Below, one piece after another: positions 1-33,008 of a stretch of DNA of 33,008 nucleotides (its first letter is position 1; every line of letters starts with the position of its first letter). The notes beneath the pieces were generated by a model. That model was not told where the DNA came from. It ran no database searches and was given only the letters and a program-made list of their open reading frames with translations. The position numbers and the translations under genes were made by a program. Source of the DNA: Andreprevotia chitinilytica DSM 18519 (GTDB lineage: Bacteria; Pseudomonadota; Gammaproteobacteria; Burkholderiales; Chitinibacteraceae); NCBI RefSeq assembly GCF_000711875.1, contig NZ_JONM01000031.1, forward strand, positions 1-33,008. Reading direction: 5' to 3'.

Positions 1-2
1 TG

Positions 3-281
3 GGGCTGGTGCCGGTGGAGCGGCAGTCGGGCAGTTCACTGGCAGGGCCGTCCCGCCTGTCCAAAGCCGGCCCGGCGCGGGTGCGGGCTGTTCTGTACAT
101 GGCGGCGGTGGTGGCGATCCGCTACAACCCGGACATCAAGGCGCACTACGAGCGGCTGCTGGCGCGCGGCAAGGCGAAGAAATCGGCGCTGGGCGCTGCC
201 ATGCGCAAGCTGGTGCACCTGTGCTTTGGCGTACTCAAAACACAGAAGCCTTATCAGCCCGATTTTGCGTTCAGTGATTGA
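3..281 (+). CDS. IS110-family transposase, C-terminal fragment (runs off left edge)
   Basis: This is the last 92 codons of a transposase whose beginning lies outside the window. The frame is open from base 3 and ends at a TGA at 279-281. The residues (GLVPVERQSGSSLAGPSRLSK, then ARVRAVLYMAAVVAIRYNP, then GKAKKSALGAAMRKL) match the C-terminal transposase_20 part of IS110-family DEDD transposases. This part carries the conserved Ser-rich motif around the catalytic serine, followed by the helical block with a basic KAKK stretch. The GTG at base 9 is internal and not the start. IS110 elements insert by a site-specific, bridge-RNA-guided route and usually lack long terminal inverted repeats. I could not delimit an end in the roughly 65 bases before the next gene. 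Whether the element is intact cannot be judged from here. Confidence 0.85.
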   Translation, partial: GLVPVERQSGSSLAGPSRLSKAGPARVRAVLYMAAVVAIRYNPDIKAHYERLLARGKAKKSALGAAMRKLVHLCFGVLKTQKPYQPDFAFSD

Positions 282-306
282 CGGGCAAGACGGTATCTAC
301 GGATTG

Positions 307-351
307 CGTAGCACGGCGGGTTACGCAGCAAAGCTGCTAAGCCGCCCTACG
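307..351. repeat. Imperfect palindrome between IS110 remnant and EAL gene
   Basis: The outer arms are cgtag (307-311) and ctacg (347-351), with a further pairing cggcgg / ccgcc and an inner AGCAGC/GCTGCT-type stem. The right arm overlaps the TAG stop of the minus-strand EAL gene. The element could act as that gene's terminator, but there is no clear T-run. It could equally be a REP-like dispersed palindrome. No second copy is seen in this window. Confidence 0.4.
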
Positions 352-2482
352 TGTAATGCGCCATGTTCGGCGGCGTATAGGGCAGTGCCAAACCCTTGGC
401 ACGCCAGGCGATGAAAGCTTCTGCCGGCATGGGCTTGGCGATCATGTAGCCTTGCGCCTCGTCGCAGCCCATCACCGCCAGCGCCTGCCAGACGGCTTCG
501 CTCTCGATGCCTTCCGCGACCACGTTCAGGCCGAGGATGTGGCCCAGCTCGATGATGGAACGCACGATGGAGACGTTTTCAAAGTTGCCTTCCAGCGCGG
601 TCACGAAGGCTTGGTCGATCTTGAGTTCGTGCACCGGCATCTTGGCGAGATAGGCGAACGAGGAATAACCCGTGCCGAAGTCATCGATCGAGAGTTTGAC
701 GCCCAGCGAGCGCAGTCGGTGCAGGTTGCGCAGCAGCTCTTTCGGTCGGTTCATCACGCCGGTTTCGGTGATTTCCAGACAGAGGTACTTCGCGTCCACC
801 GCCATCGCCGCCAGCGATTCTTCGATGAAATCGACGAAGGTTTCGTCTTCGACATCGCTCACGCCCACGTTAACCGATACGCAGATCGAGACTTCCGCCA
901 ACGCCCAGTGCTCCAGCTGGCGCAGCACGGCCAGCACCATCCATTGCGTGATCGCGCGCAGTTTGCCGGTCTGCTCGGCAAACGGGATGAACAGGTTGGG
1001 CAGCACCCAGCCCCGATCCGGGTGCATCCAGCGGATCAGCGCCTCGGCGCTATGCACCGTGCCATCCGAGATCCTGACCTTGGGTTGGTAATAGACCTCG
1101 AATTGATTGCTGACCAAAGCCTCGCGCAGCTCGCCCAGCAAGGTGAGCTGGTTCTTGCGATTCTCTTCGTAAAGTGGTTCATACAGCTCGAACCCCTGAT
1201 GCCGCCGCTTGGCTTCATACATGGCGGCTTCGGCGTGCCGCAGCAGCAGATCGGCATCGCGGCCATGATCGGGCGAGAGCGCCACGCCAATACTGGCCCC
1301 CATATCGATCCGCTGCCCATTGACGACAATGGCGTCGGCCAGCGCATCTTCGATGCGGCCGATTTGCACCGGCAAATGCGTTTCATCGGTATCCGGCAGC
1401 AAGATGGCAAAAGCATCGCCGGAGAGCCGCGCGCACAACTCGCCCGGCCCGCTCATCAGGGTGCCCAAACGCCGACCCAACGCGGCAATAGCCGCATCGC
1501 CGGTTTGGTAGCCGAGGTAGTCGTTCACGTATTTAAACTGGTCGACATCCAGCAGCACCACCGAAAACGGCGGCTTGCCCTGCCGTAGCGCCAACTCGAC
1601 GCGATCGATGAACAAGGTACGGTTCGGTAGATTGGTCAGCCGGTCCTCATAGGCCAGCCGCCGCATATCGCGCTCACGTTCGGCCACGGCTTCGCTCATG
1701 GCGTTGAAGCCATGCGCCAGCTCGCCGATTTCATCATTGCTATGCCATTCAACCCGCGTGCTGTAATCCCCCTGCCCGATCCGGCGCACGGCGCTGACCA
1801 GATCGAGCACCGGCTGGGTCAGCCGCAACGCCAGCCACCAGGACAGCAACGCCCCCAACAGGAAAATCAGCCCGCCCAGCATCAGCGATTGCATCAGCGC
1901 GGCGCGCATCTGGCCGGCGATATCGCTGATGTCCACATCCGCGCCGATCATGTAGCGAAAGCCATTCGCCGCCGTGCCTGCCTGGAACAACGAGCGGAAA
2001 TCACCATAGCGGTCGTGATATTCGGCAAAGTGCGGGCCGCCATCCGCCACGGCGCGCAACATGCTCTGCCCGGCGGTATCAGAGCGCGAATAGAAACGGC
2101 CATCGTCATCCAGACCCATTTCGCGGCTGACTGTGGTGTTCATCAGGTAGTGGATGCGCGGGCCATCCAGCACGAACAGGTAGAGATAGCGCAGGCCGGC
2201 GGCTTTGCAGTAGCGCTCGAAGGCATGCACGTATTCCGAATATTCCGCATCGGCGAGCGTGCCGGGGCTCTTGGCCCGCACGATGTAATCGACCGGCAGC
2301 ATATGCGGCGCGGCGGCCACGGCCGAACGCAGGCGCGCGTCGATTTCGTTCTGGATACCGGAGGATTTCAGCAGGTAGCTGTAGGTGGTGTAGATGCTGG
2401 TGGCAGCGAGATTGATCAGCAAGAACAGGAGCATGATCTTGCCTCTGATGCTGCGCAGCATTTTTGGACGCCAGATCGGCAT
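347..2482 (-). CDS. Membrane c-di-GMP phosphodiesterase (sensor-HAMP-GGDEF-EAL), GGDEF degenerate
   Basis: The protein has 711 residues. A first TM segment lies at about 15-37, a periplasmic sensor region at 38-198, a second TM at about 201-219, HAMP at 220-272, GGDEF at 275-435 and EAL at 445-700. The GGDEF signature is SGDAF (354-358), so cyclase activity is unlikely. The EAL catalytic set looks complete: E480-A-L, ExTE at 570-573, DDFGTG at 600-605, K621, the AEGIE acidic residues near 657-660 and the AQGY glutamine near 677. The family hydrolyses c-di-GMP to pGpG, lowering the signal that favours biofilm over motility. I infer that the periplasmic region senses an unknown ligand and that the dead GGDEF domain may bind GTP as a regulator. 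The start is uncertain: M1 and M8 (MLRSIRGK) both lack a strong ribosome binding site. The gene has its own short upstream region holding an inverted repeat. Confidence 0.9.
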   Translation of the reverse strand: MPIWRPKMLRSIRGKIMLLFLLINLAATSIYTTYSYLLKSSGIQNEIDARLRSAVAAAPHMLPVDYIVRAKSPGTLADAEYSEYVHAFERYCKAAGLRYLYLFVLDGPRIHYLMNTTVSREMGLDDDGRFYSRSDTAGQSMLRAVADGGPHFAEYHDRYGDFRSLFQAGTAANGFRYMIGADVDISDIAGQMRAALMQSLMLGGLIFLLGALLSWWLALRLTQPVLDLVSAVRRIGQGDYSTRVEWHSNDEIGELAHGFNAMSEAVAERERDMRRLAYEDRLTNLPNRTLFIDRVELALRQGKPPFSVVLLDVDQFKYVNDYLGYQTGDAAIAALGRRLGTLMSGPGELCARLSGDAFAILLPDTDETHLPVQIGRIEDALADAIVVNGQRIDMGASIGVALSPDHGRDADLLLRHAEAAMYEAKRRHQGFELYEPLYEENRKNQLTLLGELREALVSNQFEVYYQPKVRISDGTVHSAEALIRWMHPDRGWVLPNLFIPFAEQTGKLRAITQWMVLAVLRQLEHWALAEVSICVSVNVGVSDVEDETFVDFIEESLAAMAVDAKYLCLEITETGVMNRPKELLRNLHRLRSLGVKLSIDDFGTGYSSFAYLAKMPVHELKIDQAFVTALEGNFENVSIVRSIIELGHILGLNVVAEGIESEAVWQALAVMGCDEAQGYMIAKPMPAEAFIAWRAKGLALPYTPPNMAHYT

Positions 2483-2494
2483 GGGCCACCACGT

Positions 2495-2517
2495 TATCTA
2501 TGCAGTTTTCATAGATA
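2495..2517. promoter_or_regulatory. Perfect inverted repeat just upstream of the EAL gene
   Basis: TATCTATG (2495-2502) and CATAGATA (2510-2517) are perfect complements separated by 7 bases. They lie 13-35 bases upstream of the ATG at 2482 on the minus strand. The AT-rich 8-bp arms and the position suggest a dimeric regulator's operator or a 5' UTR hairpin. The regulator is unknown and this is inference from symmetry alone. Confidence 0.4.
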
Positions 2518-2576
2518 GTCGAGCGGCCCAACCTTGCCAAGCTCTACTTTAGTTCGTACAGGGACTGTCAGAATCC

Positions 2577-4412
2577 CTACTCAAGCCAGGTTTTGCGCGC
2601 TGCAACACGCGCCTGATCCTGACCTACCGGTCGCAGGCCCCATGTATCGGCCAGCGCAGTACGGATCGACAGTCTGCGCACGATCAACTCATCCCGACGG
2701 AAGGCATGCACTTCCACCTCGCTGCCGACCGGATAACCGCCCAGCAAGGTATCGAGATTCGCCATCGTCACACGTAGCCCATCCCACGCGACCAGCACAT
2801 CGCCGGCCGACAAGCCCGCTGCCCGCGCCGCGCCGCCATCGAGCACATGGGTCAGCTTCACGCCGCCCGCCTCCCCGGCCAGCCGCGCACCCAGGCTATT
2901 GCCCGGCGTGCCGATTTCCTTCCAGCCGCCCTTGTCGCCACTCGCGGCCGGTGCGCGCAACTGGGTTTCCACACCGAACTCCGTCAGCAGCCCAGCCACC
3001 GGCAGCGCATCGGTCGAGCGCAGCGCCTGATCAAAGAACGCCTTGAGATCGACGCCGGCCACCTCGCTCGCCACGCGCTCCCATTTGTCCTCCGCCACGC
3101 CCTGCCCTTGGGGATAGAAATCACGACCGAAGCGTTGCCATAAGGCGCGCATCACATCATCGAGGCTCTTCGCCCCGCTGGTTTGCTGGCGAATGGTGAG
3201 ATCAAGGCACAGCGCCGCCAACGCCCCTTTGGTGTAATAGCTCACCAAGACATTCGGGCTGTTTTCATCTTGCCGGTAGTACTTCACCCACGCGTCGAGG
3301 CTGGCTTCCTCCAGATTCTGCTTGAGCCGCCCTGCCCCGCGCTCAACACCCGTCAGCGTTTGCGCCACGAGATCGAGATATTCCTGTTCCGTGATCAGAC
3401 CGGTGCGCACCAGCGTCAGGTCGTCGTAATACGAGGTGATGCCCTCGAACGCCCACAACAGCCGGGTGTAGTTCTCCCGCGTGAGGTCGTACGGCGCATA
3501 GGCCGCCGGCTTGATGCGCTTGACGTTCCAGCTGTGGAAATACTCGTGGCTGCACAGGCCGAGAAACTGCCGGTATGACGGCTTGACGGCCGTTTCATGC
3601 GCTAGCGGCAGATCATCGCGGCTCGCCATCAAGGCGGTGGACGAGCGATGCTCCAGCCCACCGTAGCCATCGCCGGTCACCATGGTCATGAACACGTAGC
3701 GCTCGAACGGCGCAGGCTCGCCGAACAGCTTGATCTGGTATTCGCAAATCTGCTTCAGATCGCGCTTGAGCCGTTTCATGTCGGCGCGATGCCGGCCAGC
3801 GATGACGATCTCATGCGGCACGCCGCACGCCTTGAAGGTCTCCCGCGTGAACTCGCCCATCTCGACCGGATGATCGATCAGCGCATCGTAATTGGCCGCG
3901 TGATAAGCGCCGAAACGGCTGGGCTTGTCGCTATCGTGCGGTAGCGTGGTGGCGATCTGCCAGCCCTTATATTGCTTCCCTTCCGGTTGCGCGATCTCGA
4001 CCGACACCGGCAGATCTTCCTGCCCCGCCACCGCCAGAAACACGCTGGTGCCATTGAAGAAGCCCCGCGCCTCATCCAGATACGCACCGCGCACGGACAG
4101 ATCAAAAGCGTAGACGTCGTATTCAAACGTCAGCTCGCCCTTCACTGGCGCGGCTTGCCAACGCTGCTTATCCAGCTTCGTCACCCTAACCGCTTTGCCC
4201 TTTGCATCCTGCGCCGAGATCGCCACCACATTGCGGGCGAATTCGCGGATCAGATAGCTGCCGGGAATCCATGCCGGCAACCAGACGATCTGGCCGGCGG
4301 CATCCGGCTTGGTGATGGTCAGGGTGATGCGGAACAGGTGGGCAGCAAGATCAACGGGTGCGATGCGGTACTGGATGGAATGCGGGACGGCAGGCGAGGC
4401 GGTTTTGGGCAT
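2577..4412 (-). CDS. M61-family metallopeptidase with C-terminal PDZ domain
   Basis: The protein has 611 residues, a usual length for bacterial M61 (glycyl aminopeptidase-like) enzymes. The zinc-binding HExxH motif is HEYFH at 289-293, followed by WNVKRIKP, which is characteristic of M61. The third ligand is likely E323 in WAFEGITSYY. An N-terminal beta-sandwich occupies about 10-170, with the conserved WIPGSYLIREFARN segment, and a PDZ domain lies at about 505-585 (GGAARAAGLSAGDVLVAWDG). There is no evident signal peptide, so a cytoplasmic location is likely. Family members cleave N-terminal glycine or alanine from peptides; the substrate here is unknown. The ATG at 4412 begins MPKTASPAVPHSIQYRI, which is typical of the family. 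The next gene upstream on the same strand is a response regulator with a separate upstream region, so co-transcription is not assured. Confidence 0.93.
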   Translation of the reverse strand: MPKTASPAVPHSIQYRIAPVDLAAHLFRITLTITKPDAAGQIVWLPAWIPGSYLIREFARNVVAISAQDAKGKAVRVTKLDKQRWQAAPVKGELTFEYDVYAFDLSVRGAYLDEARGFFNGTSVFLAVAGQEDLPVSVEIAQPEGKQYKGWQIATTLPHDSDKPSRFGAYHAANYDALIDHPVEMGEFTRETFKACGVPHEIVIAGRHRADMKRLKRDLKQICEYQIKLFGEPAPFERYVFMTMVTGDGYGGLEHRSSTALMASRDDLPLAHETAVKPSYRQFLGLCSHEYFHSWNVKRIKPAAYAPYDLTRENYTRLLWAFEGITSYYDDLTLVRTGLITEQEYLDLVAQTLTGVERGAGRLKQNLEEASLDAWVKYYRQDENSPNVLVSYYTKGALAALCLDLTIRQQTSGAKSLDDVMRALWQRFGRDFYPQGQGVAEDKWERVASEVAGVDLKAFFDQALRSTDALPVAGLLTEFGVETQLRAPAASGDKGGWKEIGTPGNSLGARLAGEAGGVKLTHVLDGGAARAAGLSAGDVLVAWDGLRVTMANLDTLLGGYPVGSEVEVHAFRRDELIVRRLSIRTALADTWGLRPVGQDQARVAARKTWLE

Positions 4413-4537
4413 GGCGAAGCGGGCTCCGTGGGCGGTCAGGCGACCGGCGAAGGTGCGAGTTTAACGCGGAGTGGTGGGGATTCGGGGCGCGGCCGCTGGC
4501 GGGTCAACGCCGGCCAGGGGGTTGTTGCCTCGGTTAA

Positions 4538-4565
4538 CCCCGGCCGGAAAAGCCGTCCGGGCTAC
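4538..4565. repeat. Half-copy of the GTAGCCCGGACG palindromic repeat
   Basis: The sequence ccccggccgg followed by agccgtccgggctac matches the right half of the full 82-bp palindrome at 28774-28855, where the order is cccggccgg then agccgtccgggctac. It lies in the 157-base gap between the M61 gene and the response regulator gene, next to the latter's stop. No other feature is seen in this gap. Confidence 0.6.
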
Positions 4566-4569
4566 AGGA

Positions 4570-5847
4570 TTAACGCACCTGGCTCGGCATCTTCGCCAAG
4601 CCGACCTGATTCCGCCCTGCCGCCTTGGCGCGGTACAAGCCTTGGTCGGCTTGTTCGATCAGATCGCGCACACTCATGCCTTGCTCGAAACTCGCCACCC
4701 CGGCGCTGAAGGTCGAAGAGAACTTGCCTTCCGAGGTGAGCTGGTAGATCGCGGCGAAGCGTTCGCGCCACTCATCCACGCGTTGCGCGGCACGCAGATA
4801 GGTCATGTCCGGCAGGATCACGCAGAATTCCTCGCCGCCATAGCGACCGACCAGATCGGGCTCTTGCGCGCAATGGCGCAGCAAGCGAGCGAGGCTTTTG
4901 ATGACCGCATCGCCGGTCAAATGACCGTAGGTGTCGTTCACGTTCTTGAAATGATCGATATCGATCATCGCCAAGGCCAGCGGGCGGTCGCTTTGGGTCG
5001 AGAGGAACAGCTCGGACTGCAGCCGGGTGGTGAAGTGGGTGTGGCTCAGCAAGCCGGTAAGACTGTCCCGAGTGAGGGCGCGGCGCAGTTTGCGGTAGCG
5101 GTCGGCCACGATGCTGACGGTGGAAATCAGTTGTTCGATGTCGTTGTTCTTGACCAGGAAATCCTCGCCGCCCATACGCCGCGCCGAGAGCTGATGGCCC
5201 AAGCGCGTTTCGGTAGAGAGGAACACGATGGGCAAGCCGTCGTATTGCGGATGCTGGCGCACGATGCGGGCGATTTCATCGCCGGTGTAATGCGGCATGT
5301 AGACATCCATCAGCACCAGATCGGGCTTGTAGCGCTGCAGCCACAGGAAGATTTCCAGCGGGTCCTGAATGTGCTTGGCCTGCATGCCGCTGCTTTCGAG
5401 CACCTTTTGCGCCCAATGGCCGCTGGCGACCGAGTCATCGACAATCAGGATGCGATACGGGATGGGCTCGTTGTTTTCCAGCAGCGCATCGAGCCGGTCG
5501 GCCAGTTTCGACGGATCACAGGGCTTGCTGATGAAATCGCTCACCCCGGCGCGCAGCAGTTGAATCTGGCTGACGATGGTCTGCTGGCTGGACAACAACA
5601 CCAGCGGCCAGTTGCCAATGCGCGAAAGGCGTTGCACCAGCTCTTGCAAGGCCAAGCCGCCTTCGAGGCCGGTATCGTCCAGCAGCACGGCCTGGGGTTT
5701 CGTTTCGGCGAGCGCCACCAGCAAGGCGGCGGGCCGTTGGAATGCGATGCTGTCAAAACCAAACGATTTGAGCGCGTCCGCCAATGCCGAGCCGGTTTCC
5801 GCTTCGGCACACAAAATCAGGATCGGTCGTTCAACGAGCTCAAGCAT
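4570..5847 (-). CDS. Response regulator diguanylate cyclase (REC-REC-GGDEF)
   Basis: The protein has 425 residues. The first receiver domain (about 8-122) has candidate aspartates D57/D58 and K108 but a poor N-terminal acidic pair. The second receiver (about 132-247) is canonical, with D137-D138, phospho-acceptor D181 in LVLMDVYMP, and K233. The GGDEF domain (about 258-415) keeps an intact GGEEF signature (337-341) and the DIDHFKNVND substrate-binding segment. It should therefore make c-di-GMP from two GTP. The product-inhibition I-site RxxD is QEPD (328-331), so feedback inhibition through it is probably lost. The layout resembles PleD. The cognate histidine kinase is not in the window. The gene faces the same way as the EAL phosphodiesterase 2 kb away, giving opposing c-di-GMP activities in one neighbourhood. 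The ATG at 5847 is followed by a hydrophobic REC beta-strand. Confidence 0.93.
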   Translation of the reverse strand: MLELVERPILILCAEAETGSALADALKSFGFDSIAFQRPAALLVALAETKPQAVLLDDTGLEGGLALQELVQRLSRIGNWPLVLLSSQQTIVSQIQLLRAGVSDFISKPCDPSKLADRLDALLENNEPIPYRILIVDDSVASGHWAQKVLESSGMQAKHIQDPLEIFLWLQRYKPDLVLMDVYMPHYTGDEIARIVRQHPQYDGLPIVFLSTETRLGHQLSARRMGGEDFLVKNNDIEQLISTVSIVADRYRKLRRALTRDSLTGLLSHTHFTTRLQSELFLSTQSDRPLALAMIDIDHFKNVNDTYGHLTGDAVIKSLARLLRHCAQEPDLVGRYGGEEFCVILPDMTYLRAAQRVDEWRERFAAIYQLTSEGKFSSTFSAGVASFEQGMSVRDLIEQADQGLYRAKAAGRNQVGLAKMPSQVR

Positions 5848-6028
5848 GGGGTTCCGGTTGTTATCTTTATGGAATAAGCAGAGCTTACAACGTAGACGCC
5901 GCTACCGAAGGCCGGGCCTACACACGGCCCGACCAACGTCATGCAACGACTGACCGGAGCACCGGCAGAGCGGCGTTCCAGCCCGACGCGGCACGATGGG
6001 AAAACCGCCAGCCCTCGCCAACAAATCG

Positions 6029-6439
6029 CTATTCCTTGCCTTGCTTGCGGGCGAAGTCATGCAGTTGCCGCCGCACCTTCTTGCTCGGCCGCCCGCGCAC
6101 CAGCGGGTTCTCGAACTGCGGTTCGGCCGCTTGTGCCTCCCGCACCAGTTCGCGCTTGGCGATGCTTTCCGGCGACTCCACGTACAACGACTGGGCCAAC
6201 ACCGCCGAGCCGCGCTTTTCCGCCAGTTGCAATACCGTGACGCTGAATTCGCCATGCGCTGCACGGATACGCAGCTCATCGCCCGCTTTCAATGCACGTG
6301 CCGGTTTGGGCCGCTCGCCATTCAGCATCACCCGGCCGGCTTCGACCGCTTCAGTGGCCAGCGTGCGTGTCTTGAAAAAACGCGCCGCCCAGAGCCATTT
6401 ATCGAGCCGTACTTTATCGCCGTCAGTGTCCTGCTTCAT
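6029..6439 (-). CDS. hslR: Hsp15-like S4-domain RNA-binding protein
   Basis: The protein has 136 residues, close to E. coli Hsp15 (133). The S4 RNA-binding domain occupies about 10-75 and begins RLDKWLWAARFFKTRTLA, followed by AGRVMLNG. The tail is basic (RGRPSKKVRRQLHDF), as in Hsp15. Hsp15 binds 50S subunits that carry a stalled nascent chain after premature dissociation and helps recycle them. I start it at the ATG at 6439 (MKQDTDGDKVRLDKW). The frame stays open upstream to 6676, but those residues are low-complexity, Arg-rich and run into a palindromic repeat. No strong ribosome binding site is visible. The gene is divergent from ydfG. Confidence 0.9.
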   Translation of the reverse strand: MKQDTDGDKVRLDKWLWAARFFKTRTLATEAVEAGRVMLNGERPKPARALKAGDELRIRAAHGEFSVTVLQLAEKRGSAVLAQSLYVESPESIAKRELVREAQAAEPQFENPLVRGRPSKKVRRQLHDFARKQGKE

Positions 6440-6638
6440 GGCTTTGTTCAAGATGGGTTTACTCCGAAGGGATGCGGCTGACGCCCAAACCAAAGGGCGA
6501 TTGTACCTACTGCCAGCATCCCGTTTACGGCTACAAACGCGAAAAGGCGCGCGATACCGGCAACGTGGTTCACTTAAGCCGTTTTTGCTTCGATTTCCCA
6601 TGCCGATACGAACACTGCCGGACTTGCGGCGCAATCTT

Positions 6639-6712
6639 CTGTAGGAGCGAGCTTGCTCGCGATGGCACTGTTTCATTCACCACAGCCATCGCGAGCAAGC
6701 TCGCTCCTACAG
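6639..6712. repeat. REP-like perfect palindrome (TGTAGGAGCGA family), copy 1
   Basis: Two perfectly complementary 28-base arms (6639-6666 and 6685-6712) flank an 18-base spacer. The arms start ctgtaggagcgagcttgctc. The same family recurs at 23812-23880, with arms that differ by compensated changes (CTTGC versus CTTGG). Such paired REP sequences are common between genes in pseudomonads and betaproteobacteria and are mobilised by RAYT (TnpA-REP) enzymes. No RAYT gene is present in this window. Confidence 0.9.
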
Positions 6713-6725
6713 CGGCCTGCCAGAC

Positions 6726-6767
6726 GAAAAAGCACCGCATTTCCTGAATGGAAAGCGGTGCTTTTTC
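6726..6767. terminator. Bidirectional intrinsic terminator
   Basis: Arms gaaaaagcaccgc (6726-6738) and gcggtgctttttc (6755-6767) are perfect complements. An inner stem tttcc/ggaaa closes a tgaat loop. There is a T5 run on the plus strand and on the complement, so it can act in both directions. It lies between two divergent genes, where neither gene's own transcript would need it. Confidence 0.85.
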
Positions 6768-6857
6768 AGCATTGGTGCCATACCGGCGTATTGTCTAGCG
6801 CTTAGCCGGCACGGCAACGCGCCGCTCTTTCAACCGACCATCAACAGGAGAACAACC

Positions 6858-7610
6858 ATGAGCCTGAATATCGTCATCACCGGTGCCAGCGCCGGTTTCG
6901 GGGAAGCGATGACCCGCCGCTACGTGCGCGAAGGGCATCGCGTGGTGGCTATCGGCCGGCGGCAAGATCGGCTGGCAGTACTAGCGCAGGAGTTGGGCGA
7001 TGCGGTCTTTCCGCTGGTGCTGGATGTGATCGACCGCGCTGCCGTCGCGTCCTTGCCCGAGCGGCTCCCGGCCGGTTTCACGCCGGATGTGCTGGTCAAC
7101 AATGCCGGACTGGCACTCGGCCTGAAGCCCGCCCACCAGGCCGATCTCGATGACTGGGAACGGATGATCGACACCAATATCAAGGGTCTGGTCTACGTCA
7201 CCCGCGCCCTGCTACCGGGCATGGTCGAGCGCGGGCGCGGGCACATCGTCAACATCGGCTCCACCGCCGGCGAGTGGCCCTACCCCGGCGGCAATGCCTA
7301 CGGCGGCACCAAAGCTTTCGTGCACCAGTTCAGCTTGAATCTGCGCGCCGATCTAATCGGCACGCCCGTCCGGGTGACCAATATCGAGCCGGGGCTGGCG
7401 GGCGGTACCGAGTTTTCGCTGGTGCGTTTTCATGGCGATGCGAGCAAGGCGCAATCGGTGTACGACGGCACGCACCCCTTGTCGGCGGACGATATTGCCG
7501 AAGCGGTGTATTGGGCGACCACCTTGCCGGCGCATGTGAACGTCAACACGCTGCAATTGATGCCGGTGTGCCAGGCGTTCGGGCCGCTGGCGGTGCATCG
7601 GGAACGCTAA
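6858..7610 (+). CDS. ydfG: NADP-dependent 3-hydroxy acid dehydrogenase (short-chain dehydrogenase, YdfG type)
   Basis: The protein has 250 residues (E. coli YdfG has 248). The cofactor motif is TGASAGFG at 8-15, the NNAG motif is near residue 81, the catalytic serine lies in NIGSTAGEWPYPGG and the YxxxK pair in AYGGTK. The order and flanking text (GRRQDRL, IDTNIKGLVY, IEPGLAGGTEFS, STLPAHVN-like HVNVNTLQLMPV) closely follow YdfG. In E. coli the enzyme oxidises L-allo-threonine, serine and 3-hydroxy acids with NADP and also reduces malonic semialdehyde. It is a cytoplasmic tetramer. The ATG is preceded by AGGAG at about 6846. It appears monocistronic, with a terminator upstream and a 600-base gap downstream. 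Confidence 0.93.
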   Translation: MSLNIVITGASAGFGEAMTRRYVREGHRVVAIGRRQDRLAVLAQELGDAVFPLVLDVIDRAAVASLPERLPAGFTPDVLVNNAGLALGLKPAHQADLDDWERMIDTNIKGLVYVTRALLPGMVERGRGHIVNIGSTAGEWPYPGGNAYGGTKAFVHQFSLNLRADLIGTPVRVTNIEPGLAGGTEFSLVRFHGDASKAQSVYDGTHPLSADDIAEAVYWATTLPAHVNVNTLQLMPVCQAFGPLAVHRER

Positions 7611-7642
7611 ACAGATCGACCCTTGCAGGTCGTCTTCAGACC

Positions 7643-7675
7643 ACGCAGCCCGGACGCCTTCTACGGCCGGGTTTT
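7643..7675 (+). repeat. Half-copy of the GTAGCCCGGACG repeat, possibly acting as ydfG terminator
   Basis: The sequence cgcagcccggacgccttct followed by acggccgggtttt matches the left half of the palindrome at 28774-28855. The stem cccgg (7649-7653) pairs with ccggg (7667-7671) and is followed by TTTT. It could thus serve as a weak terminator 40 bases after the ydfG stop. The repeat assignment is surer than the terminator function. Confidence 0.5.
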
Positions 7676-7999
7676 CTAGCGCATTGACCAGCGCAATCCC
7701 AGCTGGACACACCGAGCCATCGATTTTTCAGGATGGGTTGTGCGTAAGCAAAACCCATCAACCAATGCGCCGCGATGCGTACAGCAACTGATCTTGCTTA
7801 CGCGCAATTCCCCCAATAGGCAACGTGCCACCTCATCATGAGCGATGGCAGGCTTAGGCCCTCGTCAGCATCCCCCCCTCGCCCCCACCGGGCAATCCTC
7901 TCCCAAAGCCATGCTGCGCTGCAAAAAACGGCTTTTGTGCTGTCCGCCGCAGTGCCCTCACGGAATAAATTCACCCCATCAACTGACAAAAAACCAACA

Positions 8000-8028
8000 T
8001 TAACATGACCTCAATTGAACTTTATAAA
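8000..8028 (+). promoter_or_regulatory. Probable sigma-70 promoter of the aspT-aspT-asdA operon
   Basis: TTAACA (8000-8005) and TATAAA (8023-8028) are separated by exactly 17 bases, each matching consensus at 5 of 6 positions, in an AT-rich island within GC-rich DNA. Transcription would begin near 8035. That gives a 175-base leader before the first aspT start, long enough for leader-based control, though I recognise no known riboswitch. Confidence 0.65.
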
Positions 8029-8209
8029 ACATATACGTACATACAAACCACTATGTTTTCACAAACAAAGTAAGTTACATTGAAGGCGGCGAAAGAAATG
8101 TCATTGAGATGAGTGGACTTCCTGCTGAATGCAGCACTCAGTGATCAGCAACCTGCCCCAGCAGCGGCAGCATCCACATCAACAAAAATATGGCTAGAGA
8201 GGATCAAGC

Positions 8210-9913
8210 ATGCTGGAAGGGTTCGCTGCGCTATTGCATCGCTCGCCAGAGATCGCCTTGTTCCTGGCACTCGCAATCGGCCATGCAGTCGGCGCGATCC
8301 GTTGTGGCCCGATCCAGTTGGGCGGTATCTGCGGCACCTTGTTGGCGGCGCTTGCCATCGGTTCATTCGGTGTCACGCCCGACCCCGGTATCAAATCCTT
8401 TTTCTTCGTCCTGTTCATCTTTGCCTTGGGCTTTGCCGGTGGGCCGCAGTTTTTCGCCAGCCTGAACGCCAAAGGGCTGCGGCTGGCGCTGTTTTGCATC
8501 ATCGAAATCACCGTAGTGCTGGTGATGGTCATGATCGCCACCCGCCTGTTCGGGCTCGACCAAGGCTCCGCAGCGGGGTTGATGGCCGGCGCGGCGACCG
8601 AATCCGCCGTCGTCGGCACCGCATCGGATGCCGTCTCCAAACTGCCGTTGACAGATGCGCTGATCCAGCAGCTGCAGGCCAATGTCGTCACGGCGTATTC
8701 GATCACCTACGTCTTTGGCCTGGTGACGATCGTAGTGGCGACCAGCCAGCTGTTCCCCTTGTTGCTGGGCATGAACGTGCGCGCCGAGGCCGAGCGGCTG
8801 TGGCAAAAAATGGGCGGGCAGCCACACGCCGATGGGGCGACGAGCATGGCGGCGCTGCCGGTGATCGTCGGGCGGGTGTATCGGGCGGAAGCTGCGGCGG
8901 GCAAAAGCGTGGCAGACATCGAGGCGCTCTACCCGACCATCAGCATCGAGCGCATCGGCCGCGGCGATGCCGTGTTCGACGCCACGCCGCAATGGCTGCT
9001 GCAAGCGCAAGACCGCGTGCTGGTCACCGGCCACCGCGAGGATGTATTGGCCCTCGCACCGGTACTCGGCCCGGAGGAAAGCCGGGTCGGCCGGCTGGAT
9101 TTCGTGATCGAAACGGCGGACATCGTGTTCAACCGGCGCGAGCTGGCCGGGCAATCGCTGCGGCAATTGCATCAGGCCACGCGTGAATCCGGCATCAACG
9201 ATGGCGTGCAGTTCATCGCCGTATCGCGCTCCGGCCAAGCCTTGCCGATGGCGCCGGATCTGGACGTGCAAGTGGGCGACGTCATCCGCGCCTATGGCTC
9301 CAGCCGCAATATCAATCGCTTGCTGCCGTGGCTTGGCCCACGCGTGGATCAATCGAACCAGACCGACTTCTTTTATGCCGGGCTCGGCATGGTGCTCGGC
9401 ATCGCCATTGGCCTGTTCAGCATCCGGCTCGGCGGCGTGCCGTTCTCACTCGGCACCGGCGGCGGCGCGTTGCTGACCGGGCTGATCTTTGGCTGGTACC
9501 AATCCCTGCATCCGCACATCGGCCATATTCCCGAATCGGCAGTGGCCTTGCTCAAGGACTTGGGGCTGGCGATGTTCATTGCCTGCGTCGGTTTGTCATC
9601 CGGGCCACAGGCATCGGTGCTGATCAAGAAATACGGCTTCGCCCTCCCCTTGACCGGCGTCCTGATCGCCCTCATTCCCGCAACCCTATCGCTGCTGGTC
9701 GGCCGCTATCTGCTCAAGCTGGAAGCACCGGTCTTGCTGGGCGCGATTGCCGGCCAGCAATGCAGCACACCGGCGCTGAGCGCGGTGGTGAACACGGCCG
9801 GCAATGCCACGCCGCTGCTTGGCTACACGATTACCTACGCGATTTCGAATGTGGTGCTGCCGCTGATGGGGCCGCTGATTGTCTTCATGGCGGGGCAAGT
9901 CGGCGTGCGCTGA
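8210..9913 (+). CDS. aspT: AspT-family aspartate:alanine exchanger, first paralog
   Basis: The protein has 567 residues. Two hydrophobic halves (about 1-190 and 385-567) surround a hydrophilic core with two TrkA_C/RCK_C-like domains (about 220-285 and 305-380), the arrangement of the aspartate-alanine exchanger family (TC 2.A.81). The two halves carry related Gly/Ser-rich motifs: GAATESAVVGTASDA in the first and GQQCSTPALSAVV near the C-terminus. The family swaps external L-aspartate for internal L-alanine. With aspartate decarboxylation in the cytoplasm this is electrogenic and builds proton-motive force. The start ATG has GAGAGG about 9 bases upstream. It is the first gene of a three-gene unit with a second paralog and asdA. 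Its motif residues differ from those of the second copy, so the substrates may differ. The family call is firm; the exact substrate is inferred from context. Confidence 0.9.
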   Translation: MLEGFAALLHRSPEIALFLALAIGHAVGAIRCGPIQLGGICGTLLAALAIGSFGVTPDPGIKSFFFVLFIFALGFAGGPQFFASLNAKGLRLALFCIIEITVVLVMVMIATRLFGLDQGSAAGLMAGAATESAVVGTASDAVSKLPLTDALIQQLQANVVTAYSITYVFGLVTIVVATSQLFPLLLGMNVRAEAERLWQKMGGQPHADGATSMAALPVIVGRVYRAEAAAGKSVADIEALYPTISIERIGRGDAVFDATPQWLLQAQDRVLVTGHREDVLALAPVLGPEESRVGRLDFVIETADIVFNRRELAGQSLRQLHQATRESGINDGVQFIAVSRSGQALPMAPDLDVQVGDVIRAYGSSRNINRLLPWLGPRVDQSNQTDFFYAGLGMVLGIAIGLFSIRLGGVPFSLGTGGGALLTGLIFGWYQSLHPHIGHIPESAVALLKDLGLAMFIACVGLSSGPQASVLIKKYGFALPLTGVLIALIPATLSLLVGRYLLKLEAPVLLGAIAGQQCSTPALSAVVNTAGNATPLLGYTITYAISNVVLPLMGPLIVFMAGQVGVR

Positions 9914-9955
9914 CCGGCCTCGTATTTAGTCGCTGTTGGAGTGGAGGAGAGAGAC

Positions 9956-11641
9956 GTGGATTGGTTACATCAAATATTCAAACATGCACCAGAAATAGCG
10001 TTGTTCCTGTCGCTCGCGATCGGTTATCGCATCGGCAAGATCAGCCTGGGCAAATTCCAGTTAGGCGGGGTTGCCGGCTCGTTGCTGGTGGCGGTCGTCG
10101 TCAGTCAGGTGGGCGTGAGCATCGATCCCGGCGTGAAGTCGGTGTTGTTCGCGCTGTTCATCTATGCGGTCGGCTATGAAAGCGGCCCGCAGTTTTTCAG
10201 TTCGCTCGGCAAGCAGTCGATCCGCGAGATCATCCTGGCCATCGTGCTGGCGGTCACCGGGCTGGCCACGGTGGTGATTCTGGCCAAACTGACCGGTCTG
10301 GATAAGGGCTTGGCCGCCGGGATCGCAGCGGGGGGTCTCACCCAATCCGCCATCATCGGCACGGCGGGCGATGCCATTGCCAAGCTGGGTCTGGCGGCGG
10401 AGGAGGTCAAACGGCTGCAGGGCAATGTGGCGATCGGTTATGCGGTCACCTACGTGTTCGGCTCCTTCGGCGCGATCATCGTCTGCGTGAATATCCTGCC
10501 CAAGTTCATGGGCCGCGAGATTCGCGAAGATGCGCTGGCCGCCGAAGCTGAAATGCAAACCGGCGTGCGGGTGCTGGGGCCGGGCCAACTGGCTGCCGCA
10601 CCGGCCTTGGTTGGCCGCCTGTATCAGGTCGGCCCGGCTGCCGGACGCAGCATCGTCGAGATCGAGAACGCCGCCACTTCGGCGATCACGATCGAGAAAC
10701 TCAAGCGCGACGGACAAGTATTCGAAGTCACGCCGGATATGGTGCTGCAGGCCAGCGACATCGTCCTGGTCGTCGGCCGCCGCGCCGCCGTGCTGGAGCA
10801 TGCAACCCGGCTCGGCAAGGAAGTCCGCGAGGAAAGCGGCATGGAGCTGGTGATGCAGCGCCGTGAGTTGGTGGTTTCCAACAAGGAGCTGCACAACAAG
10901 ACCGTGGGCCAGATCGCGGATGAGACCTCCGGCGGCGTGCGCCACGGCGTCTACGTCATCAGCATCTTCCGCATGGGCAAGGCGCTGCCGATCGTGCCGG
11001 AGACTGTCATTCATACCGGTGATGTCGTCACCGTCTATGGTGCCGAGCACGACGTCAAACGGGTAGCCGGCCTGGCCGGTTACCTGGTCATTCCCAGCGA
11101 CAAGACCGACTTCGTCTATCTGGGTGCCGGCTTGGTCGTCGGCCTGTTGGTCGGGATGCTGACCGCCAAGCTGGGTGATATTCCGCTCACGCTCGGCAGC
11201 GGCGGCGGCGCGTTGCTGTCCGGCCTGCTGTTTGGCTGGTTCCGCGCCAAGAAGCAGACCTTTGGCGCCATGCCCGGTGGTGCGGTGCAGATTCTCAAGG
11301 ATCTCGGTCTGGCCGGCTTCGTGGTGGCGGTGGGCTTGAATTCCGGCTTGCAGGCGGTCGATACCATCCGCGAACACGGGCTATCGATCTTCCTGATCGG
11401 CGTGGTGGTCACGATCCTGCCGCTGATCATCACCATGCTGTTCGGCCGCTATGTGCTGCGCTACGACAACACAGCAATTTTCGCCGGCTCCCTGGCCGGC
11501 ACACGCAGCGCCAATCCGGCCTTCGGCGAAGTACTGGACAAAGCCGAGAACTCCATCCCCACGGTGCCGTTCGCCATTACCTATGGTCTGGCCAACGTGT
11601 TCCTGACCTTGCTCGGCCCCTTGGTCGTCGCCTTGGTGTGA
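9956..11641 (+). CDS. aspT: AspT-family aspartate:alanine exchanger, second paralog
   Basis: The protein has 561 residues. I chose the GTG at 9956 (MDWLHQIFKHAPEIALFL) because GGAGG at 9943-9947 sits 8 bases upstream; the in-frame GTG at 9941 would place that sequence inside the gene. The architecture is the same as the preceding gene: a membrane half, two TrkA_C-like domains (about 200-280 and 300-375), a second membrane half. The paired motifs here are GGLTQSAIIGTAGDAI and GTRSANPAFGEVL, distinctly different from GAATESAVVGTASDA and GQQCSTPAL of the first copy. The 42-base spacing after the first gene and the following asdA point to one transcript. Whether the two form heteromers, work in opposite directions or carry different substrates cannot be read from sequence. 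Proximity to asdA makes this copy a good candidate for the dedicated aspartate/alanine exchanger. Confidence 0.9.
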   Translation: MDWLHQIFKHAPEIALFLSLAIGYRIGKISLGKFQLGGVAGSLLVAVVVSQVGVSIDPGVKSVLFALFIYAVGYESGPQFFSSLGKQSIREIILAIVLAVTGLATVVILAKLTGLDKGLAAGIAAGGLTQSAIIGTAGDAIAKLGLAAEEVKRLQGNVAIGYAVTYVFGSFGAIIVCVNILPKFMGREIREDALAAEAEMQTGVRVLGPGQLAAAPALVGRLYQVGPAAGRSIVEIENAATSAITIEKLKRDGQVFEVTPDMVLQASDIVLVVGRRAAVLEHATRLGKEVREESGMELVMQRRELVVSNKELHNKTVGQIADETSGGVRHGVYVISIFRMGKALPIVPETVIHTGDVVTVYGAEHDVKRVAGLAGYLVIPSDKTDFVYLGAGLVVGLLVGMLTAKLGDIPLTLGSGGGALLSGLLFGWFRAKKQTFGAMPGGAVQILKDLGLAGFVVAVGLNSGLQAVDTIREHGLSIFLIGVVVTILPLIITMLFGRYVLRYDNTAIFAGSLAGTRSANPAFGEVLDKAENSIPTVPFAITYGLANVFLTLLGPLVVALV

Positions 11642-11753
11642 TTTGGCCGGGGCTGGCCACCCGGCTGGCTCCGGCAATGCTCGCCATGCACAGCCGGGAA
11701 CGTGGCGAGACATTTATTTCCGGTAGTAGTCGATAAGACAGGAGTGGACTTTC

Positions 11754-13358
11754 ATGGACTTCAAGAACCTCGATGAGTTGGCTGGCTTGAGCCCGTTCGA
11801 ACTCAAAGACGTACTGATCAAGGCCGCATCCAGCCAGAACCGGTCGATGCTGAACGCAGGCCGGGGCAATCCGAACTTCCTCGCGACCATCCCCCGCCAC
11901 GGGTTTTTCCAGTTCGGCCTGTTTGCCATGACCGAGGCGGAAAATTCCTTTGTCTACATGCAGGAAGGCGTGGGCGGATTTCCGCAACGTGACGGCATCG
12001 AGGCGCGCTTCGATATCTTCACCGCCCGCAATGCCGGCACCAAGGGCATCGACTTCATCCGCTCCGCCGTCTCTTATGTGCGCGATCAGCTTGGCCTGTC
12101 GGCCGGCGATTTCATTTACGAGATGTGTGAGGCGATCTTGGGCTGCAACTACCCGGTGCCCGATCGCATGCTGAAGTTGTCGGAAAAGATCGTCGCCCAG
12201 TACATCCACCGCGAGATGATCGGCACGCACCCGTTCAAGGGTCACTTCGATATGTACGCGGTCGAAGGCGGCACCGCCGCGATGACCTACCTGTTCAACA
12301 GCATGCGTGAAAACCACCTGCTGGAACCGGGCGACACCATCGCCTTGGGCATGCCGATCTTCACGCCGTATATCGAAATTCCGGAGCTGAACGACTATCA
12401 GCTGGTCGAGCTGAAAATCGATGCGCCGCCGGAAAACAACTGGCAGTTCACCAAGGAAGAACTCGACAAGCTGCTCGATCCGAAGGTGAAGGCGTTCTTC
12501 CTGGTCAACCCGAGCAACCCGCCGTCGGTGCGCATCAATGACGAAGTGCTGCAGTACATCGTCGAGATCGTGAAGAAGCGGCCGGATCTGATCATCCTGA
12601 CCGATGACGTGTACGCCACCTTCGCCGATGATTTCGTCTCGCTGTTCGCGATGTGCCCGTATAACACCATCCTGGTGTATTCGTTCTCGAAATACTTCGG
12701 GGCGACCGGCTGGCGCATGGGCGTCGTGGCCACGCACGAAAACAATCTGCTGGATAAAAAGATTGCCGAGCTGCCGGAGCATCACAAGCAGGAGCTGGAC
12801 GAGCGCTACCACTCGATCACCACCACCCCGCGTGACCTCAAGTTCATCGATCGCCTGGTTGCCGACAGCCGCACCGTGGCACTGAATCACACGGCGGGTC
12901 TGGCTACGCCGGTACAAGCGCAGATGACGTTCTTCTCGCTGTTTGCCCTGATGGACGAGGCGGATGCCTACAAGACCGCCATGAAACGCATCGTGCGCCG
13001 CCGCAAGGTCGCGCTCTATCGCGAGCTGGGCTTGGAGGTGCCGCACGATCCGGATTCGATCGATTACTACCACTTGCTCGATCTGAAGACGCTGGGTGCG
13101 CAGATGTACAGCCAGGAGTTCGTCGATTGGCTGATCACCCAGATCAAGCCGAACGAGCTGCTGCTGCAACTGGCGCAGGAAACCGGCGTGGTGTTGTTGC
13201 CGGGCGGTGGCTTCGGTACGGCGCATCCATCCGGGCGGGTGTCACTTGCCAACCTGATCGAGGCGGATTACGCCCGCATCGGCGCGGCGATCCGCAAGCT
13301 GGGCGGCAAGTATCACGAGCGGTATCTCGCGCAGCAGGACAAAGCGACCAAGCTGTAA
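11754..13358 (+). CDS. asdA: Aspartate 4-decarboxylase (bifunctional aspartate aminotransferase / L-aspartate beta-decarboxylase)
   Basis: The protein has 534 residues, the usual length of the PLP-dependent aspartate beta-decarboxylase AsdA/AspD (about 530). It is a class I/II aminotransferase fold with the Schiff-base lysine K313 in VYSFSKYFGATGWRMG. NPSNPPSVR, ILTDDVYATF and the C-terminal GGGFGTAHPSGRVSLANL arginine segment are also present. It converts L-aspartate to L-alanine and CO2, consuming a cytoplasmic proton. Coupled to the exchangers encoded just upstream this gives the proton-motive Asp/Ala cycle known from Tetragenococcus and Comamonas-type bacteria. AGGAG at 11740-11744 lies 9 bases before the ATG. 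The 112-base gap after the second aspT shows no clear terminator, and a strong hairpin follows the gene, so it likely ends the operon. Confidence 0.95.
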   Translation: MDFKNLDELAGLSPFELKDVLIKAASSQNRSMLNAGRGNPNFLATIPRHGFFQFGLFAMTEAENSFVYMQEGVGGFPQRDGIEARFDIFTARNAGTKGIDFIRSAVSYVRDQLGLSAGDFIYEMCEAILGCNYPVPDRMLKLSEKIVAQYIHREMIGTHPFKGHFDMYAVEGGTAAMTYLFNSMRENHLLEPGDTIALGMPIFTPYIEIPELNDYQLVELKIDAPPENNWQFTKEELDKLLDPKVKAFFLVNPSNPPSVRINDEVLQYIVEIVKKRPDLIILTDDVYATFADDFVSLFAMCPYNTILVYSFSKYFGATGWRMGVVATHENNLLDKKIAELPEHHKQELDERYHSITTTPRDLKFIDRLVADSRTVALNHTAGLATPVQAQMTFFSLFALMDEADAYKTAMKRIVRRRKVALYRELGLEVPHDPDSIDYYHLLDLKTLGAQMYSQEFVDWLITQIKPNELLLQLAQETGVVLLPGGGFGTAHPSGRVSLANLIEADYARIGAAIRKLGGKYHERYLAQQDKATKL

Positions 13359-13411
13359 CGGACGAGGGACACACCTCGCCGCTTGGGTTGCCATTACATC
13401 GACAAAGGCAA

Positions 13412-13446
13412 AACGCCCGGTACGCAATCAATGCATACCGGGCGTT
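13412..13446. terminator. Terminator between asdA and the convergent gene
   Basis: Arms aacgcccggta (13412-13422) and taccgggcgtt (13436-13446) are perfect complements with an inner gc/gc pairing, about 55 bases after the asdA stop. The T-rich tail is modest (ctcttt). The gene at 13479 converges on it, so it probably serves both strands. Confidence 0.8.
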
Positions 13447-13478
13447 CTCTTTGGCCAACTCGGAATCGGTTATCCCAG

Positions 13479-14072
13479 TTATTCCTTTGCGGGATACCAC
13501 CCTTTGGGAATGAAGCGAATTCGCTTCAAGCGCGGTTCTTCCCAGACGAACCAGGAAATGCCGCGATCCTCGGTTCGTTCTTCCGGCATGCCAACCAGCA
13601 TCAATAACCGGCTATCCGGCTGGAATTTGATGGACCCGCTGCCGTACCACGGATCACTGTTGTCAAGCAGCGCATCCTCAACGTTGACCGCGGAATTGGC
13701 GGTCATGCCTTCCGGTTGGTAAACCTTCCCGGTGCGGGCATTGATGATGGTGATTTGCGTGCAATTCGTGCCGCAGCCCCATGTCGCCAAAATATAGTGC
13801 CCGGCGAAATTGGGGCGCGCCTTGCTCCAGGCCGTCAGACGCGTTCTATATTCCCTTGCGTCGGGGTTCTTCCTGAAATCGATGGCCGCATTGGGGCCTT
13901 CATATTTTTTTGCCGGAAAACCCGCGAACTTCGGCGCATCAATCGGGATATCCCTTTTCCGAATCGTATATTCGTCATACCCGTCCTCGTCGGTCACTGC
14001 GAACGTCACCATTGAGGTCGTGCAAAAAACCAGTGTTAGCGAAATCAGAATCTGCTGCGACACGCTGCGCAT
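13479..14072 (-). CDS. Conserved secreted protein of unknown function
   Basis: The protein has 197 residues. The N-terminus MRSVSQQILISLTLVFCTTSM looks like a signal peptide, with cleavage probably near 25. The mature part contains NFAGHYILATWGCGTNCTQITIINARTGKVY, a segment seen in a widespread family of uncharacterised bacterial exported proteins. Its two cysteines (in CGTNC) could form a disulfide. Later parts (GSGSIKFQPDSRLLMLVG, then WFVWEEPRLKRI) look like repeated beta-strands of a small beta-rich domain. AAGGAG sits 7 bases upstream of the ATG, a good ribosome binding site. It is the first of a loose row of minus-strand genes with exported or membrane products (13.5-16.0 kb). I know of no established function. 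Confidence 0.75.
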   Translation of the reverse strand: MRSVSQQILISLTLVFCTTSMVTFAVTDEDGYDEYTIRKRDIPIDAPKFAGFPAKKYEGPNAAIDFRKNPDAREYRTRLTAWSKARPNFAGHYILATWGCGTNCTQITIINARTGKVYQPEGMTANSAVNVEDALLDNSDPWYGSGSIKFQPDSRLLMLVGMPEERTEDRGISWFVWEEPRLKRIRFIPKGWYPAKE

Positions 14073-14118
14073 TGCATGCTCCTTTCTTCAGCGATGGCGG
14101 AATACCACGCGGGGCGAA

Positions 14119-14616
14119 TTATTTCGCCCAGGCAACCAGCGCTCCGAGTTCGTCGAACATGGGAAACTTGGGAGAAAAATCCATGCCGCCCGAATCGATT
14201 AGCGCGATCACACGTTTGCAAATCTCCCCTTTATCTCCACGCTGGAACATATCCTGAACCGCTGCCCTGCCACCGTTGGTAGCCGCATCCGCCAGTTCGC
14301 CCAAAACGGCATCACGCTTGCTGGCTCCTCCGCTGGCAAATGCTTCCTCACTCCGCAGCCGAATGTATTTGCCCGCAGCACTCACATATTTGGCATTACG
14401 CGATTGCCAGGTAGATACGAATTCCTCGGCCGTTTCGGGGCGGCCCAGCAAGGCGAGGCAATCCCTACCCAATCTACCCACCACGAAATTGGTCGTACCG
14501 ATGAAAGACGATGCAGCATCACGAGATTCGGAATACACCGAGGGAGGCTGTTGTGACATTGCCGCATTGGAGAACAACACCGCGGCAAGGCAGAGCGGAA
14601 TAGCGCGAAGATGCAT
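14119..14616 (-). CDS. Hypothetical exported protein
   Basis: The protein has 165 residues, with a clear signal peptide (MHLRAIPLCLAAVLFSNAAMS, then QQPPS). The mature protein looks mainly helical, with two cysteines (in RDCLALLG and GEICKRVI) that might form a disulfide. I recognise no domain. AGGAAA about 9 bases before the ATG supports the start. It lies 46 bases upstream of the previous gene on the same strand, so the two may be co-transcribed and both act in the periplasm. Confidence 0.7.
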   Translation of the reverse strand: MHLRAIPLCLAAVLFSNAAMSQQPPSVYSESRDAASSFIGTTNFVVGRLGRDCLALLGRPETAEEFVSTWQSRNAKYVSAAGKYIRLRSEEAFASGGASKRDAVLGELADAATNGGRAAVQDMFQRGDKGEICKRVIALIDSGGMDFSPKFPMFDELGALVAWAK

Positions 14617-14704
14617 GGTTTTTATTTCCTGATATGGATCAGATATGGGATCAGATGTGGATTAAACGAAGCCATCGACTTGCATGAACCGGTTTGCATT
14701 CGTT

Positions 14705-14780
14705 AGAACCTGCTCACGATCTGTCGCGAGCGGCCCTCAGCGGGGTGAAGAGCAGCGCAGCAAGATCATGAACAGGTTCT
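14705..14780. repeat. 76-bp inverted-repeat element (AGAACCTGTTCACGATCT ends)
   Basis: Left arm agaacctgctcacgatct (14705-14722) and right arm agatcatgaacaggttct (14763-14780) pair at 16 of 18 positions. The right arm touches the stop codon of the RDD gene. The arm sequence resembles the left end of the larger element at 16099-16440 (15 of 18 positions), so the two may be one family of small non-coding elements. It could also serve as a transcription stop for the RDD gene. Confidence 0.55.
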
Positions 14781-15445
14781 TATTTCGAAACGACATAGGT
14801 ATTGGCCACGACATCATGCAACGTCTGGCTCTTGGGATTGAACAATGCCCAAAGATAGCCAAACCACAGCACCAGCGAAGAGGGAATACTGACCAGGGCA
14901 CGGATAAAGGCTTTATCGTTTTTGACTTTGGCGCCGTGTTCATCAACCAGCTTGATATTCATGATTTTCATGCCAATGGTGGCTTGGGATTCCGATGCCA
15001 TCATCAGGGCGGTGTAGAGCACATAAATCAACAAGCCACCCACCAGCGGAATCACGATCTCGCCGATCCAGAACGGGATAAGAAGAATGATTCCGTCGAT
15101 CAGCCCACCCAGAACACGGCTGATGATTGGCGCCAGCTCCAATTCTGCGGTAGCCGGGGCCATTGGCAGCGCTGCTGGGGTGGCAGGTGTTGCCGATCCA
15201 TTGCTGGCAGGTGCCGGCGGCACCGCAGGCGGCACCACTTTCGCCGGTACGGCAGGTGGAATCGCCGCGACGGTTTCCGGTTGAAGCAAGCCATCAAGCG
15301 CGGACCATTCAGTCATGCCGGCCTGCCAATAGAGCGACTGGCGGGTGAGCTTGCCCTGCCCGATCATATCCTGGACTTCGGCAAGGATAATGGGGCCATG
15401 GGCCTGGCCATCAATGACGACAAACAATTCGGGCTTGGTAGACAT
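14780..15445 (-). CDS. RDD-family membrane protein with N-terminal GYF_2 domain
   Basis: The protein has 221 residues. An N-terminal GYF_2-type domain (about 5-55) contains the pattern AHGPIILAEVQDMIGQGKLTRQ and then YWQAGMTEWSAL. A Pro/Ala/Val-rich linker follows (about 58-100), then an RDD domain (about 105-221) with hydrophobic segments near 115-160 and the pattern ATIGMKIMNIKLVDEHG. RDD proteins are small inner-membrane proteins, some linked to ion transport or protein handling, with mostly unknown roles. GYF_2 domains occur fused to membrane proteins as probable peptide-binding modules. No good ribosome binding site is seen for the ATG at 15445, but the domain starts there. The gene upstream encodes a one-TM protein and could share its transcript. 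Confidence 0.85.
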   Translation of the reverse strand: MSTKPELFVVIDGQAHGPIILAEVQDMIGQGKLTRQSLYWQAGMTEWSALDGLLQPETVAAIPPAVPAKVVPPAVPPAPASNGSATPATPAALPMAPATAELELAPIISRVLGGLIDGIILLIPFWIGEIVIPLVGGLLIYVLYTALMMASESQATIGMKIMNIKLVDEHGAKVKNDKAFIRALVSIPSSLVLWFGYLWALFNPKSQTLHDVVANTYVVSK

Positions 15446-15510
15446 GGTGTGCGTCTTTGATTAATTGGGGTTGAGTGGAATTGGGGAAATGGGGTGGGAT
15501 TTCGTGAAAT

Positions 15511-15981
15511 TCAGTGACGTAATTTCTGGAGAACGGTCGGCAAATTGCCGCCAAGCAGGCTGACCCTGATCGCATCGAGCGACGGGCTGCGCGGGTCGTA
15601 CCACTCGACTTGGTATTCGATGGAGCCGGAACCCAGAATGGTCGTGACCTCGCCTTCGCACCGGCGTGTACCGTGCCGCGCATCAAACGCCAATTCCTTG
15701 CTGCGACGAATCGACATACCCGCAAACGGAATGGTGGCGTTGACGAAGCGCACGAAGCTGCCGAACTGCGTCACGATTTCGCCCTCGGTGATCTTGCTGT
15801 TACAGCTCGGCAGCTGAACCTGCCCCGACCACGCGGATTCGGCCCGCTCCAGCCAGCCGTTGGGAAGAAACAGATTCGCGCCCCACCACGCAATGAAGCC
15901 GAGAAAACCCAAGCCCACCAATCGCCAAAACCAGGAGCGCCTGGGTTTCTTGAACTGCACAGAAGTACTGCCGGCTTGCAT
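15511..15981 (-). CDS. Hypothetical single-pass membrane protein
   Basis: The protein has 156 residues. I start it at the ATG at 15981 (MQAGSTSVQFKKPRRSWFW) because GGGAGG lies 8-9 bases upstream; the frame itself stays open to 16044. A basic N-terminus (KKPRR) precedes one TM segment (about 18-37, LVGLGFLGFIAWWGANLFL). A soluble domain of about 115 residues outside the cytoplasm follows, with two cysteines (in LPSCNSK and TRRCEGE). I recognise no family. It lies 65 bases upstream of the RDD-GYF_2 gene on the same strand. Confidence 0.75.
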   Translation of the reverse strand: MQAGSTSVQFKKPRRSWFWRLVGLGFLGFIAWWGANLFLPNGWLERAESAWSGQVQLPSCNSKITEGEIVTQFGSFVRFVNATIPFAGMSIRRSKELAFDARHGTRRCEGEVTTILGSGSIEYQVEWYDPRSPSLDAIRVSLLGGNLPTVLQKLRH

Positions 15982-16098
15982 GCGATACGCCTCCCTCGTT
16001 GTATCGATCTTGATTCGGCCACCCCGTATGAAAGGGGTCTGCACCGTAAGGTTTTATCTGGAAAGTCATGTTGCGTTATTGGGTGGCCGTCGGCGCTG

Positions 16099-16440
16099 AG
16101 AGCCTGTTTACGATCTGGCCAATGACATCAGTTATGCGCCTGCGGCGCGGTTCAAAAGCATGACAGCGGGAATCCGTCCCGCGGCCGGGAAAAGGTATTT
16201 GTCTCGCCAAATACCTTTTCACTCGCCGCTTATTCAAACAAGGCGCGACCCTGCGCCTTACGCCTCGGCTGAACGAAGCAAAGCTTCGCACGCCACGGAC
16301 TTCCCTCAGTCAGTCCACTCTGATGAGAGCAAGCTCCCAGGGTCTCGCTCCATTCTTTCGGCACTTAGCGGAAGGGAAACCCCGGATGCCACCATTACGT
16401 ATTGATCTGATGACATCAGCAAGATTGGGAACAGACTCTT
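16099..16440. mobile_element. MITE-like non-coding element with long imperfect terminal inverted repeats
   Basis: The left end (16098-16131, beginning gagagcctgtttacgatct) and the complement of the right end (16440 back to 16407, beginning aagagtctgttcccaatct) agree at about 25 of 34 positions. The interior, about 275 bases, has no gene but contains two perfect hairpins. One is gcggga/tcccgc (16166-16182). The other is aaaaggtattt/aaatacctttt (16190-16219). Either this is a small element mobilised by another transposase, or it is a decayed insertion sequence. I saw no obvious target-site duplication. Confidence 0.5.
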
Positions 16441-16653
16441 GACCATGCTTAAAGTCGAGACACAAACTTTCCAATGCAGAAATAAATAAATCAGAAAATA
16501 TTATATATACATTTCGAAAACATTTGTGCGATCCGCATCACACAGTCAATTAGCAAACACCGTTCATTTGATGCTCAAACGCAAGGCGTCCGGTGCTGTG
16601 CGTTACGGTGCAATCGCATCAACGCGGCGGCGGTTCATTGGGTAAGCCCCAAT

Positions 16654-16683
16654 GACAAAGCCCCACTTGCGTGGGGCTTTGTC
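16654..16683. terminator. Terminator downstream of the copper receptor gene
   Basis: Arms gacaaagccccac (16654-16666) and gtggggctttgtc (16671-16683) are perfect complements with a TTGC loop, 37 bases past the stop of the minus-strand receptor gene. The T-run is short and lies within the stem (ctttgtc), so efficiency is uncertain. Confidence 0.75.
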
Positions 16684-16719
16684 GGCTTGACGAGCACGCT
16701 TGCTGCAATACATCAGGGT

Positions 16720-18819
16720 TCAGTATTTAACGCCTAACTTGATCCATAACGTCCGGCCCGGCTCCTGCAAGGTGGTATCGGCCGCATAGCCAAAACCAGC
16801 ATCCCCCGCGCGATTCAAATGCTCGGTGTATTCCTTGTTGAAGACGTTATCCACGCCAGCGGTCAGGCGAACGGTCTTGTTGAAGTCATAACTGCCGTTG
16901 AGCGAAAACACGCCAAAGCCGGCGGAAGGCCCGAAGTCACGGCCGACGACGTTCCCTTCGTTCTGCGCAATGCGCGTTTGCGCAGCGGCGAGCCGCCACA
17001 ACGCACCGAGCGACCACTTATTGGTGGCATAGGTCGCACCGAAGCGCGCTTCCATCGGCGGCAGCTGTGGCATGGCTTCTCCGCGGGTAATGTCCTCGCC
17101 CCAGGAGTACGCCAGCGAACCGTCAAACTTCCAGTTGTTCCATTGGTAATTCGCGCCGAGTTCACCGCCAGCGATGCGGGCATCGATGTTATCCGCAGTC
17201 GCAGTCAGGCCCATCATGCTGGCTTTGTTGTCATAGCTGAACAGGATGTAGTCCTTCACGTAGCCGGCATACATGGAAGCCCATGCCTGCACGTTCTTGC
17301 CGTGATATTGCGCGCCGAAATCCAGCTGGGTGGTTTTCTCCGGCCGAATCGCAGAGAACGCGTTCACCGCGCCATCCGGACCATATTTCGGCGAGAACAG
17401 TTCCCAGAAATCCGGCATCCGTTCGGAATGGCCGATGCCGGCAAACACGGCGGTCGGGCTGCCGGCCAGGTCTTGCTCGTAGCGCACGAACCCGGACTTC
17501 AGCGTTTCGCTGCGATCATGGTCATAGACCGGTGGCTTGGGGCCAGTGGCGACACGGTCGTCATAAGCGTTGGCGCGGTCGATTCGCACGCCGCCGATCA
17601 CCCGTTGCAAGTCGCTGCGATTCCAGGTGAGTTGGCCGAACGTGCCGATATCCGACATCTTGGCATCCTGCACCCAGGGCATATTCAGATAGGTATCAAT
17701 GCCCGCCCCACCCCGCCGACGGTGCGTGTTGGTCGAGCCATCTACCCCGGCGATGAAACTCAGGTCATCTGTCCAGTGCATGGTTGCGGCGACCCGGCCG
17801 CCGATGGTTTTGCGATCGAGATTGGTCGCCATCGCCGGCATCTGGGTGGTGGGCTGGCGCAGCGTGTAGTTGTCCATCACGTGGTCGGCGTAGTTGTAAT
17901 AAACCTGCGCTTCGACCTTGTCGATGCTGTCGCTGACGGCGCGGCGCTCGAACTTGAGGCTGGCGCTTTCACGCTTGAACTGGGTGCCGTCCATGCTGCG
18001 GCCGGCATAGCGCGCTTCACCATTGCCGGTGCCGACAGTTAATTCCAGCTTGGTCAGGTCATCCGGCGTCCAGCCAATGGCAGCATCGGTGTTCCATTTG
18101 TTCCACTTCGAGCCGACGGTATTGCCGTCACCATCCGAATAGTCGCCCGAATGGGAGTGGTTGCCGGTGATGCGCACATAACCGGTCGGGTTGCCGACGG
18201 TGGCGTCGATATTGCCGTCGTTGCGGCCAAACGAACCGACCAGCGCGCTGGCTTCCACGCGTGCGCCGGGCGCTTCGAAACGCTTGGTATCGCGGTCGAA
18301 CTTCACTGTGCCGGCCGATGCGCCCGGCCCCCAGATCACCGACTCCGGGCCTTTGATCACGGTGATCTTGTCGTAGGTTTCCGGCGATACGTAGGAAGTC
18401 GGTGTATCCATCCGCGCCGGGCAGGCGCCGAGCATGGTGGTGCCATCAGTTTGCAGATTGATGCGTGAGCCGAACATGCCCCGGAATACCGGATCGCCGT
18501 TCGAGCCGCCGTTGCGGATGGACGAGAAGCCGGGAATCGTCTTCAGATAATCCGCGCCATCGCTGGCAGGTACTGGCTGACGTGGTTTTTTTGGATCGGT
18601 GACAACGGTCAGCGGCGCAGTTTGGCGCGCGGCGGTGACGATGACGGGGTCGAGATCATAGACCGGTGTCGCGCCGGGTGCCGTTACTGCTGCGGCAACC
18701 GGTTGGGTCGGGATGGAGTCCGCTGCAGGTTCGGACGCGGCAAAGACAAGAACCGGTGCAGCCAGGGCACACGCCAGGGCCAAAGCCAGCGGGCGCGGAC
18801 GGGAAATGGATTTCTTCAT
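16720..18819 (-). CDS. oprC: TonB-dependent copper receptor (OprC/NosA type)
   Basis: From the ATG at 18819 the protein has 699 residues. A signal peptide covers about 1-27 (MKKSISRPRPLALALACALA, then APVLVFA). A TonB-box-like DPVIVTAAR lies at 57-65, the plug domain at about 85-185 and a 22-strand-type barrel follows to the C-terminal aromatic residue. The plug carries GMFGSRINLQTDG and MLGACPARMDTPTSYVSPE, which are diagnostic of OprC-type copper receptors. The CxxxM motif is C133/M137 and an HxM motif is H313/M315. These two motifs bind copper in Pseudomonas OprC, and the spacing of 180 residues agrees with my memory of that protein. It should import copper across the outer membrane, powered by TonB-ExbBD. 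The frame extends 11 codons upstream, but MKKS is the typical signal-peptide start. An AT-rich region with palindromes precedes it. Confidence 0.93.
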   Translation of the reverse strand: MKKSISRPRPLALALACALAAPVLVFAASEPAADSIPTQPVAAAVTAPGATPVYDLDPVIVTAARQTAPLTVVTDPKKPRQPVPASDGADYLKTIPGFSSIRNGGSNGDPVFRGMFGSRINLQTDGTTMLGACPARMDTPTSYVSPETYDKITVIKGPESVIWGPGASAGTVKFDRDTKRFEAPGARVEASALVGSFGRNDGNIDATVGNPTGYVRITGNHSHSGDYSDGDGNTVGSKWNKWNTDAAIGWTPDDLTKLELTVGTGNGEARYAGRSMDGTQFKRESASLKFERRAVSDSIDKVEAQVYYNYADHVMDNYTLRQPTTQMPAMATNLDRKTIGGRVAATMHWTDDLSFIAGVDGSTNTHRRRGGAGIDTYLNMPWVQDAKMSDIGTFGQLTWNRSDLQRVIGGVRIDRANAYDDRVATGPKPPVYDHDRSETLKSGFVRYEQDLAGSPTAVFAGIGHSERMPDFWELFSPKYGPDGAVNAFSAIRPEKTTQLDFGAQYHGKNVQAWASMYAGYVKDYILFSYDNKASMMGLTATADNIDARIAGGELGANYQWNNWKFDGSLAYSWGEDITRGEAMPQLPPMEARFGATYATNKWSLGALWRLAAAQTRIAQNEGNVVGRDFGPSAGFGVFSLNGSYDFNKTVRLTAGVDNVFNKEYTEHLNRAGDAGFGYAADTTLQEPGRTLWIKLGVKY

Positions 18820-18872
18820 GATAAGCAGCCTATATCGTCTGTTCATGAGCAAAACGATAGCATGGGCCTATT

Positions 18873-18887
18873 TTCATTCTGAATGAA
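18873..18887. promoter_or_regulatory. Palindrome upstream of oprC, candidate operator
   Basis: TTCATTC-T-GAATGAA is a perfect 7-1-7 palindrome 54 bases upstream of the chosen start. A related AT-rich stretch with aattc/gaatt symmetry and another attcattc lies at about 18976-18994. The 7-1-7 symmetry is that of Fur-family boxes, but the sequence is not the Fur consensus. Metal-responsive control of the receptor is inference. Confidence 0.4.
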
Positions 18888-19077
18888 TTAATGACATTTC
18901 ACTATGCGACCAACAATCATCAACGCCCAAGGAAAAATACAAAAAATTGTTTATTTTCAATATATTAAAAAACAAAATTCATTCATTTAGAATTGATTCA
19001 GAAAGCTCGCCCAACTGAAATCAGCGCAAAACCATGCCAAAACGACAAATATAAAAAAACTATCAATAGCCGCAATA

Positions 19078-19107
19078 AAAAACGCCGACCTCCTGGTCGG
19101 CGTTTTT
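19078..19107 (-). terminator. Terminator of typA
   Basis: Arms aaaaacgccgacc (19078-19090) and ggtcggcgttttt (19095-19107) are perfect complements with a four-base loop. On the minus strand the hairpin is followed by a T6 run, 40 bases past the typA stop. On the plus strand it also has a T5 tail, so it would block read-through in both directions. Confidence 0.9.
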
Positions 19108-19147
19108 CGCGGCATTTCGGGCACACGGCCCGAATGCAAGCGTTGGC

Positions 19148-20962
19148 TTAGCCTTCAGCCTTGGAAGCGCGGCGGCGCTCGTGTTCCTGCAGGTAACGCT
19201 TGCGGATACGAATGCTGACCGGGGTGATTTCCACCAGCTCGTCGTCATCGATGAACTCGACCGCGGATTCCAGCGACAGCTTGATCGGCGTGGTCAGGCG
19301 CACGGCTTCGTCGGTGCCGGAAGCGCGCACGTTGGTCAGTTGCTTGCCCTTGATCGGGTTCACGACCAGATCGTTATCACGGCTGTGAATACCGATGATC
19401 ATGCCTTCGTACAGCTTGTCGCCCGGGGAGACGAACATGCGGCCGCGGTCTTCCAGCTTCCACAGTGCGTAGGCGACGGCTTCACCGTTGTCTTGCGAGA
19501 TCAGCACGCCGTTGTGACGGCCCGGCAGGTCCGCCTTGACCGGTGCGTAGTCATCGAACACGTGGCTCATCAGGCCGGTGCCGCGGGTCATGGTCATGAA
19601 GTCGGACTGGAAGCCGATCAGGCCACGTGCCGGAATGTGGTATTCCAGACGGGTACGGCCTTGGCCATCCGATTCCATATTGGTCAGTTCGCCACGGCGA
19701 CGACCGATTTCTTCCATGATGCCGCCCTGGTGTTCATCTTCCAGATCGATGGTCAGGTTTTCGTACGGCTCGCACTTCTGGCCGTTGATTTCCTTGTACA
19801 CAACGCGCGGCTTGGCGACGGCCATTTCAAAGCCTTCGCGACGCATGTTTTCCAGCAGGATGGTCAGGTGCAATTCGCCACGACCGGAGACGCGGAAGAT
19901 ATCCGCATCGGCGGTGTCTTCAACGCGCAGGGCGACGTTGGTCAGCAGTTCCTTGGTCAGGCGGTCGCGGATCTGGCGGCTGGTGACGAACTTGCCTTCG
20001 GTGCCGGCGAGCGGCGAGGTGTTGACCATGAAGTCCATGTTCAGGGTCGGTTCGTCCACGCCCAATACTGGCAGGCCAACCGGCGCGTCCTTGTCACAGA
20101 TGGTGACGCCGATGCCGATATCGTCCAGACCGGAAATGATGATGATGTCGCCGGCTTCAGCGCCTTCAACCGGAATGCGCTCCAGACCCTGGTAACCCAG
20201 CACCTGGTTGATGCGGCCGGTAGCCACTTGTTCTTCGTGGTTCATCACCACGACTTGCTGGCCCGGCTTGATGCGGCCGTTGAGCACCTTGCCGACGCCA
20301 AGACGGCCGGTGTAGGTGGAGTAATCCAGCGCTGCCAGTTGCAACTGCAGCGGCGCATCCGGGTCACCCGGCGGGGTCGGCACGTGCTTGAGCACGGTCT
20401 CGAACAGCGGACGCATATTGTCCGATTCCTGATCGAGTTCCATCTTGGCAAAGCCATTCAGGCCGGATGCGTAGATGATCGGGAAATCGAGTTGTTCGTC
20501 GGTGGCGCCGAGCTTGTCGAACAGGTCGAAGGTTTGATCAACCACCCAGTTCGGACGAGCGCCCGGACGGTCCACCTTGTTGATGACGACGATCGGGCGC
20601 AGGCCGAGGGCCAGTGCCTTCTTGGTCACGAAGCGCGTTTGCGGCATCGGGCCTTCAACGGCATCCACCAGCAGCAGCACGCCGTCGACCATGCCCAGCA
20701 CGCGTTCCACTTCGCCGCCGAAGTCGGCGTGGCCCGGGGTGTCGACGATGTTGATGTGCACGCCTTCGTAATCGATGGCGGTGTTCTTGGCCAGAATGGT
20801 AATGCCACGTTCTTTTTCGATGTCGTTGCTGTCCATCACGCGTTCGTCAACCTGTTGGTTGTCGCGGAAGGTGCCGGACTGGCGAAGAAGTTGGTCGACC
20901 AGCGTGGTTTTACCGTGGTCGACGTGGGCAATAATGGCAATGTTGCGGAGGGCGCGCGTCAT
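19148..20962 (-). CDS. typA: Ribosome-associated translational GTPase TypA/BipA
   Basis: The protein has 604 residues (E. coli BipA has 607). The G motifs are AHVDHGKTT (11-19), [17 protein letters not shown] and SGLNG. They are followed by domain 2, EF-G-like domains III and V and the BipA-specific C-terminal domain ([16 protein letters not shown], then [18 protein letters not shown]). It binds the 70S ribosome at the EF-G site and supports 50S assembly and growth at low temperature or under stress. The ATG at 20962 begins [18 protein letters not shown], as in homologues. It is separated from gspK by about 110 bases and from oprC by a terminator and an AT-rich region, so it is probably transcribed alone. 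A plus-strand frame of similar length is only its shadow. Confidence 0.97.
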
Positions 20963-21073
20963 GGGTGGGGGCTGCTTTGGTTAATTGGCGAATCGCGAAA
21001 CCGGAGATTGTAGCATGCCCTTGTGTTAATCCTGTTTCCGTACGACGGGCAAACGTATAGGTAGGATTGGGTT

Positions 21074-22009
21074 CTAACGTCGGCGCTGCCAAACCACACG
21101 CGGAATATCCGGCCGGTTGCGCTCCAGCAATACCGCGTAGCGCATCGTCACCCGGCCGAATTGGGCGTCGATTTCGTTGATGAAATAACGACTTTCCAGT
21201 CCCACCGAGCCAGCCACCAGTTGCCCTTGAATATTCTTGGGCAAGGCATCCGTGAAATCGCTCAGCTTTTCGAAGTACTTCCCAGCCCGGCGCGATACCA
21301 CACCTTGCGCATCAGAGACGGACAAGCCCGGAATCACCGCCGCCATGACTTCGGGCGAGGCAAAATTGACGTTGATGGGCGTTTGTTCCGGCAGCACCGA
21401 TACATAAGGCGCGATCTTGGCGATCACATCCCGCGTGAAGCCACGTACGCGCAGCAGGCTTTCGATATCGGTGAGCGGCTGGTTGGCCGCGCGATATGGC
21501 ACGGCTTCGCCCAGGTATTCGATATCTTCCGCCCCGCCGGGATAACGGGTCTCGCTGTCGGCGTCTTCCCAGTCGGCCAAGGCATTGACGAGGCTGGCTT
21601 GCAAGCCCAGCTGCTGAAACAGCTTTACGCAAGCGTCGTAACCGGTCTGGCTGAAGCGCCCGGCCGGGGCGACGTTGTTGAGGTTGAACTTGCCTTGCTG
21701 CTCGACGATGCGCCCGCCAGCGCGGCCGTTTTCGACCGGGATCGACGGGATCGGGATATTCCACGGTTCCAGTTGGTGATCGATCTGGTTGTTGCGACCG
21801 TCGTCACGCAAGGTGAGCCGCGCCAGTTGCAGCGCCGCCCGCGCCACGCCGCGTGCTTCGGCTTGGTCGAACTGGTTTTCCAATTGGCGGAACCACAACT
21901 GCTGCCGCCACGCCATCCACGCGACCATGGCGGCGACCAGCGCGGCGGTGAGCACAGCGGTGATGATGGCGATACCGGCTTGCCGGCGCGGGGCACGTTT
22001 CATCGTCAT
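21074..22009 (-). CDS. gspK: Type II secretion minor pseudopilin GspK
   Basis: The protein has 311 residues. I start it at the ATG at 22009, whose ATGA overlaps the gspJ stop, indicating translational coupling. The prepilin leader is MTMKRAPRRQAG, cleaved before IAIITAV. The hydrophobic helix lacks the Glu at position 5 of the mature protein, as is known for GspK, which caps the pseudopilus tip. The large extra domain contains GKFNLNN near 115 and NVNFASPEVMAAVIPGLS, the typical T2SSK core. It forms the tip complex with GspI and GspJ. It is the last gsp gene here; gspL and gspM, which follow gspK in many operons, are absent and typA comes next. Confidence 0.93.
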   Translation of the reverse strand: MTMKRAPRRQAGIAIITAVLTAALVAAMVAWMAWRQQLWFRQLENQFDQAEARGVARAALQLARLTLRDDGRNNQIDHQLEPWNIPIPSIPVENGRAGGRIVEQQGKFNLNNVAPAGRFSQTGYDACVKLFQQLGLQASLVNALADWEDADSETRYPGGAEDIEYLGEAVPYRAANQPLTDIESLLRVRGFTRDVIAKIAPYVSVLPEQTPINVNFASPEVMAAVIPGLSVSDAQGVVSRRAGKYFEKLSDFTDALPKNIQGQLVAGSVGLESRYFINEIDAQFGRVTMRYAVLLERNRPDIPRVVWQRRR

Positions 22010-22608
22010 GGCAGCGCGTATACCCGCTCGACCTGCGCTTCGCCCGCACGTGCCAGCACGACCTTGATGGCACGCGGCATTACGCTGTTGACCATATTGC
22101 CCACCGTGGGCGGCCAGTCGCTTTGCCATGCGTTGTTGCCGTCGAGAAAGTAGACCTCGAAGCGCTCCACTTTCGGCAGTAGCAGAAAGGTGCGCGGCTG
22201 GGCACGTGGGGCGAGATCGAGGCTATCCCACAGCAGCATTTCCAACCTGCCCTCATGCAGGCGATACGCCACGTGGTAAGGATCGCGATCACGCACGACC
22301 CGCACCAGCTCCAATGCCGGATAACCTGCCTGCGCCAGTTGCCCACCGCCACGAACGGCCGGCTGCGTGATGCCACCGGTATTGCGCCACGGGCGATTCA
22401 CCGCCTGGCTGACATCCTCTTCGATCCGGTCCAGCACCAGCGATAATTCGCGCCAGCGATGCGCTTCTTCATCCAGACGGGTTTTGATTTCGACGATGCG
22501 CGACAAGCCTTGGTAAGCGATCAACGCGACAACGGCGAACACCATCAGCGCGACCAATACCTCGATCAGGGTAAAACCGCGAGCACGGCTACGAAAGCGC
22601 CCCGACAT
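22006..22608 (-). CDS. gspJ: Type II secretion minor pseudopilin GspJ
   Basis: The protein has 200 residues from the ATG at 22608, which overlaps the gspI stop by one base (TGATG). Prepilin leader MSGRFRSRARG is cleaved before FTLIEVLVAL, with the Glu at mature position 5. The rest shows the GspJ pattern: MVFAVVALIAYQGLSRI, LDRIEEDVSQAVNRPWR, and a late FEVYFLDGNNAW. It is part of the I-J-K tip complex of the pseudopilus. The frame extends upstream over gspI but without a leader-like N-terminus. Confidence 0.95.
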   Translation of the reverse strand: MSGRFRSRARGFTLIEVLVALMVFAVVALIAYQGLSRIVEIKTRLDEEAHRWRELSLVLDRIEEDVSQAVNRPWRNTGGITQPAVRGGGQLAQAGYPALELVRVVRDRDPYHVAYRLHEGRLEMLLWDSLDLAPRAQPRTFLLLPKVERFEVYFLDGNNAWQSDWPPTVGNMVNSVMPRAIKVVLARAGEAQVERVYALP

Positions 22609-23084
22609 CAGGTGCCCCCGCTGGATGGCGCTGGCGTCGGGGTGACCGGAACAGGTGTGGACACCACGCCGGATGCCGTCATCGTCGGCGCAGCCAGCGT
22701 AGCGTTCGGCGGCACATTGGCGACATAGCTGATCAGCGTGGCAAGCGCGTATTGCTTGTCGCCGGGCTTGTCGTTGTTGGCAAACACCTTGATCTCGATG
22801 CGCCGGAAACTGAGGTTGGGCGATGCGCCGGTCTCGATGTGCCACGTGAAGTGCTCACCCGCCTGCTCCGCCGTGCCTTCTTGCGAGCCGATATCCGGAA
22901 ACAACCCACGCGCGTTCATTTCGTTCAGCTGGTTCTGCGCTACCCAGCCGGCCAGCGTGCGCTTGCGGAAGGTCTCGGCGGTATCGATGCTACCGCTGGC
23001 GGCTTTCATCGCCGCAGCCAGCGCAATGGCCAGCACGGCGAGGGCGATCAGTACTTCGATCAGGGTGAAGCCGTGTTTGCGCAT
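22608..23084 (-). CDS. gspI: Type II secretion minor pseudopilin GspI
   Basis: The protein has 158 residues from the ATG at 23084. It has a five-residue leader MRKHG cleaved before FTLIEVLIALAVLAIALAAAM, followed by GWVAQNQLNEM, typical of GspI. An AAGG about 8 bases upstream gives a modest ribosome binding site. The frame is also open upstream to an ATG at 23306 that overlaps the gspH stop. That version would add 74 residues encoded partly by a dispersed repeat and would be an abnormal prepilin leader. The C-terminal 35 residues form an Ala/Pro/Thr/Val-rich tail (VPVTPTPAPSSGGT) beyond the usual GspI length of about 120-125, which is unusual for the family. Confidence 0.92.
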   Translation of the reverse strand: MRKHGFTLIEVLIALAVLAIALAAAMKAASGSIDTAETFRKRTLAGWVAQNQLNEMNARGLFPDIGSQEGTAEQAGEHFTWHIETGASPNLSFRRIEIKVFANNDKPGDKQYALATLISYVANVPPNATLAAPTMTASGVVSTPVPVTPTPAPSSGGT

Positions 23085-23140
23085 CTCGGCGACCTTGGTC
23101 CGCCACTTGGAATCTGCCCTAAATTTTTCCGATGTACCGT

Positions 23141-23236
23141 CCCCCCCTTTGCGAAGGGGGGCTAGGGGGGATTTCTGCGGCATCTCAATTTGCAATGACG
23201 TCGAAATCCCCCTCGGTCCCCCTTTAAAAAGGGGGA
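23141..23236. repeat. Dispersed repeat (CCCCCTTT...AAAGGGGG family), copy A, inside the gsp operon
   Basis: This 96-bp element is bounded by C-rich/G-rich hairpins (ccccccctttgcgaaggggg at one end, ccccctttaaaaaggggga at the other). It has the core atttctgcggcat ... gtcgaaatcccc. An inverted second copy lies at 28234-28329. It sits between gspH and gspI, within the otherwise tightly packed operon. Confidence 0.85.
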
Positions 23237-23305
23237 GGTAACAATCTGCAGCACTTACGTAGTGACAGGTTTCCCATTTGGGACAGCGCTTCTTCGGATT
23301 CACCA

Positions 23306-23788
23306 TCAGCCGTTATCCGCCGCAACAACCGATGCACTCACCTGCCCCATCACGTCGCCATCGAGCTGCCAGTGCTGCTCGCCAAGCTGCATATCAATAT
23401 GGAATGGGGAATTGACGCCAGAGGGCTCGAACACCACACGTTCGCCGATGGGTTGCTCGCGCAAATTGATGCTGAGCTTGGTCACCGCCATGCCTTCAGG
23501 CAACGGCCGGGCGCGGAATTCGTCCTGGGTGGCGACGGACTGCCAATTGTTCTGTTCATCCTGCAGCCAGAATTGATAGCCGTGGCCATCCGAACTCCAC
23601 GCCATCGCCCGGCCACTGTTGATCGCCTCATCACGAGCCGCATCCAGCAGCAGCGACAAGCGTTCTGACTCCCGCTCGATCACGCGGCCATCCGACTCCC
23701 CCAGCTGCACCACGGCCACGCTGGTGATGATGCCGATCAGCAGCAGCGTGATGAGGATTTCAATGAGGGTGAAGCCGGCTTGGCGCAT
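23306..23788 (-). CDS. gspH: Type II secretion minor pseudopilin GspH
   Basis: The protein has 160 residues. The prepilin leader MRQAG is cleaved before FTLIEILITLLLIGIITSVAV, with Glu at mature position 5. The segment SERLSLLLDAARDEAINSGRAMAWSSDGHGYQFW is typical of GspH. It lies below the tip complex of the pseudopilus. It is preceded by a 107-base gap that holds a REP palindrome and followed by the repeat before gspI. Confidence 0.93.
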   Translation of the reverse strand: MRQAGFTLIEILITLLLIGIITSVAVVQLGESDGRVIERESERLSLLLDAARDEAINSGRAMAWSSDGHGYQFWLQDEQNNWQSVATQDEFRARPLPEGMAVTKLSINLREQPIGERVVFEPSGVNSPFHIDMQLGEQHWQLDGDVMGQVSASVVAADNG

Positions 23789-23811
23789 GGGGCTCGGATG
23801 TTGGATGTATA

Positions 23812-23880
23812 TGTAGGAGCGACCTTGGTCTCGATAGCGGCACTTCCATCGTCGCCATCGCGACCAAGGTCGCTCCTACA
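23812..23880. repeat. REP-like palindrome (TGTAGGAGCGA family), copy 2, between gspG and gspH
   Basis: The 69-bp element starts tgtaggagcgaccttggtct and ends ggtcgctcctaca. The arms of about 29 bases pair with two mismatches. It is the same family as 6639-6712 but with a CTTGG variant. It lies 15 bases past the gspG stop on the minus strand, so a strong hairpin would form in the operon mRNA directly after the major pseudopilin gene. Confidence 0.88.
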
Positions 23881-23895
23881 GGATTGGGATTGAGC

Positions 23896-24348
23896 TTACA
23901 GCTGCCAGGACCCGATATCGGCGTCGTACCCTTCGCCGCCCGCTTGCCCATCCGCGCCATAGCTCATCACGTCGATTTCGCCGTGCAGGCCGGGGTTCAG
24001 GTAGATGTAGTCATTGCCCCACGGGTCTTTCGGCAGTTTTTCCAGATAACCACCGGTTTTCCAGTTACCCGGCACCGGCGGTGAGTTCGGCTTTTCCACC
24101 AACGCCTTGATGCCCTGCTCGGTAGTCGGATAACGGCCGTTATCCAGTTTGTAGAGCTTGAGCGCCTGCACCACCGAGCGGATGTCCTGTTTGGCCGCGA
24201 CCACGCGGGCGTCGTTCGGGCGATCCATGATCTTGGGCACGATCAGCGCGCCAAGGATCGCCAGGATAGTGATCACGACGAGAATTTCGATCAGCGTAAA
24301 ACCGGTCTGCTTGCGAGACTGCTTGGGGAGGAGCGACTTGCGGGACAT
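23896..24348 (-). CDS. gspG: Type II secretion major pseudopilin GspG
   Basis: The protein has 150 residues. The leader [16 protein letters not shown] is cleaved before [23 protein letters not shown], with Glu at mature position 5. It is followed by the conserved [41 protein letters not shown] and [12 protein letters not shown] calcium-binding C-terminus. It polymerises into the pseudopilus that pushes exoproteins through the secretin and is the most abundant of the pseudopilins. It lies 12 bases after gspF on the same transcript. Confidence 0.97.
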
Positions 24349-24360
24349 GTTTCCTTCTTC

Positions 24361-25566
24361 CTATTTCACCAACTGATTCATTTCGAACACCGGCAACAGT
24401 ATTGCCAGCACGATCAGCAGCACCACCCCGCCCATGATCAGCACCATGATCGGGCCGAGCAAGCCGGTAAAGGTAGCGACGCGGTTTTCGAGTTCCTGTG
24501 CTTGTTGTCCGGCGGCTTTATCGAGCATCTTTTCGAGCCGGCCAGTGACTTCACCGCTACCGATCAGGTGAATCAGCACCGGCGGAAAGCGCTTGGACTG
24601 CCCGAGCGCGCGGGACAAGGTCACGCCCTCGCGCACTTGTTTGGCAGCCTCGGATACCGCATCGCGCAAGGGCAAACTGCTGACTACGCCAGCAGCCGCC
24701 TGCATCGCGCTCAGTAAAGGCACACCGCTGCCAACCAGAATGGCCAGCGTCGACGCCAGCCGCGCCGTGTTGCTGGCCAGCTCGAAGCGGCCGAACAGCG
24801 GCAAGCTTAGCTTCCACGCGTGATAACGACGTTTCACGGCCGGATCTTTCAATGCCCGCCACGCGCCAAAACCAGCCAGCGCCAGCACCACCAAGGCCAC
24901 CAAGCCCCAATTGCGTACAAACGCGCTGATCCACAACAAGGCACGGGTCAGGAAGGGCAGCGTCTGTTTGGCGCTCTGGAACACCGTCACCATCTGCGGC
25001 ACCACCCAGGTAAGCAGACCAACGATAACCATCAGCGACACGACGACCACGACGATGGGATAGATGAACGCCAGCATCACCTTCGCGCCCAAGGCAGCGC
25101 GGGCTTCAAGGTAATCGGCCAAACGCTGCATCACCGCCGATGCCTTGCCGGATTCCTCACCCGCCGCAACGATGGTGCGATACAGCTCAGGGAAGGTGCC
25201 GGGATGGCGCGCCAGCGCGGACGAGAGCGATGCGCCAGAAAGAATCTCGCTGCGCAGTGCTGCCACCAGGCGCTTTTCCTTCTCGTTTTCGCTTTGCTCA
25301 GCGAGCACGACCAGCGCCTGTTCGATATTCAGGCCCGCATCCAGCAAGGTGGCGAACTGGCGTGTCAGCAACGCCAGCTGCGCGGTACTTAACCGCGGGC
25401 CGCCGCGACCACCGCTTTGGTTCTCGGCAGTCAGCTCGGCCAACTCGCTGACCCACAACCCTTGGTCGCGCAGCGACACCCGGGCTTGCCGCAGCGAATC
25501 GGCCTCGATCACGCCGCGTTGTTCAGCGCCGGCCTGATTGACGGCCTGATAGCGGAACGCCGTCAT
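24361..25566 (-). CDS. gspF: Type II secretion inner-membrane platform protein GspF
   Basis: The protein has 401 residues. Two T2SSF domains (about 65-190 and 265-390) are present, each with the G-x-x-L motif block (DAGLNIEQALVVLAEQ and GSGVPLLSAMQAAAGVV). Three hydrophobic segments lie near 165-195, 215-240 and 365-390, the last two bracketing the second domain. The N-terminus MTAFRYQAVNQAGAEQRGVIEADS is the typical family start. It is the inner-membrane platform that couples the GspE ATPase to pseudopilus growth; gspE is not next to it. Its ATG is only 3 bases after the purU stop, so purU and gspF are probably co-transcribed. Confidence 0.96.
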   Translation of the reverse strand: MTAFRYQAVNQAGAEQRGVIEADSLRQARVSLRDQGLWVSELAELTAENQSGGRGGPRLSTAQLALLTRQFATLLDAGLNIEQALVVLAEQSENEKEKRLVAALRSEILSGASLSSALARHPGTFPELYRTIVAAGEESGKASAVMQRLADYLEARAALGAKVMLAFIYPIVVVVVSLMVIVGLLTWVVPQMVTVFQSAKQTLPFLTRALLWISAFVRNWGLVALVVLALAGFGAWRALKDPAVKRRYHAWKLSLPLFGRFELASNTARLASTLAILVGSGVPLLSAMQAAAGVVSSLPLRDAVSEAAKQVREGVTLSRALGQSKRFPPVLIHLIGSGEVTGRLEKMLDKAAGQQAQELENRVATFTGLLGPIMVLIMGGVVLLIVLAILLPVFEMNQLVK

Positions 25567-25569
25567 GAC

Positions 25570-26421
25570 TTAAGCAAAAATAACCGTCTTGTTCGAATAC
25601 ACCAGCACCCGGTGCGCCAGATGCCACTTCACCGCGCGGGACAGCACCACCCGCTCCAGATCGCGGCCTTTGAGCACCAGCTCATCGACATCGTCCCGGT
25701 GGGAGATACGGATCACGTCTTGCTCGATGATCGGGCCGTCGTCCAGCACTTCGGTCACGTAATGGCTGGTCGCGCCGATCAGCTTCACGCCACGGGCAAA
25801 CGCACGGTGATATGGCTTGGCGCCGTCAAACGCCGGCAAGAAACTGTGGTGGATATTGATGACTTTCTGCGGATACGCACCGGTGAACTCGTGCGACAAC
25901 ACTTGCATATAGCGCGCCAGCACGATCAGGTCGACGCCGTGGGCCTGCAGCAATTCGCGCTGCTTGGCCTCGGCCTCCGCCTTGTTGTCCTTGTTCACTT
26001 CGACCACGTGATACGGCACGCCGTAGAACTCGGCCAGCGCGCGGCAATCCTCGTGATTGGAGATCACCAGCGGGATATCGCAATGCAGCTCGCCGCTCTG
26101 GTGGCGGTGCAGCAGATCGACGAGGCAGTGATCGTACTTGGAAACAAAGATCGCCATGCGCGGGCGCTGGGCGGAGAGCGCAACCGTCCAGTGCATATCG
26201 AAGCGATCGGCGATGGGCTGGAAGGCGGCGGTGAACGCGCTCATGTCCAGCGTGAAATCAGCCAGATCCCACTCCACGCGCATCAGGAACAGGTTTTCGC
26301 TGTTGTCCTGATGCTGGTCGGAATGAACGATGTTGGCGTTATACGTATAGAGAAAATTGGCGATCGCGGCAGACAGGCCTTTTCGGTCCGGGCAGCTGAT
26401 CAGCAGTGTGGCGGTATTCAT
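25570..26421 (-). CDS. purU: Formyltetrahydrofolate deformylase
   Basis: The protein has 283 residues (E. coli PurU has 280). An N-terminal ACT domain (about 3-80, LLISCPDRKGLSAAIANFLY) precedes the formyltransferase fold. The catalytic elements are NIHHSFLPAF and GATSHYVTEVLDDGPII (Asn, His, Asp). It hydrolyses 10-formyl-THF to formate and THF, which balances one-carbon pools. In E. coli the ACT domain senses methionine and glycine. I start it at the ATG at 26421 (MNTATLLIS), since residues before that are unlike the family; no strong ribosome binding site is visible. It precedes gspF with a 3-base gap, an unexpected operon partner. Confidence 0.95.
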   Translation of the reverse strand: MNTATLLISCPDRKGLSAAIANFLYTYNANIVHSDQHQDNSENLFLMRVEWDLADFTLDMSAFTAAFQPIADRFDMHWTVALSAQRPRMAIFVSKYDHCLVDLLHRHQSGELHCDIPLVISNHEDCRALAEFYGVPYHVVEVNKDNKAEAEAKQRELLQAHGVDLIVLARYMQVLSHEFTGAYPQKVINIHHSFLPAFDGAKPYHRAFARGVKLIGATSHYVTEVLDDGPIIEQDVIRISHRDDVDELVLKGRDLERVVLSRAVKWHLAHRVLVYSNKTVIFA

Positions 26422-26491
26422 CACGCATCCGTAGCAAAACCAAGCCACGGATTCTAGCAGCTAGGCAGACATGCAGGGGACGCGGCGGTAA

Positions 26492-26845
26492 TCAGGCCAA
26501 AGCGATGCGTTTGCGCTGGCGCTCGTAATCCACCAGCACCATCGCATCGATGAAAAACTGCTGAAACGGCTGGCTATAGCCATGATTCGGCAATTCGGAT
26601 ACCCAGCGGCAACCATTCGCCGCCAGCGGGTCGTGCACGAATTCGACCGGATAGCCGAACATCGCCGCGTAGACCGCCTGCCCGATGCCCTCGGTACGCG
26701 CCGGGTTGAACGGCTTGCCACCGGGGCCCATCAGATCGTGATCAATCGCGCGCAGCACCACGGCCATCGTCTGGCTCGGGGTAAGATGATCGAGCATTGC
26801 CATTCTGGCCGCCGCGATCACGATATCGCGTGGTACCAACTCCAT
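26492..26845 (-). CDS. Conserved small protein of unknown function
   Basis: The protein has 117 residues from the ATG at 26845, chosen because GGGGGAGG lies 7 bases upstream. It is soluble and apparently cytoplasmic, with an early helix (RDIVIAAARMAMLDHL), then SQTMAVVLRAIDHDLMGPGGKPFNPARTEGIGQAVYAAMFGYP and a late FFIDAMVLVDYERQRKRIALA. The codon use and strong ribosome binding site argue that it is a real gene. I do not recognise a family. It lies 70 bases upstream of purU on the same strand and could share its transcript. Confidence 0.8.
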   Translation of the reverse strand: MELVPRDIVIAAARMAMLDHLTPSQTMAVVLRAIDHDLMGPGGKPFNPARTEGIGQAVYAAMFGYPVEFVHDPLAANGCRWVSELPNHGYSQPFQQFFIDAMVLVDYERQRKRIALA

Positions 26846-27016
26846 TTGCGCCTCCCCCGATTCAGATGAAAACTGAATGACAAGTGCATTAATGCGTTGT
26901 AGCCGGGGCAACTAGATAAGAACAAGCTAATTTTCGATCCGTCGGTCGGATTGCCGAGCGGCTCACTGAACGAACCAACAACCGATCAATATTCAGAACC
27001 AAACCCCAATAAAAAC

Positions 27017-27481
27017 ATGTTCGACATCGTCCTCTTCCAACCCGAAATCCCTCCCAACACCGGCAACGTCATCCGGCTGGCCGCCAACACCGGTTGCAGC
27101 CTGCATCTGGTCAAGCCGCTCGGCTTTGCGCTGGACGACACCAAGCTCAAACGCGCCGGGCTCGATTACCACGAATACGCCGCCGTCCACGTGCATGAAA
27201 ACTGGGAAGCCCTCCTCGCCGCCCTGCCCGGCCGCCGCATGTTTGCCATGACCACCAAGGGCAGCAGCCGCTTCGATACGCTGCAATTCGCCGAGGGCGA
27301 CGTCTTCGTCTTCGGCCCGGAAACCCGCGGACTGCCGGATGACGTGCTACAACAATTCACGCCAGACCGCCGCATCCGCCTGCCCATGCGCGCCGGCCAG
27401 CGCAGCCTGAACCTATCCAACGCCGTTGCGATTACCGTCTTCGAAGGCTGGCGACAGCTCGGCTACGTTGGCGGCGCATAA
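27017..27481 (+). CDS. trmL: tRNA (cytidine(34)-2'-O)-methyltransferase TrmL
   Basis: The protein has 154 residues (E. coli TrmL has 157). It is a SPOUT-fold methyltransferase: [21 protein letters not shown] at the start, [19 protein letters not shown], the SAM-binding motif [10 protein letters not shown] and the knot motif LNLSNAVAI. It methylates the wobble nucleotide of tRNA-Leu (CAA and UAA), using SAM, as a dimer. The frame is open 22 codons upstream, but [17 protein letters not shown] is the family N-terminus. No clear ribosome binding site precedes it. The next gene follows after 13 bases. Confidence 0.95.
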
Positions 27482-27494
27482 GGAGAACCCATCG

Positions 27495-28181
27495 ATGAAT
27501 CGTCTTTTCGCCTTGCTCTTGCTGCTTGTTGCCACCGCCTTGCAAGCTGCGCCGTGCCGCAAATCCACCCCGGTTGGCGACTACTGCCAGCTGCCGTTCA
27601 CCAAACTGCACCCAACCCAACCCGCCATCGGGCTGATGCAAGTCGAAGACGAAATGCAGTCCTACACAGGCAAGACGCCCCAAGAGCTCGACCAGCTGAT
27701 GCGCAAAAAGGAAATCCCGGTGGTGATCGGCCCGAAAGGCCGCTTTTACCTCACCGATCGCCATCACCTGAGCTCCGCGCTGTGGCGCTTGCATGTCCCC
27801 ACGGCCACCGTAATGGTGATCGGCAAGATCAACGACCCCAAGCAATTCTGGCCACAGATGCAAGAACGCCACTGGGCATGGCTCTACGACCAACACGGCG
27901 CGCCCTTGCCACCCAAGCAGCTGCCCAAATCGCTGGCCGACCTGAAAGACGACCCCTACCGCTCACTCGCCGGCTACGCGGCCAGCGCCGATTACTACGG
28001 CAAAGCAGAGCACGCCTATTTCGTCGAATTCGCCTGGGCACGCTACTTTGGCGACAAGCTCGACTGGCAACCCATCAACCGCGACAACCTCGCCGCCACG
28101 ATGGAAACCATCAAACCGCTGGTGTGTTTGCCTGCTGCGAGCGAGTTGCCGGGGTATCGCACGGAATGCCCGAAGCCTTAG
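27495..28181 (+). CDS. Exported ParB-like nuclease-fold protein (ParBc_2 type)
   Basis: The protein has 228 residues. The start at 27495 follows AGGAGA by 8 bases, and MNRLFALLLLLVATALQAA is a clear signal peptide. The mature protein matches the ParB-like putative nuclease family (PF08857): PTQPAIGLMQVEDEMQSY, then KEIPVVIGPKGRFYLTDRHHLSSALWRL, where the DRHH segment is the conserved core. A later part (KSLADLKDDPYRSLAGYA, then FVEFAWARYFG) is also typical. Four cysteines may form disulfides. Family members are usually uncharacterised; a DNA or phosphate-ester role outside the cytoplasm is only inference. It lies 13 bases after trmL, probably in the same transcript. Confidence 0.85.
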   Translation: MNRLFALLLLLVATALQAAPCRKSTPVGDYCQLPFTKLHPTQPAIGLMQVEDEMQSYTGKTPQELDQLMRKKEIPVVIGPKGRFYLTDRHHLSSALWRLHVPTATVMVIGKINDPKQFWPQMQERHWAWLYDQHGAPLPPKQLPKSLADLKDDPYRSLAGYAASADYYGKAEHAYFVEFAWARYFGDKLDWQPINRDNLAATMETIKPLVCLPAASELPGYRTECPKP

Positions 28182-28233
28182 AGGCTGTTCAAAGTCTCGC
28201 AAACTGCCAGCTTGAAGCGCTGCAGGGTTTTAC

Positions 28234-28329
28234 TTCCCCCTTCTCGAAGGGGGATTGAGGGGGATTTCGACGCAGGTGAACATTAGATATGCCGCAGAAA
28301 TCCCCCTAGCCCCCTTCAAAAAGGGGGGA
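28234..28329. repeat. Dispersed repeat (CCCCCTTT...AAAGGGGG family), copy B, inverted relative to copy A
   Basis: Its reverse complement aligns with 23141-23236: a gaaggggg hairpin, ctagggggatttctgcggcat, a variable centre, then gtcgaaatccccct and a closing hairpin. Here it lies in the 200-base gap between the ParB-like gene and the DUF423 gene. It could end transcription from upstream because of its strong hairpins. Confidence 0.85.
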
Positions 28330-28381
28330 TGACAACCACACCCTGATTCCACAAACATCAAAAACCACCTCTGAGCCCCTC

Positions 28382-28762
28382 ATGCCCCCCAAACTCAGCG
28401 CCACCCTCGCCGCCCTCAACCTCTTCATCGCCGTCGGCTGCGGCGCATTCGGCGCGCACGCGCTCAAAACCCGGCTTGCACCTGACCTGCTCGCCGTGTG
28501 GCAAACCGCAGTGCAGTACCAACTGATTCATGGTTTGGGATTGTTCGCGCTGGCTTGGCTCGCCACCCAGACCGGCGCCAAGCCATTCGGCATTGCGGCA
28601 TGGCTGATGCAAGCCGGCATCGTGCTGTTCTGCGGCAGCCTGTATGTACTGGCACTGAGCGGCGTGCGCTGGCTTGGGGCGGTTACGCCGCTAGGGGGAG
28701 TGGCTTTTTTGGCGGCGTGGTTGCTGGTTGCGGTGGGGGCTTGGCGGTATTTGCCGCGTTGA
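28382..28762 (+). CDS. DUF423-family small inner-membrane protein
   Basis: The protein has 126 residues with four hydrophobic segments (about 8-25, 45-62, 68-88 and 98-120). The conserved start includes AVGCGAFGAHALKTRL, and WQTAVQYQLIHGLGLFALAWL and LFCGSLYVLALSGVRWLGAVTPLGG match the DUF423 (YgdD) family closely. It is an inner-membrane protein of unknown function in most bacteria. The ATG at 28382 is followed by the family N-terminus; the ribosome binding site is weak. It is flanked by repeats on both sides. Confidence 0.9.
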   Translation: MPPKLSATLAALNLFIAVGCGAFGAHALKTRLAPDLLAVWQTAVQYQLIHGLGLFALAWLATQTGAKPFGIAAWLMQAGIVLFCGSLYVLALSGVRWLGAVTPLGGVAFLAAWLLVAVGAWRYLPR

Positions 28763-28773
28763 TCGGAGCATTC

Positions 28774-28855
28774 ACGTAGCCCGGACGCATTCTGCGGCCG
28801 GGGTTCCCGCCACGAGTCCCATTGCATCCCGGCCGGCAAGCCGTCCGGGCTACGT
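28774..28855. repeat. 82-bp palindromic repeat (ACGTAGCCCGGACG ends), full copy
   Basis: Perfect 14-base ends acgtagcccggacg (28774-28787) and cgtccgggctacgt (28842-28855) enclose ctgcggccgggg and cccggccggcaag segments that also partly pair. Half-copies lie at 4538-4565 and 7643-7675. A separate perfect hairpin gcaaggct/agccttgc (28882-28900) follows and might end transcription of the DUF423 gene, but it lacks a T-run. Confidence 0.8.
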
Positions 28856-28932
28856 ACTACTTCCATCCCCTCGCCCTCGCGTGCAAGGCTTTTAGCCTTG
28901 CTCAGCTATTAGTTGGAGAGAGGAGCCATCCC

Positions 28933-29334
28933 TCAAACATGCGGAAAATCAGGATTCCAGGCCACCTCCCACAAAAACCCGTCCGGATCGGCGAAGTAAC
29001 CTGAATACCCGCCCCAAAACGCCTTCTCCGCCGGCTTGACGATCTTCCCGCCGCCAGCCGCTACCTCCGCCATCAGCGCATCGGCATCCTCCGGGCTGCG
29101 CACGTTATGCGCCAACGAGAACCCGGCAAAGCCCTGCCCCTCCGCCGATACGCCCGCATCCGCAGCCAAGGCCGCACGCGGGAATAGCGATAGCCACGTC
29201 TTGCCCAGCTCAAAGAACGCCACCCCCTCCAGCTCCGGGGAAACGCGCGGCAGTTTCAATACATCTGTGTAAAAGCGGATGGCACGCTCAAGATCGGCAA
29301 CGCCAAGTGTGATAAAGCTGATACGCGGTTCCAT
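28933..29334 (-). CDS. VOC-family (glyoxalase/bleomycin-resistance fold) protein
   Basis: The protein has 133 residues from the ATG at 29334, chosen because AGGAG lies 6 bases upstream; an in-frame ATG at 29355 lies ahead of this site. The beta-alpha-beta-beta-beta fold is visible: RISFITLGVADLERAIRFYTDVLKLP, then GVAFFELGKTWLSLFP, and a second half with EDADALMAEVAAGGGKIVKP, then FADPDGFLWEVAWNPDF. The metal-site residue pattern of glyoxalases is partly present (E in WEVAWN). The substrate is unknown; such proteins include lyases, dioxygenases and resistance proteins. Confidence 0.88.
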   Translation of the reverse strand: MEPRISFITLGVADLERAIRFYTDVLKLPRVSPELEGVAFFELGKTWLSLFPRAALAADAGVSAEGQGFAGFSLAHNVRSPEDADALMAEVAAGGGKIVKPAEKAFWGGYSGYFADPDGFLWEVAWNPDFPHV

Positions 29335-29360
29335 TTTTTGCTCCTGAGCATTCAATCAGA

Positions 29361-29476
29361 GGGGGCGGTTAACCCGATCCGCCGCCGGTCGAAGCCACGG
29401 CGGCTGCATGCCAAAACCATAGCTGAAGCAAATCCAGAATGAAGGAATGACCGCTGCCTTGCCGTTGCGGTGGCAT
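29361..29476 (+). repeat. Direct repeat flanking hipBA, left copy
   Basis: These 116 bases match 31301-31416 without gaps, with about 14 mismatches (88% identity by eye), in the same orientation. The shared text includes gccgccggtcgaagcc and gctgcatgccaaaaccatag. The repeat itself contains gccgcc/ggcggc pairing. It fills most of the 270-base gap between the VOC gene and hipB. Confidence 0.9.
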
Positions 29477-29570
29477 CATGATCGACCCACGCAGCATCAG
29501 CTAACCCAGCAATAAGAAGCGGCCGTGACCGCGCAGATACGGTGCGCACCTTGTGAAATGTGCATAAATG

Positions 29571-29590
29571 CATAAAAATAGAATTTTATG
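29571..29590. promoter_or_regulatory. Candidate autoregulatory operator of hipBA
   Basis: CATAAAA (29571-29577) and TTTTATG (29584-29590) form a perfect inverted repeat with a 6-base spacer, 18 bases upstream of the antitoxin ATG in an AT-rich patch. A half-repeat tgcataaatgcata lies just before it. HipB-type antitoxins bind palindromes in their own promoters, so this is a plausible binding site; the sequence is unlike the E. coli TATCC-N8-GGATA site. Confidence 0.45.
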
Positions 29591-29607
29591 GCTTTTAATG
29601 GACAAAA

Positions 29608-29853
29608 ATGCACAATTTGGCGCGCGCATTGATGGACCAGATCTATGCCAAAGCAGAGTCTGTTGGCTTGAAAAAAACCGAGCTGGCCGCTCAGGCCGGG
29701 ATTGATGCGTCCGTGGTGGCCCGTTCATATCGACGCGGCAAGATCAGCCTGGAGTCGCTGCAAGCACTGGCCGGGGTGGTCGGGCTGACCGTTACCTTGT
29801 CCGCAGCCCAATCGGAGCTGGCCAGCAAACTGGAAGCGGGAAGCTTGTTCTGA
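29608..29853 (+). CDS. hipB: HipB-like helix-turn-helix antitoxin
   Basis: The protein has 81 residues with a helix-turn-helix of the Xre/Cro type at about 22-60 (KKTELAAQAGIDASVVARSY, then RRGKISLESLQALAGVVGL) and a short tail (SELASKLEAGSLF). It should bind the operator just upstream and neutralise the kinase encoded next. The start at 29608 has GGA 7 bases upstream; an in-frame ATG at 29632 (MDQIYAKAESVG) is possible. Its stop TGA overlaps the next start (TGATG), which indicates translational coupling. Identification rests on the HTH and on the adjacent HipA-like gene. Confidence 0.8.
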   Translation: MHNLARALMDQIYAKAESVGLKKTELAAQAGIDASVVARSYRRGKISLESLQALAGVVGLTVTLSAAQSELASKLEAGSLF

Positions 29854-31259
29854 TGGACTTGTTCGGTGTGATTTGGACCCGCCATCAAGGCATACCGACC
29901 AAGCTGGCCGATATGGTCTTGACCTCGACCGAGTTGAGGATAACCCGGCACGCTGCCGGCATGGATTGCCCCGGATTCAGCATGCTGCACGATGTCGCCG
30001 GTCTTGCAGAATGGAACTGGGCCCGGTCGCAGGATCAAGAGCTACCGCCACAACTTCAAGCCCTGCTGCCACCACAAGACCCGCACTCACCCATGCGCCG
30101 CCTCATGTACCGGTTGCTGGAGGCCAAAGGGGTTCAGCGTATCGGCCGCCAGCCCATCGAGCAGGAGTGGCTGCTGCTCACGCACTTTGGGGCGGGTGGC
30201 ATCGGGCACCTCGATGTGTTTGCCGACGACCTGAGCGCGCAAGCTTATTACGCACGACCAGAACCTGTTTTAGGCGACCTGACTCAGGCCAGCGCGCTAT
30301 GGGCCTGCTTGCGGGAAGGGTTGGTCAATCAAACGGATGCCGACAGTGCCGCCGAGCTGATGGCCCAAATGCAAGTGACGGGCGTATCCGGAATGATCCC
30401 CAAAGTATTTACCTCGCTGGGTGATGCGGCGTCGCAGGTCTTGGTCAAGGTGGAGCCGCCGGAATACCCACGTGTTCTTTCTGTTGAGGCACTGGCTCTC
30501 GAGCTGCACCGCAAAGCCGGATTGGATGTGCCCGATTGGCGTTACCGCGAATTCGCGTTCGGCGACGAATTGCTCTCGGCATTGGTGCTGGATCGGTACG
30601 ACCGCGACAACGACCACCACCCGATCCCGCAGGAGTCGTTCTACACCCTGCTGCGCACCGGTAACCGCAGCAAGTATTACGAGCGTACCGACGGCGCAAT
30701 GGAAACCCTGTTTACGGTCGTCAATACCCCGGGGCTGGTAGCCAATCCGTTCGAGGTGAAATACGGCATTTTTCAGCGATTCGTGATGGCGCTCGCCACC
30801 GGCAATGGCGACTTGCACAGCGACAACTTCGCCTTGATCGGCCGCGCCGGCGAAGCACGCTTGGCCCCGGTATTTGATCCGGCACCAATGCGGGCGTACC
30901 GGTTTTTCCGGAAGAACCACGACATTCTGTCTGCCCTGCAGTTTTCCGGAATTGGCGGGGTAGATCAGCAGCATCCGGATGGCACGCCGCTGGACTACAC
31001 CTCATCCGGCCAGGTGCCGCCCGATCTGCGCGAACGTGTTCTAGCGCTGGCCCGTGTGGCCGGTATACGGCCAAGCCGGGCCACGAAGTGGATCAAAACG
31101 GCATTGCATGTGACGGAGGGTTTTTCTGAGCAGGCTTGCGATCTATTGAGCAAAGCACCTGCCGCAGACCGACAAAGAAACCGCCCTGCCGTCGACGGAT
31201 TTCGGGCCACCGTAGAAGCAATGCGATCGGCCCTGCGCGAGGCAAGTGGAAGTCCTTGA
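29853..31259 (+). CDS. hipA: HipA-family serine/threonine kinase toxin
   Basis: The protein has 468 residues (E. coli HipA has 440). The nucleotide-binding loop region is VTGVSGMIPKVF (about 174-185), followed by a lysine-containing strand QVLVKVEPPEYPRVLSVEALALELHRKAGLDVPDW. The catalytic loop is GNGDLHSDN (D320, H322, N325) and the metal-binding aspartate is D342 in APVFDPAP; the 22-residue spacing fits HipA. Family members phosphorylate targets such as glutamyl-tRNA synthetase, causing growth arrest and persistence. The N-terminal 130 residues are divergent from the usual HipA N-subdomain, so the target may differ. It is coupled to hipB by a one-base overlap, and 116-bp direct repeats enclose the pair. 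Confidence 0.88.
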   Translation: MDLFGVIWTRHQGIPTKLADMVLTSTELRITRHAAGMDCPGFSMLHDVAGLAEWNWARSQDQELPPQLQALLPPQDPHSPMRRLMYRLLEAKGVQRIGRQPIEQEWLLLTHFGAGGIGHLDVFADDLSAQAYYARPEPVLGDLTQASALWACLREGLVNQTDADSAAELMAQMQVTGVSGMIPKVFTSLGDAASQVLVKVEPPEYPRVLSVEALALELHRKAGLDVPDWRYREFAFGDELLSALVLDRYDRDNDHHPIPQESFYTLLRTGNRSKYYERTDGAMETLFTVVNTPGLVANPFEVKYGIFQRFVMALATGNGDLHSDNFALIGRAGEARLAPVFDPAPMRAYRFFRKNHDILSALQFSGIGGVDQQHPDGTPLDYTSSGQVPPDLRERVLALARVAGIRPSRATKWIKTALHVTEGFSEQACDLLSKAPAADRQRNRPAVDGFRATVEAMRSALREASGSP

Positions 31260-31300
31260 TCAAATGACCGCAGGGGCTAACTTGCTGCCCTGGATCAGAA

Positions 31301-31416
31301 AGGGGCTGCTAGCCCGATGCGCCGCCGGTCGAAGCCGCGGCAGCTGCATGCCAAAACCATAGCCGAAGCAAATCTACAATGAAGGCATGACCGCCGTCTT
31401 GCCGTCGCGGTGGCAT
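31301..31416 (+). repeat. Direct repeat flanking hipBA, right copy
   Basis: This is the partner of 29361-29476 (same length, same orientation, about 88% identical). It lies between the hipA stop and the DUF4124-like gene and ends 34 bases before that gene's GTG, so it may carry that gene's promoter. The 190-base gap holds nothing else that I can support. Confidence 0.9.
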
Positions 31417-31450
31417 TGAAACAAACAGTTGTGGCGGGTGGAACATCATC

Positions 31451-31765
31451 GTGCGCTTGTTTTTTGGTGTGGCACTTATGTCGCTAGCTGGCGTTGCCTT
31501 TGCCGGCAGCGTATTCAAGTGCGTCGACCCGACTACCAAGACCGTCACCTTCAGCGATGTGCAATGCAGCAACAACGCCACCATCGTCACCGTGCACGAC
31601 GCCCCGCTCGGCCGTGGCCGCAACGAGGCACCGGCCGAAAGCCCCTACCTGCGCAACCAGAAAAAACCACCACCCAGCAGTGATTCTGGCGGCAGCGTCA
31701 CCCTCTTGCCCGGCCAGCCGGCGGCCCCAAGCGGCCCGTCTGCTTCATCACACTCGCATTACTGA
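31451..31765 (+). CDS. Small exported DUF4124-like protein
   Basis: The protein has 104 residues. Translation probably starts at the GTG at 31451, with GGTGGA about 9 bases upstream. The signal peptide is MRLFFGVALMSLAGVAFA. It is followed by GSVFKCVDPTTKTVTFSDVQC, the pattern of DUF4124 proteins (Y/F-K-C/W-x-D...G/T...F-S-D), with a cysteine pair likely forming a disulfide. The C-terminal half is a disordered Pro/Ser/Gly-rich tail. The function is unknown; the family is common in beta- and gammaproteobacterial periplasms. Confidence 0.75.
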   Translation: MRLFFGVALMSLAGVAFAGSVFKCVDPTTKTVTFSDVQCSNNATIVTVHDAPLGRGRNEAPAESPYLRNQKKPPPSSDSGGSVTLLPGQPAAPSGPSASSHSHY

Positions 31766-31793
31766 TCTGGCCCCAACCCGGCAGCGCTCGGGA

Positions 31794-31821
31794 TTGACCA
31801 CACCAGACGGGATCGGATACT
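31794..31821 (+). promoter_or_regulatory. Probable promoter of the C4-like leader
   Basis: TTGACC (31794-31799) and GATACT (31816-31821) are separated by 16 bases, matching consensus at 5 of 6 and 4 of 6 positions. Transcription would begin near 31828, just before the first leader segment. There is no other promoter of similar quality before the two small genes. Confidence 0.5.
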
Positions 31822-31849
31822 TTGCGCTGTCGCGTTCAATAGCGCGATC

Positions 31850-32056
31850 GGGTTTAGCAGCCTGTCCATCAAGGCGAACAGCCGCATCCTTGCGGTATTT
31901 TTGTTCGCAACACCCTTGGCACGTCTTCGATGCGGGCTCAGGGTGGGGGCACCTTCGGGTGCGCCGGTTCCTTGATGCCGGTCTGCTAACCCCGCCTTGC
32001 GCCCGCCCCTCCGTTTAGCAGCGGAAGGATGGGCTTAACAGCACATCAAGGAGGCA
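31850..32056 (+). ncRNA. C4/CI-like antisense leader RNA controlling the downstream small genes
   Basis: Segment A has ttagcag (31854-31860) and catcaagg (31867-31874). Segment C has ttagcag (32015-32021) and catcaagg (32044-32051), the latter overlapping the Shine-Dalgarno AAGGAGG (32048-32054). Segment B between them has ccttgatg (31970-31977) and ctgctaa (31983-31989), complementary to both parts of A and of C in the right order. Between A and B are three stems. The first is gcgaaca/tgttcgc (31874-31880 with 31902-31908), enclosing ccgca/tgcgg followed by tattttt. The second is caccct/agggtg (31911-31916 with 31940-31945). The third is gcacc-TTCG-ggtgc (31949-31962). This A-B-C logic is that of the P4 CI and P1 C4 antisense RNAs, where a processed RNA pairs with the leader and blocks expression. 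The family assignment is inference; the complementarity is read directly. Confidence 0.7.
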
Positions 32057-32059
32057 AGC

Positions 32060-32326
32060 ATGCCTAACTCCCCACACAGTACCCCCGCCCCACCCGACCC
32101 CAACCACCTCATTGCCCAAGCCCTCGATGGCTTCGCCGAGCTGGACCGGATTTTCACCATCCTCACCAACCTGATCGACCCCCGCGGCATCGGCTACCAG
32201 CTAGCGCGTGACGGTAGCCGGTTGGCGGCACGGCACCGGACGGCAATGCAAATCTTGCAAGCCGGCGCACTCACAGATCGCCGACGGGCACCCCGTTGCC
32301 CCCGTATTGGAGGCCGCCATGTCTGA
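32060..32326 (+). CDS. Small unknown protein 1 behind the C4-like leader
   Basis: The protein has 88 residues. Shine-Dalgarno AAGGAGG lies 5 bases before the ATG and is covered by leader segment C. The N-terminus is Pro-rich (PNSPHSTPAPPDPNH). A helical part follows (LIAQALDGFAELDRIFTILTNL, then GIGYQLARDGSRLAARHRTAMQIL) and a basic tail. Small proteins of the DUF3077/DUF6124 kind are, from memory, found behind similar leaders in pseudomonads, but I cannot confirm membership. The next gene overlaps by 8 bases. No TM segment or signal peptide is present. Confidence 0.7.
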   Translation: MPNSPHSTPAPPDPNHLIAQALDGFAELDRIFTILTNLIDPRGIGYQLARDGSRLAARHRTAMQILQAGALTDRRRAPRCPRIGGRHV

Positions 32327-32570
32327 TCGCCACAACCCTGCACTCACCATCGACGATTACAACGACATCGCCGACGTCGGCCTGGATCGCATCGCCCAAT
32401 TAGGCTGCGTATTCCGCGCCCTGGTCGAAACCACTGAGCCGGAATCCCATCCGCATCATCTGGCAAAGATCGGCGTGTATCTGTCGGAAGAGTGGCATTT
32501 CGCACTGGATACGGCCCGCTACGAGACCGTACAACGGCTCAGGCCGCCGTTAACCACGGATCGGCGTTAG
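32319..32570 (+). CDS. Small unknown protein 2, overlapping protein 1
   Basis: The protein has 83 residues. GGAGG (32309-32313) lies 5 bases before the ATG, so it is well translated from the same mRNA, and the 8-base overlap with the preceding gene suggests coupling. The helical pattern (DVGLDRIAQLGCVFRALVET, then HHLAKIGVYLSEEWHFALDTARYE) resembles that of the previous protein (LDRI ... L ... G ... A), so the two may be distant duplicates. It is acidic, soluble and without a known domain. A terminator follows 23 bases later. Confidence 0.7.
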   Translation: MSDRHNPALTIDDYNDIADVGLDRIAQLGCVFRALVETTEPESHPHHLAKIGVYLSEEWHFALDTARYETVQRLRPPLTTDRR

Positions 32571-32593
32571 CGCAGCGGGAGCCTGCGGTACAA

Positions 32594-32629
32594 CAAAAAC
32601 GCCGGCTGGAATCCCAGTCGGCGTTTTTG
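32594..32629 (+). terminator. Terminator of the two-gene small operon
   Basis: Arms caaaaacgccg (32594-32604) and cggcgtttttg (32619-32629) are perfect complements with an inner ctgg/ccag stem and aatc loop, and T5 at the end of the right arm. It lies 23 bases after the second stop codon. Confidence 0.88.
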
Positions 32630-32662
32630 TATGACATCACCGTAGGTTGGGTTGAATGAAAT

Positions 32663-32707
32663 GAAGCCCAACATTGGCGCGATCTTCAGCACCCGATGTT
32701 GGGCTTC
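32663..32707. repeat. Inverted repeat (GAAGCCCAACA) next to the IS481 end
   Basis: Arms gaagcccaaca (32663-32673) and tgttgggcttc (32697-32707) are perfect complements around a 23-base spacer, preceded by gtaggttgggttgaatg. The form resembles a widespread intergenic repeat of proteobacteria. No second copy is present in the window. Confidence 0.6.
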
Positions 32708-32724
32708 GCGCGTGTTCAGCCGGG

Positions 32725-32763
32725 AGACATAGGTAACACTTGTCGGTAGACATGGGTAACACT
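32725..32763. mobile_element. Terminal region of an IS481-type element with two tandem 16-mers
   Basis: The sequence agacataggtaacact (32725-32740) is repeated as agacatgggtaacact (32748-32763), 23 bases apart, directly beside the transposase stop. Such gacat..gtaacac repeats are typical ends of IS481-like elements, where transposase binds. The element's edge is probably near 32722; its other end is outside the window. Confidence 0.65.
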
Positions 32764-32767
32764 CAAC

Positions 32768-33007
32768 CTAGTCTAACTGCACCCGCAGATCGATGGTGCG
32801 AATGGCCTTATGACAGAAGAACACCGTCAGCACATCGGCTTGTGCCGAAGGGCGCAGTGCCACGTACTCCCCCGCCAAACCCTCGCCAATGAACACTGCC
32901 CGGCCGCGATACTGGATTTGCCCGTTGACGCGAACCTTCAACACCCGATCGCCCGGCTCATACTCCACCGCCGGCAGTTGCTCCGGATACGGCCGGCCAC
33001 TGCAGCG
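32768..33007 (-). CDS. IS481-family transposase, C-terminal fragment (runs off right edge)
   Basis: The last 79 codons are visible, with the frame open to the window edge; the GTG at 32968 is internal. The text RPYPEQLPAVEYEPGDRVLKV, then QIQYRGRAVFIGEGLAGEYVALRP and VFFCHKAIRTIDLR, is the characteristic C-terminal beta-rich domain of IS481-family DDE transposases (integrase-like core plus tail). The catalytic core lies outside the window, so intactness cannot be judged. Confidence 0.85.
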   Translation of the reverse strand, partial: RCSGRPYPEQLPAVEYEPGDRVLKVRVNGQIQYRGRAVFIGEGLAGEYVALRPSAQADVLTVFFCHKAIRTIDLRVQLD

Positions 33008-33008
33008 G

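Follow-up and report, generated by a model that had tools for sequence, protein, structure and literature searches.

A probable C4-type antisense RNA switch before two small-protein genes in Andreprevotia chitinilytica, with 29 differently worded copies in one genome

C4 RNA is cut from a longer transcript by RNase P to a length of about 77 nt. The CI RNA of P4 carries one antisense segment that is complementary to both an upstream and a downstream site. The statements on the literature given here draw on portions of the cited papers. C4 RNAs have been listed in Proteobacteria and phages (Weinberg et al., 2010, PMC2864571), and a 2025 review describes c4 as binding the ant mRNA near its ribosome-binding site (PMC12197685). 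Some IsrK transcripts extend past the IsrK terminator, and in trans the short IsrK increases the translation of anrP 139-fold (Hershko-Shalev et al., 2016, PMC4825925). Burkholderia cenocepacia has an isrK RNA (81 nt, with a terminator) and a C4 RNA (90 nt), their lengths inferred from dRNA-seq, which lie 22 bases apart in one transcription unit (PMC4603805). Genomes with many C4 copies are already known, as Acinetobacter baumannii has 21 similar C4-like RNAs with RNase P-like cutting in RNA-seq, for which phage or other host targets have been suggested (Weiss et al., 2016, PMC5320573). Another RNA family, sRNA-Xcc1 (RF02221), has so far been described with lists of predicted trans targets (PMC2996969, PMC12189769). 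Its position upstream of symE in Xanthomonas integrons was read as suggesting a divergent regulatory mechanism, none being named (PMC12444791).

The window (the whole stretch of 33,008 nt analysed here) contains a C4 leader followed by two small-protein genes (Table 1). We read this locus as a C4-type antisense RNA switch that controls the translation of the two genes, at a probability of roughly 85%. The words a1b1 (31854-31874) and a2b2 (32015-32051) flank one segment that is complementary to both. Like the C4 of P1/P7 (RF01695), the locus has the C4 fold and a′ and b′ words, which are complementary to the upstream a1/b1 and, at the downstream gene's ribosome-binding site, to a2/b2. Unlike it, the window locus is chromosomal, occurs in 29 differently worded copies and has small proteins in place of ant. 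The first-pass annotation had proposed an Rfam scan for its C4 reading, and the C4 covariance model returns 66.4 bits against a cut-off of 45 over model positions 1-87. The positions that it gave for words A, B and C were confirmed when rechecked in the sequence, and the second word of C (b2) overlaps the Shine-Dalgarno AAGGAGG as it had said. The TTCG loop that it had noticed is the loop within the C4-type fold, and its stem followed by T5 corresponds to the terminator-like hairpin at 31881-31902. The Shine-Dalgarno ends five bases before the ATG of gene 1. Folded alone, the C4 stretch 31929-32010 has an energy of −51.9 kcal/mol (z-score −4.59).

The upstream part of the leader scores below the cut-offs of two other models, c4-a1b1 (RF03163; 31817-31868, 23.6 bits against 46.7) and isrK (RF01394; 31829-31902, 40.0 bits against 50). 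The layout is like that of Gifsy-1 isrK / orf45 / anrP, with a short terminated RNA that contains the A words, followed by read-through into a small gene. It differs in its sub-threshold isrK match and in having other small-protein genes, and activation by the short RNA, documented in Gifsy-1, is putative here. The isrK-like and C4 elements of the window locus are 23 bases apart. A TTGACN hexamer is present in the stretch corresponding to the promoter in 27 of the 29 copies. A chance repeat as the origin of the A/B/C words was considered and rejected. When the antisense segment was shuffled in the 29 copies, a word of at least 8 nt occurred in both A and C in 8/2,900 trials; the window locus has an 8-nt word and a separate 7-nt word in matching order.

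Table 1. Features of the C4 leader and the small-protein cassette (positions in the window)
Feature	Position	Strand	Sequence or evidence
Sigma-70-like promoter	31794-31821	+	TTGACC / 16 nt / GATACT; 1 found vs 0.4 expected
isrK-like short RNA (stem-loop, word A, terminator hairpin)	31829-31902	+	Rfam isrK, 40.0 bits, below cut-off 50
a1, first half of word A	31854-31860	+	TTAGCAG; sequence, covariation with a′
b1, second half of word A	31867-31874	+	CATCAAGG; sequence, covariation with b′
Intrinsic-terminator-like hairpin + T5	31881-31902	+	TTTT at the same place in 29/29 copies
C4 antisense RNA	31926-32012	+	RF01695, 66.4 bits, full model 1-87
b′ loop of C4	31968-31977	+	CCTTGATG at 31970-31977; complementary to b1 and b2/Shine-Dalgarno
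a′ strand of C4	31983-31990	+	CTGCTAAC; complementary to a1 and a2
a2, first half of word C	32015-32021	+	TTAGCAG; sequence, B-C covariation
b2 and overlapping Shine-Dalgarno	32044-32054	+	b2 CATCAAGG at 32044-32051, AAGGAGG at 32048-32054; sequence, B-C covariation
Gene 1, 88-aa small protein	32060-32326	+	no Pfam family
Gene 2, 83-aa paralogue of gene 1	32319-32570	+	overlaps the end of gene 1 by 8 nt (ATGTCTGA)
Terminator-like hairpin closing the cassette	32605-32628	+	

In the window's genome, which is 5.15 Mb in 61 contigs, the C4 model finds 29 matches at E < 1e−5, 28 of them above the cut-off; a thirtieth, partial match of 19 bits (L030) was left out. The other 42 genomes of the family carry 0-4 copies each, and at least one copy is present in 24 of all 43. 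Two congeners have one and none. C4 matches were seen in at least 24/369 genomes of a class sample and at least 29/200 of an order sample, two samples that overlap and in which no more than 11 and 20 candidates, respectively, were scored per genome; seven genomes were rescored. The next highest counts seen were at least 11 (genome G480, order sample) and 10 (genome G316, rescored). In number, the copies are comparable to the Group 1 sRNAs of A. baumannii AB5075 (21 there, 29 here).

The 29 copies were aligned over the region between leader stem and start codon. Between A and B, 90.5% of 431 cells are paired and the covariation score is 0.669, against 0.209 in shuffled alignments. Both sides have changed in 12 of 15 pairs, and there are 113 both-side cells against 34.9 ± 4.8 after shuffling. 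The corresponding values between B and C are 88.5% of 461 cells, 0.588 against 0.193, 13 of 16 pairs, and 107 cells against 35.0 ± 4.4. For both pairings, the percent paired, the both-side cells and the covariation score were reached by 0/500 shuffles. Some shuffles did attain the observed number of pairs changed on both sides (66/500 for A-B, 9/500 for B-C) or of further pair types (85/500 and 33/500). Sliding the partner by 1-3 columns lowers the covariation from 0.67/0.59 to 0.07-0.14. Covariation in A-B and B-C had been put forward at first pass as a check on relatives, and it is found at A, B and C among these 29 paralogues of one genome.

A word of at least 6 nt is common to A, C and the complement of B in each of the 29 copies. 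Among the copies, a′ takes 20 forms and b′ likewise 20, and the combination of the two is unique to each copy. Given its own words, each copy should regulate mainly its own gene, and the 29 copies resemble a large collection of individually RNA-controlled gene locks. The window copy and one relative (L028) differ in one amino acid of 64, yet A, B and C each carry a different b word in the two. Comparison of nearest relatives shows differences at 110/251 positions of the word sites and at 832/4,414 of the rest of the leader; this is suggestive of words that diverge faster than the rest of the leader, which is itself partly constrained. We do not take the code-collision test as proof of private codes, as it was not significant (0 shared codes seen against 1.05 expected, P 0.31) and the lack of sharing is not beyond chance. 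Nor does whole-segment duplex energy support own-target preference. Over longer stretches, to which the conserved flanks contribute, the copy's own A ranked first for 15/29 antisense RNAs and its own C for 5/29, so some cross-talk between copies is possible. We did not find own-gene words per copy in the portions searched of the literature on C4 and isrK. As far as searched, these words and the link to sRNA-Xcc1 described below are new. The 29 natural versions of one switch would be a ready set for asking how large a number of antisense regulators can work side by side free of cross-talk, and the same set could show how pairing words diverge.

All 29 copies are followed by a member of the same small-protein family. 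There are 46 family places in the window's genome, of which 30 are of the gene-1 type (one of them partial, on contig C22), 15 are of the gene-2 type and one is a gene-2-like fragment (contig C30). The first-pass annotation had described two tiny unknown genes, and this description stands, with gene 1 outside any Pfam family and gene 2 showing a weak match to phrog_27414 (E 2e−4), the only PHROGs match among 22 members scanned. Pfam and NCBIfam gave no match of note in the 22 of 46 family places that were scanned. Three NCBIfam names at E 0.08-0.13 were disregarded. Elsewhere among the 43 genomes of the family, the small proteins occur in G012 (four) and G014 (one), at C4 loci, and are absent from the rest. 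No relatives were found in GTDB contigs, phages or IMG/VR, collections in which records near the window's genome are possibly missing. Gene 1 is under purifying selection: among 15 copies, 40% of fourfold sites differ against 13% of amino acids. The fourfold sites of the 14 closest gene-1 pairs differ by 18-29%. Kept amino acids with diverged silent sites indicate that the small proteins matter to the cell or to the element. Three gene 1 copies (L024, L035, L049) are apparently frameshifted or without an ATG start. Homology between copies begins about 100-160 bases 5′ of C4, around the promoter, and at its furthest ends 190-530 bases after C4 in one-gene copies and 635-820 bases after it in two-gene copies. 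Matches farther upstream resemble short intergenic repeats.

The first-pass annotation had also suggested that the locus may be a phage-type immunity switch captured by the chromosome. The phage-type label is apt, since isrK, C4 and the three-word layout are also found in a gene of Escherichia phage Ayreon that is annotated "immunity region" (C4 80.7 bits, isrK 58.9 bits), where both words are present in A, B and C. Thirteen phage records have DNA similar to one of the leaders. Capture by the chromosome fits the neighbours scanned (20 picked of 52 extracted ORFs), as none of the 20 proteins has a phage-specific Pfam match and five have no match. The neighbours include Mfd, YcaO, GH18 and GH8 hydrolases and a GGDEF protein, as well as beta-lactamase, YadA-like, Rhs-repeat, colicin D-like and OmpA-like proteins. 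Upstream of the cassette is a hipBA-like pair (29608-31259), in which a HipA_C protein (PF07804, E 6e−26) follows a small protein whose Cro/CI-type HTH matches are below threshold. A 104-aa ORF between this pair and the cassette (31451-31765) matches phrog_9068 (E 1.4e−8) and, below threshold, DUF4124.

A contig end is no more than about 1.05 kb away from six of the 29 C4 copies. By eye, the window's end (32738-33008) and the ends of contigs C53, C15, C20, C35, C25 and C1 resemble IS pieces. The window's end gave no family match; it aligns with the start of C53 (99% over 156 bases) and with 53 bases at C15, and the end of C20 likewise matches that of C35. A clean empty site was not found in the two congeners, as synteny with them is only partial (about 65-75% identity).

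The evidence best supports a ratio switch, in which a short A RNA is set against the C4 RNA. We infer transcription, cutting, pairing in trans and the direction of control at the window locus, and the dynamics of the switch are modelled on P1/P7 and Gifsy-1. One promoter would give two products, split by a leaky terminator and by cutting. Part of the transcripts would end at the hairpin after A and yield a short isrK-like RNA with word A. Transcripts that read through would be A-B-C mRNAs, from which cutting would release B in the form of a C4 RNA about 80 nt long; in uncut mRNA, A would fold onto B. Free C4 would pair with word C over the Shine-Dalgarno and block gene 1, and gene 2, the start of which overlaps the end of gene 1, would follow by coupling. 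The short A RNA would soak up C4 and re-open the gene.

The pairing evidence can also be read in a purely cis manner, with B pairing with either A or C of the same mRNA and never being set free as an antisense RNA. Alternative pairing of one segment accounts for the same covariation, and the full leader does fold with A on B (z −5.47). We nevertheless consider a cis-only leader distinctly unlikely, as the C4 scaffold forms a compact fold of its own and is recognised as C4 along the whole length of the model, and C4 is a separate RNA in P1/P7, with a similar cutting pattern in A. baumannii (PMC5320573). It is also conceivable, if rather unlikely, that the copies act in trans and that the set of codes silences incoming phages with C4-controlled genes or other chromosomal genes. 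The layout of the Ayreon immunity region and the 13 phage records are consistent with such a role, and phage or host targets are what Weiss et al. (PMC5320573) proposed for the A. baumannii copies. Each copy in the window's genome, however, keeps its own adjacent A and C co-varying with B, which action in trans alone would not preserve.

The number of copies (29 against one and none in the two congeners) and the six copies near contig ends are what would be expected of a selfish mobile repeat that carries the C4 leader along without a regulatory role. The copies are divergent, synonymous changes in them clearly exceed amino-acid changes, and A, B and C vary in concert, which makes a passenger leader very improbable.

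C4 loci of other genomes show the same three-word pattern. In 56/67 of these loci, A, C and the complement of B have a word of at least 7 nt in common, against 48/1,005 mismatched sets and 12/1,340 shuffles; of the 75 loci, L118, L122, L140 and L148 were skipped by length and L067, L078, L086 and L134 were not entered. The genes that follow vary, and one is an AntA antirepressor (L116). The leaders L067 and L086 (genome G026) precede proteins that, we presume, resemble the Pseudomonas DUF6124 and DUF3077 families. By eye, most of the 11 copies in G480 precede another small-protein family, and their own words average 6.73 nt against 5.11 nt when mismatched. The ten copies of G316 (L119, L136, L144, L151, L157, L201-L205) precede other small proteins. 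In most of them, judged by eye, A-B is kept and word C is missing, and these copies perhaps have a different mode of action. Two Acinetobacter loci (L241 in A. baumannii, L242 in A. pittii; separate from the 21 of AB5075) have A and B by eye and no C before the next gene, unlike the copies described here, each of which has its own C. An own-gene target is thus not universal among C4 loci. Four C4 copies (L137, L145, L156, L158) are located within 1.4 kb on contig C9 of G303, a 1.5 Mb genome; by eye, their b words are similar and their a words different.

The 30th relative of gene 1 in the window's genome (G000:C53, L186:319-410) is preceded by sRNA-Xcc1 and not by C4. The sRNA-Xcc1 model scores 70.8 bits at this locus against a cut-off of 53. 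By eye, words A (TTCAACAC, CTCTAGG), B and C are arranged in this leader as in the C4 copies, and a short leader ORF overlaps the gene start. sRNA-Xcc1 was found in 3/43 genomes of the family and in 23/369 of the class, 12 of the latter above the cut-off. Among 34 of 35 sRNA-Xcc1 loci (L217 was too short), 21 have a triple word of at least 7 nt, against 32/1,122 mismatched and 16/1,700 shuffled controls; four have no triple word of even 5 nt. Above the cut-off, where 20 of 22 loci were used (leaving out L217 as short and L219, in which no triple word was found), A-B words of at least 7 nt are present in 19/20 loci (cross 108/380, shuffled 346/2,000) and B-C words in 17/20 (cross 48/380, shuffled 121/2,000). 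For 16 of the 35 loci, picked by eye for a common layout (13 above the cut-off, three below), the A-B covariation is 0.515 against 0.162 shuffled; C is not alignable there.

sRNA-Xcc1 has the same A-B-C layout as the window locus at many of its loci, and differs in its RNA scaffold and covariance model, the window locus being a C4. From its words, sRNA-Xcc1 seems to be another scaffold on which the C4 switch is built. A link between sRNA-Xcc1 and the C4 mechanism was not found in the portions of the literature searched, including PMC12189769, PMC2864571, PMC4603805 and PMC11701678; the 2011 sRNA-Xcc1 paper was outside that search. We give about even odds to a broader proposal, in which C4 and sRNA-Xcc1 would be two scaffolds of one three-word antisense switch class. 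In the window's genome, this class would have multiplied to some 30 locks in the chromosome that all act on one small-protein family, and the words would have diversified to the point where copies no longer respond to one another, much as immunity groups do. If so, sRNA-Xcc1 would be a cis switch of the adjacent gene (e.g., SymE, Bro-N, KilA-N) and not primarily a trans-acting virulence RNA, and the link to C4 offers a simple, testable role for it. The genes after nine sRNA-Xcc1 loci include three Bro-N, three SymE and one KilA-N, the last at a locus below the RNA cut-off; one gene has no match, and the ninth has an AntA match below Pfam's cut-off.
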